Source: Microbispora catharanthi
GTDB taxonomy: Bacteria; Actinomycetota; Actinomycetes; Streptosporangiales; Streptosporangiaceae
DNA: 64,000 bases
Reading direction: 5' to 3'
Assembly (NCBI RefSeq): GCF_006334915.2
Contig: NZ_VDMA02000021.1
Span: 62,001-126,000 of the forward strand
In this document: positions 1-64,000 of the stretch, piece by piece
Layout: the number at the start of each line of letters is the position of its first letter
How positions within the stretch are numbered: the stretch's first letter is position 1
Made by a program: the position numbers and the translations under genes
The notes under the pieces: model-generated
The model's database searches: none
What the model was told of the DNA's origin: nothing
What the model saw: only the letters and a program-made list of their open reading frames with translations

Positions 1-655
1 CTACGTGGACCCAGTCGCGGACGTTTCCCCCGTCGCCGTAGAGCGGGACTCGGCGGCCCTCGATGAGGTTGGTGACGAACAGCGGAACGACCTTCTCGGG
101 GTATTGGTACGGCCCGTAGTTGTTGCCGCACCTGGTGATCGACACCGGGAGCCCGTGGGTGATCGCGTACGCCCTGGCCAGCATGTCGCCACCGGCCTTC
201 GCGGCCGAGTACGGCGAACGCGGGGCCGGCGGCGCGCTCTCGTCCCAGGAGCCCGCGTCGATCGAGCCGTAGACCTCGTCGGTGGACACCTGCACGACCT
301 TCCCGACGCCCGAGGTGAGGCAGGCGTCGAGGAGGGTCTGCACCCCGAGGACGTTGGTGCGGACGAAATCGGCCGCACCTTCGATCGAGCGGTCGACGTG
401 GGATTCGGCCGCGAAATTGATCACTACGTCGTGACCGGGAACCACCTCGCGGAGCAGGGCCGCGTCGCAGACGTCCCCGTGGACGAAGTCGTAACCACCC
501 TCGACGGGAGCGAGGTTGGCGAGATTACCCGCGTAGGTCAGCCGGTCCAGCACCGTGACCCGCGCTCCGGCGAAGGCGGGATATCCGCCGGTCAGCACGG
601 TCCGGACGTACTGGGAACCGATGAAACCGGCGCCACCAGTGATCAATAGCCTCAA
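1..655 (-). CDS. rmlB: dTDP-glucose 4,6-dehydratase, 3' end cut by window edge
   Basis: Makes dTDP-4-keto-6-deoxyglucose from dTDP-glucose, the second step of dTDP-L-rhamnose and related deoxysugar synthesis. Reading the minus strand from a TTG at 655 gives the NAD-binding TGGAGFIGS at the N-terminus, the core STDEVYG with the catalytic Thr-Asp-Glu, and the YSAAK pair (Tyr/Lys of the extended SDR family), followed by NNYGPYQYPEK. About 218 residues are visible; the family is about 330, so the C-terminus lies outside the window. A GGAG sits nine bases before the TTG, which supports this start. It points the same way as rmlA (2809-3873), but a plus-strand gene lies between them, so they are not one simple operon. 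Confidence 0.93.
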   Translation of the reverse strand, partial: MRLLITGGAGFIGSQYVRTVLTGGYPAFAGARVTVLDRLTYAGNLANLAPVEGGYDFVHGDVCDAALLREVVPGHDVVINFAAESHVDRSIEGAADFVRTNVLGVQTLLDACLTSGVGKVVQVSTDEVYGSIDAGSWDESAPPAPRSPYSAAKAGGDMLARAYAITHGLPVSITRCGNNYGPYQYPEKVVPLFVTNLIEGRRVPLYGDGGNVRDWVHV

Positions 656-886
656 GTCAGGAATCTCCAGATGTGGATGGTTTTGCACCTAAAAAAGCAA
701 TAGGGGAGGACCGCATCGTATTTCAGTAAGGAAACGGGCGACCTGAAGGCCGAGCCCGAGTGAGTGAAAGACGTAATTTGGCCAAATTCATGCGCACTCG
801 TCGTCTCAGGCGTCACAATAGCCCCCGGCAGTGGATCGGCAAGGACAAAATGACGAACTGAGCGCCTCGGCGCGGAGGTCGGAGAT

Positions 887-2752
887 ATGGCCCCCAACAA
901 ACACCCACGCCACGGAGCGAACCCCAGGTACGCCCGCACCTCTCGGTATCTGCCGCGCCCGCGTCCGGCGCTGCTGATCGCGACCGCGCTCGTCGCCGCC
1001 GCGATCCCGGTGGCCGCCGTCGTGACGCGGCACACCGCGAACCCGGGCCCGGTCGCCGCCCCCGAGCCGCGGGTCACGCTGCAGGCCAAGGAGGTCGGCT
1101 TCTGGTCCAGGGACGACCGGCTCAGCCCGCCCGTCCACAGGGACCGGAGCCCCGTCGAACTCGGCACCCGCTTCACCGCCGCCCAGGACGGCTGGGTGAT
1201 CGGCGTGCGCTTCTACAAGGCGCCCGGTGAGAAGGGCAGCCACACGGGCAGCCTCTGGGACTCCGCGGGGACGCGCCTCGCCACGGTGACCTTCCGTGAC
1301 GAGAGCCGCTCCGGCTGGCAGGAGGCCCGCTTCGGCAGTGCGGTGCCGGTCGTGGGCGGGAAGGTCTACACCGTCTCCTACCACAGCGAGCACGGCACGT
1401 ACGCGGGCCGGCCGTCGGCCGGGGCGCTGCGGTCGGGGCCGCTCAGCACGGCCGCCCGCCGCGTGGGGGTCTACACCTACGGCCCGAGCCGCTTCCCCCA
1501 CCGCTGGAACCCGAAGAACTACACGTACTACGTCGGCCCCATCTATCGCTGGCTGGACAGGGAGCCCGCGCCGTCCGTGCGCCCGGTGCCCTCGGCGACC
1601 CGGTCGCGCGACGTCGTCACGTACACGCCGAGGCCCTGGCCGTCGGTCTCGCGGGTCTCGCCGAACCCCTCCGGGGAGGTCACGGTCCAGCCCTCGGCGC
1701 CGCCCTCCTTCGAGCCGACGCCGGGCCCCTCCGTTCCCCCGGTCGTCGAGCCGTCCGCGGAGCCGTCGGCCGAGCCCTCCGTCGTGCCGTCCGCGCGGCC
1801 GTCCGAGGAGCCGACCACGGTCGTGAGCCCGTCCCGGGAGCCGTCTCGCACACCCGGCGGAGAGCCGACCGGCGGCCGGCCCACCCGGAGCCCGTCGCGC
1901 AGCCCCTCGATCCCGGCACAGAGCCCGGCACAGAGCCCGGCACAGAGCCCGGCGCCCCCGCCGACCGCACCCGCGGGATCCGCCTGCCCCGGCGGCTACC
2001 CGACCCCCGCGTGCACCGGCGCCCCCCGCTCGGTCAGCCCGCTGCGGAAGGCGGCGAACCTCGGCGGCAACGACTACCAGGTCACCACACCGGGGACGGT
2101 TGTCGACGGCGTGCACATCACCGGCGACCTGGTGATCAACGCCGACGGGGTCACCGTGCGCAACAGCCAGATCGACGGCACGGTCATCAACGAGCGGGGC
2201 ACCCGGCAGTACTCGTTCACGATCAGCGACTCCACCGTGGGCCCGGCGAGCGGCTGCGTCAGCACTCCGGGCGTGGGCGAGTCGCACTACACCGCCACGC
2301 GCGTGCTGGTCCGCGGGCACGGGGACGGTTTCCGGGTCTCGGGTGACGACGTCACCATCCGGGACTCCTACGTCCACCTGTGCTCGAACCCCGGCGACCA
2401 CTCCGACGGCATCCAGACGTACATGGCCGGCAAGGGGCTGGTCTTCCAGCACAACACGGTCGACCAGCGGGACGCCAGGGACATCACCGCGCCGATCTTC
2501 ATCACCGACCCGCGCGTGGTCGACGTGACGCTCACCGACAACCTCGTCATGGGCGGCACGTACAGCATCCAGGTCAAGAACGCGCACGGCAGAGTGGTTG
2601 TGCGGAACAACCGGCTCGTCAACCGCTCCTGGGTGTACGGACCGGTGGAGGCCGACTGCTCGTCGATCGACTGGTCGGGCAACACGCTCGTCACCGTCGA
2701 CGACGACTACCGCGTCACGTCCACCGTCGGGGCGCTCCCCTGCCACACCTGA
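887..2752 (+). CDS. Secreted/anchored DUF4082 and beta-helix protein
   Basis: A 621-residue surface or secreted protein of unknown role. Residues about 28-46 form one hydrophobic segment after a basic start (signal peptide or anchor). Residues about 65-225 match the DUF4082 pattern (VELGTRFTAAQDGWVIGVRF, then VYTVSYHSEHGTYA). Next comes a Pro/Ser/Glu-rich linker with PSAEPSAEPS and QSPAQSPA repeats. The last 240 residues carry short repeated strands such as GVHITGDLVI, DGVTVRNSQI and DDVTIRDSYV, typical of a right-handed parallel beta-helix. GGAGG eight bases before the ATG supports the start. It lies between rmlB and rmlA, which suggests a role at the polysaccharide-bearing surface (lyase, hydrolase or adhesin). 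No catalytic residues can be assigned. Confidence 0.85.
   Translation: MAPNKHPRHGANPRYARTSRYLPRPRPALLIATALVAAAIPVAAVVTRHTANPGPVAAPEPRVTLQAKEVGFWSRDDRLSPPVHRDRSPVELGTRFTAAQDGWVIGVRFYKAPGEKGSHTGSLWDSAGTRLATVTFRDESRSGWQEARFGSAVPVVGGKVYTVSYHSEHGTYAGRPSAGALRSGPLSTAARRVGVYTYGPSRFPHRWNPKNYTYYVGPIYRWLDREPAPSVRPVPSATRSRDVVTYTPRPWPSVSRVSPNPSGEVTVQPSAPPSFEPTPGPSVPPVVEPSAEPSAEPSVVPSARPSEEPTTVVSPSREPSRTPGGEPTGGRPTRSPSRSPSIPAQSPAQSPAQSPAPPPTAPAGSACPGGYPTPACTGAPRSVSPLRKAANLGGNDYQVTTPGTVVDGVHITGDLVINADGVTVRNSQIDGTVINERGTRQYSFTISDSTVGPASGCVSTPGVGESHYTATRVLVRGHGDGFRVSGDDVTIRDSYVHLCSNPGDHSDGIQTYMAGKGLVFQHNTVDQRDARDITAPIFITDPRVVDVTLTDNLVMGGTYSIQVKNAHGRVVVRNNRLVNRSWVYGPVEADCSSIDWSGNTLVTVDDDYRVTSTVGALPCHT
1913..1950 (+). 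repeat. Short in-frame tandem repeat in linker
   Basis: About three 12-base units (cagagcccggca) encode repeated Gln-Ser-Pro-Ala in the Pro/Ser linker of the DUF4082 protein. Slippage here would change linker length without breaking the frame. Confidence 0.7.
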
Positions 2753-2760
2753 CGGCCTGC

Positions 2761-2795
2761 GGGCGGGGAGCGCACGTCCTGGCGCGCCCCCGCCC
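2761..2795. terminator. GC-rich hairpin between convergent genes
   Basis: GGGCGGGG pairs with CCCCGCCC across a loop that contains further GCGC pairs. It lies between the end of the DUF4082 gene and the end of rmlA, which converge here, so it could stop transcription from both sides. There is no T-tract, which is usual in actinomycetes. Confidence 0.5.
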
Positions 2796-2808
2796 CCGGT
2801 GTGTCCGC

Positions 2809-3873
2809 TCATGAGATGATCTGCACCTTGCTGTGGTCGCCCAGCACGAGACGGTGGGCGCGGGGCGCGTGCGGCGCGGGGGTGACTTCGACGTCGTGCC
2901 CGATCAGCGAGGCCTCGATCCTGCGCACCCCCGTGATGGAGGCGCGCGACAGCACGATCGAGTACTCGACCTCGCTCCCCTCGATGCGGCAGTCGGCGCC
3001 GATCGAGGTGAACGGCCCGATGTAGGAGCCGCTGATGACCGTCCCCGAGCCGACCACGACCGGGCCGACGATGCGGGAGTCGCGCACCGACGCCCCGGCT
3101 TCCACCACGACCCGCCCGATGAGCTCGCAGTCCTCCACGTCGCCGTCGACCCGGGGCTCCGCCGACTCCAGCACGAGCCGGTTCACCTCGAGCATGTCGG
3201 TGACGTTCCCGGTGTCCTTCCAGTAGCCCGAGATGATCGACGGCTCCACGTCGTGGCCGGCGTCGATGAGCCACTGGATCGCGTCGGTGATCTCGAGTTC
3301 CCCCCGCCAGGACGGTTTGAGGTCCGCCACCGCCTCGTGCACCGCCGGAGTGAACAGGTAGACGCCGACCAGGGCGAGGTCGCTCTTGGGCTCGCTCGGC
3401 TTCTCCACGAGCGCGACGACCCGGCCGTCGGCGTCCAGCTCGGCGACGCCGAACTGGCGGGGGTCGGACACCTTGGTCAGCATGATCTGCGCGCTCGGCC
3501 GCCGTGTCCGGAAGCGCTCGACCAGGCTCTCGATGCCGCCCACCACGAAGTTGTCGCCGAGGTACATGACGAAGTCGTCGTCGCCGAGGTAGTCGCGGGC
3601 GATCAGCACGGCGTGCGCCAGCCCGAGCGGCGCCTCCTGCCGGAGATAGGTGGCCTGCAGGCCGAACCGGGAGCCGTCGCCCACCGCCGCCTCGATCTCG
3701 GCGTGCGTGTCGCCGACGACGATGCCGACCTCACGGATGCCGGCCGCCGCGATCGACTCCAGGCCGTAGAAGAGCACCGGCTTGTTCGCCACCGGCACCA
3801 GTTGCTTGGCCTGCGTGTACGTGATGGGCCGCAGGCGGGTTCCGGAGCCGCCGGCCAGGACGAGGGCCTTCAC
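2809..3873 (-). CDS. rmlA: Glucose-1-phosphate thymidylyltransferase, long form
   Basis: Joins dTTP and glucose-1-phosphate to give dTDP-glucose, the first step of the dTDP-deoxysugar pathway. The N-terminus has the nucleotidyltransferase signature LAGGSGTRLRPIT and Lys in QAKQLVPV; FVMYLGDN carries the metal-binding Asp, and VEKPSEPKSDLA is typical. At 354 residues it is the long form with a C-terminal left-handed beta-helix (hexad repeats from about residue 245), as in StrD/RmlA-long enzymes, not the 290-residue short form. It starts at GTG one base after the stop of the upstream sugar transferase, within GAGGTGAAG, so the two are translationally coupled. Confidence 0.93.
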   Translation of the reverse strand: MKALVLAGGSGTRLRPITYTQAKQLVPVANKPVLFYGLESIAAAGIREVGIVVGDTHAEIEAAVGDGSRFGLQATYLRQEAPLGLAHAVLIARDYLGDDDFVMYLGDNFVVGGIESLVERFRTRRPSAQIMLTKVSDPRQFGVAELDADGRVVALVEKPSEPKSDLALVGVYLFTPAVHEAVADLKPSWRGELEITDAIQWLIDAGHDVEPSIISGYWKDTGNVTDMLEVNRLVLESAEPRVDGDVEDCELIGRVVVEAGASVRDSRIVGPVVVGSGTVISGSYIGPFTSIGADCRIEGSEVEYSIVLSRASITGVRRIEASLIGHDVEVTPAPHAPRAHRLVLGDHSKVQIIS

Positions 3874-3874
3874 C

Positions 3875-5344
3875 TCAGTACGCCCCGTCGCCGCGCGTGA
3901 CCGCCGACCATGTCTTCCAGAGCACCTGCAGGTCCAGCATCAGCGACCAGTTCTCCACATAGCGCAGGTCGAGCCGGACCGACTCGTCCCAGGACAGATC
4001 GGACCTGCCGCTGACCTGCCAAAGGCCCGTCATGCCCGGCTTGACGACGAGGCGGCGGCGCACGTCCACCGCGTACTGCTCGACCTCGCACGCCAGCGGC
4101 GGGCGGGGACCGACGAGGGACATCTCCCCCCGCAGCACGTTGAGGAGCTGGGGGAGTTCGTCGAGCGAGTGACGGCGCAGGACGGCCCCCACGCGGGTGA
4201 TCCTTGGATCGTTCCTAATTTTGAACAGCACGCCGTCTGACTCGTTCTCGTCAAGCAGGACGTCGCGCAGCCTCTCGGCGTCCACGACCATCGTCCGGAA
4301 CTTGAGCATGTCGAACTCCCGCCCGTGCCGGCCGACCCTGGTCTGCCTGAAGAAGGCGGGCCCGGGGCTCGTCAGGCGGATCGCGACGGCGATGGCGAGC
4401 ATCGGCATCGCCAGGATCGCCAGCGCGACCGCCGCGACCACCTTGTCGAACGCGCTCTTCACGAGCTGGCGGGCGCCGTCGAGGTCGGGATGCCGCACGT
4501 GGAGCAGCGGCATCCCCGCGACCGGCCGCACGCTCACCCGGGGACCCGCGACATCCATGAGCGCCGGGGCGACGAACAGCTCCGCGCCCCTCGACTCGAT
4601 GCCCCACGCGAGGCGGCGCAGCGCGGCGCCGTCCAGTTCCGGACAGGCCAGGACGGCCACCGCGTCGGCGGACACCTCGTCGACGACCGCCGCCACGTCG
4701 GTGAAGTCTCCGAGCACGGGCACGTCGTCGACGTCGAGCAGCATGCCGCGGTCCTGCGGGCCCGGCAGGCACGCGGCGACGACCCGCATCCCGTGGTACG
4801 GCTGCCGCCGCAACTGCATGACCAGGTCGAGGACCGCCGCGCCGTGCCCGACCGCCACGACGCGCCGCAGGTACTCACCACGCGAGCGGGACCGGTGCAG
4901 GCGCTTGCGCATGCGGTGCCGGAAGACCAGCGTGATGCACGTCGCGAGCGGCACCATCGCCATGACGTAGCTTCTCGCGACGGTGGTCTGCGTGACGTAC
5001 GCGCCGATCGCGATGGTCGCCACCAGTCCGAAGCCGCCCTGGGTGACCGCACGGAACTCCTCCGTACCCTCCCCGTGAGCACTCCTGCGGTAGCTGCCGA
5101 CCAAGCTCATGACACCGGGCCAGAGGATGGTCAAGGTGATGCCGAAGATCAGGTCCACCACGGGTATGAACGCGCCGAGCGCGAGCCGTGTCCCCTCCAC
5201 CACGCCGAACGCGAAGATCGAACACACCAGGTCGCCGGCCATCAGCAGCCTGAAGTAGGCCGCCGTCGCCATGCTGGCGTATCTCCGCTGTTCAACGTGG
5301 GTGGTGACAGTTCGCGTCGGGGTCGACCCCAACCGCGTCTCCAT
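3875..5344 (-). CDS. Polyprenyl-phosphate sugar-1-phosphate transferase
   Basis: Membrane enzyme that starts a polysaccharide repeat unit by moving a sugar-1-phosphate from a nucleotide sugar to undecaprenyl phosphate. The 489-residue protein has four or five N-terminal membrane segments, a middle CoA-binding-like domain, then one more membrane segment (about residues 295-320) and the bacterial sugar transferase domain with FDMLKFRTM, LPQLLNVLRGEMSLVGPRP and KPGMTGLWQVSGRS. This is the WbaP/CpsE-type layout. It is the first gene of a two-gene operon with rmlA. A 585-base gene-free region lies upstream. The sugar it transfers cannot be told from sequence alone. Confidence 0.92.
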   Translation of the reverse strand: METRLGSTPTRTVTTHVEQRRYASMATAAYFRLLMAGDLVCSIFAFGVVEGTRLALGAFIPVVDLIFGITLTILWPGVMSLVGSYRRSAHGEGTEEFRAVTQGGFGLVATIAIGAYVTQTTVARSYVMAMVPLATCITLVFRHRMRKRLHRSRSRGEYLRRVVAVGHGAAVLDLVMQLRRQPYHGMRVVAACLPGPQDRGMLLDVDDVPVLGDFTDVAAVVDEVSADAVAVLACPELDGAALRRLAWGIESRGAELFVAPALMDVAGPRVSVRPVAGMPLLHVRHPDLDGARQLVKSAFDKVVAAVALAILAMPMLAIAVAIRLTSPGPAFFRQTRVGRHGREFDMLKFRTMVVDAERLRDVLLDENESDGVLFKIRNDPRITRVGAVLRRHSLDELPQLLNVLRGEMSLVGPRPPLACEVEQYAVDVRRRLVVKPGMTGLWQVSGRSDLSWDESVRLDLRYVENWSLMLDLQVLWKTWSAVTRGDGAY

Positions 5345-5929
5345 CTATCACGCCCCTAGTCGCCGGACTCTGCAGACTTGACGCCTGTTCCGCCACACAG
5401 GTTGACCTGAAGCACATACGCTTCATCGCCCGCTATCCGACTTTGATATTAAAGAGCGATCTACGCCTACGGAACGACGGCTCATGTCCACATTCGGCCG
5501 TCCTGACACTATCGAAATGGCTTGACGGAACGGTCCAATGATGCCGTCTTCGATGGGCTTAGGGAAATGTCACCCGAAGTATGCACCTCCGTAACCTGCC
5601 GAAATGCACTCCTCGCGCGGGGGATGCCACCGACCGGGGCAGCCGGGGCGAGAGTAGACGCAGGTGGAGTACGCGTGCCCGGCCATGCGAGCCTCCACGG
5701 CGCCCCTCCGAGAGCCATTGCAGGGGGCCGATACGGATCCGCCGCATGCGACGCCTCCCGGTGGGCCGGATGAGGGCCGGGGCGCCTGCCGGGGAATTTC
5801 CGTCCGTGTCGTGCGCACCGCCCGCGTCAGCCCGTAAAGCCCGGGTATCCCCCGCCAGCAGGCCGAACTAGATTCGGAGTCTTATTCGCAGGCGCTCAGG
5901 AGTGGGGCCCGGCACGGCGCTTCCGGCCT
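5345..5929. other. Gene-free upstream region of the sugar transferase
   Basis: Nothing here looks like a protein. Short open frames on both strands have no recognisable family and no good ribosome site. The part next to the sugar transferase (about 5345-5590) is visibly less GC-rich than the genes around it, with TTGAC-like hexamers near 5378 and 5411, as expected for a promoter region. No riboswitch or tRNA was recognised. Confidence 0.5.
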
Positions 5930-6331
5930 CTAGTCGTATTCGAGGTCGGGTAACGGGGACGGCGGCTCCGGGCTGCGCCACACGACGACGTAGTCCGAGC
6001 GCGCGCTCTCGACCGCGGTGCTCAGCCGGTCGAGGTCGAAGTCCGGCAGGTAGCGCAACCGGGCCAGGAAGCTCGCATCGGTCGCCGAGTGCGGGACCAC
6101 GCAGCCCTCGCCCTCACGGTCCAGCAGGACGATGAACACGTCCTCCGGCTGGCCGGGCGGATCCTGGTCACCAAGGCCGCCGACGCGGACCTCGACCACA
6201 TCCTCCCAAGCGAGGGCCTCGACGCTGCCGTCGGCGTAGTGACGTGTCACGCCTTCTTCGGTGACGTACACATAGGTGTCCGGCACTGGGTTGCCGTGCA
6301 TGGGCGCGATTGTGACGACTTGGAGCGGCAC
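5930..6331 (-). CDS. Hypothetical acidic protein
   Basis: A soluble protein of up to 133 residues with no family recognised. It has a VTEEGVTRHYADGSVEALAWEDV segment that looks like a small beta-rich (PH-like or YokE-like) fold, then an acidic C-terminus rich in Pro and Asp. No signal peptide or membrane segment. The longest frame begins at a GTG at 6331, but an ATG at 6301 (MHGNPVPD) could equally be the start; neither has a clear ribosome site. It sits alone between the polysaccharide genes and the GntR/DMT operon. Confidence 0.6.
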   Translation of the reverse strand: MPLQVVTIAPMHGNPVPDTYVYVTEEGVTRHYADGSVEALAWEDVVEVRVGGLGDQDPPGQPEDVFIVLLDREGEGCVVPHSATDASFLARLRYLPDFDLDRLSTAVESARSDYVVVWRSPEPPSPLPDLEYD

Positions 6332-6425
6332 GGTGCAAGAGAATCCGCAACCAAGGGAAACCGCGCGAGGAAATCCGCCCCCGGGAGAAAACGCGCAGGG
6401 GGAATCGCCCGGGGCTCCTCCGGGC

Positions 6426-7040
6426 TCAGGCGTGCCGCCATCGCAGGTGCTCGCGCACCGCCTGGACGGCCGCGTCCGCCGGTCCCTCGGCGATGACGCG
6501 CAGCAGCGCGGCGTGCTCGGCCGCGAGCTCGTGGGGATCCTCGTACGCGTGCCGCAGCCCGACCAGTCCGAGCCGCGTCTCGGCCGCGAGCGTGGCGTAC
6601 AGGCGCTCGAGGCGGGGGCTGCCGGCGGCGGCGACGAGCGCCTCGTGCAGCGCCATGTGCTCGGCCACCACGGCCGCCCAGGGCGCGCCCGGCGGCAGGC
6701 CGGACAGGCGGTCCAGCGCCTCCTCCGCCGCCGTCACCCGGCGCCCCGCGACGGCCTGTGCCATCAGTTCCTCCAGCGGCGCGCGCACGTACATGAGGTC
6801 GGCCAGGTCGGCGGGGGTGATCACCGGGACGTACGCGCTGCGGTTGCGCTCGCGCCGGAGCAGTCCCTCGTGGACGAGCAGCGCCAGCGCCTCACGCACC
6901 GTGGGGCGGGCCACGCCGTACCGGGCGGACAACTCCTGCTCGGGCAGCGCGGCCCCCGGCTCGATGTCCCCGGACAGCACCCGCTCGCGCAGCGCGGCGG
7001 CGAGCGCCTCGACGGTGGAGACGGGCCTCAGGGTGGTCAC
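6426..7040 (-). CDS. GntR-family regulator, FadR/FCD subfamily
   Basis: DNA-binding regulator of 204 residues. Residues about 10-75 form the GntR winged helix (SGDIEPGAALPEQELSARYG, VARPTVREALALL), and the rest is an all-alpha FCD ligand domain with the His-containing EHMALHEALV and HAALLRVI helices that usually bind a metal and a small carboxylate. It starts at GTG ten bases after the DMT transporter gene, so the two form one operon. A palindrome matching the FadR-type operator lies at the front of that operon (7985-7995), which suggests self-repression. Confidence 0.9.
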   Translation of the reverse strand: MTTLRPVSTVEALAAALRERVLSGDIEPGAALPEQELSARYGVARPTVREALALLVHEGLLRRERNRSAYVPVITPADLADLMYVRAPLEELMAQAVAGRRVTAAEEALDRLSGLPPGAPWAAVVAEHMALHEALVAAAGSPRLERLYATLAAETRLGLVGLRHAYEDPHELAAEHAALLRVIAEGPADAAVQAVREHLRWRHA

Positions 7041-7050
7041 GGGGCCGAGC

Positions 7051-7977
7051 CTACTGGCGGCTTCCCGCCGCCGCCCGTTCCGTGCCGGGTGCGACGGCCT
7101 CGGGGCCCCGCGCCCTGGCGGGCAGCGCCACCACGACCAGCCCCAGGGCGAGCAGCACCAGACCGGCCCACGAGACGGGGGACAGGTGCTCGCGCAGCGC
7201 CACGACGCCCAGCACGGCCGCGACGGCCGGTTCGGCCAGCGCGAGCGTGGCCGCCGTGGCGACGGGGGTCGTGCGCAGTCCCCGGCCGTACAGGAGATAG
7301 GCCAGCCCCGTGGTGGCGCAGCCGAGGTAGAGCGCGGTCAGCAGGCCGCCCGGGCGCGCGAGCCAGGCCGGCCCGGTCAGGGCGAGGACCGGCAGCATGA
7401 GCACGGCCGCGCCGCCGAACAGAACGCCCATGACGATTCCCGACTCCATGCCCCTGCCGATTGCCCGGGCCGCCACGACCGCGTAGAAGGCGTACAGGAG
7501 CCCGCCGAGGAGGGCGAGCGCGACGCCGCCCGCGTCCGCACCGCCCGTTCCTTCTCCCCCGCCGGTGACGAGCACCGCGCATCCGGCGACGGCGGCGGCC
7601 GTGGCGAGCGCCCAGCGCCCGCTCGGCCGCTCGTGTCCGACGATCCAGGACAGGAGCCCGGTGAAGACCGGGCCGCTGCCGATGGCCACCACCGTGCCGA
7701 TCGCCACGCCCGTCCTGCCGACCGCGGCGAAGAAGCACAGCTGGTAGGCCGCGACCGCGGCGGCTCCCAGGACCAGCGGCCAGCGCGTCTGAACGTTCCC
7801 GCTGGGAGTACGGCGGTGCGTGACCAGCGCCAACGCGCCCAGCAGGGCCCCGCCGAGCACGAGGCGGGCCGCGGCCAGCGAGACGGAGCCGGCGGAGGCG
7901 AGGGTGCCGACGGTGCCCGCGGTGCCCCACAGGACGGCCGCCGCGACCACCGCGAGCGGGCCCGATCTGGAGTTCAT
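7051..7977 (-). CDS. EamA/DMT-family drug or metabolite exporter
   Basis: About 308 residues with ten hydrophobic segments in two EamA repeats (first starting VVAAAVLWGTAGTVGTL, second ALLGGLLYAFYAVVAA). Such 10-TMS DMT carriers export metabolites or amino acids across the cytoplasmic membrane; the substrate is unknown. I chose the ATG at 7977. A TTG at 7995 is also in frame, but it lies inside the GntR-type operator palindrome and would add only six residues. Neither start has a strong ribosome site. It is co-transcribed with the GntR gene downstream, so transport is probably induced by the ligand of that regulator. Confidence 0.88.
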   Translation of the reverse strand: MNSRSGPLAVVAAAVLWGTAGTVGTLASAGSVSLAAARLVLGGALLGALALVTHRRTPSGNVQTRWPLVLGAAAVAAYQLCFFAAVGRTGVAIGTVVAIGSGPVFTGLLSWIVGHERPSGRWALATAAAVAGCAVLVTGGGEGTGGADAGGVALALLGGLLYAFYAVVAARAIGRGMESGIVMGVLFGGAAVLMLPVLALTGPAWLARPGGLLTALYLGCATTGLAYLLYGRGLRTTPVATAATLALAEPAVAAVLGVVALREHLSPVSWAGLVLLALGLVVVALPARARGPEAVAPGTERAAAGSRQ

Positions 7978-7984
7978 GGAAGGA

Positions 7985-7995
7985 TTGTCTGACAA
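7985..7995. promoter_or_regulatory. Putative GntR/FadR-type operator
   Basis: The sequence TTGTCTGACAA is a perfect palindrome around a central T and fits the TNGTNNNACNA pattern known for FadR-subfamily GntR proteins. It lies just before the exporter ATG, so binding there would block the operon that also encodes the GntR protein. Confidence 0.55.
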
Positions 7996-8153
7996 CTAGA
8001 CAGCAATCAGCAAGAGCTTTCCTCCGTAACGTCGAGACTGTCCTGATATGGGGCTGTGGCCCAAGTCGTTAGGAACGATCCCTGGTAACGGAGGCTCACG
8101 GATTGCTAGGGTTTCGCCACTGTTAACACATGTGTAACCGACGGGCAGGTCTG

Positions 8154-10253
8154 ATGGCTGGTCGGAAACGATCCATCCGCTTCAAGATTTTCGCAATCCT
8201 GCTGGTGCCTTTGACCGCCCTGGTGGTGATCTGGGGGTTCGCCGCCAAGCTGACCATCGAGCAGGGGCAGCAGCTCCTGCGCATCCAGAAGGTCTACGAC
8301 AACATCGTCTATCCCGTCAGTGAGGCCATCAACGAGCTGCAGAGCGAGCGGTTCGTGTCGGTGAGCTACCTCGCCTGGCGCACCTCGACGCTGCGCACCG
8401 ACCTTCAGGTGCAGCGCCGCAAGACCGACGCCACCGCGGTCCTGCTGACCCGTCTGTCGGAGCAGGCCCGGGACGAGACGCCTCCCGCCATGTGGGACCG
8501 GGTCCAGGACCTGATCCGGCAGATGGACCGGCTCGACGTCCTGCGCGGCCAGGTCGACGACCAGCGGCTCACCCGCCTCGACGTGATCGAGGAGTACAGC
8601 TCGGTCGTCGAGACCGCCCACCAGGTCTACGACCGGCTGATGATCTCCCCGGACATCGACATCATCGAGCAGACCAAGGCGCTCATCCTGATCACCCGCA
8701 GCCGCGAGCTGGTGAGCCAGCAGTCCGCGCTCGTGCTGGGCGCGCAGGCGTCCGGGCGGATGACGCAGGACGAGCGGGACGCCTTCTCCGGGATGGTCGG
8801 CAAGCGCCGCCTGCTCTACCAGCTCGGCACGAGCCAGCTCGACGCCGGCCTGCTCAAGCAGTACGGCACGCTGAACTCCACCCCGATCTACACGTCGTTC
8901 GTCTCCCTGGAGGACGACGTGATCGCCAGGGTGCGGCCGGGCCAGCCGCTCCCACCGGAGGCGATCGCCTGGCCGACGACGGCCCAGGCCCTGACCCGCC
9001 AGCTCACCGAGACGACCAACGTGGCCGCCGACGCCACCGCCGCCCGCGCCGTGCCGCTGGCGCAGAGCGTGCTCTGGGACATCGGCATCGTCGGCGGGCT
9101 CGGCCTCGCGGCCGTGCTCGCGACCGCGTTCATCTCCTTCCGGTTCGCCCGTACGGTGACCGGCGAGCTGAGCGTCCTGCACCGGGCCGCGGCCGACCTG
9201 GCCGGGCGGCGGCTGCCCGACCTCGTACGGCGGCTGCGGCGTGGCGAGGACGTCGACGTGGCGGCCGAGACGCCGCCGATGGCCCAGGCCAGCGGCACCG
9301 TCGAGATCGAGAACGTCGGCCGCGCCTTCACCTCGGTGCAGCACACCGCGATCGAGGCGGCCGTCGGCCAGGCCGAGCTGCGCAAGGGCGTCAACAAGGT
9401 CTTCCTGAACCTGGCCCGGCGCAGCCAGTCGCTGCTGCAGCGCCAGCTCGGCATGCTGGACGGCCTGGAGAAGGAGATCACCGACCCCGACCTGCTGGAA
9501 CGGCTGTTCGGCGTCGACCACCTCACCACCCGCATGCGCCGCCACGCGGAGGGCCTGATCATCCTGTCCGGCGCCGTGCCCGGGCGCGGCTGGCGCAACC
9601 CGGTCCGGCTGTACGACGTGGCCCGCGCCGCCACCGAGGAGGTGGAGGACTACCTGCGGGTGGACGTGAACATGCCGCACGGGTACTCGCTCGCGGGCAG
9701 CAGCGTCACCGACGTCGTCCACCTGCTCGCCGAGCTGATCGAGAACGCCACGGTCTTCTCCCCGCCGCAGACCCGCGTGCAGGTCAGGGGGGAGATGGTC
9801 GCCCGGGGCTTCGCCATCGAGGTCGAGGACCGCGGGCTCGGCATCCCCCCGGAGGAGTTGGCGCACCTCAACGCGCGGCTCGCCGACCCGCCGGAGTTCG
9901 ACCTGGCCGACAGCGACAGGCTCGGACTGTTCGTCGTCGGGCTGCTGGCCCGGCGGCACAACATCCGCGTCTCCCTGCGCACCTCGCCGTACGGCGGGAC
10001 GAGTGCCGTGCTCCTGCTCCCGCAGGAGATCGTGGTGGAGAACGAGACGAGGGAACCGGCGGTCGAGCGCCTCGCCCAGCCGGAGGCTTCGCCCCCAGCC
10101 CTGGCCCTCACGCCGCCGATCGGCGGCGGCGCCCAGGACTCCCTGCCCCGCCGGGTGCGGCAGGCCAACCTGGCGCCGCAACTCAAGGAGGAGCGGAGCG
10201 ACCTGTTCTCCTCCTTCCAGGCGGGCTGGCAACGCGCTCAGGAGGACTCGTGA
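8154..10253 (+). CDS. Conservon-type sensor kinase-like protein (CvnA)
   Basis: Membrane sensor of about 699 residues. A basic start precedes a first membrane segment (FAILLVPLTALVVIWGF). Then come a nitrate/nitrite-sensing-type (NIT) helical ectodomain of about 260 residues, a second membrane segment (IVGGLGLAAVLATAFISF), a HAMP-like linker, and a degenerate kinase core with RRSQSLLQRQLGMLDGLE and the N-box ELIENATVFSPP plus EDRGLGI of the ATPase. There is no standard H-box, as is usual for CvnA proteins. The end carries LPRRVRQANLAPQL, a CvnA hallmark. An ATG at 8130 is in frame but lies inside the palindrome ACACATGTGT, so 8154 is preferred. The stop overlaps the next start. Confidence 0.88.
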   Translation: MAGRKRSIRFKIFAILLVPLTALVVIWGFAAKLTIEQGQQLLRIQKVYDNIVYPVSEAINELQSERFVSVSYLAWRTSTLRTDLQVQRRKTDATAVLLTRLSEQARDETPPAMWDRVQDLIRQMDRLDVLRGQVDDQRLTRLDVIEEYSSVVETAHQVYDRLMISPDIDIIEQTKALILITRSRELVSQQSALVLGAQASGRMTQDERDAFSGMVGKRRLLYQLGTSQLDAGLLKQYGTLNSTPIYTSFVSLEDDVIARVRPGQPLPPEAIAWPTTAQALTRQLTETTNVAADATAARAVPLAQSVLWDIGIVGGLGLAAVLATAFISFRFARTVTGELSVLHRAAADLAGRRLPDLVRRLRRGEDVDVAAETPPMAQASGTVEIENVGRAFTSVQHTAIEAAVGQAELRKGVNKVFLNLARRSQSLLQRQLGMLDGLEKEITDPDLLERLFGVDHLTTRMRRHAEGLIILSGAVPGRGWRNPVRLYDVARAATEEVEDYLRVDVNMPHGYSLAGSSVTDVVHLLAELIENATVFSPPQTRVQVRGEMVARGFAIEVEDRGLGIPPEELAHLNARLADPPEFDLADSDRLGLFVVGLLARRHNIRVSLRTSPYGGTSAVLLLPQEIVVENETREPAVERLAQPEASPPALALTPPIGGGAQDSLPRRVRQANLAPQLKEERSDLFSSFQAGWQRAQEDS

Positions 10254-10603
10254 CCGAGCACGAGGACGGGCCGCTGCTGCGCCCCTACACGCTCACCCGT
10301 GGCCGTACGCGCCCGAGCGGGCCGGACTTCGACCTGATGTCCATCATCAGGACGGCTCCCGCGGCGTACAGCGGGATCTCCGGGCTGGCCCCCGAGCACT
10401 GGCGGATCCTGCAGCTGTGCCGGGTCCCCCTCTCCGTGGCCGACCTGGCCTCGGAGCTCGGCCTGTCGCTGAACGTCGTGCGCATCCTGCTGGGCGACCT
10501 GCGCGACCAGGGGCTGATCAACGCGCGGCCGCAGGCCACGGTCGCCCAGCTGCCCGAGGAACGCATCCTCCGCGAGGTGATCCAGGGACTCCAGGCGCTG
10601 TGA
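10250..10603 (+). CDS. DUF742 protein (CvnC-like)
   Basis: A 117-residue conservon partner protein. It shows the DUF742 features: LLRPYTLTRGRTRP near the N-terminus, then a winged-helix-like second half (PLSVADLASELGLSLNVVRILLGDL, followed by GLINARP). The GTG start overlaps the sensor stop as GTGA and has GGAGGA upstream, so translation is coupled. In Streptomyces conservons the order is sensor (A), roadblock/LC7 (B), DUF742 (C) and a small GTPase (D). Here only A and C are present; the next gene is on the other strand. Confidence 0.9.
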   Translation: MTEHEDGPLLRPYTLTRGRTRPSGPDFDLMSIIRTAPAAYSGISGLAPEHWRILQLCRVPLSVADLASELGLSLNVVRILLGDLRDQGLINARPQATVAQLPEERILREVIQGLQAL

Positions 10604-10639
10604 GGCGTCAGGAGTCCGCCTCGCGGGACGTCGCTCTTT

Positions 10640-11062
10640 CTAGGAGTCCGCTTCGCAGGACTCCAGGAGCCGCTGCACGTGCCAGCGGGCCGGTGTCGTG
10701 AGCTCGTCGACATAGCGGTCCAGCATGGCCGCGCACGCGACCGCGTCGGCGGTCTCGAAGGCCGGCAGGACCAGGATCTCCTCCTCGCCGTCCAGCACGA
10801 GGCCGCCCCGCACGCCGAACGTCTCCTCGCCGACCGCGACGGCGGTCTCGAACACGAGGTCGTGCCCCGGGAGCGCCAGCGCGGCGCCGAGCCGTACGGC
10901 GGGCCCGGCCAGGTCCGAGACGGGCTCGACGCGGACGTGGGGGAAGAAGTCGCGGGAGACGGACCGTCCCATCTCGCTGAATCGCGCCGCCGTTCGCATC
11001 AACGCTTCCAGGAGTTCGGCGGCACCCTGACTGTTGGCGTCCACCCCCGCAGGGTAGATCAC
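10640..11062 (-). CDS. Hypothetical cytosolic protein
   Basis: About 134-140 residues, no family recognised with confidence. The sequence is acidic with Val/Leu/Gly-rich strands (GHDLVFETAVAVGEETFGVRGG, EEEILVLPAFETADAV) and a final helical stretch, as in small alpha/beta proteins found beside conservons. The longest sensible start is a GTG at 11062 (VIYPAGVDAN); a second GTG at 11044 is equally possible. No signal peptide. It converges with the cvnA-cvnC pair, ending 37 bases from DUF742. Confidence 0.6.
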   Translation of the reverse strand: MIYPAGVDANSQGAAELLEALMRTAARFSEMGRSVSRDFFPHVRVEPVSDLAGPAVRLGAALALPGHDLVFETAVAVGEETFGVRGGLVLDGEEEILVLPAFETADAVACAAMLDRYVDELTTPARWHVQRLLESCEADS

Positions 11063-11124
11063 GGAAAGTTGCGGTTTGGCCAAATATTTAGGTTGGACCG
11101 GAGATTTCGCCGAAAAGGGCGGCC

Positions 11125-11559
11125 TCAGCGGAAGGCGTAGCACTCCACCTCGGCCCGCCGGCGGGTCAGCCCGCCGCCCACCGACTCCTCGACGCAGGAG
11201 CGCTGCGCGGCGTCGAGTTCGAGCACGCCGCAGACGCTGACCCCGGAGTACGTGCGGCAGTCGAGGTTCGGGTTGAACGCGCCCACCTTGTACTGCTCGC
11301 GCACCTGCGTGCGGCAGCGCTGCCGCGCCTCCGACGTCTTCGGGTAGCGGCATTGGCCGACGAGGATGTCGTACTGCTTCTGGCTCACCTCCTGCCGCTT
11401 CACGCCCCCTTTGGGCGGCGCGGGCGCCTGCGGCGGGCTCCCGGCCCACGGGCCGGTCCTCGGGTGGCCGCCGGTCCCGGCGGCCACCGACGCGACTGCG
11501 GCGACCGTGCCGAGCATGGTCATCGCAGCGAGCACGGCGACAGCGACGATCTTTCTCAT
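11125..11559 (-). CDS. Small secreted six-cysteine protein
   Basis: A 144-residue exported protein. Residues 1-28 are a clear signal peptide (MRKIVAVAVLAAMTMLGTVAAVASVAA). After a Pro/Gly linker, the mature part has six cysteines (QCRYP, RCRTQ, DCRTY, VCGVL, SCVEE, ECYAF), enough for three disulfides. No known family was recognised. GGGAGG six bases before the ATG fixes the start. It is probably folded outside the cell; an inhibitor, small enzyme or structural role is possible but not shown. Confidence 0.8.
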   Translation of the reverse strand: MRKIVAVAVLAAMTMLGTVAAVASVAAGTGGHPRTGPWAGSPPQAPAPPKGGVKRQEVSQKQYDILVGQCRYPKTSEARQRCRTQVREQYKVGAFNPNLDCRTYSGVSVCGVLELDAAQRSCVEESVGGGLTRRRAEVECYAFR

Positions 11560-11821
11560 GGCGATCCTCCCGAGCAGGAACGTACCCACGGGCGAACGGC
11601 CGCCCCCCTGCGCCGCACCGGGCCCGCATGGACGGTCGTGACCTTGTGTCATGCCGATGTCGACGCAAGCAATACGAGGAGTAAATACACCATTGCGAAG
11701 TGTGACGCCAGACGATCAAGGGTAAGTGTGGCCACGGAACCGACGGGGACGGCGTTGGCGCCATTCACACCCGATTCTTCGGTTCGAAATCCGGTCATTT
11801 TCGACACAACGGAGCTTTTAC

Positions 11822-12178
11822 GTGCGATTTGTTCACGCAATCACGACAGGCGCGCTGGTCCTCACCGGACTCACGGTCACCGGCGCGGGCGCGACCGCGC
11901 TGGCCGACGCGGGCCCGCAGACCACGTCCCGTGCCGTCGTCGACGGCTACCAGGTCGTGACGCTGCCCAACGCGAACGTGCCGAACTTCACCCGGCGCAC
12001 CGTGTACTGCCCCGCGGGCAAGCGCGCCGTGGGCGGCGGCGGCGAGGCGCAGGGCAACGACGCGGTCCTCGTGGGCAGCTTCCCCACCGCGGACGGCACC
12101 GGATGGATCGCGCTCGGCCGGCAGAACTACTACAACACCGTCGGCATCAGCGTCTACGCCATCTGCGCCAACGCCTGA
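11822..12178 (+). CDS. Small secreted protein
   Basis: A 118-residue exported protein starting at GTG with GGAG seven bases upstream. Residues 1-29 are a signal peptide (FVHAITTGALVLTGLTVTGA). The mature part has two cysteines (TVYCPAGKRAVGGGGE near the middle and ICANA at the very end) that may pair, and YQVVTLPNANVP at the start. The CPAGKRAVGGG motif recurs in many actinobacterial secreted proteins of unknown role. It is transcribed away from the six-cysteine protein. Confidence 0.78.
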   Translation: MRFVHAITTGALVLTGLTVTGAGATALADAGPQTTSRAVVDGYQVVTLPNANVPNFTRRTVYCPAGKRAVGGGGEAQGNDAVLVGSFPTADGTGWIALGRQNYYNTVGISVYAICANA

Positions 12179-12220
12179 TCGGATCACACGCGGCGCTTCA
12201 CGCGAATCACATCACGTGGA

Positions 12221-13765
12221 TCACCTCGCGGGGGGAACGGGCAGGCCCCGCTCCCTCCGCGGCCGCATCCGGGCCCGTACTGCGGCGCGTACGGCGACGA
12301 CCAGAACCACCGTGCAGAGCAGGACCGCGAGCAGCACCGCGATGCCGTAGTCGTCGGGCAGGCCTGCGCTCCAGCCGAGGAACGGCAGGCACACGGCGGC
12401 GAACGCGGCGGGCGCGGCGAGCAGGAGGCGGGTCCACCTCGGCCGCGACCACAGCCAGACGGCGAGTACGCCGGCCGCGCCGGCCGCGAACATGGGCACG
12501 AAGAGCGCGAGGGAGACGAGGCCGGCCGGCCCGTCCGCGGTCACGACCAGCAGGACGCTCGTCCACATGACGGCGGCGCAGATCCCGAACCGGACCGGCC
12601 ACCTGCGCGCCCCCGCCGTGGTGCCGAGGGCCGCCAGCAGGGCCGCGAGCGCCACGAGAACGGCGACCCCCAACTCGGTGCCGATCCGCTCCCCCGGGGA
12701 TGCGAGGGGAGCGGCGGCGGACTCCGACAGCGGTGCCCTCTCCGCGTCGTACTCGGGGAAGCCCAGCCGCCGCCACCGTCCCGACACGTCGCGCAGGACG
12801 ACTCCGTCGGTCCCGTTCGCCACGGCCACCACGTGACCACCGGGCACCGCCTGGACGGCGACGGCCATGGAGGCGGCCCGGTCGCTGTGCTCGCCGAAGG
12901 GGTCGGGATTCTCGTAGGCCCGATCGAGCCAGTCCTGCCTGCCTCTGGAGATCTCCCAGGCGACCGTCCAGGTCGCTCCCCCGTCCGTGGTCTGCTCGAC
13001 CCTGAGCCGGCCCGGCGTGAGCCGGTAACAGCGCCGCGGCTCGGCGGGCACGCACGCCCGGGTCGCCGGAGACGGAGACGGCGAGCCCTTCCACTCGTGC
13101 CAGGACCTCCCGGCGTCGCCGGTGGCGATCACGGCGCCGTCAGGAGCCACGGCCACCACGATCTCCCCCTGACGCACCTCGACTGCGCGAGCCGACGACG
13201 AGGCGGGCACCGCGCTGGTAGCGGTCACGGCGAAGACCGCGACAGGCAGCACCACCAGCGCGCGGGCCCGCCGGAGGTCCCGTGCCGCGGGACGAGCCGC
13301 GCGCCGCCACACCAGCCACGCGACGGCCAGGGCCGGGAGGGCGAGCAGGTCGCTGGGGTCGGCCACCACCCGCGAGGGCGGCACGAGCACCGCCCACACC
13401 CGGGTCGCGGCCTCCGCGCCGATCCCTGTCGTCTTCATCCAGGCGAACAGCGCCCCGGTCAGCGCGATCGCCGCCGCGGCCGTGCGGTCGCCCGGCGGGA
13501 CACGTCCCGTGATCCGGGCCGCGTACGCGGCGAGCAGCGCAAGCAGCGGGGGCGCGACGAGCATGCCGACGAGGTCGCTGAGCTTGCCGGTGACCACGCC
13601 CGGCCACAGGGGTTTCAGCACCCGGTCGTTGACGATCAGCACGGCGAGCGCCGCGACGGTCACCGGATGGCCGAGCCAGGCCGCCTGCACGCCGATTCGA
13701 GCGCCTCGCGTGCCCCCCGTGCCCACTTTCGGGTGCTTACGGTCGATCTGGAGACGATCGCGCAT
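12221..13765 (-). CDS. Membrane protein with Asp-box-like ectodomain
   Basis: A 514-residue integral membrane protein. Four or more N-terminal membrane segments are followed, after about residue 190, by an extracellular-type domain of about 170 residues with Asp-box-like motifs (TGDAGRSWHEW, TTDGGATWTVAW), as in sialidase/BNR and photosystem stability-factor propellers. Four or five C-terminal membrane segments follow (about residues 355-490). Two Asp boxes are too few for a full propeller. No catalytic residues were seen. It is a single gene with an ATG start and no obvious partner. Confidence 0.75.
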   Translation of the reverse strand: MRDRLQIDRKHPKVGTGGTRGARIGVQAAWLGHPVTVAALAVLIVNDRVLKPLWPGVVTGKLSDLVGMLVAPPLLALLAAYAARITGRVPPGDRTAAAAIALTGALFAWMKTTGIGAEAATRVWAVLVPPSRVVADPSDLLALPALAVAWLVWRRAARPAARDLRRARALVVLPVAVFAVTATSAVPASSSARAVEVRQGEIVVAVAPDGAVIATGDAGRSWHEWKGSPSPSPATRACVPAEPRRCYRLTPGRLRVEQTTDGGATWTVAWEISRGRQDWLDRAYENPDPFGEHSDRAASMAVAVQAVPGGHVVAVANGTDGVVLRDVSGRWRRLGFPEYDAERAPLSESAAAPLASPGERIGTELGVAVLVALAALLAALGTTAGARRWPVRFGICAAVMWTSVLLVVTADGPAGLVSLALFVPMFAAGAAGVLAVWLWSRPRWTRLLLAAPAAFAAVCLPFLGWSAGLPDDYGIAVLLAVLLCTVVLVVAVRAAVRARMRPRRERGLPVPPAR

Positions 13766-13831
13766 CCGCCGATCGTAGATCGATTGTCACCGGCGCGGCG
13801 GTCGCTTCCCCGGACGAGCACACCCCGGGCG

Positions 13832-14692
13832 TCAAGCGCCGGCCGAGCGCCGCGACGCGCTACGAGGTGTTGACGGGCGACGGCGCCGGGCTCGCGGCCG
13901 GCTCTCTCCTGATGAAGGGGAGGAGGTCCCGCCCAGCGCCAGGCGAGCCGGCAACCCCGTCGTCCAACTCTGACGCCCGGTGCGCGCCAGCCCGCTCACG
14001 GTCAGCGTCCCGTCGCACGGCCACTCGTCCGACCGCTCGCCCGACCGGTCCCACACGGCCAGCGGGCCGTCCAGGCGCGCGGTGAGCAGATACTGCAGCG
14101 GGGTGCGCGGCAGGAACAGGTCGACGTCGGGAGTCCCGCGCCGTACGGCCCGGGGCAGCACCGGCTCGCGCAGCCGCACCAGCGTGGCGGGCTCGGCACG
14201 CTCGACCAGCGCGCGGATGTCGGGAGCGGACAGGTTCGCCACCTCCCGGGCCATCGAGACGTTCCTGACCAGCACCCGCACCGGTCCGGACGCGCCGTCC
14301 ATACGGGCCAGCGCCTGCTCGGATCTGGCGTCGCAGACGACCTGGTCGGCGAACAGGTCGCGCAGGCCGGCCACTCCCCCGGCCTCGATCGCCGCGACTG
14401 CCGCCGCCAGCGCGTCCGCACCCGTGGCCGCCTCCCACCGCAGGGCGGGGCCGCAGGCCGCGCAGCCCGTCGCGACGGACGCGGATCTGCGGACGTCCGG
14501 CTCCCGGCTCTCCCGTCCGCAGTCCTCGCACAGGACGGCGGAGGGCGCCTCGGCTCCGGGCGGGCGGCAGTCGTCGCAGCAGACGAGCGGATACGAGTAC
14601 CTGCGGCCGGCTCGGTCGAACAGCTCACGCACGCAGGCAGAACAGAGCCCCCGCTCACTTCGCCGAGCGCCGGGGGAAGCCGAGATGACCAT
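13832..14692 (-). CDS. HypF-like fragment: zinc fingers plus YrdC domain
   Basis: HypF makes the cyanide ligand of NiFe hydrogenases from carbamoyl phosphate. This 286-residue protein carries only the middle of HypF. The first zinc finger is CSACVRELFDRAGRRYSYP with CCDDC; the second is CEDCGRE with CAACGPAL. A YrdC-like stretch follows (AIEAGGVAGLRDLFADQVVCDA, VRVLVRNVSMAREVA, LPRTPLQYLL). The N-terminal acylphosphatase and the C-terminal Kae1-like carbamoyltransferase domain are absent, and no other hyp or hydrogenase gene is near. The last 50 residues are Arg/Ser-rich and unlike HypF. It is either a stand-alone YrdC-family protein or a remnant. No ribosome site was found, so the start is uncertain. 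Confidence 0.7.
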   Translation of the reverse strand: MVISASPGARRSERGLCSACVRELFDRAGRRYSYPLVCCDDCRPPGAEAPSAVLCEDCGRESREPDVRRSASVATGCAACGPALRWEAATGADALAAAVAAIEAGGVAGLRDLFADQVVCDARSEQALARMDGASGPVRVLVRNVSMAREVANLSAPDIRALVERAEPATLVRLREPVLPRAVRRGTPDVDLFLPRTPLQYLLTARLDGPLAVWDRSGERSDEWPCDGTLTVSGLARTGRQSWTTGLPARLALGGTSSPSSGESRPRARRRRPSTPRSASRRSAGA

Positions 14693-14785
14693 GGAAGCGG
14701 CACTGCCCCCGGCCGATCCCTCTAATCACAGCGGTCACATGATTCTCAGGAGGGCCTCACCTGCGGTCATGCCGTACGGACCTGC

Positions 14786-15340
14786 TCAGCCGTCGGCGAG
14801 GGCACGCAGGGACGGGCGGAGCGTCTCGGCGATCCGTTCGGGAGACGCGCCGCGCAGGGCCGTGAGGCCGAGCAGTTGATGGGCGATCGTCACGCCCAGC
14901 ATCGTGCTGACCATCAGGGCCGCCCGCAGTTCGGCGTCACCGGAACCGATCGCGTCCGCCAGTTGCGCCACCTGGCCGTCGAGCTTGCCGCGCACCTCCT
15001 CGGCCGCGTCGGGGTGGGTGAGCATGGAGCGCATCATCGCCAGCGTCGCCTGCGGCAGCGGCCCCATCTTCATGCCGATCCTGCCCAGCAGTTCCTCGAC
15101 CGGCTCCAGCTCGCCGTCCAGCGGCGGGATCGACGGGATCCGCACGGCCTGCTCGAACAGCTCCTGCTTCGACCCGAAGTACTGCATGACCAGGGCCGGA
15201 TCGACCTCCGCGGCCGCCGCCACGGCCCGGATCGTCGTGCGCTGGAAGCCGCGCTCGGCGAAGATCGCCCGCGCGGCGGACAGGATGCGCTCCTCGGTGC
15301 GGCGCCGGCGCTCTGCCCGGCTCGTCGGCGTCCCCTCCAC
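14786..15340 (-). CDS. TetR-family regulator
   Basis: A 184-residue repressor. The N-terminal helix-turn-helix is clear (RILSAARAIFAERGFQRTTI, AEVDPALVMQYFGSKQELF), and the C-terminus is a ligand-binding helical domain. It starts at GTG and is divergent from the SnoaL-like gene at 15442. The shared promoter contains the dyad at 15389-15409, so it probably controls itself and that gene. Confidence 0.9.
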   Translation of the reverse strand: MEGTPTSRAERRRRTEERILSAARAIFAERGFQRTTIRAVAAAAEVDPALVMQYFGSKQELFEQAVRIPSIPPLDGELEPVEELLGRIGMKMGPLPQATLAMMRSMLTHPDAAEEVRGKLDGQVAQLADAIGSGDAELRAALMVSTMLGVTIAHQLLGLTALRGASPERIAETLRPSLRALADG

Positions 15341-15388
15341 GTGACGACTCTACCGGTGTTGACCACGTCGGCCCGTTCGCTCTACATT

Positions 15389-15409
15389 CGTTGAGTCAAC
15401 GACTGTTGA
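15389..15409. promoter_or_regulatory. Putative TetR operator between divergent genes
   Basis: CGTTGAGTCAACG (15389-15401) is a perfect palindrome around a central G. It overlaps a second dyad, TCAAC-GACT-GTTGA (15396-15409). Two overlapping dyads between tetR and the SnoaL gene fit binding of TetR dimers. Confidence 0.6.
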
Positions 15410-15441
15410 GCGAAGTGCTTTCGAATGATCGGAGCGAACGG

Positions 15442-15909
15442 ATGCAGCTCACCCCGCGCGAGGTCCTGGCCCGCTTTCACCGGGCGATGGTCGACAGGTC
15501 GGCCGACGACCTCGCCGACCTCTACGCCGCCGACGCCCTTCACACGTTCCCGTTCCGGGCGCCGCTGTTCCCCGCCCGGCTGGAGGGGCGGGAGGAGGTC
15601 CGCGCCCTCTACCGCGCGACGTGGGGCGCGAGCCCCGTGCGGCTCGCCGAGATCCACGACGTCGTCGTCCACGAGGCGGCCGATCCCGAGGTCGTCACCG
15701 GGGAGTGGGAGGGCACCGGCACGGTCGAACCGGACGGCCGGCCGTTCCGGGCCACGGGCCTGCTGACCCTGCGCGTACGGAACGGCGAGATCGTGGAGAC
15801 GCGCGACTACATGGACGTGTTCGGCACCTACCACGCGATGGGCCGGCTGAAGGACGTCGTCGCCGCCGCGGAGAACGGCGCTGCGGAGAACGCCGCCGCC
15901 ACGGCCTGA
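15442..15909 (+). CDS. SnoaL-like (NTF2-fold) protein
   Basis: A 155-residue protein of the SnoaL/NTF2-like superfamily, a cone-shaped fold used for polyketide cyclases, isomerases and many unknown enzymes. The pattern is typical: a helical start (PREVLARFHRAMVDRSADDLADLYAADA), then HTFPFRAP, and strands ending IVETRDYMDVFG. The ATG has GGAG eight bases upstream. The last 18 residues are an Ala/Asn-rich tail (ENGAAENAAATA). It is divergent from the TetR gene, which probably represses it. The substrate is unknown. Confidence 0.85.
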   Translation: MQLTPREVLARFHRAMVDRSADDLADLYAADALHTFPFRAPLFPARLEGREEVRALYRATWGASPVRLAEIHDVVVHEAADPEVVTGEWEGTGTVEPDGRPFRATGLLTLRVRNGEIVETRDYMDVFGTYHAMGRLKDVVAAAENGAAENAAATA

Positions 15910-15944
15910 TCGGGGTCGCGCGCCTGCCCGCCTGCGCGGCCACA

Positions 15945-16469
15945 ATGGTGACCATGACGATCTCGGGGACCGTGGTCCGCCGGGCGGGAGCGGGGGACGC
16001 CGCGGCCCTCGTCCGCCTGCGCGCCGTGATGCTGGAGGACATGGGGGCGGAGGTCGGGGACGAGAGCGCGCCCTGGCGGGCATCGGCCGAGGCGTGGTTC
16101 GCCCGGCGGCTGCGCGATCCGGGGGACTTCGCCGCGTTCGTGGTGGACGACCCGGAGCTCGGCCTGGTGAGCTGCGCGGCGGGCACCTGCGACCCCCACG
16201 CCCCGGGGCCGACGAACCCGAGCGGCCTGCAGGGCCACGTCTTCAACATCTGCACCGACCGGCGGCGCCGCCGGCTCGGCCTCGCACGCGCCTGCCTCGA
16301 CGCGCTGCTCGTCTGGTATCGCACCGAGACCGAGGTCCGGACGATCGACCTCAACGCCACGTCGTACGGGATCGAGCTGTACCAGTCCTTCGGGTTCGAC
16401 GCGCCCCGCTATCCCGCGCTCCAGCTGCGGCTCGGCCCGCCGCTCGGGCGCGGTTTCACGAGTCGCTAG
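15945..16469 (+). CDS. GNAT-family N-acetyltransferase
   Basis: A 174-residue acetyltransferase that would move an acetyl group from acetyl-CoA to an amine. Visible features are the first strand-helix (VVRRAGAGDAAALVRLRAVML), HVFNICTDRRRRRLGLARAC as the acetyl-CoA-binding loop (motif A, R/Q-x-x-G/A-like), and the closing ELYQSFGFDA. Possible starts are ATG 15945 and ATG 15954; there is no ribosome site, so it may be translated from a leaderless message or coupled to the SnoaL gene 35 bases upstream. Confidence 0.85.
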   Translation: MVTMTISGTVVRRAGAGDAAALVRLRAVMLEDMGAEVGDESAPWRASAEAWFARRLRDPGDFAAFVVDDPELGLVSCAAGTCDPHAPGPTNPSGLQGHVFNICTDRRRRRLGLARACLDALLVWYRTETEVRTIDLNATSYGIELYQSFGFDAPRYPALQLRLGPPLGRGFTSR

Positions 16470-16521
16470 CCGATGGAGAACGCCCGCAGCCGCGGCCTGC
16501 CGGCCACGCTCTCGGGCAGAC

Positions 16522-17135
16522 GGCGTTCAATAAGCCATTTTTTGTCCACGCCGCCGCGACCCGGGCCTCCCGGCTGGCCTACACCATCCTCGACGGCACG
16601 CTCATCCCGATCGACCGCGTCGCCGACCAGAAGCCGTACTACTCCGGCAAGCACAAGCGCCACGGATTAACGTCCAGGTCCTCGCCGATCCCGCCGGCCG
16701 CCTGGTCTGGGCCTCTCCTGCTCTTCCCGGGGCGGTGCACGACCTGACCGCAGCCCGCATCGTGGGCCTGATCGACGCACTGACGGCCAACGGCGTGCTG
16801 ACCTTCGCCGACAAGGGCTACCAAGGCGCAGGTGGCACGGTCCGCACCCCGTTCAAGCGCCACCGGCACCGGCCCCGGCTGTCACGCGGGCAGAAGGACG
16901 TCAACCGTGCCCACGCCCGCATCCGAGCCCTCGGCGGACGCGCCATCGCGACCCTGAAGACGTGGTGGAAGGTCCTGGCCAAGCTCCGCTGCTGTCCTCG
17001 CCGGGCCACCGCGATCGTGAAGGCCATCCTCGTCCTGCACGCCGTCGAAGCCGACCCCTACTCAGGATTGAAGGGCTCAATGGACCAGCTGAGATTGCGA
17101 TATCCGAGTTGACCTGCCAGTCGTCATTGAGCGCC
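16522..17135 (+). mobile_element. Decayed IS5-type insertion sequence remnant
   Basis: About 614 bases bounded by imperfect inverted ends: GGCGTTCAATAA at 16522-16533 and, inverted, GGCGCTCAATGA at 17124-17135 (10 of 12 match). Inside is the C-terminal half of an IS5-family DDE transposase with a frameshift. A complete element of this kind would be about 200-250 bases longer, so the N-terminal coding part has been lost by internal deletion. It cannot move itself. Confidence 0.6.
16555..17112 (+). pseudogene. IS5-family transposase, truncated and frameshifted
   Basis: The first frame reads LAYTILDGTLIPIDRVADQ then KPYYSGKHKRHG. The match then moves to another frame: VQVLADPAGRLVWASPALPG, HDLTAARIVGLIDAL, ADKGYQGAGG, RIRALGGRAIATLKTWWKVL. 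The break lies at about 16664-16665, where one G seems to be missing from a GGG run (CACGGATT instead of CACGGGATT). The DDE residues in ILDGT, PGAVHD and the late Glu region are partly kept, but the N-terminal third is gone. Confidence 0.8.
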
Positions 17136-17172
17136 TTGCGGGACTCCGCCCGGCCGATCCGCGTGCCGCCCA

Positions 17173-18120
17173 TCATTGCGTCTGCTGGTCGCGGCGGGTC
17201 TGCTTCTTCTCGCGGATGACCGCGTGGGCGTCGGCGACGGGGCCTAGGTGAGCGAGCTTGTCGGGATTGACGATCGAGCGGATGGTCTGGATGCGTCCGT
17301 CCAGGATGTCGAGCGTCCAGACGTTGAAGATGTGACCGTCTCGGTCGCGGGTGATCGCACCCGGCTGGCCGTTCACCTCGTGCGCCTCCAGCACCGCGCC
17401 GATCTGGGCGAACGGCGGGATGGCGACGGACAGCACTCGGGCGATCTTCGCGACGCCGAAGAGGGGGATCGTACTCCCGATCTTGCCGGCACCGTCGTTG
17501 ACCAGCTGGACGTCGGCGGCCAGCAGTTCCTGCAGCCCTGTGACGTCCCCCTCCCTCATGGCATGGAAGAACCGCCCGGCGAGCTGCTCGCGGGCCCGGC
17601 GATCCGCCTCGAAGCGGGGCCGGCCCGCGTCCATATGACGGCGTGCCTGCACCGCGAGCTGGCGGCAGGCCGCCTCCGACCGCTCCACCGCGGCGGCGAT
17701 CTCCCGGTAGCTGAAGGCGAACACCTCGCGGAGCACGAAGACCGCACGCTCGAGCGGGCTGAGCCGCTCCAGCAGGATCAGCGCCGCCATCGACAACGAG
17801 TCGGACAGCTCCGCCGACCGCTCCGGGTCCTGGTAGGGGTCGGTCAGCAGCGGTTCGGGGAACCATGGCCCGACGTAAGCCTCGCGCCGGACGCGGGCCG
17901 AGCGCAGCACGTCGATCGAGATCCGCGTCACCGTGGCCGACAGGAAGGCCTTGGGTGACTCGGGCTGAGCCGGGGAACCTTCGTAGCGCAGCCAGGCCTC
18001 CTGGACGGCGTCCTCGGCCTCGCTCACGCTGCCCAGGATGCGGTAGGCGATAGCGAAAAGCAGCGGCCTCAGTTCCTGGAAGTCCTCGACGCGAGTCACG
18101 CCGACCATTGATATCACCAC
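17173..18120 (-). CDS. ECF41-type RNA polymerase sigma factor
   Basis: A 315-residue extracytoplasmic-function sigma factor of the SigJ/ECF41 group. Region 2 (LLFAIAYRILGSVSEAEDAVQEAWLR) and region 4 (LSPLERAVFVLREVFAFSYREIAAAVERS) are clear. The extra C-terminal SnoaL-like domain (about residues 190-300) ends with RSIVNPDKLAHL, the NPDKL signature of ECF41 proteins; in this group that domain, not a separate anti-sigma factor, controls activity. It is divergent from the SDR gene at 18234, a typical ECF41 partner. The start may be ATG 18120 or the ATG four codons later. Confidence 0.93.
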   Translation of the reverse strand: MVISMVGVTRVEDFQELRPLLFAIAYRILGSVSEAEDAVQEAWLRYEGSPAQPESPKAFLSATVTRISIDVLRSARVRREAYVGPWFPEPLLTDPYQDPERSAELSDSLSMAALILLERLSPLERAVFVLREVFAFSYREIAAAVERSEAACRQLAVQARRHMDAGRPRFEADRRAREQLAGRFFHAMREGDVTGLQELLAADVQLVNDGAGKIGSTIPLFGVAKIARVLSVAIPPFAQIGAVLEAHEVNGQPGAITRDRDGHIFNVWTLDILDGRIQTIRSIVNPDKLAHLGPVADAHAVIREKKQTRRDQQTQ

Positions 18121-18163
18121 TCAGGATAAAGGTGACATGGTGTCGCAGGTCACACTCGAGCGA

Positions 18164-18191
18164 TCTCACATCTCTGCCGGGCTATCTCGTC
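18164..18191 (+). promoter_or_regulatory. Candidate ECF41 promoter for the SDR gene
   Basis: TCTCACA (18164-18170) is followed after 17 bases by CGTC (18188-18191). The ECF41 consensus I know is TGTCACA and CGTC with a spacer of about 16, so this has one mismatch and one extra spacer base. It lies 43 bases before the SDR start. Confidence 0.45.
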
Positions 18192-18233
18192 CAGGGGGTT
18201 GTAACGGCTGAAAGCGGCAACAAGGAGCACACC

Positions 18234-19079
18234 ATGCAGAAGGTTTGGTTCGTCACCGGCTCGTCCCGCGGCCTGGGCCGCAACTTCGTGGAGGCCGCCC
18301 TGGCGCGCGGCGACAAGGTCGCTGCCACCGCCCGGAACACCGCGAGCCTGCGGGCGCTGGCCGACACCTATGGAGACGCGGTGCTTCCACTGGAGATGGA
18401 CGTGACCGACAGGGCCACCGTCTTCGAGAGCGTGAAGCGCGCCAAGGAGCACTTCGGCCGGCTCGACGTCATCGTGAACAACGCCGGCTACGCCCAGGTC
18501 GGCGCGGTCGAAGAACTTACAGAACAGGAACTGCGCGACCAGCTCGAGACCAATCTGTTCGGCGCGGTGTGGGTGGTCCAGGCCGCGCTGCCGTACCTGC
18601 GTGAGCAGCGCTCGGGGCACATCATCCAGCTTTCCTCGGCCGCCGGGGTCATCGCGATGCCGCTCGGCGGCGCGTACCACGCCTCTAAGTGGGCCCTGGA
18701 GGGCCTGAACGAGGCGCTCGCCGGCGAGGTCGCCGAGTTCGGCGTCAAGGTGACCATCATCGAGCCCGGCGGCTTCGCCACCCGGGACGGCAACAACCCC
18801 GACCCGCTCGCCAACGGCCACATGGCCAAGCCCGACCCGGCCTACGACGGTCTCCGTCAGCACCTCGGGGCGATGGCGGGGAAGATGCCCGCAGGCGACC
18901 CGGCCGCCGCGGCGCAGGCACTGCTGAAGCTCGTGGACTCCGCCAACCCGCCGGTGCGGGTGCTGTTCGGCAAGGGCTTCCACCCACTGATCGAGCGGGC
19001 CTACGCCGACCGGCTCAAGACCTGGGCCGACTGGCAGGACCTCTCAATCGAGGCACACGGCAACCTCGAAGCCCGCTGA
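18234..19079 (+). CDS. Short-chain dehydrogenase/reductase (ECF41 partner)
   Basis: A 281-residue NAD(P)-dependent oxidoreductase. Cofactor motif TGSSRGLGRNF at residues 8-18, NNAG for fold stability, catalytic Ser in IIQLSSAAG, and the YHASKWALEG Tyr/Lys pair. It ends in a long C-terminal tail (about residues 190-281) as in classical SDRs that take bulky substrates. AAGGAG seven bases before the ATG fixes the start. Divergence from the ECF41 gene suggests it is the main target of that sigma factor, perhaps in redox or envelope stress. The substrate is unknown. Confidence 0.92.
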   Translation: MQKVWFVTGSSRGLGRNFVEAALARGDKVAATARNTASLRALADTYGDAVLPLEMDVTDRATVFESVKRAKEHFGRLDVIVNNAGYAQVGAVEELTEQELRDQLETNLFGAVWVVQAALPYLREQRSGHIIQLSSAAGVIAMPLGGAYHASKWALEGLNEALAGEVAEFGVKVTIIEPGGFATRDGNNPDPLANGHMAKPDPAYDGLRQHLGAMAGKMPAGDPAAAAQALLKLVDSANPPVRVLFGKGFHPLIERAYADRLKTWADWQDLSIEAHGNLEAR

Positions 19080-19363
19080 CTCAGGTGAGAGGCCGCGCAA
19101 CCGGCGAGCGGCGCCCAGGTCGCCCAGGCCACCTGGGCGTCCGGGCGATCCGCTCGGCCGGTGAGCCGGATTGTCCTGACGGAGTTGGGGCCTGCTCCCA
19201 CGTGGGCGGGATGATCGGGCTTCCACCTCAGTCGCTTACGGCCCCGACGCCCGGCACGGCGATCACCCGGCCGCGCTGCCGCCCGCAGCGCGCCACCACG
19301 ATCATGCAACCATCCTTGTCCTGCAGCTCATCGAAGAAGGCCGCTACCCAGGATGAAAAGCGC
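19080..19363. other. Gap between convergent genes, nothing recognised
   Basis: The 284 bases between the SDR gene and the CoA-transferase gene hold no convincing gene. Open frames on the minus strand (up to 102 codons) look like chance frames in GC-rich DNA. No strong terminator hairpin was found. Confidence 0.5.
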
Positions 19364-20623
19364 TCAATGCAACAACCCCGCGTGGCGGGCGTCGTAGGTG
19401 AGCCGGTCACGGTGATCGGGGTGCGCTATCGCGATCAGCGCGGCCGCGCGCTGGGAGATGCTGCGGCCCCTCAGCTCAGCGATGCCGTACTCGGTGACGA
19501 CGTGGTCGACGGTGTTCTTCAGCGTGGTGACCGGGGTGGCGCGGCCGAGCTGGACCTTGATTCTGCTGGTGCCGTCGCCGGTGGCCGCGTGGGTGACGAG
19601 GAACGCCCGCCCGCCGTCGGAGTACATGGCGCCGCGGGCGAAGTCAGCCTGCCCTCCCGAGCCCGACCAGTAACGACCCGCGATGGTCTCGCTGGCCGCC
19701 TGGCCCATGAGGTCGACCTCACTGGTGGCGTTGATCGACATCATGGCGGGTTCGCGGGCCACCACTCGTGGATCGTTGACCCAGTCGACCGGCAGCATGG
19801 CCACCGACGCGTTGCCGTCGAGCCAGTCGAAGAAACGCCGGGTGCCGATGCAGAAGGTGGCGACATGCTTGTCGCGATGGAGCTTCTTGCGCGCGCCGGT
19901 GACGACGCCTTGTTCCGCCAGGTGCATGACGCCGTCGGACATCGCCTCGGTGTGCACGCCCAGATCGCGGTGCCCCGCCAGCTCGGCCAGCAGCGCGTCG
20001 GGGATACGGCCGACGCCGATCTGCAGGCATGCCCCGTCCGGCACCCGCTCGGCGACCAGTTCCGCGATACGCGTGTCCCGGTCGTCGGGTACGGCCGGCA
20101 TCGTCTCCTGAAGGGGGTAGTCGGCGACGCACCAGCCGGCGACCTGGCTGACGTGGATCTGGTTCTGTCCGAAAGTGCGCGGCATGCACGGGTTGGCCTC
20201 CAGGAAGAACGGCACCTCGCCGATGAGCGCCGCCGCGTAGTCGGCATTGGTGCCGAGGCTGAAGTAGCCGTGCTCGTCGGGCATGGTCGACGCGGCCAGG
20301 ACCAGGGAGTGCCGGGTGTACTCGCGTAGCAGCAGGGGCACCTCGCTGAAGTGCGCCGGGACGAGCTCGCACGTGCCGTTCCAGTACGCCTGCCGGCATC
20401 CCGGCCCCAGGTAGTAGCTGACATGGGTCAGCCGCCCCGGGTATTTGCCGTTGATATAGGGGCGTTCGCGGGCGGGATCCATCTGATGGATCCGAACACC
20501 GGTCAAGCGGTCGGCGTGGGCCTCAAGAGCATCGATGACGGTGTGCGGTTCGCCGTTGCGGATCGGCACGATAAGGTCCGCGCCGTCTCGCACCAGGTCC
20601 AGCACGTCGGTCGGTGCGTTCAT
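19364..20623 (-). CDS. Acetyl-CoA hydrolase/transferase family (4-hydroxybutyrate CoA-transferase-like)
   Basis: A 419-residue CoA-transferase of the Cat1/Cat2 family, which moves CoA from acetyl-CoA to a short carboxylic acid such as 4-hydroxybutyrate, or hydrolyses acetyl-CoA. Motifs are the glycine loop QIGVGRIPDALL, the likely active-site Glu in GVHTEAMSDGVM, and the C-terminal IVTEYG-like HVVTEYGIAELRGRS. The length fits the family. The start is ATG 20623 with AGGAGG just upstream (visible as cctcct on the plus strand). It stands alone. Confidence 0.9.
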   Translation of the reverse strand: MNAPTDVLDLVRDGADLIVPIRNGEPHTVIDALEAHADRLTGVRIHQMDPARERPYINGKYPGRLTHVSYYLGPGCRQAYWNGTCELVPAHFSEVPLLLREYTRHSLVLAASTMPDEHGYFSLGTNADYAAALIGEVPFFLEANPCMPRTFGQNQIHVSQVAGWCVADYPLQETMPAVPDDRDTRIAELVAERVPDGACLQIGVGRIPDALLAELAGHRDLGVHTEAMSDGVMHLAEQGVVTGARKKLHRDKHVATFCIGTRRFFDWLDGNASVAMLPVDWVNDPRVVAREPAMMSINATSEVDLMGQAASETIAGRYWSGSGGQADFARGAMYSDGGRAFLVTHAATGDGTSRIKVQLGRATPVTTLKNTVDHVVTEYGIAELRGRSISQRAAALIAIAHPDHRDRLTYDARHAGLLH

Positions 20624-20880
20624 GACACCTCCTGGTGGACCGCGACTGCTGTCGCGCCGCCGATCCGACGGTCAGGCGTCTTCTTGACTTCCCTGCTTCA
20701 GCAACCGGGTGACCAGAGCCGACGTGAACGTCGAGTCCACCGGGCGCCGGCCGAACTCGGTCTGGCCCGCATGGTGCGGTCGGCTTCCTTTCCAGTCTGC
20801 CACCCGACGCGGTCGCGCCCCGCCACATCAGGACGGCCGCCTGGGCCACGCGCGGCTGGGCTTGATCCGGCAGACGCGAC

Positions 20881-21762
20881 CTAGAGGTCGAGCCGGTAGC
20901 GGACGGTCCGGTGCGTCGGCACGTAGCCGAGTGCGTCGTTGATGCCCCGCATGTACGTGTTGCCGTCGGCGGTGTCGGCGAGCAGCCCCCCGAGGTCCGG
21001 GTGGCGTTCGCGGACCAGCCGGATCATCTCGGCCTTCATCCGGCGGCCGAGGCCGCGCCCGCGGTGCTCGGGAAGGACGCCGGTGCCGTAGTGCTGCCCG
21101 TCGCCCGTGCCGTCGCCGGGGACCACCAGCTCGGTGAAGCCCGCGATCGTCCCACGGTCCGCGTCGACCGCCGCGACGGTGTGCAGGAGCTCACCGCGCC
21201 GCGCGATCGCCTCGGCGGCGGCCCTGACCCGGGCGACGTCCCAAGGCGTCGGCCTGTAGTCGAGCCCGTCCATCGGCATGTCGTCCATGGCACGGCGGGA
21301 CGCGGCGAACGTCTCGGCCAGTTCGTCCGGGACGACGCCCTCCCAGGAGACCAGCCGATATCCCGGATGCGGCTCCGCGAGGGCGGCGGCGAGGACGGCG
21401 GTGTCCACACCGGCCAGTGCCAGGCGGGTGAACGTCAGGCCCAGTGCCGGGCGGAACCCCCGCGCGGCCAGGAACGCTTCTCCGGGGGCGCCGGCCTCCG
21501 CCTCCGCGGTGACGCACCGCCGGCCCTCCTCGCGCGCCGCCGCCAGGGCCGCGGCGAGCAGGCGCGACCCCACCCCGGCGCGGCGCTCGGCCGGGTGGAC
21601 GTGCAGGTCGAGCTCGGCGAGATGCTCGTGGCCCGCGGCGGTGAACAGGCGCAGGTACGCCGATCCGGCGGGTACGCCGTCAGGCCGGGAGGCCAGCCAG
21701 GCCAGACGGTGACTCGAGGCGCCGGTATGCGGATCGACCAGACGGGTCAACTGAAAAGACAT
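20881..21762 (-). CDS. Tandem-GNAT acetyltransferase
   Basis: A 293-residue protein with two GNAT folds. The N-terminal domain has LDLHVHPAERRAGVGSRLLAA (acetyl-CoA loop R-x-x-G-x-G). The C-terminal domain has TGVLPEHRGRGLGRRMKAEM and ends in NDALGYVPTHRTVRYRLDL. This two-domain layout, with one domain often inactive, resembles mycothiol synthase-like and Eis-like actinobacterial enzymes, but the substrate cannot be assigned. No neighbour gives a clue. Confidence 0.88.
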   Translation of the reverse strand: MSFQLTRLVDPHTGASSHRLAWLASRPDGVPAGSAYLRLFTAAGHEHLAELDLHVHPAERRAGVGSRLLAAALAAAREEGRRCVTAEAEAGAPGEAFLAARGFRPALGLTFTRLALAGVDTAVLAAALAEPHPGYRLVSWEGVVPDELAETFAASRRAMDDMPMDGLDYRPTPWDVARVRAAAEAIARRGELLHTVAAVDADRGTIAGFTELVVPGDGTGDGQHYGTGVLPEHRGRGLGRRMKAEMIRLVRERHPDLGGLLADTADGNTYMRGINDALGYVPTHRTVRYRLDL

Positions 21763-21806
21763 GGGCGCACACCGTAGCCATCGGTGCGCTCACGGATCAA
21801 CGGGAT

Positions 21807-22256
21807 TTACCGGAACTCCTGCGCGGGCAGGGCCGACAGGACCCGCAACACCCGCACGAACGCCTCCCTGTCGTCGTCGGACAGCCGCGACAGAAGCCGC
21901 TCCTCCATCCGGCGGATGCCCGCCTGAGCCGCGTCCCGCAGGCGCCGACCCTCCGGCGTGATGGACAGGAGCCGGACGCGGCGGTCGGCCGGGTCCGGGC
22001 TCCGCTCGATCAGCCCTCTGCGCTGGAGGTCGTCCAGGACGCGGATGATGCGCGTCTTGTCCGCGCCGATCGACTCCGCCAGCGCGGCCTGCGTGCGCAC
22101 CGGCCGCTCGTCCAGGCCCAGAAGCACGGCGTACGCCCACATCGACAGGCCGTGCTCCCGCAGGATCGGCGTCTCGGCGGCCATCAGCGCCCTGGTCAGG
22201 GGGGCCGCCATCGCGGCGAGATCGGGGCGGTCGGGCATGCCCCACAGCTTAGACAT
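21807..22256 (-). CDS. MarR-family regulator
   Basis: About 149 residues. The winged helix includes TQAALAESIGADKTRIIRVLD and the wing LIERSPDPADRRVRLLSIT, with the conserved DRR turn. Starts at ATG 22256 (MSKLWGMPDRP) or ATG 22238 are possible; neither has a clear ribosome site. It is divergent from the TIGR03086 gene at 22315, with a perfect palindrome between them at 22290-22301. Confidence 0.88.
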   Translation of the reverse strand: MSKLWGMPDRPDLAAMAAPLTRALMAAETPILREHGLSMWAYAVLLGLDERPVRTQAALAESIGADKTRIIRVLDDLQRRGLIERSPDPADRRVRLLSITPEGRRLRDAAQAGIRRMEERLLSRLSDDDREAFVRVLRVLSALPAQEFR

Positions 22257-22289
22257 TGACAGAAGATAAGCGTATGCATATCGTCTGCG

Positions 22290-22301
22290 TTCGTATACGA
22301 A
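22290..22301. promoter_or_regulatory. Putative MarR operator
   Basis: TTCGTATACGAA is a perfect 12-base palindrome 13 bases before the TIGR03086 start. A related half-site, CGTATGCATA, lies at 22271-22280. The position between divergent marR and enzyme genes fits repression of both. Confidence 0.55.
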
Positions 22302-22314
22302 ATCTGGAGGAGAG

Positions 22315-22914
22315 ATGGACATCCGGGAGCTGGACCGGCGGGCCGTGCAGGCGAGCGTCGAAGTGGTGGCAGAGGTGCGTCCCGGCGATCTGGAGCGGCC
22401 GACGCCCTGCGCGGGCTGGACCCTGGCCGACCTGCTGGCGCACATGACCGCCCAGCACCTCGGCTTCGCCGCCGCGGCGGAGGGCCGCGGGGCCGACCTC
22501 GACGTGTGGCGGGAGCGGCCCGCCCCCGACCCCGTCTGGGCCTACGCCGCGGCGGCCGAGCGCGTCACCGCCGCGTTCGCGGCCGAGGGGGTGCTCGACC
22601 GCGGGTTCGTCCTCCCCCAAGTGGGGGTGGACGCGCCGTTCCCGGCCGTGCACGCCATCGGCTTCCACTTCATCGACTATCTGGTCCACGGGTGGGACGT
22701 CGCCCGCGCACTGGGGATCGCCTACGATCCCGACCCCGACCTGGCCGAGGCCGCCTGGCCGATCGCCCTGGCGGTGCCGGACGGCGACTACCGCGAGAGG
22801 CCGGGCGCCGCCTTCGCGCCGAGCGTGCCCGCCGCCCCGGAGGCCGCCCGCTTCGACCAGATCCTCGCCCGTCTCGGCCGGACCCCCGCTCACGGGAGCA
22901 GCAGGCCCCAGTAG
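22315..22914 (+). CDS. TIGR03086-family metal-binding protein (DinB/mycothiol-dependent type)
   Basis: A 199-residue four-helix-bundle protein of the DinB superfamily. The family signature TPCAGWTLADLLAHM is present near residues 30-44, and a metal-binding HFIDYLVHGWD lies near 120-130. Relatives include mycothiol-dependent maleylpyruvate isomerase, so a mycothiol-dependent detoxification role is reasonable but unproven. GGAGGAGAG just before the ATG supports the start. The 3' end overlaps the convergent hydrolase gene by 25 bases. Probably repressed by the divergent MarR protein. Confidence 0.88.
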   Translation: MDIRELDRRAVQASVEVVAEVRPGDLERPTPCAGWTLADLLAHMTAQHLGFAAAAEGRGADLDVWRERPAPDPVWAYAAAAERVTAAFAAEGVLDRGFVLPQVGVDAPFPAVHAIGFHFIDYLVHGWDVARALGIAYDPDPDLAEAAWPIALAVPDGDYRERPGAAFAPSVPAAPEAARFDQILARLGRTPAHGSSRPQ

Positions 22915-24323
22915 AGGGACCACGGGAGGAACACGGCGCCGCCGGCGAGCAGGAGCCCGAGACGGACCCGCTCGCCCCTCGTCCCGGCCCGCCGCCACGC
23001 CCGGACGGTCCGTGCGGAGGCGGCCACCGTGGTCAGCGCCAGGGCCTGCAGGGCCAGCCAGACGACCGGACGGCCGAGCACCACCGGCCCCGGGGCGGCC
23101 AGCTTGCCTCCCGTCATGAGCAGATAGAACAGGAAGGCGAACGACCCGAGCACCGCCGCCGGTCCGGCGGCGCTGAGCACACGCGGCGCGGCCGGCAGAG
23201 CCGTACGGGACCGCCCGCGCAGCCGGCGGCCGAGGGCGGTCACCGGGTAGGCGGCGAACGCGGCGATCAGCAGCAGCATCACGGCCAGCTGCACCGGGGC
23301 CGACTCCCACGGCGCCGGACGGTCCACCGGCACGGTGGGCGTCGCCTGCTCGGGCGCGGGGCCCGAGACGCTCGACAGCGGCGGCCGCCCCGAGACGACC
23401 TCCCGGACCCAGGTGCCGACAAGGTCGGCGTACCCGGGCGCGAGGGCGGGAAGCCGGGTGACGCCGCCGTCGGGTGTGAGGTGGGCGGCATGGTCCGCCC
23501 CGGGGAAGAACCGGAACGTGTAGTGCCGGTTGCCGCCCTTCTCCAGCGCCCGCGCGAAGATCGGCGGAGTCTCCTTCGGCGGGGTCAGCAGATCGTGGAC
23601 GCCCCAGACGGCGAGCACCGGCTGCCGCACGGCGGAGAGGGTCGGCTCGGGGTCGTACCAGGGCTCGGGGAACATGCCGCCGTCCGCGATCAGCCGGTAG
23701 AGGTTCGGCTCGGCCCGATCCACCAACGATCCCGCGACCCCCGCCTTGCGCAGACCCGCGGCGACGGCCCAGGTCTGCTGCCGCAGCGGCGTGAGCGCGT
23801 TGGCGCCGACGACCACGACGAACGCGACGTCCCGCGAGCGGGCGGCCGCGAGGGGCGCGACCCAGCCGCCCTCGCTGAGCCCCCAGACACCCACCTTCGC
23901 CGGGTCCACGCCCGGCTGCGACCGCAGCGCGGCCACCGCCCCGAGCGCGTCGCCGGCCAGCTGCGCGTACGAGCGGTGGAAGAGCGAGTAGCCCTCCGAC
24001 CTCTTGTCGTAGACGAGCACGGACATGCCCCTGCGGGCGAACTCCACGGCCTCACCCATGAGCTTCGTGCGCGGCGTTCCGGTACCCGCGCCGTGGACGA
24101 GCACCATGCCGGGACGCCCGGAGGACGCCTTGACCGGCGACACCACCGTGCCGTGCAGGGTGAGACCGCCGCTGCCGGGGAAACTCACCTCCCTTCCGGT
24201 CAGGCCGGCGGGAACGGCGACCGCGTCCGCGGCGGCCGGGGACGGTGGGGCGGCGGAGGCGGCCGCCGCGGGGGCCGCCATCAGGGTGAGAACGAGGCCG
24301 ATGGCCAGGGCTGTTCGACGCAT
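22890..24323 (-). CDS. Exported alpha/beta hydrolase with C-terminal membrane domain
   Basis: A 477-residue fusion. Residues 1-30 are a signal peptide (MRRTALAIGLVLTLMAAPAAA). The alpha/beta hydrolase domain has the oxyanion VLVHGAGTG, nucleophile Ser in WGLSEGGWVAP, Asp in WGVHDLLTPP and His in FPGADHAAHL. After about residue 350, four membrane segments follow (VQLAVMLLLIAAFAAYPV and three more). The catalytic domain should therefore lie outside the membrane, tethered by its C-terminus. The ArsR-type gene is divergent, with a dyad at 24341-24370 between them. Confidence 0.87.
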   Translation of the reverse strand: MRRTALAIGLVLTLMAAPAAAASAAPPSPAAADAVAVPAGLTGREVSFPGSGGLTLHGTVVSPVKASSGRPGMVLVHGAGTGTPRTKLMGEAVEFARRGMSVLVYDKRSEGYSLFHRSYAQLAGDALGAVAALRSQPGVDPAKVGVWGLSEGGWVAPLAAARSRDVAFVVVVGANALTPLRQQTWAVAAGLRKAGVAGSLVDRAEPNLYRLIADGGMFPEPWYDPEPTLSAVRQPVLAVWGVHDLLTPPKETPPIFARALEKGGNRHYTFRFFPGADHAAHLTPDGGVTRLPALAPGYADLVGTWVREVVSGRPPLSSVSGPAPEQATPTVPVDRPAPWESAPVQLAVMLLLIAAFAAYPVTALGRRLRGRSRTALPAAPRVLSAAGPAAVLGSFAFLFYLLMTGGKLAAPGPVVLGRPVVWLALQALALTTVAASARTVRAWRRAGTRGERVRLGLLLAGGAVFLPWSLYWGLLLP

Positions 24324-24340
24324 GTTGCCGAAGCTAGTCT

Positions 24341-24370
24341 GCAGAGAGTTCTCGGCATAGCGTTCTCTGC
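24341..24370. promoter_or_regulatory. Putative operator between hydrolase and ArsR-type gene
   Basis: GCAGAGA (24341-24347) and TCTCTGC (24364-24370) form a perfect inverted repeat 16 bases apart, in the 70-base region between the two divergent starts. It is a likely site for the ArsR-type protein. Confidence 0.55.
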
Positions 24371-24393
24371 AGATATCGTTCTGGAGGACTAGG

Positions 24394-24966
24394 GTGATCC
24401 TCATGAAGGACGAGGAGCCGTTCCTGCTGGACGACCCGGCCCGTCTCAAGGCGCTGGCCCACCCCATGCGGCGGCTCATCCTGCGCCACCTCAACATCCA
24501 TGGCCCCGCGACCTCCACCACGATCGGTGAACTGCTCGGCGCGAAGACCGGCACGACCAGCTACCACCTGCGCCAACTGGAGAAGTACGGCTTCATCGAG
24601 GAGATCCCCGAGCGTTCCGGCGGCCGGGAACGCTGGTGGCGCAGGAGCGAGACCCCGCGCGACATGCGCGCACCGACCCCCGAGCAGCTCGCGCCCGAGG
24701 ACCGCCAGGTGCTGGAGGAGTTCCACCGCGTCGGCTTCGAGGAGGACCGGGCGCTCCTGGAGCGCTTCCCCGACGCGTACCGGCGCGATCCCGACTGGGC
24801 CAAAGGCTCGCGGGGTCTCGGCCGGATGACGAAGGAGGAGTTCGCCGAGTTCTTCGACGCCTACGTCGCGCTGGTGCTCAAGTACAGCCCCCGAGCACAG
24901 GACGCGTCGCCGGGCGCGCGGCCTCTGTACATCCGGATGATCGCCTTTCCCGCCGACGAGTCCTGA
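24394..24966 (+). CDS. ArsR-type helix-turn-helix regulator
   Basis: About 190 residues. The winged helix spans roughly residues 15-85 (RLKALAHPMRRLILRHL, TTIGELLGAKTGTTSYHLRQLEKYGFIEE). The C-terminal 100 residues form a helical domain rich in acidic residues. No metal-binding cysteines, so it is not a metal sensor. GGAGG lies six bases before the GTG at 24394, making that the preferred start over ATG 24403. Divergent from the exported hydrolase, probably its regulator. Confidence 0.88.
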   Translation: MILMKDEEPFLLDDPARLKALAHPMRRLILRHLNIHGPATSTTIGELLGAKTGTTSYHLRQLEKYGFIEEIPERSGGRERWWRRSETPRDMRAPTPEQLAPEDRQVLEEFHRVGFEEDRALLERFPDAYRRDPDWAKGSRGLGRMTKEEFAEFFDAYVALVLKYSPRAQDASPGARPLYIRMIAFPADES

Positions 24967-25101
24967 GTCCCCACGGAACTCACACGGCCCAGCCTGTGAG
25001 CTGGGTTATCGTGAAAATGCTGCCGATGTCCGGGCGTCGCCATGCCGGTCACGGCGCAGGCGCACCATACGGCCGCTCTCGTCGGGGGAAGGGAACGTCC
25101 G

Positions 25102-25536
25102 ATGTCCGAAGTGCTCCGTGCCGTGGACAGGCTGAGACAGGCCATCAACCGCCATGACCTCGACGCCCTGGCGCAGTGCTTCGACGAGCGGGCCGTTCTG
25201 GTGGCCCCCGACGGCATCGCCGAGAACCGGGAGGAGATCGCCTCCTATTACGGCGAGTGGATGGATGCGTTCCCCAACATGATGATCACACCGCAATCGG
25301 TGACCATGTTCGGGGACACGGTGGCGGCGGAGTTCACGATCAGCGGCACGCACAAGGGGCCGCTGCTCGTCCCCGGCGGGGATGTGCTGGAGGGCACCGG
25401 GCGGTCCATCCTCGTGCGCTCGTGCAGCTTCTCCACCGTGGAGGACGGGCTGATCCTCAGCCATCGGCTCTTCTACGACCAACTGGAGATGGCGGCCCAG
25501 ATCGGCGGCTGCCTCTGTTTCGGCGGCGGCTCGTAA
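25102..25536 (+). CDS. SnoaL-like ester cyclase-type protein
   Basis: A 144-residue NTF2-fold protein with RLRQAINRHDLDALAQCFDERAVLVAPDG and DAFPNMMITPQSVTMFGDTVAAEFTISG, the pattern of SnoaL/ester cyclase-like proteins. ATG 25102 is chosen because GGGAA precedes it and upstream codons have no family match. The cysteine pair in GGCLCFGGGS at the end is unusual and may bind a metal or be surface exposed. No partner gene is obvious. Confidence 0.78.
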   Translation: MSEVLRAVDRLRQAINRHDLDALAQCFDERAVLVAPDGIAENREEIASYYGEWMDAFPNMMITPQSVTMFGDTVAAEFTISGTHKGPLLVPGGDVLEGTGRSILVRSCSFSTVEDGLILSHRLFYDQLEMAAQIGGCLCFGGGS

Positions 25537-25626
25537 CGGGCCACCGCTCGAGAAGGCTCCAACCGGCCGCGAACTCAATCCCCTTCATCGGGTGAAAGCG
25601 GGTAGCCGGATGGATGGAGCCCCCAC

Positions 25627-26226
25627 GTGATCCCCGAAGCACCACCCGACCGCGTCGACGACGCCGAGCTGATCAGGCGGTCCCGGCGCGACCCCGAGGC
25701 CTTCGCGGACCTGTTCGACCGGCACGCCTCAGCCCTGCACCGGTACGTCGCCCGCCGTCTGGGCGCGTCCCTCGCCGACGACGTCGTCTCCGACACCTTC
25801 CTGACCGCCTTCCGCAAGCGCGAGCGCTACGACCTGACCCAGCCGGACGCGCGCCCCTGGCTGTACGGCATCGCCGCGAACCTCATCGGACGGCACCGCC
25901 GTACGGAGACCCGGTTCTACCGGGCGCTGGCGAGGACCGGGGTGGACGAGATCGCCGAGCCGTACGCCGACCGGGTCGACCAGCGGGTGTCCGCGCAGGG
26001 CACGCAGCGCGGCCTGGCCGAGGCGCTGGCCGGGCTGTCGGCGGGTGACAGGGACGTGCTGCTGCTCGTCGCCTGGGCCGACCTCACCTACGAGGAGATC
26101 TCCAGAGCCCTGGACATACCCGTCGGGACCGTGCGCTCGCGATTACACCGGGCGCGGACGAAGACCCGCGCGGCGCTCGGCGGCGACAACCCCATCGCGA
26201 CCAGTGAGGAGCCCCTTCATGGATGA
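25627..26226 (+). CDS. ECF sigma factor
   Basis: A 199-residue sigma-70 family factor with region 2 (DPEAFADLFDRHASALHRYVARRLG, ADDVVSDTFLTAFRKR, then ARPWLYGIAANLIGRHRR) and region 4 (LSAGDRDVLLLVAWADLTYEEISRALDIPVGTVRSRLHRAR). It starts at GTG with GGAG upstream. The stop overlaps the CU044_5270 gene by eight bases. This sigma/CU044_5270 pair is common in actinobacteria and the partner is thought to act as an anti-sigma-like membrane protein. Confidence 0.93.
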   Translation: MIPEAPPDRVDDAELIRRSRRDPEAFADLFDRHASALHRYVARRLGASLADDVVSDTFLTAFRKRERYDLTQPDARPWLYGIAANLIGRHRRTETRFYRALARTGVDEIAEPYADRVDQRVSAQGTQRGLAEALAGLSAGDRDVLLLVAWADLTYEEISRALDIPVGTVRSRLHRARTKTRAALGGDNPIATSEEPLHG

Positions 26227-27193
26227 CCTGCGACTGCTCCGTGAGATGCGCGCGGAGGTGCCCGAGCCGGGCGCCGAGTGGCTGGTCTCCGCCAGGGCAC
26301 GACTGCTGCGCCGCGTCCGCACCTGGCACCTCCCCCGGTTCGGCCGCCGGCTGCTGCTCGCCGGGGCCCTCGGCGGCGCCGCCTCCGTCGTGATCGCCAC
26401 CCGGCCGAACGAGCCCGGCGTCGTCGCCCGGTCTCCGGTCGTACGGCTCGACTCCGCGACCGTGCTGCGGCAGGCGGCCGAGGTCGCCGAGTCGCGGCCG
26501 CGACCGGCCGTGCCCCGGCCGGACCAGTGGCACTACACCAGGACGCTGGACAAGCAGGCCAACGACGATCCCGGCTCCCCCGGCACCACGTGGGAGGGCT
26601 GGATGCGCTACGACGGGAAGCAGGCCGCCGGCTACGGCGAGGACGGCCGGATGCACGTCAGCGACGTGCCACCGGACCCCGGCGACGACGACCTGTCCCC
26701 CCAGCAGTACGACGCGAAGCTGCGCCGGCTCCCCACGGACCCGGACGACCTGCTGGCCCATGTCAGCGGCGACCGGCACTGGATCGACCTGCCGGTCGAG
26801 GAGGGTGTGAAGAAGAACGTCGAGCCCCCGGACGCGCGGGCCTTCCGCGTGATCTTCCTCTACCTCGAACGGCACGTGGTCATGCCGCCGAAGCTGGAGG
26901 GCGCGATGTTCCGGGCGCTGATGAAGATCCCCCGTGTCGTGGTCGAGAAGGACGTCGCGGACGCGGCCGGACGGCGCGGCCTGGGGATCCGCTTCGACCG
27001 GGGTGGCGATCCGGGTGCCCTGCATTACCACATCCTCGATTCCCGCACCTACCGCTACCTCGGCAGCCGCATGGTGTGGCTGCGCGACGAGTACATCCAC
27101 GGCGATTCCCGGCCCGCCTTCCGGGCGGGCTCGGTGTGGGCGACCGCTCTGCTGGCCTCCGGCATCGTGGACCGGCCCGGCCGGCGGCTCTGA
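26219..27193 (+). CDS. CU044_5270 family membrane protein, sigma factor partner
   Basis: A 324-residue single-pass protein. The N-terminal cytosolic part begins MDDLRLLREMRAEVPEPG, followed by one membrane segment at about residues 42-60 (LLLAGALGGAASVVIA), then a large outside domain with PDQWHYTRTLDKQAND and ILDSRTYRYLGSRMVWL. The layout, short cytosolic start plus sensor-like ectodomain, fits an anti-sigma factor for the ECF protein upstream; this is inferred from position and family only. GAGGAG precedes the ATG, which overlaps the sigma gene. Confidence 0.85.
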   Translation: MDDLRLLREMRAEVPEPGAEWLVSARARLLRRVRTWHLPRFGRRLLLAGALGGAASVVIATRPNEPGVVARSPVVRLDSATVLRQAAEVAESRPRPAVPRPDQWHYTRTLDKQANDDPGSPGTTWEGWMRYDGKQAAGYGEDGRMHVSDVPPDPGDDDLSPQQYDAKLRRLPTDPDDLLAHVSGDRHWIDLPVEEGVKKNVEPPDARAFRVIFLYLERHVVMPPKLEGAMFRALMKIPRVVVEKDVADAAGRRGLGIRFDRGGDPGALHYHILDSRTYRYLGSRMVWLRDEYIHGDSRPAFRAGSVWATALLASGIVDRPGRRL

Positions 27194-27264
27194 CCGCGCA
27201 GGAGCCCGACCGGGCCCTGCGGCGCGCTGAATATTTCACGGAATTCGGCGCCGAGCGGCAGATC

Positions 27265-27294
27265 TCGTGCGGCGTTTCCCGAGGTGCCGCACGA
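27265..27294. terminator. Hairpin after the sigma/CU044_5270 operon
   Basis: TCGTGCGGC and GCCGCACGA pair perfectly over a 12-base loop, about 70 bases after the CU044_5270 stop. No T-tract. The rest of the 260 bases before the GH6 gene shows no recognised operator. Confidence 0.45.
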
Positions 27295-27453
27295 TCCCGG
27301 CGAATTTGGCACGGAAAGGGATATTTCCACTTCGGCGAATCGTGTACATGAACCGGGCGATTGCCGAGTCTGGGGAGCGTCGGCCCTCACGCGCGAACCG
27401 GAACGGGCGCCGGCACGCCAGAGCAGGTCACCTCACCCTGGAGACGATCGCCC

Positions 27454-29625
27454 ATGTCCTTCGGCCACCATCGGTTTGTCCGCAGGATCCTGACGGCCGC
27501 CGCGGCGGTCGTCCCCATCGCAGCACTGGCCGTGGCGGGACCGGTCCTGGGCGCGGCGTCCGCCGACGCCGCCGTCACCTGTCAGGTGACCTACGCGAGC
27601 ACCCAGTGGGGAACGAATTCGGGCGGCTTCACGGCCGGGATCACCGTCAGGAACACCGGCGAAACGCTGACCGGCTGGAAACTGACGTTCACGTTCCCCG
27701 GCTCGCAGAAGCTCACGCAGGGCTGGTCGGCCCGGTGGACCCAGCTCGCCGACCACGTCACCGCCCAGAACGAGGCCTGGAACGGCACGGTGGCGTCCGG
27801 CGGGTCCTTGCAGCTCGGATTCAACGGCACCTGGACCGGCAGCAACCCGCCGCCCACGGACTTCGCCTTCAACGGCGTGCCCTGCCAGGTCATCGTGCCG
27901 GGCACGTCGCCGAGCCCGTCCGCCAGTCCCAGCACGAGCCCGTCCGCCAGTCCCAGCGCGAGCCCGTCGCCCGGTCCGCTGCGGATCGTCATCGAGCCGA
28001 AGACGGTCACCGTGCCCGAGGGAGGCACGGCGAGCGTCCAGGTGTGGCTCAACCGCAGGCCCGAGGGCACGGTGCACATCGGCACCGGCAACGTGTCCGG
28101 CGACAAGGACCTGACGATCGTCACCAGCCCGACCTTCACCCCGGACGACTGGAACGTCCCGCAGCCCCTCACCGTGGCCGCCGCCGAGGACGACGACGCG
28201 GTGAACGGCAGCGCCACCTTCGACACGCGCAGCAGCCAGGCCACCGCGCCCAGCGCCGTGCTGTGGACCGCCACCGAGCAGGACAACGACATCGCGGGTC
28301 CGTCACCGAGCCCCAGCCCGAGCGTCACGCCGAGCCCGGGCGGGGACGTGCCGGTGGACAACCCGTTCATCGGCGCCAAGGGGTACGTCGACCCCGATTG
28401 GGCGGCCGACGTGGAGTCCTCCGCCGCGAAGGTGGACGACGAGACCGCGCAGAAGATGCGCGGCCTGGAGAGGACGCCCACCGCGGTCTGGCTGGACCGG
28501 ATCGCGGACGTCAGCGGCGGCTCCGGGGTCGCCCGTACGCTGAAGGACCACCTCGACGCCGCCGTCGGGCAGGGAGCCGGCTACATCACGCTCGTCCTCC
28601 ACGACCTGCCCGACCGGGACTGCCGGTCGCGCGTCTCCGACGCCGAGCTCCACGAGCAGGAGAACGGCCTCAACCGCTACAAGGCGGAGTTCGTGGACCC
28701 CGTCGCCGCCCTCCTGGCCAGGCCCGAGTATCGGAACCTGCGCGTCGCGGCCGTCATCGAGCCGCGGGCCCTGATCGACCTCATCGTGGGAGGCGCCCTG
28801 GACATCTATCCGTGTGACCAGGCGGCGGGGTCGGGCGTGTACATGATGGGCATCCGCTACGCCCTCGACAAGCTGTCGCCCCTGCCCAACGTCTACACCT
28901 ACCTGGACGCGGGCACCGCGGGATGGGCCGGCTGGGAGACGAACTTCACCGCGCTCGTGACCCTCATCACCGAGACCGTGCGCGGCACGACGGCGGGCCT
29001 GAACAGCCTCGACGGCGTCGCCACGAACGTCGCGGACTACGTCCCCCTCGAGGAGCCCTTCCTGACCGGCCCCGACCAGACCGTGGCCGGCCAGCCGATC
29101 AAGCAGAGCAGGTTCATCGACTGGAACCCCTACCTGAACGAACGGGACTACGCCGTCGCGATGCGGAGCGCCCTGATCGCCAAGGGCTTCCCCGGCTCGC
29201 TCGGCGTGGTCGTCGACACCTCCCGCAACGGCTGGGGCGGACCGGCCCGGCCCACCGCGGCGAGCACCTCCCTCGACGTCAACACCTTCGTGGACCAGAG
29301 CCGCGTCGACCGGCGTCCGTCACGCGCCGCGGAGTGCAACCAGAACGGCGCGGGGCTGGGGGCCCGGCCGGTGGCCGCGCCCGTTCCCGGCGTCGACGCC
29401 TACCTGTGGATCAAGCGGCCCGGCGAGTCGGACGGCGTCGGCGGACCGCTCCTGCCCGAGGGCTCCGACCGGCTGATCGACTACAGGTGCGACCCCAAGG
29501 GCTCCCTCACGCCCGGGTCGAACGGTTTCCGGCCGACCGGCGCCCTCCCCGACGCGCCGCTCGCGGGCGACTGGCACCACCAGCAGTTCGTGATGCTGGT
29601 GAACAACGCCTACCCCGCTCTCTGA
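27454..29625 (+). CDS. Secreted GH6-family protein with CBM2, altered catalytic acid
   Basis: A 723-residue exported protein. Order: signal peptide (1-40), CBM2 (about 41-150, starting VTCQVTYASTQWGTNSGGF), Ser/Pro linker, Calx-beta-like domain (about 175-280), second linker, GH6 domain (about 305-723). GH6 enzymes cut beta-1,4-glucan by inversion. The first GH6 signature is intact (HDLPDRDC, residues 383-390), as are VDTSRNGWGG and FVMLVNNAYP. At the second signature the usual E-P/I-D reads VIEPRALIDL: Arg438 stands where the general-acid Asp is expected. It may be inactive, altered, or use another acid. GGAGA lies before the ATG. Confidence 0.92.
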   Translation: MSFGHHRFVRRILTAAAAVVPIAALAVAGPVLGAASADAAVTCQVTYASTQWGTNSGGFTAGITVRNTGETLTGWKLTFTFPGSQKLTQGWSARWTQLADHVTAQNEAWNGTVASGGSLQLGFNGTWTGSNPPPTDFAFNGVPCQVIVPGTSPSPSASPSTSPSASPSASPSPGPLRIVIEPKTVTVPEGGTASVQVWLNRRPEGTVHIGTGNVSGDKDLTIVTSPTFTPDDWNVPQPLTVAAAEDDDAVNGSATFDTRSSQATAPSAVLWTATEQDNDIAGPSPSPSPSVTPSPGGDVPVDNPFIGAKGYVDPDWAADVESSAAKVDDETAQKMRGLERTPTAVWLDRIADVSGGSGVARTLKDHLDAAVGQGAGYITLVLHDLPDRDCRSRVSDAELHEQENGLNRYKAEFVDPVAALLARPEYRNLRVAAVIEPRALIDLIVGGALDIYPCDQAAGSGVYMMGIRYALDKLSPLPNVYTYLDAGTAGWAGWETNFTALVTLITETVRGTTAGLNSLDGVATNVADYVPLEEPFLTGPDQTVAGQPIKQSRFIDWNPYLNERDYAVAMRSALIAKGFPGSLGVVVDTSRNGWGGPARPTAASTSLDVNTFVDQSRVDRRPSRAAECNQNGAGLGARPVAAPVPGVDAYLWIKRPGESDGVGGPLLPEGSDRLIDYRCDPKGSLTPGSNGFRPTGALPDAPLAGDWHHQQFVMLVNNAYPAL

Positions 29626-29641
29626 GCCCGCGGTGCGTCTC

Positions 29642-32110
29642 CTACCTGTCCACGCGTCCCAGGAGCACCTGCGCGTCCGCGCTGATCGGCGCCTGGGCCG
29701 AGGTGTCCACCTGTGAGGTGATGTCGATGCCGTTCCTGAGCTGACTCCACAGGCCGAGGACGGCCGCCGCCTGCGCGACGATGAGCGCGATCCCGCTGCC
29801 CGCCGTACCGAGCCGGTAGACGACGGCCACGGGGGTGAGCCGCGACGCGAGGCCGCCCGGGCGGGTCTGGAGGGTCCGCGCGTCCATGAGGACGGCGACG
29901 ACGGTCAGCACCAGGAACAGCAGCAGCACCCGCACGAGCGAGCCGCGTACGGGGGCCTGGCCGATGACGTTGTTCACCACGGCGTGGGCCCCCGTCGCCG
30001 CGGCGTACGCGAGGACCGGCACGACGCCCTTGAGATAGCCGCGCCTGCCGGGCAGGCGACGCCACAGCGCGCCCAGCGCGAAGCCCGCCACCGGCCAGAT
30101 CAGCAGCCCCCCGATCAGGTCGCCGGCCAGGCCGTAGAACCCGTTGGGATCGCCGAGCCGGTCGAGCCAGCCGTCGTGTCCCCGGCTGTCGGTGCTCCAC
30201 GTGGCCCAGATCAGGAACACGGCGGCGGGCGCGCCCACGAAGGACGCGTACCGGGCGGCGAGCCGCGCGTTCGCCCACCACGACGCGCCGGGGCCGCGCG
30301 ACAGCGCCACGTCGAGCGGGCTGAGCCCGTCCTCCCTGTCGGGATCGAGGCCGATCTCCACGCGGAGCCGGCGGATGCGGTCGACGACCGGCCCGATCTC
30401 CTTGGTGTGTTCCTCGTCGTCGACCTCCCCCGCCGCCCAGCGCCGCCGCAGCCCCTTCTCCCTCGCCTCCAGGTCCCGGTACTCGTCCACGATCACCGCG
30501 AGCCGTCGGCGTGACACGCCCGGGTCGGCGACCTCGGCCCGTCGTGTCAGCCGCAGCAGCAGGGGCAGCGCGGCCAGCCCCACGAGCCCGGCGAGCGGAA
30601 AGGGCATCCCCGCGTACGTGTTGAGCCACCTGATCGTGCCCACGACGAACAGGAACACCAGGAGCCATACGGTGGACGGCCCGACGGAGTCCGTACGCCG
30701 CCCGTGCAGGCGAAGCAGCAGCAGAAGCAGGAGCACCACCAGCGGCCACATCAGATAGGCGAGGCCGCGCAGCAGGAAATAGGGCGATGTCGCCTCGTCC
30801 GGCAGGCTGCCCGTGGTCCGCAGGCCGACGACGGCCGCGTGGGCCACGTAGGCGAGGGTCAGCAGTGCGAGGCCGGGGACGCTCCAGCACAGCAGGACGC
30901 GCACGGCGCGCGGCGTCCTGCCCCGAACACGGGCGGCCCGGATCGCGATCGCCCACGCCGCCCCGGTGAGCAGCAGTGCGGTGGCCACCGCCGACGCCAC
31001 CCACAGGGGATCCCAAGGCGCGGCGTGAAGGGCTCGTGCGGCCAGGATCGCCAGGCTCCCGGCGACGGCGAGCACCGCGCCGGCGAGCAGGGGGACTCCC
31101 CGCCGGAGGCCGGTGCGCCACAGCCCCCACAGCGCCAGGCAGAGCGGCGCCCCCACCACGAGGATCGCCAGCGTGTCCAGCACACCGATCAGGGCGGCCA
31201 GGAACAACGTGCCGGTGAGCCCGCCCACGACCAGCATCGCCTCCGACGCCGCGATCATTCCCAGGGCGCCGAGGGTGATCCGGATGAGGACGCGCTCGTC
31301 CCGGTCGGCCGAACGCCGATGGAGCAGCACGAGCAGCCCGGCCAGCAGCAGGTAGGGCAGCGTGAAGCCCAGACAGGTCGCGACCATGAGCACGTCCTGC
31401 CCCCGCAGTTCGCTCCAGCGCTGGAACGCCGCGCGCGGGGACAGCGGCAGAGCGACCTCGACACGCGGCGGGGCGGCGCCGTCCCGCCAGACGTAGGTGC
31501 CGCCGGGGAGCACCTCCGACGGCAGGGGCGTCACCGTGCGCGCCCGGGACTCCGGCGTCTTGACGACCACGGTCCGCCAGCGTGCCCCGGTCAATCTGGA
31601 CGGCATGGCCCCGAGCCCGGGCAGCAGCGTGACCACCCGGGTTCCGCCGGACTCGCGACTCGACCACAGCCCGGCGGATTCCCCGACCCCCTGGACGCCG
31701 TAGAGGTCAAGACGGGTCTCCTGCGTGCTCTGGACCACCACTTCTGCGCCGTCGGCCGACATCGTGACGCTCGGCGTGCCGCCGTCCGTGCCGCCGTCCG
31801 TGCCGCTGCCCGGGAGCAGGCAGTCGGCGGCGCTCCCGTCGCCGAGCAGGGCGGCGGCCCCCGGCCAGTCGCGGGGCACCCCGACCCGCGTCGTGCTCGT
31901 CATGACGGGGGTGTCGTGGCCGCGTTCCGCGACGGTCACGGACGTCTCCACCCAGGAGGAGCGGGGAGGCCCGAACCCGCAGACCAGGTCGTCGGCGAGC
32001 GCCGGATGCGGATTCAGTGCCGGCAGGCCGAGCACCGCCGCGATGAGGAGCGCGACTGCACCGAGCAGCGCGATGGGCTTCATTCCGGCATCCGTCGTCA
32101 GCCGCCGCAC
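29642..32110 (-). CDS. Large multi-pass membrane protein of unknown function
   Basis: An 822-residue protein. A signal-like segment (MKPIALLGAVALLIAAVLG) is followed by an outside domain of about 210 residues with two Cys and a Gly/Thr/Asp run (GTDGGTDGG). Some twelve to fourteen membrane segments follow in blocks, with one cytosolic helical insert at about residues 525-605 (VIVDEYRDLEAREKGLRRRW) that looks like a coiled coil. No family was recognised and no transport signature is visible. GGGAGG six bases before the GTG at 32110 fixes the start. It converges with the GH6 gene and shares the strand with the transglycosylase upstream. Confidence 0.8.
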   Translation of the reverse strand: MRRLTTDAGMKPIALLGAVALLIAAVLGLPALNPHPALADDLVCGFGPPRSSWVETSVTVAERGHDTPVMTSTTRVGVPRDWPGAAALLGDGSAADCLLPGSGTDGGTDGGTPSVTMSADGAEVVVQSTQETRLDLYGVQGVGESAGLWSSRESGGTRVVTLLPGLGAMPSRLTGARWRTVVVKTPESRARTVTPLPSEVLPGGTYVWRDGAAPPRVEVALPLSPRAAFQRWSELRGQDVLMVATCLGFTLPYLLLAGLLVLLHRRSADRDERVLIRITLGALGMIAASEAMLVVGGLTGTLFLAALIGVLDTLAILVVGAPLCLALWGLWRTGLRRGVPLLAGAVLAVAGSLAILAARALHAAPWDPLWVASAVATALLLTGAAWAIAIRAARVRGRTPRAVRVLLCWSVPGLALLTLAYVAHAAVVGLRTTGSLPDEATSPYFLLRGLAYLMWPLVVLLLLLLLRLHGRRTDSVGPSTVWLLVFLFVVGTIRWLNTYAGMPFPLAGLVGLAALPLLLRLTRRAEVADPGVSRRRLAVIVDEYRDLEAREKGLRRRWAAGEVDDEEHTKEIGPVVDRIRRLRVEIGLDPDREDGLSPLDVALSRGPGASWWANARLAARYASFVGAPAAVFLIWATWSTDSRGHDGWLDRLGDPNGFYGLAGDLIGGLLIWPVAGFALGALWRRLPGRRGYLKGVVPVLAYAAATGAHAVVNNVIGQAPVRGSLVRVLLLFLVLTVVAVLMDARTLQTRPGGLASRLTPVAVVYRLGTAGSGIALIVAQAAAVLGLWSQLRNGIDITSQVDTSAQAPISADAQVLLGRVDR

Positions 32111-32197
32111 AACCGACCTCCCTTACGCGATCGATCCCCCGAAGGATGAGTCGCATGGAAAGCGGCATTGGTTACGGATTCGGATGCCACCCTGCCG

Positions 32198-33172
32198 TCA
32201 GGGGCCGGTCAGGCGGCGCTCGCCCTTCGTCGTGATCACGTAGACCTGCCAGGTGTAGTAGGCGTAGTAGTTCCTGATGTCCCGCTTCATCTGGCGCGCG
32301 TGCAGCAGGACCGCGTCGACGTACGCCTGGGAGTGGTTGTAGGCGTACAGCGCGCGCCGGTAGTCGCCGGGCGCGCCCGACGCGTGGAGGTAGTTGGCCG
32401 CGGCGAGCAGGGCGTCACCGGTGTCGTCGATGTCGCCGCCCATGCCGTACGCCTTCCAGGTGCCCGGCATGAACTGCATCGGCCCCCTGGCGCCCACATA
32501 GCTCGGCGAGCGCACCCGCCCGAACTTGGTCTCCACGAGCATCACCGCCGCGAGCACCTCCCACTCGACACCGAAGCGGCGCTCGGCGCGCCGGAAGTCG
32601 GCCAGCAGGGCGTCGGCGGGTTCCGGCGACTCGACCTTGATCTTGATAGGACCGCTGACGGGATGGGCGAGGGAGAGCAGGTCGCGGATGGCCGTCACGT
32701 TGTCCCGCGCCCGCGCGGCCATGTCCTTCGGCAGTTTTCCGTAGGTGCGGGACGCGACCGTGGGATTGCGGGCGAGATGGCGGTAGACGCGCTGCTCGTA
32801 CAGGGACAGCAGGACCACCGGCTCGGGAGCCTCCCCCTTCGCGGGGTCGCCCGTACGCCTCCAGTCGTCGATCGCGTCACGCAGTCGCCCCGCCGTACGG
32901 GTGAGGGCGTCGGCCAGCCGCTTGGGGTCCTTGGGGATCGCCTCGTCCGGCGCGGGCAGGTCCTGTGCGGGCGGCTCCGGCGTAAGCCCCTCGGGACTCG
33001 CGGAGGGCCGTCCCGACGCGGGCGGGGTCACGCTCTCGCGGGGAGCGACCGAGGCGGCCTCGCCCGCCGAGCCTCCGCATCCCGAGAGCGGGACGACCAC
33101 GGCGGCGAGCGCGGCGGCCAGCATCGTGCGGCGCGCCATCGGCGGTGAGATCACGGCAGGCTGATCGTTCAT
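32198..33172 (-). CDS. Lytic murein transglycosylase, lipoprotein
   Basis: Cuts peptidoglycan glycan strands non-hydrolytically. The 324-residue protein has a twin-Arg-containing start (ARRTMLAAALAAVVVPLSGC) ending in an LSGC lipobox, so it should be lipid-anchored. After a Pro/Ser linker and a helical region, the MltB-type catalytic domain has the catalytic Glu in LAAVMLVETKFGRV, then GARGPMQFMPGTWKAYG and ALYAYNHSQAYVD. ATG 33172 is chosen; an internal ATG before RRT is also possible. It lies 88 bases upstream of the large membrane protein and may be co-transcribed with it. Confidence 0.9.
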   Translation of the reverse strand: MNDQPAVISPPMARRTMLAAALAAVVVPLSGCGGSAGEAASVAPRESVTPPASGRPSASPEGLTPEPPAQDLPAPDEAIPKDPKRLADALTRTAGRLRDAIDDWRRTGDPAKGEAPEPVVLLSLYEQRVYRHLARNPTVASRTYGKLPKDMAARARDNVTAIRDLLSLAHPVSGPIKIKVESPEPADALLADFRRAERRFGVEWEVLAAVMLVETKFGRVRSPSYVGARGPMQFMPGTWKAYGMGGDIDDTGDALLAAANYLHASGAPGDYRRALYAYNHSQAYVDAVLLHARQMKRDIRNYYAYYTWQVYVITTKGERRLTGP

Positions 33173-33339
33173 CAGCACCAACGTATGCCCAGCGGTGACG
33201 TTCCATGCCCTCTTCGTGGCGGAGCGGCACCCCGCGAGAGCCGGCAGAGGAGGCGGGAACGTTTTACGGCCGACCGCTTTTTCCCTTCTGCGGAATTCAG
33301 TGTTGACTCGCACAGTTATCGCCCAGTAATCGTCGTCAC

Positions 33340-34467
33340 GTGCGACTGCCCCGCGTGAAATTCGAGCACCGGCCTCACCGATACGAGGACGGCACCATTC
33401 GCATCGGCGGCGAGATTTACGGGATCGCCGCCGAAATCGCGGACCCGTACGGCTGGGCGTGGACGGCCCTCACACTGATGGACGGCACCCGCTCTCTCGA
33501 CGAGATCGCCGAGCGGCTGCGTCTGGCCCATCCGGAGCTGCCGGACCCCCCGTCGATCGTCGAGCAACTGGCCGCCACCCGATACGTGGAGGACGCCGCG
33601 GCGGTGCCGCCCGCCGGGCTGAGCGAGCGCGAGCTCGACCGCTACAGCAGGAATCACGCGTTCTTCCGCACGGTCGACGTCGTGCCGCGCGGCCACGGCT
33701 GGGAGACCCAGCTCCGGCTGAAGTCCGCGCGGGTCGTGGTGCTCGGCCTGGGCGGCACGGGCTGCCACGCGGCCTGGGCGCTCGCCGCCGTCGGCGTCGG
33801 CGCGATCCACTGCGTGGATCCCGACCTGGTCGAGCTGTCCAACCTCAACCGCCAGGTGCTCTACGGCGAGGACGACGTCGGGCGCCCGAAGGCGGAGGCG
33901 GCAGTCGCCCGGCTGCGGACCGTCAACTCCGACATCTCCGTCACGGGCGAACGCCGCCACATCGGCAGCAGGGGCGAACTGGACGACCTGATCGCGGGCT
34001 ACGACGCGCTCGCCCTCTGCGCGGACCGGCCCACCGGGCACGGCATCCGGGTGTGGGCCAACCGCGCCTGCGCCGCCGCGAACATCCCCTGGGCGGGTGG
34101 CGGATACAACGGGCCGCTCGTCACCGTGGGGTGCTTCGCGCCAGGAGCGGGCGCCTGCTACGAGTGCCTGAGCAGCGGCGAGGAGGCGCGGCGCCGCCCC
34201 GGCACGCCCGTGCACCTCGGCGGGCCCGGCGTGATCGCCACCTCGGCGGGCGTGTCCGGCCAGCTCGTCGCCCACGCGCTGCTTGGGCTGCTGACCGGGG
34301 TGCCCGTGCCGCCGGTCGGCACCATCCAGGGGGTCAACCTGATCGCCGGGGACCACCACGTGTGGGTCCGGCATCCGCCTCGCCCCGGCTGTCCGGTATG
34401 CGGGACCCGGGCCGGCGGATCGGAGCACAATTCAATGCGACGAATGACCGAAATCGACGCCGGCTGA
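33340..34467 (+). CDS. E1/ThiF-like adenylating enzyme with PqqD-like N-terminus
   Basis: Likely activates a carboxyl group, probably the C-terminus of the 47-residue peptide encoded next, as an acyl-adenylate. The 375-residue protein has a PqqD/RRE-like N-terminus (about 20-90: IRIGGEIYGIAAEI, LMDGTRSLDEIAERL). A full E1 core follows: ATP loop GLGGTG (136-141), acidic strand end VDPD (159-162), SNLNRQ with the Arg finger (167-172), Lys194, and Asp229 in LCADRP. Zinc ligands are C283-x2-C286 and C361-x2-C364. No ThiS- or MoeB-type partner is nearby. The GTG has no ribosome site; TTGACT at 33303 and TAATCG at 33327 would allow a leaderless message. Relatives include MccB and ocin-ThiF proteins. 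Confidence 0.9.
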   Translation: MRLPRVKFEHRPHRYEDGTIRIGGEIYGIAAEIADPYGWAWTALTLMDGTRSLDEIAERLRLAHPELPDPPSIVEQLAATRYVEDAAAVPPAGLSERELDRYSRNHAFFRTVDVVPRGHGWETQLRLKSARVVVLGLGGTGCHAAWALAAVGVGAIHCVDPDLVELSNLNRQVLYGEDDVGRPKAEAAVARLRTVNSDISVTGERRHIGSRGELDDLIAGYDALALCADRPTGHGIRVWANRACAAANIPWAGGGYNGPLVTVGCFAPGAGACYECLSSGEEARRRPGTPVHLGGPGVIATSAGVSGQLVAHALLGLLTGVPVPPVGTIQGVNLIAGDHHVWVRHPPRPGCPVCGTRAGGSEHNSMRRMTEIDAG

Positions 34468-34507
34468 ATGAACAAAAGAAAACCTTGACTGTCTCCGGTC
34501 AACGGAC

Positions 34508-34534
34508 GAACCTAGAACAGGTTCTCGCGAGAAC
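34508..34534 (+). promoter_or_regulatory. Overlapping dyads upstream of the precursor gene
   Basis: Two inverted repeats share bases: GAACC-TAGAACA-GGTTC (34508-34524) and the perfect palindrome GTTCTCGCGAGAAC (34521-34534). They cannot form as RNA hairpins at the same time. A third, weaker repeat TTGAC/GTCAA surrounds 34485-34502. The palindrome ends 31 bases before the precursor start, so it could be an operator or a switch in the leader RNA. Confidence 0.5.
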
Positions 34535-34565
34535 ATCCATGTCCCCTCCCCTCCAAAGGAATCGG

Positions 34566-34709
34566 ATGAACACGAGGAACCGGATGAACACGAACGAGCA
34601 CGAGACCGAGCCCGCCGACGAGGCCGTCGTGCCAGTGAAGACGAAGATCACCATCCGGCTGCTCGACAAGATCGAGACCACGACCAGCAGCAACAGCGTC
34701 GGCAACTGA
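34566..34709 (+). CDS. Putative RiPP precursor peptide, C-terminal Gly-Asn
   Basis: A 47-residue peptide. The first half is polar and Asn/Glu-rich (MNTRNRMNTNEHETEPADE). The middle reads VVPVKTKITIRLLDKIE, a leader-like amphipathic stretch, and the end is TTTSSNSVGN. AAAGGA five bases before the ATG at 34566 makes this the best start; ATG 34584 also has GAGGAA upstream, and ATG 34539 would add nine residues. It lies 98 bases after the E1-like gene and before DUF6879 and M50 genes. The terminal Asn recalls microcin C precursors, whose last Asn is adenylated by MccB; that chemistry here is an inference. There is no cysteine, so lanthionine or thiazole formation from Cys is excluded. Confidence 0.7.
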   Translation: MNTRNRMNTNEHETEPADEAVVPVKTKITIRLLDKIETTTSSNSVGN

Positions 34710-34815
34710 CGAAGCGCCGGTCGCGGCGCGCGGGGGTGCCCCAGGGGTGACGCAGGGCCGCCGCCCGCACGCCGCGGCCGGCCAGAGCCAGGAGCCGGAA
34801 CCCAGGGAGGGAAGG

Positions 34816-35487
34816 GTGGCGAACGCCGGCACCGTCTTCGACGACGTACGAGAGGCCGAGGCGCGGGTCCTGTCCGCCGACGCCTACCAGGCCGAGTTCA
34901 CCGAGGAGTTCGAGCGGGCCCCCGAAGGGGCGTGGAAGCTCGAGCGCGCCCAGGAGTTCTTCGAACCCGACGTGGCGAGCTGGCGGGCGATGATGGCCGG
35001 CGACTGGGACGGGTCGCTCGCCCTGCTGGAGGAACTGCGGGAGTTCCTGGTCGGCTACTACCGGACCCGGCCCACGGCCCGCCGGGTCCGCATCGTGGAG
35101 ACGCCGCTCACCCCCTATCTCCAGTGGGAGCTGCACGTCCTGGCCGTACGGGCGGCGGCGGGCGAGCAGCCCCGGGTGCTGCACGCGGACGCCGTGCGGG
35201 AGCTGGAGCACCCCGCGCCGCTGCCCGAGATCGTCGTGCTCGGCCCCGCGCTGCTCTACGAGGTGCGGTACGACGAGATCGGCGCACACGTGGGCGCCCG
35301 GCGGATCACCGATCCCGCCCTCGTCGGTCGCTGCCTGGCCGCGATCAAGGAACTCCACGGCCGGGGAGAGGACGTGCGGGCGTACGTCGAGAGGGAGGTC
35401 GCCCCGCTGCCGCCGCCCGTGATCTCCGAGCGGACGCGCGACCTCCTGCCCGGCTACTCGCACCACACCGGGACCTTCCGCCCCTGA
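34816..35487 (+). CDS. DUF6879-type protein in the peptide cluster
   Basis: A 223-residue soluble protein. It carries the pattern seen in the actinobacterial DUF6879 group: ERAQEFFEPDVASWRAMMAGDWDGSL, then RRVRIVETPLTPYLQWELHVL and VLGPALLYEVRYDEIGAHVG. In other genomes such proteins often sit beside helix-turn-helix regulators; here the gene lies between the precursor and the protease. The role is unknown: regulation, immunity or chaperoning of the peptide are all open. GGAGG five bases before the GTG at 34816 supports this start over a GTG at 34747. Confidence 0.75.
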   Translation: MANAGTVFDDVREAEARVLSADAYQAEFTEEFERAPEGAWKLERAQEFFEPDVASWRAMMAGDWDGSLALLEELREFLVGYYRTRPTARRVRIVETPLTPYLQWELHVLAVRAAAGEQPRVLHADAVRELEHPAPLPEIVVLGPALLYEVRYDEIGAHVGARRITDPALVGRCLAAIKELHGRGEDVRAYVEREVAPLPPPVISERTRDLLPGYSHHTGTFRP

Positions 35488-35508
35488 CTCCGCGTCTGGA
35501 GGCCCACG

Positions 35509-36726
35509 TTGGGAGAGGCGAGCGTGGTCCGGCTGCGCGACCTCGCGTTCCGGCAGGACGGCTCCCAGTGGATCGTCGGCCGCCCGGACGGGGACGCGTT
35601 CGTCGCCGTGCCGTATGAGGGGATGCGGGCCATCAGGCTGCTGTCGGCGGGCGCCACGGTCGAGGAGACGGAACGGCGGCTGCGTGCCGAGACCGGCGCC
35701 GATCTCGACGTCCGCGGCTTCGTCCGCGCCCTGGGCGAGCTGGGTTTCCTGGACGAGCCCGGCGGGACGGCCGCCCCCGCCGCGCCGCCGACCTTTCCGC
35801 GGCTGCGCCCCCGGCACGTACGGTGGACGCTGCACCCGCTGGTCCACCTGCTGGTCGCCGGCCTGATCGCCGCCGGGATCGCGACGGCGGTCACGCGGTG
35901 GGAGACGCTGCCGGGCTGGCGCGACCTGCTGTGGAGCGAGCGCGGCACGCTCGTGCTCGCGTCGCAGATCGCCGTCGGCTGGATGCTGGTCTTCCTGCAC
36001 GAGATGGCCCACCTGTCGACCGCCAGGGCCGCCGGGGTGCCGGGCAGGATCCGGCTCGGCACCCGGCTGCAGTTCCTGGCCGTCCAGACCGAGGTGTCCG
36101 GCGTGTGGCTGGCCGCGCGGCGCGTCCGACTGACGGTCTACCTCGCCGGGATGGCGACGGACGCGGCGGCCTGTTCGGCCGCGCTCCTCCTGACCGCCGT
36201 CCTGGGGCGCCATCCCGCGCTGTCGCTGGTCGCGCTGACCTCGCTCGGCATGCTGGCCACGCAGTTCCTCGTGTTCATGCGCACCGACGTCTACTTCCTG
36301 CTGCAGGACCTGAGCGGGTGCCGCAACATGTACGGCGACGCCGCCGCCTACGCCCGCCACCTGGCGCTGCGGCTGCTGCGCCGTCCCTCCCGCGACCCGC
36401 TCGCCGGGCTGCCGCAGCGGGAGCGCCGCGCCCTCAGGGCGTACGCGGTGCTGCTGGTCGCGGGCACCGCGGCCTGCCTTGGGGTGGCGTTCGCGGTGAC
36501 GGCGCCCGCGACGCTGACGCTGCTGTGCAGGGCGGTAGGCGCGCTGGTCGCCCCCGCCGGCCCGCTCGCCGAACTGGACGCCGTGGCGGTGCTGCTGTCC
36601 GCGGCCGCGTTCCAGGTGCTCTGGGCGCGGGCGTGGTGGCGCAGGCACGGCCCGCGCGTACGGCGCGCCCTGTGCCTCAGACCGCGCCCGAGAACGGAAC
36701 GAGCCGCCGATCAGGACTGCGCATAG
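35509..36726 (+). CDS. PqqD-M50 membrane metalloprotease
   Basis: A 405-residue membrane protein of the site-2-protease-like M50 type found with peptide-maturation genes. Residues about 20-85 form a PqqD-like winged domain (VAVPYEGMRAIRLLSAGATV, VRGFVRALGELGFLDEP) that may bind the precursor leader. Five or more membrane segments follow. The zinc motif HEMAH is at residues 164-168, and MRTDVYFLLQDLSGCRNMYG supplies the expected later Asp. It could remove the leader or export/sense the product. GGAGG six bases before the TTG at 35509 fixes the start. The 3' end overlaps the convergent epimerase gene by 16 bases. Confidence 0.88.
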   Translation: MGEASVVRLRDLAFRQDGSQWIVGRPDGDAFVAVPYEGMRAIRLLSAGATVEETERRLRAETGADLDVRGFVRALGELGFLDEPGGTAAPAAPPTFPRLRPRHVRWTLHPLVHLLVAGLIAAGIATAVTRWETLPGWRDLLWSERGTLVLASQIAVGWMLVFLHEMAHLSTARAAGVPGRIRLGTRLQFLAVQTEVSGVWLAARRVRLTVYLAGMATDAAACSAALLLTAVLGRHPALSLVALTSLGMLATQFLVFMRTDVYFLLQDLSGCRNMYGDAAAYARHLALRLLRRPSRDPLAGLPQRERRALRAYAVLLVAGTAACLGVAFAVTAPATLTLLCRAVGALVAPAGPLAELDAVAVLLSAAAFQVLWARAWWRRHGPRVRRALCLRPRPRTERAADQDCA

Positions 36727-37595
36727 GAGCCGGTGGTCAGCTCCTCGATCAGTCCGGGCCGCTCCGGAGCCCACCCGAACAGCCGGCGCGCCCGCGAGGC
36801 GTCCATCGGCGACGAACGGGTCAGCGCGTCGACGGCCGGCCCCATCGCGGCGACCGCCTGCTCCAGCGTCAGCGACACGGCCTGGGCGCCGGTCAGGCCG
36901 GCGACCGCCTCGGCGATCCGCCGGATCGGGGTCCGCTCGGCCGAGGCGGCGTTGACGACGGCCCCGGGCTCGCGGTGCTCCAGCGCGGCGACGTACAACG
37001 CCGCGAGGTCGTCGACGTGCACCGACGACCACTCGTTGGCGCCGTCGCCGATGTAGGGCACCATCCCGTTCTGCCGGCCGGCGCCGATGAGCCCCTGGAG
37101 CAGGCCCGACCCGCCGCGTCCGTAGACCAGCGCCGCCCGGATCACCGTGCCCGCCACGTGGCCGGCCGCCAGGACCTGCCGCTCGCCGAGGACCTTGTAG
37201 GGCTGCGGCGACGTCTCCGGGGTGACGGGGTGGTCCTCGTCCACCGTGGCGCCCTGCCGGTCCGGGTAGACCAGTCCCGTGCTGGTGTAGACGAACGCGC
37301 CACCGTCGTGCAGGCCGTCCAGCAGCGCCGCGAGGGTGTCGCGCTCGATCTCGCCCATGTCCGGATCGGCGTAGTCCACGGCGGTGTGGACCACGGCCTC
37401 GGCCGCCGCGGCGGCGCCGCGCAGGACGTCGAGGTCCCGCAGGCTTCCGGGCACCGCCTTGGCGCCCAGCCCTTCCACCCGCTCGCGCGCCTGGTCCGAT
37501 CGGGCCAGGGCGACCACCTCGTGGCCGGCCCCGACGAGGTGCTCGGCCACCACTCCGCCGACATAGCCGCTCGCACCGGTGATGAAGATCCGCAT
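36711..37595 (-). CDS. NAD-dependent epimerase/dehydratase
   Basis: A 294-residue extended-SDR enzyme. The N-terminal TGASGYVGGVVAEHL binds NAD(P), VVHTAVDY and VYTSTGLVYP follow, and the catalytic Tyr/Lys appear in QPYKVLGE. The C-terminal substrate domain has SSVHVDDLAALYVAALE. No sugar-cluster context here; it is divergent from the MmyB-like regulator at 37757, which probably controls it. The substrate is unknown. Confidence 0.9.
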   Translation of the reverse strand: MRIFITGASGYVGGVVAEHLVGAGHEVVALARSDQARERVEGLGAKAVPGSLRDLDVLRGAAAAAEAVVHTAVDYADPDMGEIERDTLAALLDGLHDGGAFVYTSTGLVYPDRQGATVDEDHPVTPETSPQPYKVLGERQVLAAGHVAGTVIRAALVYGRGGSGLLQGLIGAGRQNGMVPYIGDGANEWSSVHVDDLAALYVAALEHREPGAVVNAASAERTPIRRIAEAVAGLTGAQAVSLTLEQAVAAMGPAVDALTRSSPMDASRARRLFGWAPERPGLIEELTTGSYAQS

Positions 37596-37756
37596 GATCG
37601 TGTGCCTTCCGTGAGGTCGGATGACCGGGGCGCGTCCGTGTTCGCCGCCGGTCGGTGCCACCCCCACCGTCGCCCGGGGCCGTGCCGAACAGCCAGGGAC
37701 CAGGAGTCCATGGCTATGCGGTCTGTGCAGCCGATTTCCGGCGTACGGTCACAGGC

Positions 37757-38608
37757 ATGGACAAGCTTGGCCTGGCGAAGTTCCTGCGCGGCAAGCGTGA
37801 GCAGGTCAGTCCCGCCGACGTCGGCCTGCCGGAGGGACGCCGCCGCCGCACCCCCGGGCTGCGGCGCGAGGAGGTCGCCCAGCTCGCGTACGTCTCGGTG
37901 GACCACTACACGCGGCTGGAGCAGGCGCGGGGCCGGCACCCGTCACGGCGCGTGCTCGACGGGATCGCCCGCGCCCTGCGCCTGTCGGACCAGGAACGGG
38001 CCCACCTGTTCCACCTGGCCGGGGAGCGGGAGGAGAGCCGGTCCGCCGAACCCGTACGCGAGGTGCGGCCGAGCACGCTGAACCTGCTCAACCGGCTGAC
38101 CGACGCCGCCGCCATCGTCGTGGACGACACCTGCGGTGTGCTGGCCTGGAACCCGCTGGCGGCGGCCCTGTTCGAGGACTTCTCCGCTCTGGCGGGCCAG
38201 GAGCGCAACGTCATCAGGCGTTACTTCCTGCACCCCGACCCCGAGCGGCGGCACTACGGCATGGGCAGCCCGGAGCGGTTCGTCGTCACGGCGGTCGGCT
38301 ACCTGCGCGTCGCCGTCACCCGTTATCCCGACAGCCGTGAGCTGAGCAGCCTGATCGAGGAGCTGCTGGCCGGGAGCGAGGAGTTCGCCCGCCTCTGGAA
38401 CTCCCAGCGGTTCCACATCGAGCGGCACCTGCGCCAGACCGTGCGGCACCCGCGCGTCGGGCCGATCGAGCTGGACTTCGACGTGCTGACCGTGCCCGAC
38501 CAGGAGCAGCAGGTGGTCATCTTCACCGCCGAGCCCGGGTCGCCGGCCTACGAGTCCCTGCAGTTCCTCAAGGTCATCGGCGCCGAGCAGGTGTCCGCCG
38601 ACGCCTGA
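37757..38608 (+). CDS. MmyB-like helix-turn-helix regulator
   Basis: A 283-residue regulator. The Xre-type helix-turn-helix is at about residues 15-75 (RRRTPGLRREEVAQLAYVSVDHYTRLEQARG, the RTPGLRREEVA motif being typical). The C-terminal MmyB-type ligand domain follows (NRLTDAAAIVVDDTCGVLAWNPLAAALF, then RRYFLHPDPERR). MmyB proteins bind a fatty-acid-like ligand and usually regulate a neighbouring oxidoreductase; here that is the divergent epimerase gene. Confidence 0.92.
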   Translation: MDKLGLAKFLRGKREQVSPADVGLPEGRRRRTPGLRREEVAQLAYVSVDHYTRLEQARGRHPSRRVLDGIARALRLSDQERAHLFHLAGEREESRSAEPVREVRPSTLNLLNRLTDAAAIVVDDTCGVLAWNPLAAALFEDFSALAGQERNVIRRYFLHPDPERRHYGMGSPERFVVTAVGYLRVAVTRYPDSRELSSLIEELLAGSEEFARLWNSQRFHIERHLRQTVRHPRVGPIELDFDVLTVPDQEQQVVIFTAEPGSPAYESLQFLKVIGAEQVSADA

Positions 38609-38620
38609 CGGGCGCCTGAT

Positions 38621-38687
38621 GTAAAAGATTCTGTACACGAGGTCAAAGATTCGCTACCTTGGTGATGTCAAAGATTTTGTACATCAC
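38621..38687 (+). promoter_or_regulatory. Three direct repeats plus a dyad, operator region
   Basis: GTAAAAGATTCTGTACA (38621-38637), GTCAAAGATTCGCTACC (38642-38658) and GTCAAAGATTTTGTACA (38667-38683) are related 17-base repeats at 21- and 25-base intervals. The last lies in a perfect inverted repeat GTGATGT/ACATCAC (38662-38687). It is AT-rich and ends 12 bases before the next start, so it probably binds the small helix-turn-helix protein of that operon or its own promoter factor. Confidence 0.6.
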
Positions 38688-38699
38688 AAGGAGCCGATC

Positions 38700-39128
38700 A
38701 TGACTCACATCGAAAAGCGCGCCTGGATCAGGCTGGTCGTCGCCGTGCTCGCCTACGCCGCGTACGTCGTGGCCGTACTCAGACGGGCGGATGGAGGCCC
38801 GTTACCCGACGTGCCGTACACCGCCGCCCTGCTGTGGACGGTCGGCGGGGCCATCGCCGCGTCGATCGTGGCCGAGATCGGGATGTCGATCGTCAACCCT
38901 CGGGCCTCGCGGGTCGTCGACGTCCGCGACAGGGAGATCGGGCGGCTCGGCGACCACACCGGTCAGGCGTTCGTCGTCATCGGCGCGCTCGCGGCGATGC
39001 TCATGGCCATGGCCGGATGGGATCGGTTCTGGATCGCGAACGTCGTCTACCTGTGCTTCGTGCTGTCGGCGGTCCTCAGCGGAATCACCAAGATCATCGT
39101 CTATCGCAGGAGCCTTCCGGAGTGGTGA
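38700..39128 (+). CDS. Four-helix membrane protein (DUF2178-like)
   Basis: A 142-residue protein with four membrane segments (LVVAVLAYAAYVVAV, TVGGAIAASIVAEIGMSI, AFVVIGALAAMLMAMAG, VVYLCFVLSAVLSGI) and a cytosolic loop DVRDREIGRLGDHTG. This size and layout match the DUF2178-like proteins usually encoded with a small Xre regulator. AAGGAG lies before the ATG. Its stop overlaps the regulator start. Function unknown; it may modulate the regulator. Confidence 0.82.
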   Translation: MTHIEKRAWIRLVVAVLAYAAYVVAVLRRADGGPLPDVPYTAALLWTVGGAIAASIVAEIGMSIVNPRASRVVDVRDREIGRLGDHTGQAFVVIGALAAMLMAMAGWDRFWIANVVYLCFVLSAVLSGITKIIVYRRSLPEW

Positions 39129-39358
39129 AGCCCACACGCGTGACGAACCGCATCCGCGCGTTGCGGTTCGCCCACGACGAGATGACCCAGGCCGAACTCG
39201 CCGAGCGCATCGGCGTGACCAGGCAGACCCTGATCGCCATCGAACAGGGGCGATACTCGCCGTCTCTGGAGATGGCATTCCGGATCGCCCAGGTGTTCGG
39301 CGTTCCGCTCGACGACGTGTTCCAGTACCCCCCCGACCTCCCGGAAGGAACGCCATGA
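39125..39358 (+). CDS. Small Xre/Cro-type regulator
   Basis: A 77-residue DNA-binding protein that is almost only a helix-turn-helix (TQAELAERIGVTRQTLIAIEQGRYSPSLEMAFRIAQVFG) and ends in DVFQYPPDLP. Its GTG overlaps the membrane protein stop, and its stop overlaps the next ATG, so three genes are translated as a chain. The family is the YozG/YgzD-like group, which normally pairs with a DUF2178-like membrane protein. The repeats at 38621-38687 are its likely target. Confidence 0.92.
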   Translation: MKPTRVTNRIRALRFAHDEMTQAELAERIGVTRQTLIAIEQGRYSPSLEMAFRIAQVFGVPLDDVFQYPPDLPEGTP

Positions 39359-40332
39359 AAGCCATCGTCCAGGACGCGTACGGCCCGGCCGACGTGCTCC
39401 GCCTCCGCGACGTCGACCGCCCCGCGATCGGCGACGAGGAGGTGCTCGTCGAGGTCCGCGCCGCCGCCGTGGACCCCGGCGTGTGGGTCCTCATGACCGG
39501 CCGTCCGTATCTCATGCGCCTCGCGGGCTTCGGCATGCGGCGGCCCAAGGTCGCGGTCCGGGGCCGTGACGTGGCCGGGGTGGTGGCGGCCGTCGGCGCC
39601 CGCGTCACCCGGTTCCAGCCGGGTCAGGAGGTGTACGGCACCTGCGAGAGCGGCTCGTACGCCGAGTACGCGAGCGCACGGCAGAGCAGGCTCGCACCGA
39701 AGCCGGCGGGCCTCACGTTCGAGCAGGCCGCCGCGGTGCCCGTCTCGGGTATGACGGCGCTGCAGGCCGTCCGCGACGTCGCCCGCGTCCGGCCGGGACA
39801 GCGGGTGCTGGTCATCGGCGCGACGGGGGGCGTGGGGTCGTTCGCCGTGCAGATCGCCAAGGCGTACGGCGCGAGCGTCACCGGCGTGTGCTCGGCGGCG
39901 AAGGCCGGGCTCGTGCGGTCGCTCGGCGCCGACGACGTCATCGACTACGCCCGCGAGGAGATCGACCGCGACGGCGCACGCTACGACGTCGTCGTCGAGA
40001 CCGCGGGAAACCGGCCGCTGTCCCTGCTGCGGCGCGCCCTGACCCCGCGCGGGACGCTGGTGATCGTCGGCGGCGGGCACACGGCATACCGCTTCACCGG
40101 GGGCATGGGACGCACGTTCCGGGCGCCGCTGCTGTCGATGTTCGTCGGTCAGCGGCTGCGCCCGGTGATGAGCCGGGAGCGGGCCGAGCACCTGGAGGAA
40201 CTCACGCGGCTCGTCGAGTCGGGCGCCCTCGCCCCCGTGATCGACCGCGCCTATCCTCTGAGCGAAGCGCCCGACGCGATCCGCCGCCTCATCGACGGAC
40301 ACCCCGCCGGCAAGGTCGTCGTCACCGTGTGA
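39355..40332 (+). CDS. Zinc-independent quinone oxidoreductase-like MDR enzyme
   Basis: A 325-residue medium-chain reductase that moves hydride from NADPH to a carbonyl or quinone. N-terminal MKAIVQDAYGPADVLRLRDV, the GroES-like GRDVAGVVAAVGARVTRFQPG, and cofactor loop VLVIGATGGVGSFAVQIAK are all typical of NAD(P)-dependent alcohol dehydrogenase/quinone reductase proteins. The structural zinc cysteines are absent. Translation is coupled to the small regulator by ATGA, so this enzyme belongs to the three-gene operon. Confidence 0.92.
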   Translation: MKAIVQDAYGPADVLRLRDVDRPAIGDEEVLVEVRAAAVDPGVWVLMTGRPYLMRLAGFGMRRPKVAVRGRDVAGVVAAVGARVTRFQPGQEVYGTCESGSYAEYASARQSRLAPKPAGLTFEQAAAVPVSGMTALQAVRDVARVRPGQRVLVIGATGGVGSFAVQIAKAYGASVTGVCSAAKAGLVRSLGADDVIDYAREEIDRDGARYDVVVETAGNRPLSLLRRALTPRGTLVIVGGGHTAYRFTGGMGRTFRAPLLSMFVGQRLRPVMSRERAEHLEELTRLVESGALAPVIDRAYPLSEAPDAIRRLIDGHPAGKVVVTV

Positions 40333-40338
40333 CCACCC

Positions 40339-40740
40339 TCAGGGAGTCAGGGGGATCCGGCGGGCGCGGACCGTCCGGTGGCTGATCCGCCAGCCGTGGT
40401 CGCCGCGCACCAGCGTGTCCTCGTAGGTCACACTGCCTGTGGTCCCGTCAGTGTTGACCCCGATGCCCTTCGACAGCGCTCGCGCCCGGCCGTCCGCCGC
40501 CTCGGTGACGACGATGTTGGTGACGTGATGGGCGACGGGGTTCGCCTCGCCCAGGGCGAGCGCGGCGTCGCGCAGCGCCGCAAGCCCCACGATCACCCCG
40601 CCGCCGAGATCGCTGACGTCGTAGACCACGCCGGACTCGAACACCTCGCGCAGGCCGTCGAAGTCGCCGCCGTCCGTGAGGTGGCCGTGCAGGTTGATCA
40701 GGTCCGCGATGGCCGTGTGGTCATCGGCAGTCAGGGTCAT
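40339..40740 (-). CDS. SnoaL-like nuclear transport factor 2-fold protein
   Basis: A 133-residue NTF2-fold protein (TAIADLINLHGHLTDGGDFDGLREVF, GVVYDVSDLGGG, DTLVRGDHGWRISHRTVRARR). The Asp and His residues in the pocket resemble scytalone dehydratase-like members. ATG 40740 has GGAGG very close upstream. It is divergent from a TetR gene, with two matching operator boxes between them. Confidence 0.85.
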   Translation of the reverse strand: MTLTADDHTAIADLINLHGHLTDGGDFDGLREVFESGVVYDVSDLGGGVIVGLAALRDAALALGEANPVAHHVTNIVVTEAADGRARALSKGIGVNTDGTTGSVTYEDTLVRGDHGWRISHRTVRARRIPLTP

Positions 40741-40761
40741 CGTCCTCCGCCGTTCCTCTAA

Positions 40762-40811
40762 GTGGGGAGTTCCCCGGTTCGAGCTGTTACCGTAAACGGG
40801 GAACTCCCCAC
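40762..40811. promoter_or_regulatory. Twin TetR operator boxes
   Basis: GTGGGGAGTTCCCC (40762-40775) and GGGGAACTCCCCAC (40798-40811) are exact inverted copies 22 bases apart, and each is itself a GGGGA-TCCCC palindrome. They cover the shared promoter of the SnoaL-like and TetR genes; TTACCG between them may be part of the promoter. Confidence 0.72.
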
Positions 40812-40851
40812 ATAGCAAGGGACCGGAGAGCAAGAAGAGAAGGGAGTGTGG

Positions 40852-41436
40852 ATGACGCCGAGCAGTCCCGAGCCCGCACCGCGCGGCCGTACGCGCAGGG
40901 CGGACGCGTCACGCAACGCGGCGCTGCTGCTCGCCGCCGCACGCGAGCTCGTCACCGAGTCGGGACCCGAGGTCACGCTGGACGAGGTGGCGCGGCGAGC
41001 CGGCGTCGGCAACGCGACCCTGTATCGACACTTCCCCACCCGGGCCGACCTGCTCGTCGCCGTGTACGCGGACGAGGTGGCGGAGTTGTGCCGCCAGGGC
41101 GCCGACCTGCTGGCCGACCCGTCCCCGGCCGACGCGCTCTTCTCCTGGCTGGACGCGTTCGTCGTGCACGTCGCGACGAAGCGGCCACTCGCCCTCACGG
41201 CCACGGAAGGTCCCACCGGCCGTCGTAGCGCGTTGTTCGACCAGTGGCACAGGTCGATCCGCGCCACCGCGTCGGACCTGCTGGAACGCGCGCAGGACGC
41301 CGGTGCCGCACGACCCGGACTCACCGTGACCGACCTGCTGGCCCTCGCCGGCGGCGCGGCACTCACCGGAACCGACGTGGCCCACGCCCGGCGGCTCACC
41401 GCGCTCCTGCGCGACGGCCTGGCAACCGGCGGCTGA
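40852..41436 (+). CDS. TetR-family regulator
   Basis: A 194-residue repressor: LLLAAARELVTESGPEVTLDEVARRAGVGNATLYRHFPTR is the helix-turn-helix. The C-terminal domain (SWLDAFVVHVATKRPLALTATEG) fits the SbtR-like C-terminal type. AGGGAG five bases before the ATG at 40852 supports that start. The twin boxes at 40762-40811 are its likely binding sites. Confidence 0.92.
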   Translation: MTPSSPEPAPRGRTRRADASRNAALLLAAARELVTESGPEVTLDEVARRAGVGNATLYRHFPTRADLLVAVYADEVAELCRQGADLLADPSPADALFSWLDAFVVHVATKRPLALTATEGPTGRRSALFDQWHRSIRATASDLLERAQDAGAARPGLTVTDLLALAGGAALTGTDVAHARRLTALLRDGLATGG

Positions 41437-41476
41437 GGTTCGATCGCGGCTCAGGCGACCAGGTCGGGTCTGGCAA

Positions 41477-41513
41477 AAAGTGATATCACTTTGCTAGTGT
41501 CGTGCTAGACACT
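41477..41513 (+). promoter_or_regulatory. Two different palindromes before the SPFH operon
   Basis: AAAGTGATATCACTTT (41477-41492) is a perfect 16-base palindrome. AGTGTC-GTGCTA-GACACT (41496-41513) is a perfect inverted repeat right after it, ending 11 bases before the SPFH start. The two sequences differ, so two regulators may act here; the ribbon-helix-helix protein of the operon is one candidate. Confidence 0.65.
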
Positions 41514-41524
41514 GAGGAGAAGAC

Positions 41525-42451
41525 ATGACAGACCTGCAGATCGCCGTCGACATGCCGGCCCCCCAGACCCACGAGCGGACGGCGCGAGCGGCCTCGGGGT
41601 GGCCGATGCTGGTCCTGGCCCTGATCGGCCTGCTGAGCCCCGCCGCGCTGATCGCGGTCGGAGCCGGCCTCGCGGCCGACGGCAGCGGCGGACCGGGAGT
41701 CGCCCTGATCGCCGCCGGGGTGCTGCTCTTCCTGGTGGCCCTCGTCGTCCTGACGGGGCTCACCGCGGTCGCTCCGGGTGAGGCGCGGGTGATCCAGCTG
41801 CTCGGCCGCTACGTGGGCACGGTCCGCACGCCCGGCCTCCGGTTCGTGGTGCCCTTCACGCAGAAGCGCCGGGTCTCGACCCGGATCCGCAACCACGAGA
41901 CCGACGTCACCAAGGTCAACGACGCCGACGGCAACCCGATCGAGATGGCCGCCGTGGTGGTGTGGCAGGTCGAGGACACGGCGAAGGCCGTCTTCGAAGT
42001 CGACGACTTCGTGGAGTTCGTCGCCTTCCAGACCGAGACCGCGGTGCGTCACATCGCCGGCAGCTACCCGTACGACGGGCACGACGACACGCTGTCCCTG
42101 CGTCAGAACGCGGACGAGATCACCGGTCGCCTGTCGGCCGAGATCCAGGCCCGGGTGGCGTCGGCGGGCGTCAAGGTCATCGAGTCGCGCATCACCCGCC
42201 TCGCGTACGCTCCCGAGATCGCACAGGCGATGCTGCGCCGCCAGCAGGCCGGGGCGGTCGTCGCGGCCCGCCAGCGGATCGTGGAGGGCGCCGTCGGCAT
42301 GGTCGAGGCCGCACTGGCCCGCCTGGACGAGCACGACGTGATCGAGCTCGACGAGGAGCGCAAGGCCACCATGGTCAGCAACCTGCTCGTCGTCCTGTGC
42401 GGCGACCGCGACGTGCAGCCCGTGGTGAACACCGGCTCCCTCTACCGCTGA
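41525..42451 (+). CDS. SPFH/stomatin-like membrane protein
   Basis: A 308-residue membrane-scaffold protein of the SPFH (stomatin, prohibitin, flotillin) family. Two membrane segments near residues 25-80 ([38 protein letters not shown]) precede the SPFH domain ([48 protein letters not shown]). A helical end with coiled-coil character follows. Such proteins organise membrane microdomains. First gene of the SPFH/ribbon-helix-helix/GPP34 operon. Confidence 0.93.
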
Positions 42452-42473
42452 GCTGTAGGCGACCGAGCAGATT

Positions 42474-42716
42474 GTGGCGACCGAAAGAAAGAGCATCCTG
42501 CTGCGGCTGGACCCCGCGGTGCACGACGCACTGGCCCGCTGGGCCGGCGACGAACTGCGCAGCACCAATGCTCAGATCGAGTTCCTGCTGCGCCGGGCGC
42601 TGTCGGAGGCGGGACGGCTCCCGGGCGACGCCGGCCGCATCCCCCGGCGCGGCCGGCCGGCCAAGAAGGAGACCCCGCCTCCGGAGGCTCCCGCCGCCGA
42701 TCCACCCGTCGAATGA
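42474..42716 (+). CDS. Arc-type ribbon-helix-helix protein
   Basis: An 80-residue protein. The first 45 residues match the ribbon-helix-helix fold (ERKSILLRLDPAVHDALARW, then ELRSTNAQIEFLLRRALSEAG, with the NAQIE motif of Arc-like proteins). The C-terminal tail is Pro/Lys-rich (RPAKKETPPPEAP). It is encoded 22 bases after the SPFH gene. It may bind the palindromes at 41477-41513; it has no toxin partner, so it is not a clear antitoxin. Confidence 0.87.
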   Translation: MATERKSILLRLDPAVHDALARWAGDELRSTNAQIEFLLRRALSEAGRLPGDAGRIPRRGRPAKKETPPPEAPAADPPVE

Positions 42717-42731
42717 AAGGAGGGCAGTCGC

Positions 42732-43358
42732 GTGGACGTCCCCGGCTCCCTGACGGCTCAGCTCTACCTGCTGGCCTACGACCCGCGCAAGGAGCGGGTG
42801 GTGACGAACTACCGCTTCCCCTACCTGCTGCGCGCGGCCGCGCTCACCGACCTGCTGCTGACCGGCCGGATCACCGACGACGGCGGCAAGGTGCGCGTGG
42901 TGTCGGAGGACCGGCTCGCCGACCCGGTCCTCGACGGCCTGCTGCACCAGATCGCCCAGTCAGGGCCCCGGCCATGGCGGCACTGGATCAGCAAGGACGG
43001 CCGCGCGACGGTCCGGGCGGTCCGCGACGAACTCGAGACGGGACGCTGGGTCAGGGTCGAGCTGCGCCGGCCGTTCCTCGTCTTCAACAGGAGCCACGTC
43101 CGCGTACGCGACACGCGTGTGGTGAAACAACTCACGGCGCGGGTCGCCACCGCTCTCACCGGTCCGGTCTCCCGGGTCGAGGACCGGGAGGCCGCCCTTG
43201 TCGGCCTGGCCGCCGCGGGAGAGCTCGGGACGATCCTCCCGCGAGCCAGACGACGGGCACACAAGCAGCGCATCGCCCTGCTGTCCGAACGCGGCGGCCC
43301 GGCGGCCCCGGCCCTCCGCAAGGTCATCCAGCAGGCCCGCGCCGCGAGCGGCGGCTGA
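42732..43358 (+). CDS. GPP34 (GOLPH3-like) phosphoinositide-binding-fold protein
   Basis: A 208-residue protein of the GPP34 family, whose eukaryotic member binds phosphatidylinositol-4-phosphate at Golgi membranes. It has the mostly helical pattern LTAQLYLLAYDPRKERV, YLLRAAALTDLLLTGRI and a C-terminal repeat of DREAALVGLAAAGELG. AAAGGAGG upstream of the GTG fixes the start. Being in one operon with an SPFH scaffold protein points to a shared membrane-linked role, but this is inference. Confidence 0.9.
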   Translation: MDVPGSLTAQLYLLAYDPRKERVVTNYRFPYLLRAAALTDLLLTGRITDDGGKVRVVSEDRLADPVLDGLLHQIAQSGPRPWRHWISKDGRATVRAVRDELETGRWVRVELRRPFLVFNRSHVRVRDTRVVKQLTARVATALTGPVSRVEDREAALVGLAAAGELGTILPRARRRAHKQRIALLSERGGPAAPALRKVIQQARAASGG

Positions 43359-43408
43359 CCTCAGGACAAACTCGTACGGCCCCCAGCCGCCGCCACCACC
43401 GGGCCCGT

Positions 43409-44074
43409 TCACCTGCCGCAGGTGCGGAGCATGTTGAGCAGGGCCACCTTCTCCGCACGGGTCACCAAGAGCCGGTAGTGGTGCTTCACGGTGATCCATG
43501 AGGTCGCGTAGCGGCACCAGAAGGCACGGCGCGGCGGACGCCAGCTCTGCGGTCCCTGGCCTCCTTTGGCCATGTTGACGGAGTGGCTCACCACGACCAA
43601 CTCGGGACGGCTGAGGTCGTTGGCGAACGCGCGCCGCTTCGCCTGGCTCCATCTCTTGGCGCCGGAACGCCAGGCGTACGCCAGGGGAACGACGTGGTCG
43701 ACGTCGACCTGCTTCACGCTCTTCAGCATCTTGCCGTCGTACGGGCTGTGCCACACACCCTTCACGGCCTGGCACGCCCCGTTCCTCCGTACGCCCCGGC
43801 CCTGGCGCACGAGAACCACCTCCCGCGCGTCGCACTCCCCCTTGTGGTGCGCCCAGCGCGGCTGGAACCGCCGATGGCTGTAACCGCGAAGCGACAACGG
43901 CTTGGCGACCTTCAGCTGCGCCAGCATGCGGCGGGCCGTCGCCCCGGCATCGGCCTGTCCACGGGCGTCGGCCGCGGCCTGCGGGGCGATCGCGACAGCG
44001 GTGATCGGGAGGACCACAAGGGACAGTACGGCGGCTCGAAGGGTGCGATTCATGGAGATCATGGTTCCAGCCAT
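43409..44074 (-). CDS. Secreted HNH/DUF1524-type nuclease-like protein
   Basis: A 221-residue exported protein. After a signal peptide (LRAAVLSLVVLPITAVAIAP), the catalytic-type core has VDVDHVVPLAYAW (the D-H-V-V-P-L of His-Me-finger nucleases), then ANDLSRPELVVVSHSVNMAKGGQGPQSW, matching the N-x-x-K-G/W end of DUF1524/GmrSD-like domains. Two or more Cys (GECDAREV, NGACQAV, FWCRYA, RTCGR) suggest disulfides outside the cell. It probably degrades extracellular DNA. Starts at ATG 44074 (GGGGAAAG upstream) or internal ATGs at 44062 and 44053. Confidence 0.87.
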   Translation of the reverse strand: MAGTMISMNRTLRAAVLSLVVLPITAVAIAPQAAADARGQADAGATARRMLAQLKVAKPLSLRGYSHRRFQPRWAHHKGECDAREVVLVRQGRGVRRNGACQAVKGVWHSPYDGKMLKSVKQVDVDHVVPLAYAWRSGAKRWSQAKRRAFANDLSRPELVVVSHSVNMAKGGQGPQSWRPPRRAFWCRYATSWITVKHHYRLLVTRAEKVALLNMLRTCGR

Positions 44075-44173
44075 ACCAGTCTTTCCCCATCGGCCGTGAC
44101 GATATGCGACGGACGCACGACGATCCGCAGGCGGGAATGTCCGGCGATCTCGGGTGGTTCAAGGCGAAGGAAG

Positions 44174-44185
44174 TTGAAATTTCAA
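44174..44185 (+). promoter_or_regulatory. Palindrome before the pirin gene
   Basis: TTGAAATTTCAA is a perfect 12-base palindrome ending 14 bases before the pirin start. It resembles operators found before pirin genes in other bacteria; no regulator gene is next to it here. Confidence 0.5.
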
Positions 44186-44199
44186 TTAGGAGGGCGGCC

Positions 44200-45189
44200 A
44201 TGCCCGCTGTCACCGCCGACACCCTGACGCTGCCACGCGTCGCCGCACCGGATCCCGCCGTCGCGGCACCACGCCCCGTTCGCTCGGTGACGACCGCGCC
44301 CAGCGGCTTCGAGGGTGAGGGCTTCCCCGTACGGCGCGCGTTCGCCGGAGTGCCGCAGTCGATGCTGGACCCGTTCATCCACATGGACCAGATGGGCGAG
44401 GTCGAGTACGCCCCCGGCGAGCCGAAGGGGACCCCGTGGCATCCGCACCGCGGCTTCGAGACCGTCACCTACATCGTCGACGGCGTCTTCGAGCACCAGG
44501 ACTCCAACGGAGGCGGCGGCACCATCACCAACGGCGACACCCAGTGGATGACCGCCGGGGCCGGCCTGCTGCACATCGAGAAGCCGCCGGAGCACCTGGT
44601 GGTCTCGGGCGGGCTCTTCCACGGCATCCAGCTGTGGGTGAACCTTCCTCGCGCGCACAAGTTCCACCTGCCCCGCTACCAGGACATCCAGGGACGGGAG
44701 GCGGCGCTGCTCGCCTCCGCCGACGGCGGCGCGCTGCTCCGAGTGATCGCCGGGGAGCTGGACGGGTACGCCGGCCCGGGCGTCACGTTCACCCCGATCA
44801 CGATGGTGCACGCGACCGTCAGCCCCGGTGCGCGGCTCGACCTGCCGTGGAACCCGGAGTTCAACGCCCTCGCCTACGTCCTGGCCGGGCAGGGCTCCGT
44901 GGGCGCCGAGCGGCGGCCGGTCCGCAAGGGGCAGCTGGCCGTCTTCGGCCCGGGTGGGTCGCTGACCCTCGCGGCGGACACCGTCCAGCCCCAGGCAGAG
45001 CCCAATCTGGAGGTGCTGCTGCTCGGCGGGCAGCCGATCCGCGAGCCGGTCGTGCACTACGGGCCGTTCGTGATGAACACCCGTGCCGAGATCGTCCAGG
45101 CGTTGGAGGACTACCAGGCGGGCCGTCTGGGCGTCATCCCCGCCGAGCGGGTTCCGCACGCCGACGGACCTTTGACCGCGACGGACTGA
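44200..45189 (+). CDS. Pirin family protein
   Basis: A 329-residue cupin protein. The metal-binding HPHRGFETVTYIVDG is present (His, His then Glu) with a second His in FHGIQLWVNLP, and the C-terminal pirin domain begins near DGYAGPGVTFTP. Bacterial pirins include quercetinase-like enzymes and proteins that bind metabolic enzymes; which applies here is unknown. AGGAGGG directly before the ATG marks the start. It ends at a strong hairpin. Confidence 0.92.
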   Translation: MPAVTADTLTLPRVAAPDPAVAAPRPVRSVTTAPSGFEGEGFPVRRAFAGVPQSMLDPFIHMDQMGEVEYAPGEPKGTPWHPHRGFETVTYIVDGVFEHQDSNGGGGTITNGDTQWMTAGAGLLHIEKPPEHLVVSGGLFHGIQLWVNLPRAHKFHLPRYQDIQGREAALLASADGGALLRVIAGELDGYAGPGVTFTPITMVHATVSPGARLDLPWNPEFNALAYVLAGQGSVGAERRPVRKGQLAVFGPGGSLTLAADTVQPQAEPNLEVLLLGGQPIREPVVHYGPFVMNTRAEIVQALEDYQAGRLGVIPAERVPHADGPLTATD

Positions 45190-45202
45190 CACGCCCGCAG
45201 AA

Positions 45203-45244
45203 AGGCCGGCCGGGGAGCGCGCCCACCCGCCGCCCGGCCGGCCT
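45203..45244. terminator. Strong hairpin between pirin and TetR genes
   Basis: AGGCCGGCCGGG and CCCGGCCGGCCT form a perfect 12-pair stem over an 18-base loop. It stands between two convergent genes and can serve both. Confidence 0.65.
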
Positions 45245-45272
45245 CAAGCGGCAGAGCCACGATCTCCGCCGG

Positions 45273-45854
45273 TCACTCCGTCCCGAGCCCCGCGCTGATC
45301 GTGCGCAGGGCTTCGAGGAGGTCACGGGCCGACGGAGCCTGCTCCGGATCGACGAGCCACTGGGCCGCCATCCCGCCGAGCAGTGCCTGGTAGAACGCGC
45401 CGACAGCCATCGCCTTGCGTTCGTCCGCGGCCGGATCCAGATGTTCGAAGATCGCCGCCAGGCCCAGCCTCGCCTGCCGGTTGGCGGTCGCGAACGCCTC
45501 GCGCAACTCGGGGAGCCGGTCCATCTGGGCGATGAGCTCGAACTGGATGGCCCACAGCGGTCTCAGCCTGACGAAGGACTCGATGATCCGCGTCCAGGTC
45601 GCCTCGAATCGCTGCGCGGGTGCGCCGTCGAGTGACGCGTCGGCGGCAAGAGTCTGCTCGATCTCCTTTCCCCATTCCTCCATCGCCTCGATGAGGGCCG
45701 CGTCGAGCAGGGCCTTCGTCGATCTGAAGTGATAGCCGATGGCGGCGAGGCTCGTGCCGGCGGCCGCCGCGATGTCACGCGCGGTGGTGCCGGAGTATCC
45801 CTTCTCCATCAGGCACCGCTTGGCGCCCGCGAGCAGATCTTCCCGGTTTCCCAT
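45273..45854 (-). CDS. TetR-family regulator
   Basis: A 193-residue repressor with KRCLMEKGYSGTTARDIAAAAGTSLAAIGYHFRSTKALL as the helix-turn-helix, and a C-terminal helical domain with AIQFELIAQMDRLPELREAF. It is divergent from the FAD monooxygenase gene 83 bases away, with the direct repeats GACACTTGT and GACGCTTGT between them. It probably represses that gene. Confidence 0.92.
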   Translation of the reverse strand: MGNREDLLAGAKRCLMEKGYSGTTARDIAAAAGTSLAAIGYHFRSTKALLDAALIEAMEEWGKEIEQTLAADASLDGAPAQRFEATWTRIIESFVRLRPLWAIQFELIAQMDRLPELREAFATANRQARLGLAAIFEHLDPAADERKAMAVGAFYQALLGGMAAQWLVDPEQAPSARDLLEALRTISAGLGTE

Positions 45855-45937
45855 GGCCAGAGCCTAGCCCATGTCAGAACAGATGTCTTGGACACTTGTG
45901 CTAGACGGATGATTGAGACGCTTGTACAGTTCACGGT

Positions 45938-47146
45938 ATGGCGAACATCCTGATCTCCGGCGGAAGCGTCGCCGGCCTGACGCTGGCTTTCTGGCTCCGC
46001 GAGCACGGCTTCGCGGTGACCGTCGTCGAACGCGCGCCCTCGCTGCGGGACGGCGGCTACAAGATCGACATTCGTGGGGCGGCACTCGAGGTCGCCGCTC
46101 GCATGGGCCTGCTGGACGAGGTGCGGCGGCACAGCACGGACATGCGGGTCGCACGCTTCGTCGACGCGCGCGGCCGGCAGATCGGCACGATGAGCGCGCA
46201 GCTGTTCGGCGGCCGCGAGGGCGACGACGTCGAAATCATGCGCGGTGACCTCACCCGGCTCCTGCACGCGGCGACCGGAGACGGCGTCGAGTACGTCTTC
46301 GACGATTCCATCACCGCCCTGCGGGAGACCCCCGAAGGTGTCCAGGTCACCTTCGCGAACAGCACTCCGCGTACGTTCGACCTGGTGGTGGGCGCCGACG
46401 GCCTGCACTCCAATGTGCGCGCGCTGGCCTTCGGCGAGGAGTCCCGGTTCGTCCACGACCTCGGGCACCACATCTCGATCTTCACGGTGCCGAACCATCT
46501 CCGCCTGGACCGTACGGAGATGATGTATCCGGCACCGGGCAGAAGCACCGGGATGTACAGCACCGGGCGCGGCGACGACGCCAAGGCGATGTTCCTCTTC
46601 TCCTCGCCGCCCCTGGAGTACGACCGGCGGGACGCCGCCCAGCAGAAAAAGCTGCTCGCCGACCTCTTCTCCGGCCAGGGCTGGGAGGTTCCGCGCCTCC
46701 TCGACGCCATGGAGGACGCGCCGGACTTCTACCTGGACTCGATCAGTCAGGTGCGCATGGACCGCTGGTCGTCGGGCCGGGTGGCGCTCGTGGGCGACGC
46801 CGCCTACGCGGCCTCACCCGCGTCCGGCCAGGGCACCAGCCTGGCCCTGGTCGGCGCCTACGTTCTCGCGGGCTGCCTCGCGGAGGCGGCGGGAGACCAC
46901 GCCGCGGGGTTCGCCGCCTACGAGCGCGAGATGCGGCACTTCGTGGAGGAGAACCAGAAGCTCGCCGCGAACAACCTCAAGGGCATGGTGCTGAAGTCCA
47001 CGGCGCAGATCCGGTTCCAGATGTGGATGTTGCGGCTGATGCCGCATCTGCCGGGGAAGAACCGCATGATCGAGCGGGTCACCGAGCCCATCCGCAAGGC
47101 CGCGACCGCGATCACGATCAGGGATTACCGAAGGCCGGCTTCGTAG
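45938..47146 (+). CDS. FAD-dependent monooxygenase (class A)
   Basis: A 402-residue flavoprotein hydroxylase. N-terminal ILISGGSVAGLTLAFWLREHG is the FAD-binding GxGxxG-like loop (here GGSVAG), MRGDLTRLLH follows, and VALVGDAAYAASPASGQGTSLAL is the GD motif that binds FAD ribityl. Relatives include TetX-like and PHBH-like enzymes that hydroxylate aromatic or polyketide compounds. The substrate is unknown. Its likely regulator is the divergent TetR. Confidence 0.92.
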   Translation: MANILISGGSVAGLTLAFWLREHGFAVTVVERAPSLRDGGYKIDIRGAALEVAARMGLLDEVRRHSTDMRVARFVDARGRQIGTMSAQLFGGREGDDVEIMRGDLTRLLHAATGDGVEYVFDDSITALRETPEGVQVTFANSTPRTFDLVVGADGLHSNVRALAFGEESRFVHDLGHHISIFTVPNHLRLDRTEMMYPAPGRSTGMYSTGRGDDAKAMFLFSSPPLEYDRRDAAQQKKLLADLFSGQGWEVPRLLDAMEDAPDFYLDSISQVRMDRWSSGRVALVGDAAYAASPASGQGTSLALVGAYVLAGCLAEAAGDHAAGFAAYEREMRHFVEENQKLAANNLKGMVLKSTAQIRFQMWMLRLMPHLPGKNRMIERVTEPIRKAATAITIRDYRRPAS

Positions 47147-47286
47147 CCGTACACATCGTCATCCGCACGATCTGTCACGCGCAGCAGGACGCCTCGCCGA
47201 AGACCTTCGTCAGCCGCTCAGACCATGGCGGCGACCGGCGTTTCGGATCCGGCAACATTTCGGGGTTCTCCGGCATCTCACCCACC

Positions 47287-48201
47287 ATGAGATTGCGCAC
47301 GGCTCTCGCCACACTTCTCCTGACCGCCGTTCCCCTGATCGGACGACCCGCGGCCGCCGCCACGCCGGTCACGATCGCGTACGCCCAGCGGACGCAGACC
47401 TGGGAACTGGTGCTGACCGACGGAGACGTGGTGAAGGTACCGGAAGCGCTCGCCGTGGCGCCTCGCGACGCGGTCAACGCCGGGGCGCGTGCGGCGTTCC
47501 TCATCAGCGGGGACGGCCGGCACTTCTTCTACTTCCGCAAGTCCGACGGGCGGTTCACCGAGCGGACTCTGCACGGCGAGGAAAGAGCGATCCGGAACAT
47601 CACGGTGGACACGACCGGCGAGGAGTGGCCGTCGGTGTCGGACGACGGCAGTTTTGTGATCACCGGAACCTCGGCGCCGGGGCTGGGAGCCCTCGTGGAC
47701 CTGCGGAAAGGCAGGACGTTGCCGCTGCCCGGGGGGACGGATCAGTGGAGCTTCGCGGGCTTCAGCCCCGACAGCAAGCGGCTGCTGATGCAAGGGGCGC
47801 TGGAGGATCGGGTGACGGTGTTCGACCGAGGGCTGCGCACCCGGCTGCGGGCGAAGACGCGGCTGTCGCCGATCGCCCTGGCGAACGACTACGTGACGGC
47901 GGCGGCGACTGTCGGTTCGTGGCCCAAGTTCCGCAAGCTGCGCCTGCTCAACCTGCGGACCGGCAAGGCGAGCGGCACCGTGACCGTGGGGTTGCCCCGC
48001 GGGCAGTACATCGACGACCTCGACTTCGACAAGGCGGGACACCTGGTCGTCCGCTCGAAGACCAAGACGGGGGTGGCGGTCTACCGGGTCTCGAAGACGA
48101 CCGGCAAGGCGACGCCGCTGCGAACGATGGTCAGGCCCGACGCGAAGGTCTGGGTGCTCCCCGGGGACGACGAATACGAGCCGTGGACGGAGAAGAAGTG
48201 A
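47287..48201 (+). CDS. Secreted TolB-like beta-propeller protein
   Basis: A 304-residue exported protein. Residues 1-25 are a signal peptide (MRLRTALATLLLTAVPLIGR). The rest repeats beta strands in the order FLISGDGRHFFYFRKSDG, WPSVSDDGSFVITGTSA, WSFAGFSPDSKRLLMQG, the D-G/S-x-R/F-x pattern of TolB/WD40-like blades. No catalytic residue was seen. It may bind a ligand or protein at the surface. Followed 80 bases later by another propeller-like gene. Confidence 0.82.
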   Translation: MRLRTALATLLLTAVPLIGRPAAAATPVTIAYAQRTQTWELVLTDGDVVKVPEALAVAPRDAVNAGARAAFLISGDGRHFFYFRKSDGRFTERTLHGEERAIRNITVDTTGEEWPSVSDDGSFVITGTSAPGLGALVDLRKGRTLPLPGGTDQWSFAGFSPDSKRLLMQGALEDRVTVFDRGLRTRLRAKTRLSPIALANDYVTAAATVGSWPKFRKLRLLNLRTGKASGTVTVGLPRGQYIDDLDFDKAGHLVVRSKTKTGVAVYRVSKTTGKATPLRTMVRPDAKVWVLPGDDEYEPWTEKK

Positions 48202-48281
48202 GTCCGGCCCTCGCCGCCGGCGACGTGTGAACGGCTCCCCTCCGTCAGACGTCGTACTGGTGAACGGAAGGGGGAGGCATC

Positions 48282-49373
48282 GTGCGTACCGTATTCGTCT
48301 CGGCCATGACGGCGCTCGGGCTGGCGTGCCTGCCGGCCATGGCGGCCTCAGGCGTGACCCACCAGGGCCGCCAGGCCGGGGAGATCGCGCCGGTGTGGCG
48401 GCTTACCAGGGTGAACACACTGCCCGGGGACGACGTCCTCAACGACGTGACGGTCCTCGGCAACGGGTCGGTGTGGGCGGCCGGTCACCGGGTCGTGAAC
48501 GGCAGGCAGCGGGGCCTGGTCCAGTGGTTCGACGGCGGGTCGTGGAAGGTGATCCCCGGCAGCCCGCCGTACGAGCTGAAGGCCGTGACCGCCACCTCGA
48601 ACAGGGACGTATGGGTCTTCGGCCCGGGGAAGGCCGCCCGGTGGAACGGCCGCGCGTGGACCACCGCCTCACTCGGCAGTGGCTTCTCCACGACGGACGC
48701 CGACGGAACGGGCGCGAAGGACATCTGGGCGGTCGCCGACTCCTCGGCCTCGGCCAGGCACTGGAACGGGTCCTCGTGGAAGAGCGTCCGGATGCCGGCC
48801 CGCGCCGCCGCCGTCGACGCGTACAAGGCCGGCGACGTCTGGGCGGCGGGGACCAAGGGCGACCGTCCCGCGATCATGCGGTGGAACGGAAGGGCCTGGG
48901 CGCTGGTGCCCACGCCCGCGGTCAAGCTTCCCGCCCCCGACGCCGCCGCGGTCCTCAACGACATCGCCGTCGTGGGCCCCGGCAACGTGTGGGCCGTCGG
49001 CGCCGTCAGCTGGGAAGGCGCCGACGACGAGGGTGACGACGTGACCTACAGCCGCACGCTGGTCATGCGCTGGAACGGCAGCTCATGGACCACCTCGATC
49101 GGCGCCGCCAACGCGCAGCCGTACACGGAGGTGGAGCCCGACGGCACGGGCGGCGTGTGGGTCGTGCAGGGCAACTGGAACTCCACTCTGTGGCACGTCA
49201 CGGGTTCGGCGTGGCGGAGCACCCCGGTCCCCCGGAAGGCCGGCACCGACGCCGTCCTGTTCTCGATCGCGCGCAGGCCCGGGACGACGACGGTGTGGGG
49301 CGCGGGGTTCACCGTGCCGCAGGGCGACCCCGACGACCCCTCGGCCAACGGCACGTTCTGGCGTACGCGGTAA
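48282..49373 (+). CDS. Secreted beta-propeller protein with WNG repeats
   Basis: A 363-residue exported protein starting at GTG. Signal peptide FVSAMTALGLACLPAMAA. The mature part has at least six repeats centred on W-N/F-G-x-x-W (WFDGGSWKVI, RWNGRAWTTA, HWNGSSWKSV, RWNGRAWALV, RWNGSSWTTS, HVTGSAWRST), each paired with a DVW or NVWAVG strand. This is a propeller built of galactose-oxidase/kelch-like blades, without metal or catalytic residues visible. It may be a surface adhesin or a binding protein. Confidence 0.83.
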   Translation: MRTVFVSAMTALGLACLPAMAASGVTHQGRQAGEIAPVWRLTRVNTLPGDDVLNDVTVLGNGSVWAAGHRVVNGRQRGLVQWFDGGSWKVIPGSPPYELKAVTATSNRDVWVFGPGKAARWNGRAWTTASLGSGFSTTDADGTGAKDIWAVADSSASARHWNGSSWKSVRMPARAAAVDAYKAGDVWAAGTKGDRPAIMRWNGRAWALVPTPAVKLPAPDAAAVLNDIAVVGPGNVWAVGAVSWEGADDEGDDVTYSRTLVMRWNGSSWTTSIGAANAQPYTEVEPDGTGGVWVVQGNWNSTLWHVTGSAWRSTPVPRKAGTDAVLFSIARRPGTTTVWGAGFTVPQGDPDDPSANGTFWRTR

Positions 49374-49414
49374 CCGCCTGACGTCGCCCCGCCGTGAACC
49401 GGTGATGCGGCGGG

Positions 49415-49957
49415 TCACACCAACTGGTGCAGGGCGGCGATGACCTGCCGGCCGGTGGGCGTGGTGAAGTCGCGCACCATGTCGGCGGCGAAACCCGCCA
49501 CGGAGGTCACCACGCCGCCCGCGGCCTCGATCTGCCGCAGGGCGGCGTCTTCGGTGCGGGCGGTGATGCCTCCGCAGGCGTCCACCAGGACCTGCACGTC
49601 GAGGCCATGCGTGAGCGCGTCGAGGGCGGTGCGCAGCACCACGATCTCGGTGGTCACCCCGCAGATCACCAGGGTGGGGCGGCCCGCGGACACGACGGCC
49701 TCACGCCAGGCGGCGTCGTCCCAGCAGGACGGTCCGGTGCGCACGTACGGCTCGCTGTCCGGCACCTCCTCGATCATCACGGGGCCGCCCGGGCGAGGCG
49801 CGACCGAGACGGTGAACGGGATGTCGAGGGCTGCGACGAGTCCGTTCAGGACCTTGACCGCGCGGCGGATGGAAGAGGCCGGGTTGGTGGCACCGGCGTC
49901 GACGATGCCGTCCTGGAGGTCGGCGAACACCACGTGGACGGAGGCGGGGTTCAACAT
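49415..49957 (-). CDS. Isochorismatase-like hydrolase lacking the usual cysteine
   Basis: A 180-residue cysteine-hydrolase/isochorismatase-family protein. The catalytic Asp is present in VVFADLQDGIV. The nucleophile position, normally G-x-x-T-[DE]-x-C-V as in YcaC-like proteins, reads ICGVTTEIVVLRTALDAL: Val stands where Cys is expected. The rest of the fold (VDACGGITARTEDAALRQIE) is well kept. It could be an isochorismatase-type enzyme that does not use Cys, or inactive. Divergent from a MarR gene with an operator-like dyad at 49975-49989. Confidence 0.88.
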   Translation of the reverse strand: MLNPASVHVVFADLQDGIVDAGATNPASSIRRAVKVLNGLVAALDIPFTVSVAPRPGGPVMIEEVPDSEPYVRTGPSCWDDAAWREAVVSAGRPTLVICGVTTEIVVLRTALDALTHGLDVQVLVDACGGITARTEDAALRQIEAAGGVVTSVAGFAADMVRDFTTPTGRQVIAALHQLV

Positions 49958-49974
49958 CGTTCTGACTCCTAATC

Positions 49975-49989
49975 ATTCATAGCTTGAAT
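49975..49989. promoter_or_regulatory. Putative MarR operator
   Basis: ATTCA-TAGCT-TGAAT is a perfect inverted repeat in the 58-base region between the isochorismatase-like gene and marR. It is AT-rich in a GC-rich setting. Confidence 0.6.
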
Positions 49990-50015
49990 TATATGAGGAC
50001 GGTAGCATTGAAGGC

Positions 50016-50456
50016 ATGAACGGTGTCAAGCTGACCTCCACGCTGGCCTTCCGGCTCGGCACACTGGGGGCCGTGATGACCGAGCGGTTCTCGGCACGCC
50101 TGGCCGCCCACGGACTCAAGCCCAAGCACGTGGGGCTGCTGGCCCTGCTGGAGTCCGGAACGGCGACCTCTCAGCTCGACATCGCCAAGCTGATGAACGT
50201 GGCGCCCAGCCTGGTGGTGTCGCTCGCCGACCGCCTGGAGGAGCTCGGCGCCGTACGGCGGGAACGTGACCCCATGGACCGGCGCAGGCAGACGCTCGCG
50301 CTCACCGAAGAGGGCCGGGAGTTGCTGGCCACGTGCACCGCGGCGGCGGCCGAACTCGACACGGAACTGACCGACGGCCTCAGCCCCGAGGAGACGGAGG
50401 CACTGCGGATCGTTCTGGGCACGCTGGCCCGCCGCAACGGCCTGCCCGCCGACTAG
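50016..50456 (+). CDS. MarR-family regulator
   Basis: A 146-residue regulator. The winged helix is ATSQLDIAKLMNVAPSLVVSLADRLEELGAV with the wing RRERDPMDRRRQTLALTEEG (conserved DRR). It starts at ATG 50016 and is divergent from the isochorismatase-like gene, which it probably represses through the dyad at 49975-49989. Confidence 0.92.
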   Translation: MNGVKLTSTLAFRLGTLGAVMTERFSARLAAHGLKPKHVGLLALLESGTATSQLDIAKLMNVAPSLVVSLADRLEELGAVRRERDPMDRRRQTLALTEEGRELLATCTAAAAELDTELTDGLSPEETEALRIVLGTLARRNGLPAD

Positions 50457-50791
50457 AGGACCAGCGCCACCTCGCCGCCCGGCCGGCGCAGGTCATCCCT
50501 GCGAGCCGTTCGCGGCCTCTATGCGCGCGCCCTAGTGACCTGGTGACCCGGTGACCTGGTGACGCTTGACGAGTGTGACGAGCGCCACATCTTCTCCCTT
50601 ACGACCACTGTGACCTGCCGTTTTGCGCTTTTGATCCTTTTTAGGTGATCCTTACCCTTTTGGTGCCCTTTGCAGCAATATGGGGCAACTTGGTAGTTTC
50701 CTTGCCCTACGACGGGGTCCACGTGACGCCGTCGTTACGAACCCGGCCCGGCCGTGTTCGAGAGACGACCATCCACTGTCACCGTCGCCAC
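50457..50791. other. Upstream region of the c-di-AMP riboswitch
   Basis: No gene seen. It holds four 8-base tandem units based on GTGACCTG (50535-50566) and then a stretch near 50610-50710 with lower GC and several CTTTT/TTGATC-like runs, where the promoter of the riboswitch transcript most likely lies. Confidence 0.5.
50535..50566 (+). repeat. Four 8-base tandem units
   Basis: GTGACCTG, GTGACCCG, GTGACCTG and GTGACGCT follow each other without gaps. A further GTGACG lies 16 bases after the last. The regular 8-base spacing suggests a protein-binding array upstream of the wall-hydrolase promoter. Confidence 0.6.
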
Positions 50792-50965
50792 GTCCTCTCC
50801 GCCCCCCTGGGCGCCGGTGATGCCGAATCCGTGCAGCAAGGAGGCTCGGAACCGGGGAACCAATCGACCTTCGACGAAGGTCTGGGGTGAATCGGCGCGC
50901 CAGCGCCGTAGGGCGACTTCCCTGCCCGAATCCGTCAGCTAACCCGGTAGGCGCAAGCGGAAGAC
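50792..50965 (+). ncRNA. ydaO/yuaA c-di-AMP riboswitch
   Basis: The conserved core is present in order: GCCGAATCCG, then GGAACCGGGGAACCAAT, then GGGGTGAATC, then CCTGCCCGAATCCG followed by TCAGCTAACCCGGTAGGCG. A closing helix is possible between GTCCTCTCCGC near 50792 and GCGGAAGAC near 50957. In actinomycetes this riboswitch controls secreted cell-wall hydrolases, as it does here. Ends are approximate. Confidence 0.93.
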
Positions 50966-50969
50966 CCTA

Positions 50970-50981
50970 GGGAGAGATCCC
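50970..50981 (+). promoter_or_regulatory. Ribosome site inside a small hairpin before a CTG start
   Basis: GGGAGA (50970-50975) lies six bases before the CTG at 50982. GGGA-GAGA-TCCC can fold so that part of the ribosome site pairs with the bases just before the start, directly after the riboswitch closing helix. Confidence 0.5.
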
Positions 50982-51626
50982 CTGTTCACCAACTCCACCA
51001 CTCTGCTCCGCATTGCCTGCGTCACTCTCGGTAGCGCGACGCTCACCGCCTCCGCAGGAGCACTGAGCGCACTCCCCGCGGCCGCCGCGACGGCGACGAC
51101 AACGGCAACGGCGACGGCGACGGCGACAGCCCCGCCCTCGGCCCCGGCGGTCATCCCACCCGAGCCCCCCGCTACGGTGACCACCCCGTACAACGGCGAG
51201 GCCCCCGCGGCGTCCACGGCGGATGTCTCCGCGAACACGAAACTCACCAAGTCGGCCCGCCAGCAGGAGAAGGCCGAGCACGCCATCAAGGTGGCGAAGA
51301 AGCACCTCGGCGATCCGTACATATGGGGCGCTACGGGCCCACGGGCGTTCGACTGCTCGGGGCTGGTCCAGTTCGCCTGGCGCAAGGCCGGCGTCAAGCT
51401 GCCGCGCACGACGTGGTCGATGCTCGACGCCGTCAAGAAGAGGGTCTCCCTGGCGCATCTCAAGCCCGGCGACCTCATCTTCACCAGTGGCGGCGGCCAC
51501 GTGGGCATGTACATGGGGCACAAGAAGGTGATCAGCGCCCCCCACAGCGGCGCGGTGGTCAGCGTCGACAAGCTCAACGGTTACTGGAGGAGCAGCTTCC
51601 TCGCCGCCGTACGCCCCGGCGTCTGA
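50982..51626 (+). CDS. Secreted NlpC/P60 cell-wall peptidase, apparent CTG start
   Basis: Cleaves peptide bonds in peptidoglycan stems. The catalytic domain (about residues 100-214) has the Cys in FDCSGLVQFAWRKAG, His in GGGHVGMYMG and a third polar His in ISAPHSGAV. Upstream codons encode a plausible signal peptide (FTNSTTLLRIACVTLGSATL, then ALPAAAA) and a Thr/Ala/Pro-rich linker with repeated Ala-Thr. In this frame there is a stop at 50940-50942 and no ATG, GTG or TTG before position 51174, so the start must be CTG at 50982, which has GGGAGA at ideal distance. Starting at the GTG at 51177 would lose the signal peptide. A base-call error is the other explanation. Confidence 0.87.
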   Translation: MFTNSTTLLRIACVTLGSATLTASAGALSALPAAAATATTTATATATATAPPSAPAVIPPEPPATVTTPYNGEAPAASTADVSANTKLTKSARQQEKAEHAIKVAKKHLGDPYIWGATGPRAFDCSGLVQFAWRKAGVKLPRTTWSMLDAVKKRVSLAHLKPGDLIFTSGGGHVGMYMGHKKVISAPHSGAVVSVDKLNGYWRSSFLAAVRPGV

Positions 51627-51652
51627 CCCTGGGCCGTGAAGACATCCTCGCC

Positions 51653-51691
51653 GGAGATGCCCCGAGGCGTGCCGCCGTCCGGGGCATCTCC
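51653..51691. terminator. Hairpin between NlpC/P60 and MarR genes
   Basis: GGAGATGCCCC and GGGGCATCTCC form a perfect 11-pair stem with a 17-base loop between two convergent genes. Confidence 0.65.
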
Positions 51692-51717
51692 GCCGAGGGC
51701 CGACCAGGAGCCGGAGA

Positions 51718-52134
51718 CTACGCGTCCTTCGCGATGAGGCGCTGGAGCAGGGCCAGCAGGGTCTCGCGGTCCCCGTCCGACAACGGGATGTAACACCTGG
51801 CGAGCACCTCGTCGGCGACCTTGTGCCCGGCTTCCAGGACTCGCTCCCCGGAAGGGGTGAGATGGTGCTCGATGCGCCGGCCGCGCCCGGGCCGGCGCTC
51901 GATCCACCCCTGGGCCACCAGCCGCCCGGCGAGGGTTCCGAAGGCCTGCTCGGTCTGGAAGGTCGCCGCGGCCAGCTCCCGGGCCGACGCGCCGGGAGAA
52001 CGGCTCATCGCCCGGAGCGCGTCCCACTGGGCCAGCGTCGCGCCGATCGCCGAGAGCCCGCTCTCCAGGGCCCGGTGCTGCCGATACTGGGCCTGCTTCA
52101 CCGCTCGTCCGAGTTCTTGCAGATCGCCATGCAC
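51718..52134 (-). CDS. MarR-family regulator
   Basis: A 138-residue regulator: SARELAAATFQTEQAFGTLAGRLVAQGWIERRPGRGRRIEHHLTP is the winged helix, with GRGRR in the wing in place of the usual DRR. It starts at GTG 52134 without a ribosome site. Divergent from the alpha/beta hydrolase gene, with three nested inverted repeats between them. Confidence 0.88.
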   Translation of the reverse strand: MHGDLQELGRAVKQAQYRQHRALESGLSAIGATLAQWDALRAMSRSPGASARELAAATFQTEQAFGTLAGRLVAQGWIERRPGRGRRIEHHLTPSGERVLEAGHKVADEVLARCYIPLSDGDRETLLALLQRLIAKDA

Positions 52135-52140
52135 GGCATG

Positions 52141-52182
52141 AGTCTAGTACGAGACTAAGGTAGTTTAAATAAACATCCTTAG
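52141..52182. promoter_or_regulatory. Cluster of three inverted repeats between marR and hydrolase
   Basis: AGTCT-AGTACG-AGACT (52141-52156), CTAAGG...CCTTAG (52155-52182) and GTTTA-AA-TAAAC (52163-52174) lie in one AT-rich block between the divergent starts. The outer and inner CTAAGG/GTTTA dyads share one centre of symmetry, typical of a MarR operator over a promoter. Confidence 0.65.
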
Positions 52183-52195
52183 TTATGCTGGGCCC

Positions 52196-52972
52196 ATGAA
52201 CACCATCCCGCTCTACGACGACCTGTCCCTCACGGTTTCGCAGGCCGGAACCGGCAGACCGGCCCTGATCCTGCACGGCGGCGGCGGCCCCGCAACCGTC
52301 GCCGGCCTCGCCCAGCACCTTCGCCGGACGACGCACACCATCACGCCGGTGCACCCCGGCTGGGACGGCACCCACCGCCCCTCATGGCTCACCGGCATAG
52401 ACGACCTCGCCCTGGCCTACCTGCACTACCTGCATCGGCTCGGACTGCGCGACGTCCTCGTCGTCGGCTCCTCCCTCGGCGGCTGGACCGCCGCCGAGAT
52501 GGCCGTACGCGACACCGCGGGGATCATCACCGGACTGGTGCTGATCGACGCCGTCGGCGTGCACATCCCCGGCCAGCCGATCCGCGACTTCTTCTCCCTC
52601 GACGCCCGCGGCGTCGCCGAGTACGCCTGGCACGACTCGCAGCGCTTCTACGCCGATCCGGCCGACGTTCCCGCCGACCAACTCGCGCGCCGGGCAGCCG
52701 ACATGGCCACCATGCGCACGCTGGCCGGCGACCCCTACATGCACGACCCCAAACTGCTCCGCCGGCTGCGACACGTCGACGTACCCGCTCTCCTGCTGTG
52801 GGGGGAAAGCGACGGGATCGTCACCCCCGCTTACGGTGCCGCCTACGCCGACGCCTTCGGAAACGGCCGGCTGGAGGTGATTCCGGAGGCCGGCCATCTG
52901 CCGCACATCGAACAGCCGGCAGCCGCCTTCACCGCGATCGACGACTATCTGCGGGCAGCCGCGGCCCGGTGA
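52196..52972 (+). CDS. Alpha/beta hydrolase
   Basis: A 258-residue cytosolic hydrolase. Oxyanion LILHGGGGPATV, nucleophile Ser in VVGSSLGGWTAAE, Asp in LLWGESDGIVTP, and His in EAGHLPHIEQP. The ATG at 52196 is a few bases after the operator cluster, so the message may be short-leadered. MarR control of a lone hydrolase suggests a stress- or compound-induced esterase or lactonase. The substrate is unknown. Confidence 0.92.
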   Translation: MNTIPLYDDLSLTVSQAGTGRPALILHGGGGPATVAGLAQHLRRTTHTITPVHPGWDGTHRPSWLTGIDDLALAYLHYLHRLGLRDVLVVGSSLGGWTAAEMAVRDTAGIITGLVLIDAVGVHIPGQPIRDFFSLDARGVAEYAWHDSQRFYADPADVPADQLARRAADMATMRTLAGDPYMHDPKLLRRLRHVDVPALLLWGESDGIVTPAYGAAYADAFGNGRLEVIPEAGHLPHIEQPAAAFTAIDDYLRAAAAR

Positions 52973-53011
52973 GCGGCGGCGCACCTCGAAGCCGCACCTA
53001 CGCTGCGCATC

Positions 53012-53929
53012 ATGGAACTCCGGCAACTCAAATACTTCGTCGCGGTCGCCGAGGAGCTTCACTTCGGACGTGCGGCCGAGCGGCTGATGATCGTCCAGTC
53101 GGCGGTCAGCCAGCAGGTCGCACGGCTCGAGCGTGAGCTGAGGGTCGAGCTGTTCGACCGGTCGCCGCGGCATGTGCGGCTGACGGAGGCGGGTGAAGCG
53201 TTCCTGCCCGCCGCACGCGAGGTGCTGGACGCCGAACGCCGGGCGCTGACCACGATCGAGCGTTTCACGGACGGCCGGGAGACCGTGCTGCGTGTCGGCA
53301 CCAGCAGGGGCATGGGGCAGCGGCTCGAGCGGGTACTCGAACGGCTGGTCGCGGGGACGCGGGTGGAGCTGCTGTCGGCCTCACCGGAAGAACGGCTGCG
53401 GCGAGTCGCCGACGGCCGGTTGGACGCCGCCTTCGTCCGCGGCGTCGTCACCGCGCCAGACGGCGTGCGGCTGATCCCTGTCTGGCAGGACCCGCTGCTG
53501 GTCGCCCTTCCCGCCCATCACCCGCCTGCCGAGGCGGCGGGCGATCCCGTCGCGGACGTGCCGTCCGCGGGGATCGACCTGGCCGAGCTGGCCGGGCTAC
53601 CCCTGTACCTGGTCGGCCGCGAGGTCAATCCGCCGCTGGTCGCTCTGGTGCGCGAGGCATGCAGGGACGCCGGATTCGAGCCCGTTCCCGGGCCTCCGCA
53701 CAGCTCGCTGCAGGACACGCTGGCCGCCCTGGGCGCGGGGATCGACGGATGGACAGTGATCTACGCCGCGGCGGCCGGGCAACTCCGAGGCGGGCGGGTC
53801 GCGTTCCTTCCCGTGCGCTCGCCCTACCCGTTGTCCCTTCCGACAGTGCTCGCCGTAGGCGGGACCACGCGGGCGCGCCCGCTGGTGGAGGCGTGCCGGG
53901 CGGTGGTGCGCGACGATCGCGAATCGTGA
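53012..53929 (+). CDS. LysR-family regulator
   Basis: A 305-residue activator/repressor. The helix-turn-helix is MELRQLKYFVAVAEELHFGRAAERLMIVQSAVSQQVARLERELRVELFDR, typical of LysR. The C-terminal effector domain starts near VLRVGTSRGMGQRLERVL. LysR genes usually control a neighbour; the tautomerase/MFS pair downstream is on the same strand and the hydrolase upstream is too, so the target is unclear. Confidence 0.93.
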   Translation: MELRQLKYFVAVAEELHFGRAAERLMIVQSAVSQQVARLERELRVELFDRSPRHVRLTEAGEAFLPAAREVLDAERRALTTIERFTDGRETVLRVGTSRGMGQRLERVLERLVAGTRVELLSASPEERLRRVADGRLDAAFVRGVVTAPDGVRLIPVWQDPLLVALPAHHPPAEAAGDPVADVPSAGIDLAELAGLPLYLVGREVNPPLVALVREACRDAGFEPVPGPPHSSLQDTLAALGAGIDGWTVIYAAAAGQLRGGRVAFLPVRSPYPLSLPTVLAVGGTTRARPLVEACRAVVRDDRES

Positions 53930-53988
53930 TCGTGGCGTGCGCGAAGTGCTTCTCGTTCGAGCGGGTGCTTCCGTCGTGAACTGGGGTC

Positions 53989-54141
53989 ATGCCAGTTGTC
54001 ACCATTCAGCAGGGTCCACGAGACGCCGAATCCAGGCGAGAGCTGGTCGCCCGGATCACGGACGCCTTCGTGCACACGTACGACATCCCGGCCGACACGG
54101 TCCAGGCGGACCGGCCGACCCCGGCGGAGAATCGGCGATGA
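53989..54141 (+). CDS. 4-oxalocrotonate tautomerase-like protein, shortened
   Basis: A 50-residue tautomerase-family protein. After Met comes the catalytic Pro (PVVTIQQGPRDAESRRELVARITDAF matches the family start, with Arg near position 11). Family members usually run to about 62 residues and continue with a D/E-T/S-W-like segment; here the end reads TVQADRPTPAENRR then a stop, so the last strand seems lost or changed. Its stop overlaps the MFS start as ATGA, so it is coupled in translation. It may still be made as a functional enzyme, but this is uncertain. Confidence 0.82.
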   Translation: MPVVTIQQGPRDAESRRELVARITDAFVHTYDIPADTVQADRPTPAENRR

Positions 54142-55508
54142 CGGTTCTCCCGCCGGCGCGGCCGCACGCGGGGACCAAGTTCGCGGGAATCGCGGCGGGC
54201 AGCTTCATGATCGGGCTGGATGCGTCGGTCCTCAATGTGGCCCTGCCCGACATGCGACGGGAACTGCATGCCTCCGCGGCGTCGCTGCCCTGGACCGTGG
54301 ACGCGTACACCGTCGTGCTGGCCGGTCTGCTGCTCGCGTCCGGCTCGATCGCCGACCGCTTCGGGCCGCGCCGCGTCTACCGGGTGGCGCTTGCCGGCTT
54401 CGCCCTCGCCTCACTGGTCTGTGCCGCGGCGCCGAGTGCGGGCGTGCTGATCGCGGGCCGGGCGCTGCTCGGCGCGCCGGCGGCCGGGCTGGTGCCGGCC
54501 TCGATGGCACTGCTCGCCGCCCTGTATCCGGACCCCGACCACCGGTCCAGGAAGATCGGCGCGCTCGTGTCGATCAGCGGACTGGGCATCGTGGGCGGTC
54601 CGGTTCTGGGCGGTGCGCTGGTGGCGGCCGGAGGCTGGCGGCTGGTGTTCCTGGTGAACCTGCCGGTGGCGGTGCTCACCCTGCTGGCCTCCGGTGGGCT
54701 GAGCGACCATCGCGGGGGTACGCCACGACCACTCGACCTGGCCGGGCTGCTCCTTTCCGTCGCCGGGCTCACCGCGCTGACGTTCGGACTGGTGGACGCG
54801 GGGACATCGGGCTGGGTTCGGCCACTGCCTCTCGGCGCGCTGACGGCCGCGGCGGTCGCGTTCGGGGTCTTCTCCGTGGTTCAGCGGCGAACCCGAGCGC
54901 CCGTCCTCCCGCCCGCCCTGACGGCGCTCGCCAGGGTGCGCACGGACCTGGCCGTCGCGGTGGTCTCCCAGCTCGTCTTCTACGGCCTGCTGTTCACCCT
55001 CACCCAGTGGATGGTGCGTGACGTCTCCCCGCTCCGGGCCGGGCTGTCCTTCCTCCCGATGACGGTGCCTGTGATCTTCATACCGATGGTCACCGGTCGG
55101 CTGGTCGTCCGCTTCGGCGCCCGCCCCGTGATGCTCGCGGGGTTGGTCCTGGATCTGCTGGGCGGCCTGCTGCTGACCATGGGAAGCACCTCGACCTGGG
55201 CGATCGTCGCGGTGCAGGTTCTCATCGGCGCCGGCAGCCCGCTCGCGATCCCCGCGTGCATCGCCGACATGTCCGCGGCCGTACCGCTCGAGCTGGCGGC
55301 GACCGGGCAGGGGGCGCTGAACGCGGCGCGCCAGGCGGGAACCGCGATCGGCGTGGCCGTCTTCGGCACGTTGAGCGCACTTTCGACCACGGGGATCGTG
55401 CTCGCCGCGTTCGCGGCGCTCACGGTCGCGGTGGTCTCCCTGAATCGGCTACCGCGACGTGCAGCACCGGGCCACCTCCGCGCGCGACTCACGCCGAATC
55501 CGCGGTAG
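54138..55508 (+). CDS. MFS drug-efflux-type transporter
   Basis: A 456-residue membrane transporter with about 12-14 hydrophobic segments. Near the N-terminus is the MFS acidic/loop motif LDASVLNVALPDMRRELHAS, followed by ADRFGPRRVYR (motif A). GGPVLGGALVAAGGWRLVFLVNLPVAVL is the motif C region of DHA2 drug:H+ antiporters. Encoded in translation coupling with the tautomerase. The compound exported is unknown; the LysR gene upstream may control it. Confidence 0.92.
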   Translation: MTVLPPARPHAGTKFAGIAAGSFMIGLDASVLNVALPDMRRELHASAASLPWTVDAYTVVLAGLLLASGSIADRFGPRRVYRVALAGFALASLVCAAAPSAGVLIAGRALLGAPAAGLVPASMALLAALYPDPDHRSRKIGALVSISGLGIVGGPVLGGALVAAGGWRLVFLVNLPVAVLTLLASGGLSDHRGGTPRPLDLAGLLLSVAGLTALTFGLVDAGTSGWVRPLPLGALTAAAVAFGVFSVVQRRTRAPVLPPALTALARVRTDLAVAVVSQLVFYGLLFTLTQWMVRDVSPLRAGLSFLPMTVPVIFIPMVTGRLVVRFGARPVMLAGLVLDLLGGLLLTMGSTSTWAIVAVQVLIGAGSPLAIPACIADMSAAVPLELAATGQGALNAARQAGTAIGVAVFGTLSALSTTGIVLAAFAALTVAVVSLNRLPRRAAPGHLRARLTPNPR

Positions 55509-55554
55509 CCGTACGACGCCTTGGGAGGGCACCGCCGGCAGGTAGGGCTGCGCT

Positions 55555-56571
55555 TCAGGCGACGACTGTGCCCGGCGCGGGCGGGACCCTGCGGGCGGAG
55601 GCCGCGAGCCGGTCCGCGAGCGCGGCGACAAGGCCGCGGAGCTCGTCCGGTCGCTCGATGACGAACGGCCGGTCGAGCGACGCGAGCACCGGAGGCAACC
55701 AGTCGAGCCGCTCCGCTCGCAACTCGACGCGGAGCCAGCCCTCGGTCTCGGGATCCGCGCCTTCCTCGGACGGGGACTCCTCCACGGTCGCGACGCCGGC
55801 GGGAAGCCGGACGCGGATCTGCTCGACCGTCCCCTGGATCCGCAGGACCACTTCGTGCCGATACCGAGCCTTGGCGAACCCTGACAGGACGTGCTGCGCC
55901 GGATCGAGCCCGGCGGGCGGCTCGAACGAACCGGGCAGGGTCCTCGCGTCCGCGATGCGATCCAGCCGGAAGGTTCGATCCTCGCCGATCGCGGGATCCG
56001 CACCGGTGACGTACCACCGGCCCGAATGAGCGACGAGTCCGTAAGGATGCAGCGTGCGTTCGCTGCGCCGGCCGTCTGCGGCGGTGTACCTGACCGAGAT
56101 CGGCCGGCGATGGCGCACCGCATCGGCGACGGAGAGCAGGACCGCGGTGTCCGGGGCGGCGAACTCGCCGGGCGGAGCCGTGAAGGCGAGGGATTCGAGC
56201 ACGGTGCCGAGCCTGTGGGCGAGCCGCTCGGGCAGGACCCGCCGGATCTTGGCCGCCGCCGTCTCACTCGCCGTGTCCGTCGTCGTCGTCAACCCTGCCC
56301 GGCGACCGGCGACCAGGCCGAGCAGCACGGCGAGCGCTTCGTCGTCGCTCAGCATGAGCGGAGGCATGCGATATCCGGGGGCGAGCCGATACCCCCCGTA
56401 GCGGCCGCGCACCGACTCGACGGGCACGTCGAGGTCGACCAGGTGGTCCACGTAACGCCGCACCGTGCGCTCGTCGACGCCGAGCCGGTCGGCGAGCTCG
56501 GCCATCGTCCGAATGCCACCCGACTGCAGGAGCTCCAGCAGCGTGAGAACGCGATGAGTAGGTCGAGCCAC
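55555..56571 (-). CDS. WYL-domain transcriptional regulator
   Basis: A 338-residue regulator. N-terminal winged helix HRVLTLLELLQSGGIRTMAELADRLGVDERTVRRYVDHL, then the WYL domain with SGRWYVTGADPAIGEDRTFRLDRI, and a C-terminal WCX-like domain. WYL proteins often sense nucleic acid or small ligands and control nearby genes. GTG 56571 is the likely start (the longer frame upstream has no family match). It is divergent from the VOC gene 94 bases away. Confidence 0.9.
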   Translation of the reverse strand: MARPTHRVLTLLELLQSGGIRTMAELADRLGVDERTVRRYVDHLVDLDVPVESVRGRYGGYRLAPGYRMPPLMLSDDEALAVLLGLVAGRRAGLTTTTDTASETAAAKIRRVLPERLAHRLGTVLESLAFTAPPGEFAAPDTAVLLSVADAVRHRRPISVRYTAADGRRSERTLHPYGLVAHSGRWYVTGADPAIGEDRTFRLDRIADARTLPGSFEPPAGLDPAQHVLSGFAKARYRHEVVLRIQGTVEQIRVRLPAGVATVEESPSEEGADPETEGWLRVELRAERLDWLPPVLASLDRPFVIERPDELRGLVAALADRLAASARRVPPAPGTVVA

Positions 56572-56665
56572 GTCACACAACCTAGTGACAATACTGGGCG
56601 GTTTCTGTCCGGTATCCGCCCTAGTGTGCCATCGGAGAACGACCCAACGACCCAGGGAGATCACC

Positions 56666-57064
56666 ATGGACTTCGTATCGATCCGCATCATCACGGACGA
56701 CGTGGCGCGCCTCGTGGACTTCTACGAGCGAGCCACGGGGGTGGAGGCCAGCCGGTTCAGCGAGGACTTCGCCGAGCTCAGGACGGCCTCCGCCACCCTC
56801 GCGATCGGCAGCACCCGCACCGTCACGCTCTTCGCCCCCGGCGCCGCCCGGCCGGCCGGCAACCGCAGCGTGATCATCGAGTTCCTCGTCGACGACGTGG
56901 ACGGCGTGCATCAGAACCTGTCCGGCTTCGTCGAGGACTTCGTCAAGGAGCCCACCACGATGCCTTGGGGCAATCGGTCGCTCCTGTTGCGTGACCCCGA
57001 CGGCAACCTCGTCAACTTCTTCACCCCTGTCAGCCCGGCCGCCATCGAGAAGTTCGCCCGCTGA
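56666..57064 (+). CDS. VOC/glyoxalase-fold protein
   Basis: A 132-residue vicinal-oxygen-chelate protein. Two beta-alpha-beta-beta-beta units are visible (FVSIRIITDDVARLVDFYERATGVE, then FLVDDVDGVHQNLSGF, closing LLLRDPDGNLVNFFTP). The metal-binding residues in the expected spots are not all present, so it may act as a binding or resistance protein rather than an enzyme. Probably controlled by the divergent WYL protein. Confidence 0.9.
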   Translation: MDFVSIRIITDDVARLVDFYERATGVEASRFSEDFAELRTASATLAIGSTRTVTLFAPGAARPAGNRSVIIEFLVDDVDGVHQNLSGFVEDFVKEPTTMPWGNRSLLLRDPDGNLVNFFTPVSPAAIEKFAR

Positions 57065-57094
57065 CGACACCGTTATCGCCCCGGCAGACGCCCG

Positions 57095-57330
57095 CGCTCT
57101 TTCCCCAGACCGTCTCCACCCGATCGCGGCGCGTGGCCGTCCCCGCGCCGCCCCGGGTCCTGAGGACGAAGTCATCGGCGCGGAAGTCGTCACGAAGGCG
57201 ACCGGCGCGGGCGAGGGTGGCCATCGCCTCGAACCGGCGGCGGTGATCGCCGCGAGTAGCGCTTGCTTGTCGGCGAAGTGCCGATAGAGGGTGCCGACAC
57301 CCAAACCGGCACTCGCGTCACCGGCGGCGC
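57095..57330 (-). pseudogene. Dead tetR fragment
   Basis: On the minus strand one frame encodes GDASAGLGVGTLYRHFADKQALLAAITAA, the second and third helices of a TetR helix-turn-helix. In another frame the next stretch, ATLARAGRLRDDFRADDFVL, matches the start of a TetR C-terminal domain. The two do not join in frame, so at least one frameshift separates them, and both the N-terminus and the rest of the C-terminus are missing. No intact tetR exists here. Confidence 0.75.
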
Positions 57331-57538
57331 AAAGTCATCGACCATGTAATTTTCATCGCCGCGCCAATGGCAGCGGCGGCTTCTTCCCTGTTCAGAACCG
57401 AAGGAATGGACGGTCAGAGGCGAGGGGCTCTCGATGAGAACGCGAGATCCTTGACAGATCTCATGACTTCATATTTGCTCCGCCTCACCACCACCTCCAG
57501 TCGCCCGGCAGAGAGGAGCACTTGGTCGCCCCCGTCGC

Positions 57539-57552
57539 TGTTAGCGCTAACA
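57539..57552. promoter_or_regulatory. LacI-type operator palindrome
   Basis: TGTTAGCGCTAACA is a perfect 14-base palindrome with the central CG typical of LacI-family operators before carbohydrate genes in actinomycetes. It lies about 420 bases before the esterase-CBM2 start, so the transcript leader would be long or the start may be further upstream. Confidence 0.6.
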
Positions 57553-57862
57553 TGTCGTCGGCTCAATGCCGGGCGGAATTTGCCGGAATCGGCAGAGCCC
57601 GGTACAAGCGGCCTTCTATCTGGTATTCACCAGGTCGGAAGGCGCATTTCGAGATTCCGCCCCGTTCTCCATCAGGACCGCCGAGGAGAGAAGGCGGCCG
57701 GCGCCATGCCAACGCTGACGGACCTCTGAACTCACCTTGCTCTTCACGGCAGGGAAAAGGGCGAGCACGCGCACGCCGACGATGGTCGGCCGCCGCGCTC
57801 CTCCGGGTCGACTGACGGTGGGCTCACTTAGCGTTCGAATCCGTCCGGGGAGGCCGCTCGGC

Positions 57863-57878
57863 CGGCATGCACATGCCG
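57863..57878. promoter_or_regulatory. Second palindrome before the CE1 gene
   Basis: CGGCATG-CA-CATGCCG is a perfect 16-base inverted repeat 90 bases before the start of the esterase. It could be an operator or a hairpin in the leader RNA. Confidence 0.45.
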
Positions 57879-57968
57879 ACTGCGGGCGCCCCACCGGATA
57901 AAGGAAAAACCACTTGCTTCCCTATCGACGTATGTCGATTTTCGAACGGCAAAGGGAGTTGCGTTAAG

Positions 57969-59321
57969 TTGAGACAGAGATCCATCTTTACCGCTATCGC
58001 GGCCGCCGCGCTTCTCGTCCTGAGTACGGGACGCATGGCACTGAGCGACAGCCTCGGTGCGACCACGCCGTCCTCGGCCAGCGCCGTCGCGGCGGCGACC
58101 GCCGGATGCGGCAAGGCCCCGACGCTGAGAAGCGGTTCGCAGACGATCACGACCAGCGGCAAGAATCGCAGCTGGATCCTGAGGATTCCCGACAACTACG
58201 ACAACAGCCACCCCTACCGGTTGATCTTCGCGTACCACTGGTTGAACGGCACCGCCCAGATCGTCGACTCGGGCGGATCGGACGGAGCCGTCTGGGCCTA
58301 CTACGGACTCAAGCAGCTCTCGAACAACAGCACGATCTTCATCGCGCCCCAGGGCATCAACAACGGCTGGGGCAACACCAACGGTGAAGACCTGACCTTC
58401 ACCGACGACGTGCTGAAGCTGGTCGAGGGCGATCTCTGTGTCGACACGACGCAGCGCTTCGCCATGGGGTGGAGCTACGGCGGCGCGATGAGCTTCGCGG
58501 TCGCGTGTGCCCGTCCGACGATCTTCCGTGCGGTCGCGGTCTACTCCGGCGCGCAGCTCAGCGGGTGCAACGGCGGCACTCAGCCCGTCGCCTACATGGG
58601 AATTCACGGCATCCACGACTCGGTGCTCAACATCTCCAACGGACGGTCGCTACGTGACAGGTTCGTCACGAACAACGGCTGCACCCCCATGACCCCGCGA
58701 GAGCCCACACAGGGGAGCCTGACGCACATCACCACCACCTACTCGGGGTGCCGGGCCGGATACCCGGTCGTCTGGGCCGCGTTCGACGGGGACCACACCC
58801 CCTCCCCGAACGACGGGTCCACCTCGACCAGCGGTGCCAGGACCTGGACCTCGGGAGAGGTGTGGAGGTTCTTCACCCAGTTCCAGTCGACGACGTCTCC
58901 TTCTCCTTCTCCCTCCCCGTCGTCGTCGCCCTCCGCGTCCCCGTCGTCGTCCCCGTCGGCGTCGCCTTCTCCGTCGCCGTCGCCGTCGCCCAGCGCCGGA
59001 TCGGGCGCCTGCCGCGTCAGCGCCACCGTCAACGCCTGGAACAACGGCCTGACCGAGAACTTCACCATCACCAACACCGGCTCCTCGGCCGTCAACGGCT
59101 GGTCGCTGGTCTTCACCCTCCCCAGCGGACAGACCATCACCAACGGATGGAACGCCACCTACTCCCCCACCAGCGGACAGGTCACCGCGAAGAACGTCAG
59201 CTACAACGGCTCGCTGGCCCCTGGAGCCTCCACTGATATCGGCTTCCAGGCCACCCACACCGGCAACGCCGCCAAGCCCACCGCGTTCACCCTCAACGGA
59301 AGCCCCTGCACCGTCGCCTGA
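57969..59321 (+). CDS. Secreted CE1-type esterase with C-terminal CBM2
   Basis: A 450-residue secreted protein. Signal peptide at the start (SIFTAIAAAALLVLSTG). The esterase domain (about 40-300) is of the LpqC/acetyl-xylan or feruloyl esterase type: oxyanion FAYHWLNGT, nucleophile Ser in AMGWSYGGAMSFAVA, an Asp/His site in HGIHDSVLNI and FDGDHTPSP. A Ser/Pro linker leads to a CBM2 (CRVSATVNAWNNGLTENFTI to the end) that binds cellulose or xylan. It should remove acyl groups from plant cell-wall polymers. The TTG at 57969 has GGGAG ten bases upstream and is chosen because earlier codons lack a signal peptide pattern. Confidence 0.9.
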   Translation: MRQRSIFTAIAAAALLVLSTGRMALSDSLGATTPSSASAVAAATAGCGKAPTLRSGSQTITTSGKNRSWILRIPDNYDNSHPYRLIFAYHWLNGTAQIVDSGGSDGAVWAYYGLKQLSNNSTIFIAPQGINNGWGNTNGEDLTFTDDVLKLVEGDLCVDTTQRFAMGWSYGGAMSFAVACARPTIFRAVAVYSGAQLSGCNGGTQPVAYMGIHGIHDSVLNISNGRSLRDRFVTNNGCTPMTPREPTQGSLTHITTTYSGCRAGYPVVWAAFDGDHTPSPNDGSTSTSGARTWTSGEVWRFFTQFQSTTSPSPSPSPSSSPSASPSSSPSASPSPSPSPSPSAGSGACRVSATVNAWNNGLTENFTITNTGSSAVNGWSLVFTLPSGQTITNGWNATYSPTSGQVTAKNVSYNGSLAPGASTDIGFQATHTGNAAKPTAFTLNGSPCTVA

Positions 59322-59334
59322 TCGACAAGGATGA

Positions 59335-59368
59335 CCGGGGGTGGCGCCCGACCGGGCTCCACCCCCGG
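59335..59368 (+). terminator. Hairpin after the CE1-CBM2 gene
   Basis: CCGGGGGTGG and CCACCCCCGG form a perfect 10-pair stem with a 14-base loop 13 bases after the stop. Confidence 0.65.
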
Positions 59369-59452
59369 GCCCTTTCCGGCGTACAAGACCCGCAACCGGG
59401 GCAAGCCGTCCCTTACCGCGGTCCAGTTCGCCAAGCATCAGAAGGAAGAGCC

Positions 59453-59473
59453 GCAGGGGGCTCCGCCCCCTGC
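59453..59473 (+). terminator. Second hairpin before lgt
   Basis: GCAGGGGGC-TCC-GCCCCCTGC is a tight perfect stem-loop, followed by CACTTTG. It may be a further terminator; such GC stem-loops with a CTCCG-type core are common between actinomycete genes. Confidence 0.6.
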
Positions 59474-59533
59474 CACTTTGCGATCGGGTCACGAGGGCGG
59501 CCGAGTGGCCTCACGTTGACTAGCCTCACCGGC

Positions 59534-60385
59534 ATGCCCCTTGCCTCGATGCCCAGCCCTTCCCAAGGGGTCTGGTATCTCGGATTCATCCCGATCCGGG
59601 CCTACGCATTGTGCTTCATCGTCGCGATCGTCTTCGGCACCTGGCTCAGCGAGCGCCGCTGGCGCGCCCACGGCGGCGAGAAGGGCGCGATCAGCGACAT
59701 CGCGGTCCCCGCAGTGATCTTCGGCCTGATCGGTGCTCGCCTCTACCACGTCATCACCGACTGGCAGACCTACTTCGGTCCCCGCGCGGTCAAGGAGCCC
59801 TACCGGGCGCTGTTCATCTGGGAAGGCGGGCTCAGCATCTGGGGCGCGGTCGCCCTGGGAGGCGTGGGCGTGTGGCTGGCCTGCCGCCGCCGGGGGATGT
59901 CTCTGGCCGCCGTGGCCGACACGGTCGCGCCCGGCATCGCGTTCGGGCAGGCGATCGCCCGCTGGGGCAACTGGTTCAACCAGGAGCTGTACGGCAGTCC
60001 GACCACGTTGCCGTGGGGCCTGGAGATCGACCAGGCGCACGGCGGCGAGCCGGGGGTGCTCTACCACCCGACGTTCCTGTACGAGTCGCTGTGGGACGCG
60101 GCGCTCGGTTTCGGTCTGATCCTGGCCGGCAGGCGGTTCACGCTGCGCCACGGCCGCCTGTTCGCCCTCTACGTCGCCGGCTACACGTTCGGGCGGTTCT
60201 GGATCGAAGGGCTGCGGATCGACCCGGTGGGCGGAGTGGACCACGCGGTGACGCTCCTGGGGCTGCGGATCAACCAGTGGACCTCGATCGTGCTGTTCAT
60301 CGGCGCGCTGGTCTATCTCTGGGCGACTCGCCGCGGCGCTGCCGAGCGCCCGGCTGAACGCACTGATGCCGCTGCTCCCTCATGA
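59534..60385 (+). CDS. lgt: Prolipoprotein diacylglyceryl transferase
   Basis: Adds diacylglycerol from phosphatidylglycerol to the lipobox Cys of prolipoproteins in the cytoplasmic membrane. The 283-residue protein has about seven membrane segments, the Lgt signature ARWGNWFNQELYG, VIFGLIGARLYHVI with the conserved Arg/His, and YHPTFLYESLWD. ATG 59534 is used; a TTG at 59516 is also in frame, and no ribosome site is visible for either, so leaderless translation is possible. It is normally essential or near-essential, and works on lipoproteins such as the transglycosylase at 32198. Confidence 0.93.
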   Translation: MPLASMPSPSQGVWYLGFIPIRAYALCFIVAIVFGTWLSERRWRAHGGEKGAISDIAVPAVIFGLIGARLYHVITDWQTYFGPRAVKEPYRALFIWEGGLSIWGAVALGGVGVWLACRRRGMSLAAVADTVAPGIAFGQAIARWGNWFNQELYGSPTTLPWGLEIDQAHGGEPGVLYHPTFLYESLWDAALGFGLILAGRRFTLRHGRLFALYVAGYTFGRFWIEGLRIDPVGGVDHAVTLLGLRINQWTSIVLFIGALVYLWATRRGAAERPAERTDAAAPS

Positions 60386-61408
60386 CCGCCCGGTCGCCGG
60401 GCCGACCGTGAGCCCTGCGGCCAGAGCGTCGAGCATGCCCTGGCGGAACGCGCGCATGGAGGGCACGGTCGCGTGGTGGTCGAAGTCGGCGCCGTGGTAC
60501 ATGCCGGGCTCGACGACGAGGTCGACCGGCACGCCGGCCGCCCTCAGCCGTTCGGCGTAGCGCAGGTTCTCCGAGTAGAACAGGTCGAGGTCGCCGACGC
60601 CGATCCACGCGGGCGGTAGGCCGCGGAGATCCTCCCGGCGGCCCGCCGCGGCGTAGGGGCGGGGTTCGGCGACGCGCGGCCCGCGACCGAGATAGCAGCT
60701 CCAGGCGTAGGTGTTGGAGCGCGGCGTCCATCCGATCCTGCCGCGTCCCCGATGGTCGCGCACCAGTGCCGTACGGTCGTCCAGCATGGGGTAGAGGAGC
60801 ATCTGGAACGCCACCGGAAGCCCGTGATCGTGCGCCTTCTGCACGACCGAGGCCGCCAGCCCGCCGCCGGCGCTCGCTCCGCCCACCGCGACGCGCGCAG
60901 CGTCCACGCCGAGTGCGGGGGCGGCGTCGTGCAGCCAGCGCAGCGCGGCGAAGCAGTCGTCGAACCCGGCGGGGAAGGGGTGCTCCGGAGCGAGCCGGTA
61001 GCGTGCGCTCACCACCACGATCCGCAGGTCGCGGGCGATGCGGCTGCACAGTTCGTGGTCGCTCTCGGGATGGCCGAGAATCGTGCCGCCCCCGTGGATC
61101 CACAGCAGCGCCCCGCCGGGGCGCCGGGGCCCCGGCGACTCGTACACGAAGGCGTCCTGTCCGCCGGGGACGTCGTGCCGCGTGACCGCCACTCCCGCGA
61201 CCGGGTCCGTCGTGCGGCGCGAGCGCCGCCGGGCGAGGGTCAGGCTCAGCTTGCCGATAATCGGGCGCGGCAGCCACAGCGCCGGTGTCCTCAGCTCCGG
61301 CGCGACGGCAGACAGTGTGTGGTGACGACGCGCCGCCGAGGCCGCCACCGAGGCCGCGACGGTGGCCGCCCCGAGCACTCCCGCCGCCGCGCCGCGCGAC
61401 GTGCTCAA
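60380..61408 (-). CDS. Alpha/beta hydrolase (hormone-sensitive lipase type)
   Basis: A 342-residue hydrolase. An N-terminal hydrophobic stretch (AAAGVLGAATVAASVAASAA) could be an anchor. Catalytic motifs: LLWIHGGGTILG (HGGG oxyanion of HSL-type), nucleophile Ser in VGGASAGGGLAASV, Asp in GVGDLDLFYS and His in MYHGADFDHH. The TTG start overlaps the GH68 stop as TTGA, placing it last in the sugar operon. It may deacylate sugar esters or act on lipids; the context favours the first, weakly. Its end overlaps lgt by six bases. Confidence 0.88.
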   Translation of the reverse strand: MSTSRGAAAGVLGAATVAASVAASAARRHHTLSAVAPELRTPALWLPRPIIGKLSLTLARRRSRRTTDPVAGVAVTRHDVPGGQDAFVYESPGPRRPGGALLWIHGGGTILGHPESDHELCSRIARDLRIVVVSARYRLAPEHPFPAGFDDCFAALRWLHDAAPALGVDAARVAVGGASAGGGLAASVVQKAHDHGLPVAFQMLLYPMLDDRTALVRDHRGRGRIGWTPRSNTYAWSCYLGRGPRVAEPRPYAAAGRREDLRGLPPAWIGVGDLDLFYSENLRYAERLRAAGVPVDLVVEPGMYHGADFDHHATVPSMRAFRQGMLDALAAGLTVGPATGRS

Positions 61409-62565
61409 CGCCCTGCTCCCGTCGACACGGGAACGACCTCAGAGGTGGCGTCCTCGTGCAGGGTGAGTTCGAGAACGGGCGCGATCGTCCCGCCGAAGGC
61501 GGCCCTCGCCTCCGCGGGCTCGGCCGTCCACGGGTCCGGCCCTCCGGTGGAGCGGTAGTTGAGGAAGCTCACGACCTTCAGGTCGGGCAGGACCAGCCAG
61601 GCGTACGCCTGGTCGGGCTCCTCCGCGGGGTTGCGCAGCACGAGCCCCGAGCCGTTGAGCGGCGTGTACGGCCCGGTGAGGCTGGGGGCGACGAAGCCGT
61701 AGAGCCCTGTGGGCGCGCTTCCCAGCGGGTGGAACGAGTGACGATGCGTGCAGAAGAAGAGGTAGTACGACGACCGGTGCACCACGATGTGCGGCCGTTC
61801 GATCTCGTGGTTGACTCCGTCGGCCACGAGGAGAGGCTGCCGCAGCGACCAGCCGCCCGGTGTCGCGGCGGCGAGGGCCACCGCGCCCATGAAGGCGTGG
61901 TCCGCGTCGGCGGACGCCGCGACGGACGCGGCGACGAGCAGGTACTCACGCCCGTCGGCGGGGTCGCGGAACCAACCCGGATCGCGGAAGGCCCTGATCC
62001 GCCCGGGCCCTCCCTCGACCTCGTCGGCCGGCAGGTACGTCACGCCGTCCGAGCGGAGGACCTCCCGGTGCTCGGCGGCCTGGTCCAGCAGGATCCGGCC
62101 GTCATCGGTCACCAGCCGGGCGCGGGCCTCGACGACGGTCTGGGCGAACGTCGGCCGGGCCTCCCCTCGCCGGCCCGCGGCCGTGTAGAACACCGACACC
62201 GTGCCGTCCGGTCTGCGGACCGCCGATCCCGACCACTCGCGGCTGCCCGGCGAGGCTCCGTCGGCGAAGGCGTGGCCGAGGTCGGTCCAGCCGTCGCCGT
62301 CCCTGGCGAGCAGCCGGAGGCGGGCGCGGTCGTGACGCTCCTCGGGGTGGCCGAGGGCGGGTGCGGAAAGCGCCATCCACAGCTCGCGGCCCCGCACCAC
62401 GGACGTCGAGCCGTCCTCCTCCTGAATCGGCCACAGATCCCAGACGTCGTCGTGGGGCAGCACGCGCGGCGGCGCCTGAAGGCCCATGACCGGTGCCGTC
62501 GTCGCCGCGTCACCCACCGGCGCGGCGAGGTGCCGCCGCGTCCAGCGTGCGGGCTCGCCGTTCAC
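61405..62565 (-). CDS. Cytosolic GH68-family enzyme (levansucrase/fructosidase type)
   Basis: Family 68 enzymes act on sucrose or fructans by retention. The 386-residue protein has all three catalytic positions: nucleophile Asp in PHDDVWDLWPIQ (about residue 43), transition-state Asp in AFRDPGWFRDP, and acid/base Glu in NHEIERPHIVVH. The SREWSGSAV motif (Ser of the -1 subsite) is also present. There is no signal peptide, unlike typical secreted levansucrases, so it should act inside the cell on imported sucrose or a short fructan. It sits after the fructokinase gene and before a hydrolase in one minus-strand operon; it starts at GTG. Confidence 0.85.
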   Translation of the reverse strand: MNGEPARWTRRHLAAPVGDAATTAPVMGLQAPPRVLPHDDVWDLWPIQEEDGSTSVVRGRELWMALSAPALGHPEERHDRARLRLLARDGDGWTDLGHAFADGASPGSREWSGSAVRRPDGTVSVFYTAAGRRGEARPTFAQTVVEARARLVTDDGRILLDQAAEHREVLRSDGVTYLPADEVEGGPGRIRAFRDPGWFRDPADGREYLLVAASVAASADADHAFMGAVALAAATPGGWSLRQPLLVADGVNHEIERPHIVVHRSSYYLFFCTHRHSFHPLGSAPTGLYGFVAPSLTGPYTPLNGSGLVLRNPAEEPDQAYAWLVLPDLKVVSFLNYRSTGGPDPWTAEPAEARAAFGGTIAPVLELTLHEDATSEVVPVSTGAGR

Positions 62566-62682
62566 GCGGTCCCCCCGTCACGTCGCCGTCCTCCGGCGAG
62601 CGCCTCGTACGCGCCGGACCGGGTCTCCGGTCCGGGCGTGCCACCTCGCCGCCCCCATGGAGCCATTCGAAGAACCTCCAAC

Positions 62683-63633
62683 TCAGTCGCGCCGGGCGTT
62701 TCCCGGCGCGTCACAGAAAACGGTCGATTCGGGCCGCGCCGCGCGTGCGAGTTCAACGGCTCCGACCACTCCCGAGCGGTCGCAGAGGGAGGGGCCGGTG
62801 ACGTACTCCTCCATGGCCGCGGGGCCGGCGGGCACCGGCGCCCCCGGGTAGCCGGCGGCGAGGGTGAGCAGCCGCGCCCGCACGGCCGGAAGCAGCGCGG
62901 GGTGCTTGGCGACGCCCCCGCCCACGACGATCCGCTCGGGCGACAGGGCGTAGGTCAGGTTCATGACGGCGAGGGCGACGTACTCGGCCTCGAGTTCCCA
63001 GGCCGACGGGTCGTCCAGGTGCTCGGCCGGACGCCCCCATCGCCGGCGCATCGCCTCACCCGACGCGAGCCCTTCGAGGCAGTCGCCGTGGAAGGGACAG
63101 CTCCCCGCGAACGGGTCCCTGACCGGGTCGTGGGGGACGCGGATGTGGCCGAACTCAGGGTGCAGAAGTCCGTGCAGGAGTCCGTCGTTCACCACCGCTC
63201 CCACGCCGACGCCGGTGCCCACGGTCATGTACGCGAACGTGCCGAGCCCCGCGCCCGCTCCCCGCCGCCACTCCCCCAGCGCCGCGACGTTGACGTCCGT
63301 GTCCAGGCGGACGGGTACGCCCAGCGCGGCGCGCAAAGGGGAGACGACGTCGACGTTCGCCCAGCCCGGCTTGGGCGTGGCCAGGAGGCGGCCGTACGTC
63401 GGCGAACCCGGTCGCACATCCACCGGGCCGAAGGTGCCGATGCCGAGCGCGGCGAGCGGCCGACGGTCCTCGAAGAACCGCACCGCGGCGCGGATGGTCG
63501 TCTCCGGCGTGCTCGTGGGGATCACTTCGGTGGCGAGAACGTCTCCGCCGGCGTCGGCCACCGCGCACACCCACTTCGTCCCGCCCGCTTCGATCCCCCC
63601 GTAGACCGGGGCGGCTGCGTCCACGCGCGTCAC
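62683..63633 (-). CDS. ROK-family fructokinase-like sugar kinase
   Basis: A 316-residue sugar kinase, probably for fructose. ATP loop GGIEAGGTKWVCAVAD at the start, GIGTFGPVDVR, VRLDTDVNVAALGEWRRGAG (catalytic Asp region), then HPEFGHIRVPHD with SCPFHGDCLEGLASG, the zinc-binding block of ROK fructokinases. The C-terminus has ERIVVGGGVAKHP. It starts at GTG overlapping the permease stop (GTGA), so it is coupled to uptake. With GH68 and an ABC transporter it completes a sucrose or fructan use pathway. Confidence 0.92.
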   Translation of the reverse strand: MTRVDAAAPVYGGIEAGGTKWVCAVADAGGDVLATEVIPTSTPETTIRAAVRFFEDRRPLAALGIGTFGPVDVRPGSPTYGRLLATPKPGWANVDVVSPLRAALGVPVRLDTDVNVAALGEWRRGAGAGLGTFAYMTVGTGVGVGAVVNDGLLHGLLHPEFGHIRVPHDPVRDPFAGSCPFHGDCLEGLASGEAMRRRWGRPAEHLDDPSAWELEAEYVALAVMNLTYALSPERIVVGGGVAKHPALLPAVRARLLTLAAGYPGAPVPAGPAAMEEYVTGPSLCDRSGVVGAVELARAARPESTVFCDAPGNARRD

Positions 63634-64000
63634 CCCTTCAGGGAGCCCTGGAGCAGAGCCGTGACGAAGCGGCGCTGGAAGACGAGGAAGATCACTAGTG
63701 TGGGGGTCAGGATCAGCAGCGACCCCGCGCACAGCAGTGGCATGTCGGTTCCCCACTGCCCCTGGAAGGCGCCCAGGGCCCCGGACATCGTCCGCTTCAA
63801 CGGGTCGTCGACGAGGACGATCGCCAGGAGGAACTGGTTCCAGGTCCACAGGAACAGCAGGATCGCCAGGGACGACAGCGCCGGCATGGCCAGCGGGACG
63901 TGGATGCGCCAGAAGAGCTGCCACACGTTCGCGCCGTCCATCCGCGCGCTCTCCGACAGCTCGTCGGGCATGTTGACGAAGTGCGCCCGCATCCAGAAGA
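63630..64000 (-). CDS. Carbohydrate ABC transporter permease, MalG type, partial
   Basis: The visible 123 C-terminal residues are the end of an inner-membrane permease. The cytosolic EAA loop is clear (ELSESARMDGANVWQLFWRI, then VPLAMPAL, with the conserved Gly), followed by membrane segments LSSLAILLFLWTWNQFLLAI and LLCAGSLLILTPTLVIFLVF, and the usual end QRRFVTALLQGSLKG. The N-terminal part, and probably the second permease and binding protein genes, lie beyond the right edge. It is the first visible gene of the fructan/sucrose operon. Confidence 0.93.
   Translation of the reverse strand, partial: FWMRAHFVNMPDELSESARMDGANVWQLFWRIHVPLAMPALSSLAILLFLWTWNQFLLAIVLVDDPLKRTMSGALGAFQGQWGTDMPLLCAGSLLILTPTLVIFLVFQRRFVTALLQGSLKG

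Follow-up and report, generated by a model that had tools for sequence, protein, structure and literature searches.

A ThiF-like RiPP family of rare actinomycetes with its own leader box, an M50-like protease and a DUF6879 protein

Agr-type autoinducing peptides carry a small C-terminal lactone or thiolactone ring, whose Ser or Cys keeps a constant spacing to the C-terminus; the enzyme that makes this ring is AgrB, a membrane protease and not an E1 enzyme that uses ATP. In the literature consulted, ThiF-like enzymes acting on RiPPs are described from enterobacteria, a myxobacterium, Bacillus, streptococci and enterococci. PaaA (pantocin A) combines an RRE-like N-terminal domain with a ThiF domain. 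GrcB is a ThiF-like thiolactone synthase that joins a Glu side chain of a RiPP precursor to its C-terminal Cys, the two forming a Glu-x3-Cys end, and works with radical SAM partners. The RRE-ThiF macrocyclases EnfB (enterofaecin) and IndF (indolylamide), from Enterococcus and Streptococcus, activate the C-terminal carboxylate for macrocyclisation, with a backbone amide or a Trp indole as the nucleophile and with hydrophobic cores. The substrate of MccB is a short peptide, on whose C-terminal end it acts (PMC12150305, PMC7157772), and action at the C-terminal end is common to MccB, EnfB and IndF (PMC12150305, PMC12250964, PMC7157772).

The window studied here is a stretch of 64,000 nucleotides from Microbispora catharanthi. 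The earlier note on this DNA had read a RiPP-type system from four genes in a row on one strand, and all four ORFs were found on the + strand, with the following features:

33303..33330, + strand, promoter-like element TTGACT ... AGTAAT immediately upstream of E1, from comparison by eye
33340..34467, + strand, E1/ThiF-like adenylyltransferase with an N-terminal RRE-like domain, 375 aa, from Pfam and conserved residues
34584..34709, + strand, precursor peptide of probably 41 aa when read from the start that relatives share (an upstream in-frame ATG at 34566 gives 47 aa)
34647..34682, + strand, conserved 12-residue leader box ITIRLLDKIETT, found in 88 of 97 non-redundant loci
34683..34706, + strand, variable tail and presumed core TSSNSVGN, with Ser(-6) at 34689-34691 and Asn41 at the C-terminus
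34816..35487, + strand, DUF6879 protein of a divergent subfamily (longer frame from 34747)
35509..36726, + strand, M50-like membrane metalloprotease with HExxH at residues 164-168, D260...D267 and an N-terminal RRE-like b3a3 domain

The E1 protein matched Pfam ThiF (PF00899, E 3.5e-47), and its match to PaaA-like_N (E 5.7e-4) was below the cut-off. Both the complete adenylation site and the two CxxC zinc pairs of the first reading were confirmed. The site is intact (GLGGTG, D162, R171, Q172, K184, D229), its residues G136, G138, G139, G141, D162, R171, Q172, K184 and D229 show at least 97% conservation across the homologues, and the pairs C273/C276 and C351/C354 are at least 99% conserved among 97 homologues and the window (the column counts left out the outlier rows L135 and L140). 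The solved structures nearest by sequence were those of MccB (E 5.8e-35) and PaaA (E 7.3e-33), the latter being matched by the E1 profile from residue 4 on, and the E1 N-terminus appears to hold the RRE that is a membership feature of ThiF-like RiPPs. PqqD-like domains, previously assigned to both the E1 and the M50 proteins, were indeed detected in both, in 11 of 19 E1 proteins, with weak matches throughout, and in 2 of 11 M50 proteins; PaaA-like_N was weakly matched by 9 of the 19 E1 proteins. The profile comparison of the E1 RRE with the M50 RRE was weak (probability 10.8%, E 0.003).

A short peptide with a common box, [I/L]x[I/V]R-x-L-[D/E]-[K/R]-x-E-T-T, followed by a variable tail of 6-13 residues, lies near E1 in 88 of the 97 non-redundant loci. 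Three of the 88 boxes are on the opposite strand, where the control was otherwise without a match, and the recurrence of the box exceeds chance. The small peptide beside E1 is thus conserved, as the first reading had anticipated. The box statistics were computed from the loci and not from the 47 seeds of the leader profile (45 occur in loci; two were mistyped and occur in none). The candidate peptide of L140, which scored only 12.2, is included in the precursor-search count (128/147) and among the 74 distinct precursors, and was dropped from the by-locus counts, association tests, tail and shuffle statistics and tree counts; the MoeZ-like L004 and L007 were removed after the precursor search. 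Of the peptides and M50 proteins tried, none had a model in NCBIfam. The precursor motif shares with the PaaA-type leader its spaced hydrophobic residues and Arg (PMC12250964), and many members have (I/V)R(R/K)L where the EnfA leader has (V/I)RKA. With a ThiF/E1 domain of intact ATP site and a cognate short precursor beside the enzyme (88/97), the locus has the features of a ThiF-like RiPP. The RiPP-type system is supported by the RRE-ThiF enzyme, the conserved cognate peptide family and the M50 partner, and the four genes are one instance of a RiPP family that centres on the rare-actinomycete family of the window, where it was found in 88 of 297 sampled genomes. The literature searched, with most subscription journals and preprints outside its reach, held no description of the four-gene combination, in agreement with the view that it matches no described compound class.

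Gene starts were partly revised. Since relatives of the precursor begin at its second Met, the window peptide probably has 41 residues (34584-34706) instead of the 47 proposed before. DUF6879 probably begins at 34816, with GGAGGG ahead of it. Good ribosome sites had been claimed throughout the row; this failed for E1, upstream of which none was seen by eye. A TTGAC(T/C)...TAA-like element, recognised by eye, ends about 10 bases before the E1 start codon, which suggests that the E1 message may be leaderless. In the 60 upstream bases of the window and 20 relatives, this element was kept in close Microbispora loci and not in distant ones, and a consensus promoter scanner found none before E1 at its threshold.

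The earlier note had placed the chemistry on the C-terminal Asn and had expected Gly-Asn to be kept wherever E1 is kept. When only the first precursor per locus is counted, 40 of 88 loci, including that of the window, have the C-terminal Asn of microcin C-type precursors, and 28 of 88 have Gly-Asn; the other ends are G, S, A, T, Q, R, M or E. With E1 conserved and Gly-Asn not, the C-terminal Asn is refuted as a general rule and was rejected as a universal target. Small C-terminal residues (N, G, S, A, T) were found in 68 of the 74 distinct precursors. A different constraint emerged in clade A, the clade of the window, where Ser or Cys stands exactly six residues from the C-terminus in 57 of the 62 loci, or 35 of the 39 tails that are distinct, a feature also of Agr-like peptides and found in this clade only. 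Among 20,000 within-tail shuffles, which ignore kinship, at most 22 clade-A tails had Ser/Cys at -6. On the E1 tree, where kinship is handled by parsimony only, there are at least 12 changes in clade-A tail length and four in the Ser/Cys state at -6, and the -6 residue changes least (six times) among the tail positions counted. Two separate parts of the tree show a Ser/Cys exchange at precisely -6, with the tails TTYCGNSNS (L035) and GDLKCGNSNS (L084); such an exchange is expected of a nucleophile and was counted for a ring role. The four exceptional tails are GLNQSEA (two Planobispora loci), QNKAVSR, TLCMSEA and RMSWESG, the last two with Cys or Ser at -5. A later fetch gave 20 loci, 19 of them with a precursor (all except L185); Ser was at -6 in 3/3 precursors beside clade-A-like E1s, which represent two distinct tails, one close to a tail already seen. 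L179, from another family of the order and off the tree, has four tandem precursors with an ECT triad, and the -6 rule fits one of the four.

The other clades differ. Clade B has Arg at Glu+5 and a C-terminal Gly, each in 11/11 distinct tails (mostly, not always, in the newly fetched ones). Since no Ser/Cys ring partner is present there, clade B must, judging from its tails, do something other than Ser/Cys ring closure. In clade C, a loose group in which the plasmid loci L148-L150 were placed without a tree, the residue at Glu+5 is Ser or Cys in 13 of 18 distinct tails.

Because MccB, EnfB and IndF act on the C-terminus and the -6 position is fixed, we propose C-terminal adenylation followed by closure on Ser/Cys(-6). 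The N-terminal RRE of E1 would grip the conserved IxIRxLDKxETT leader box, and E1 with ATP would adenylate the C-terminal carboxylate of the precursor. The side chain of Ser, or of Cys in some relatives, at -6 would then attack the adenylated C-terminus, releasing AMP and giving a six-residue macrolactone or thiolactone (-18 Da). In the window, the ring would be Ser-Asn-Ser-Val-Gly-Asn, with Ser(-6) as the nucleophile and the Asn41 carboxylate activated. The M50 membrane protease would cut the leader, with the E-T-T triad or its vicinity as a possible site, or aid product release, and DUF6879, encoded beside its own precursor, predicted to be PLD-like and without a catalytic motif, would bind the precursor or the product. 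We give this whole pathway a probability of about 0.5. Activation of the C-terminus by E1 is its firmest part and is probable, and ring closure on Ser/Cys(-6) has roughly even odds. Direct computation gave the family of cognate peptides, an intact adenylation site, the clade-A constraint at -6 and the missing HKD motif, whereas the DUF6879 fold comes from structure prediction. MccB shares the ThiF-like adenylation domain; the system here differs from it in that the C-terminal Asn is not conserved, and in its precursor, its leader box and its partners M50 and DUF6879. The Glu-Glu-Asn core of pantocin A was found in 0 of 74 distinct precursors (box and tail). Unlike EnfB and IndF substrates, the new precursors have Ser/Cys at -6 and cores rich in Ser, Gly and Asn. 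Thiolactone formation by a ThiF-like enzyme, proposed here, would resemble that of GrcB, and the C-terminal ring fixed by Ser/Cys would, if the proposal is true, resemble that of Agr-type peptides.

The M50 protein gave a weak Pfam match below the cut-off (E 0.03), yet no change was seen at H164-E165-x-x-H168 or at D260/Y262/F263/Q266/D267 among the 11 aligned sequences, the window included. Its N-terminus is predicted as b-b-b-a-a-a at modest confidence (pLDDT ~58, first 30 residues). The protease probably removes or exports the leader, and a part in leader cutting or product release seems somewhat better than an even guess. Its association with the ETT triad was suggestive by Fisher's test (p 1.2e-4) and non-significant after pairing on the tree (nine independent pairs, median p 0.25), so a triad-reading role is something we only infer. 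Many loci span about 4 kb, and the absence of M50 or DUF6879 was judged only with enough sequence (for M50, 84 of 88 loci); 27 of the 84 have no M50 gene within the available stretch, 26 of them in clade A.

DUF6879 (PF21806, E 2e-33) has a predicted phospholipase-D-like fold, and the HxKx4D (HKD) catalytic motif was found in 0 of 20 aligned members. Such a fold without the motif makes a binding or sensor protein more likely than a tailoring enzyme. That it binds the precursor or product, as chaperone, immunity protein or sensor, we put forward tentatively, at a little below even chances. For a tie between DUF6879 and the GN tail, which was rejected, Ser/Cys stands at -6 in 33 of 33 DUF6879 loci, but such tails also occur in 20 of 55 loci without a DUF6879 match, and the tree pairs were too few to establish dependence. 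DUF6879 was absent from the literature searched and is a family without a stated function. Elsewhere, it often lies beside HTH regulators.

Four other explanations were weighed against closure on Ser/Cys(-6). Adenylation of the Glu side chain of E-T-T, in the manner of PaaA and GrcB, which act on Glu side chains, with attack by a downstream Ser or Cys or by the neighbouring Thr or backbone amide, is unlikely. This Glu is kept in 71 of the 74 distinct precursors, and the residues at Glu+5 in clades B and C fit such a role, but in clade A Ser/Cys occupies Glu+5 in 41% against 90% at -6 from the C-terminus, and this C-terminal anchoring disfavours Glu as the clade-A ring partner. Moreover, Glu is replaced by Gly or Gln in L089, L100 and L118, whose E1s retain 13/13 of the ATP-site and zinc residues checked. 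Decidedly doubtful is a linear or head-to-tail product, in which Ser/Cys(-6) would be the N-terminus left by a protease and E1 would amidate or cyclise the freed hexapeptide. It explains the constant six-residue C-terminal unit equally well, and EnfB can also amidate with outside amines, although 23 of the 26 M50-less clade-A loci keep Ser/Cys(-6); another protease could serve there. Conversion of a C-terminal Asn to a peptidyl-nucleotide phosphoramidate, as by MccB, is improbable: MccB is the nearest PDB match of the catalytic domain and part of clade A has tails ending in GNSN, close to the microcin C peptide, but the C-terminal residue varies as described above. An E1 defence module of the bacterial ubiquitin-like or CBASS type is very improbable and was rejected. 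Although the Rossmann segment is matched by 29 PADLOC E1-E2 models (best E 8e-14), the match covers only 51-111 residues in the 25 models listed, which are 426-778 residues long; neither DUF6879 nor M50 matches any PADLOC model at E<=0.01, and the enzyme is accompanied by a family of small peptides that carry a leader box.

The system is thus of a known kind, the ThiF-like RiPPs, and what is new is an actinobacterial family with its own leader box, M50 protease and DUF6879 protein. Lactone or thiolactone hexapeptides closed by an E1 enzyme, where other systems use an AgrB-type protease, might form a new actinobacterial class of cell-to-cell signals, with DUF6879 as a degenerate PLD-like protein serving as their dedicated binding partner or sensor, a speculation against which the odds are long. 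The finding places a large ThiF-like RiPP family, with 68 distinct natural tails, in rare actinomycetes, and gives DUF6879 a likely fold and a genomic context. The ring on Ser/Cys(-6) is a directly testable prediction, for which the natural Ser/Cys swaps are built-in controls, and the enzyme clades carry different cores.

In the window, genes for E1 (a ThiF-like adenylyltransferase), a small peptide, a DUF6879 protein and an M50-like protease lie on one strand, as the earlier note described. The E1 gene was placed as follows:

33340-34467, same strand as the other three genes, E1

The precursor is probably 41 residues long, its second Met being the one common to relatives, and the DUF6879 start was revised from the first call, most likely to 34816. 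No ribosome site was visible by eye upstream of E1; TTGAC- and TAA-like elements end beside its start codon in close relatives, which suggests a leaderless message. In contrast to these elements, found by eye, the promoter scanner reported no promoter. The nearest named relatives of this E1 were Microbispora records. The same 9.25 Mb genome carries a second cluster (L005, G000:C65:135444-139830) containing E1, a precursor (AFSQGNST), M50, DUF6879, a second precursor (VCSNSTGN) and a second DUF6879.

The profile used to search for precursors covers the 12 positions of the leader box and was derived from 47 boxes seen in the loci, two of the boxes being mistyped. A precursor was found near E1 on the same strand in 128 of 147 loci, and the three profile hits on the opposite strand were all divergent precursors themselves. 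After removal of E1s at ≥95% identity, 88 of the 97 remaining loci had a precursor (three on the opposite strand); those lacking one were L008, L128, L135, L140 and the five loci, all from a single Microbispora clade, in which E1 stands solo. The box reads [I/L]x[I/V]R-x-L-[D/E]-[K/R]-x-E-T-T, its Leu and the Arg/Lys at position 4 being kept in all 74 distinct precursors and its Glu in 71. Five clusters (L110, L113, L115, L116, L148) encoded two or three precursors with differing Cys-containing cores, one of them on a Streptomyces plasmid.

The tails following ETT, the presumed cores, are 6-13 residues long and contain many Ser, Gly and Asn residues, with Lys absent from the tails of 71 of 74 distinct precursors. 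Since the tails play no part in the profile, which covers the leader box alone, the tail statistics are not circular. The E1 tree splits into clade A (including the window), clade B (REGG-type tails) and clade C, which is loosely defined and in which Cys tails predominate. In clade A, Ser or Cys stood six residues from the C-terminus (-6) in 35 of 39 distinct tails, against a maximum of 22 in 20,000 within-tail shuffles. Tail length changed at least 12 times on the tree versus four changes of the -6 Ser/Cys state; of the tail positions counted, -6 changed most rarely. Cys occurs at -6 in separate parts of the tree (L035, L084), and three later-fetched loci not placed on the tree, with clade-A-like E1s (54-60% identity), all had Ser at -6. 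The 11 distinct clade B tails lacked this Ser/Cys partner and all had Arg at Glu+5 and a terminal Gly, a pattern mostly, not always, followed in newly fetched B tails. Four tandem precursors from another family of the order (L179:3327-3731, minus strand) have ECT rather than ETT; one contains a LDKLDKLDKLECT repeat, and one of the four follows the -6 rule. In Planobispora (L016, L017) the precursor ends NQSEA, against the rule, and a glycosyltransferase-like frame, named by eye, lies immediately downstream of E1.

The Asn-centred chemistry proposed earlier does not hold, as Asn ends just 31 of 74 distinct precursors (Gly 18, Ser 9, Ala 7, Thr 3, other 6). E1 keeps its adenylation site and zinc cysteines, and among proteins of solved structure MccB and PaaA come closest to it. 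According to a review (PMC12250964), the IndF paper (PMC12150305) and PMC7157772, the C-terminus is the site of action of MccB, EnfB and IndF; for PaaA and GrcB it is a Glu side chain. The C-terminal mode is favoured for clade A because Ser/Cys is anchored relative to the C-terminus. The -6 pattern would also be consistent with a hexapeptide product whose first residue is Ser. From the sequences we infer, for clade A, C-terminal adenylation and ring closure: E1 would adenylate the precursor C-terminus, and Ser/Cys(-6) would then close a six-residue lactone or thiolactone.

Ten loci whose tails are of the SNSxGN type (L094, L099, L102, L104-L107, L041-L043) have a transporter-like gene, named MFS by eye only, upstream of E1; it is a possible exporter. 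DUF6879 genes also occur outside E1 clusters (L158-L165), where inspection by eye placed a small conserved ORF (MRLxFLG...CPTLYxTDRGT) beside six of eight and an HTH regulator beside seven, a common actinobacterial module. In Microbispora rosea L008, whose E1 is 95% identical to that of the window, the region downstream of E1 (9126 onward) lacks precursor, DUF6879 and M50, as if deleted from the peptide start to the M50 end. A solo E1 paralogue is kept across Microbispora (G000:C44:210127-211227, L003/L006; L036, L037, L038, L044, L045); neither a precursor nor DUF6879 nor M50 was found in its vicinity. In L037 and L045 it retains intact ATP-site and zinc residues, and Gly replaces D229 in L036; the paralogue may act in trans.

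Scanning of genome contigs gave 38 E1 loci. At E≤1e-60, E1 matched in 88 of 297 sampled whole genomes from the window's own family. The order sample gave 87 of 297, one of these from beyond the family, and the class sample 12 of 394, three of them from beyond it. For the phylum, a broader profile matched 2 of 396 genomes, including the window's own. These samples overlap one another. Among four matches in a plasmid collection, three were labelled plasmids (Streptomyces, Actinacidiphila, Nocardia), each with a recognisable precursor, and the fourth was a Nonomuraea record of 11.9 Mb. The earlier assignment to the RiPPs was correct: this ThiF-like RiPP family is real and common in Streptosporangiaceae.
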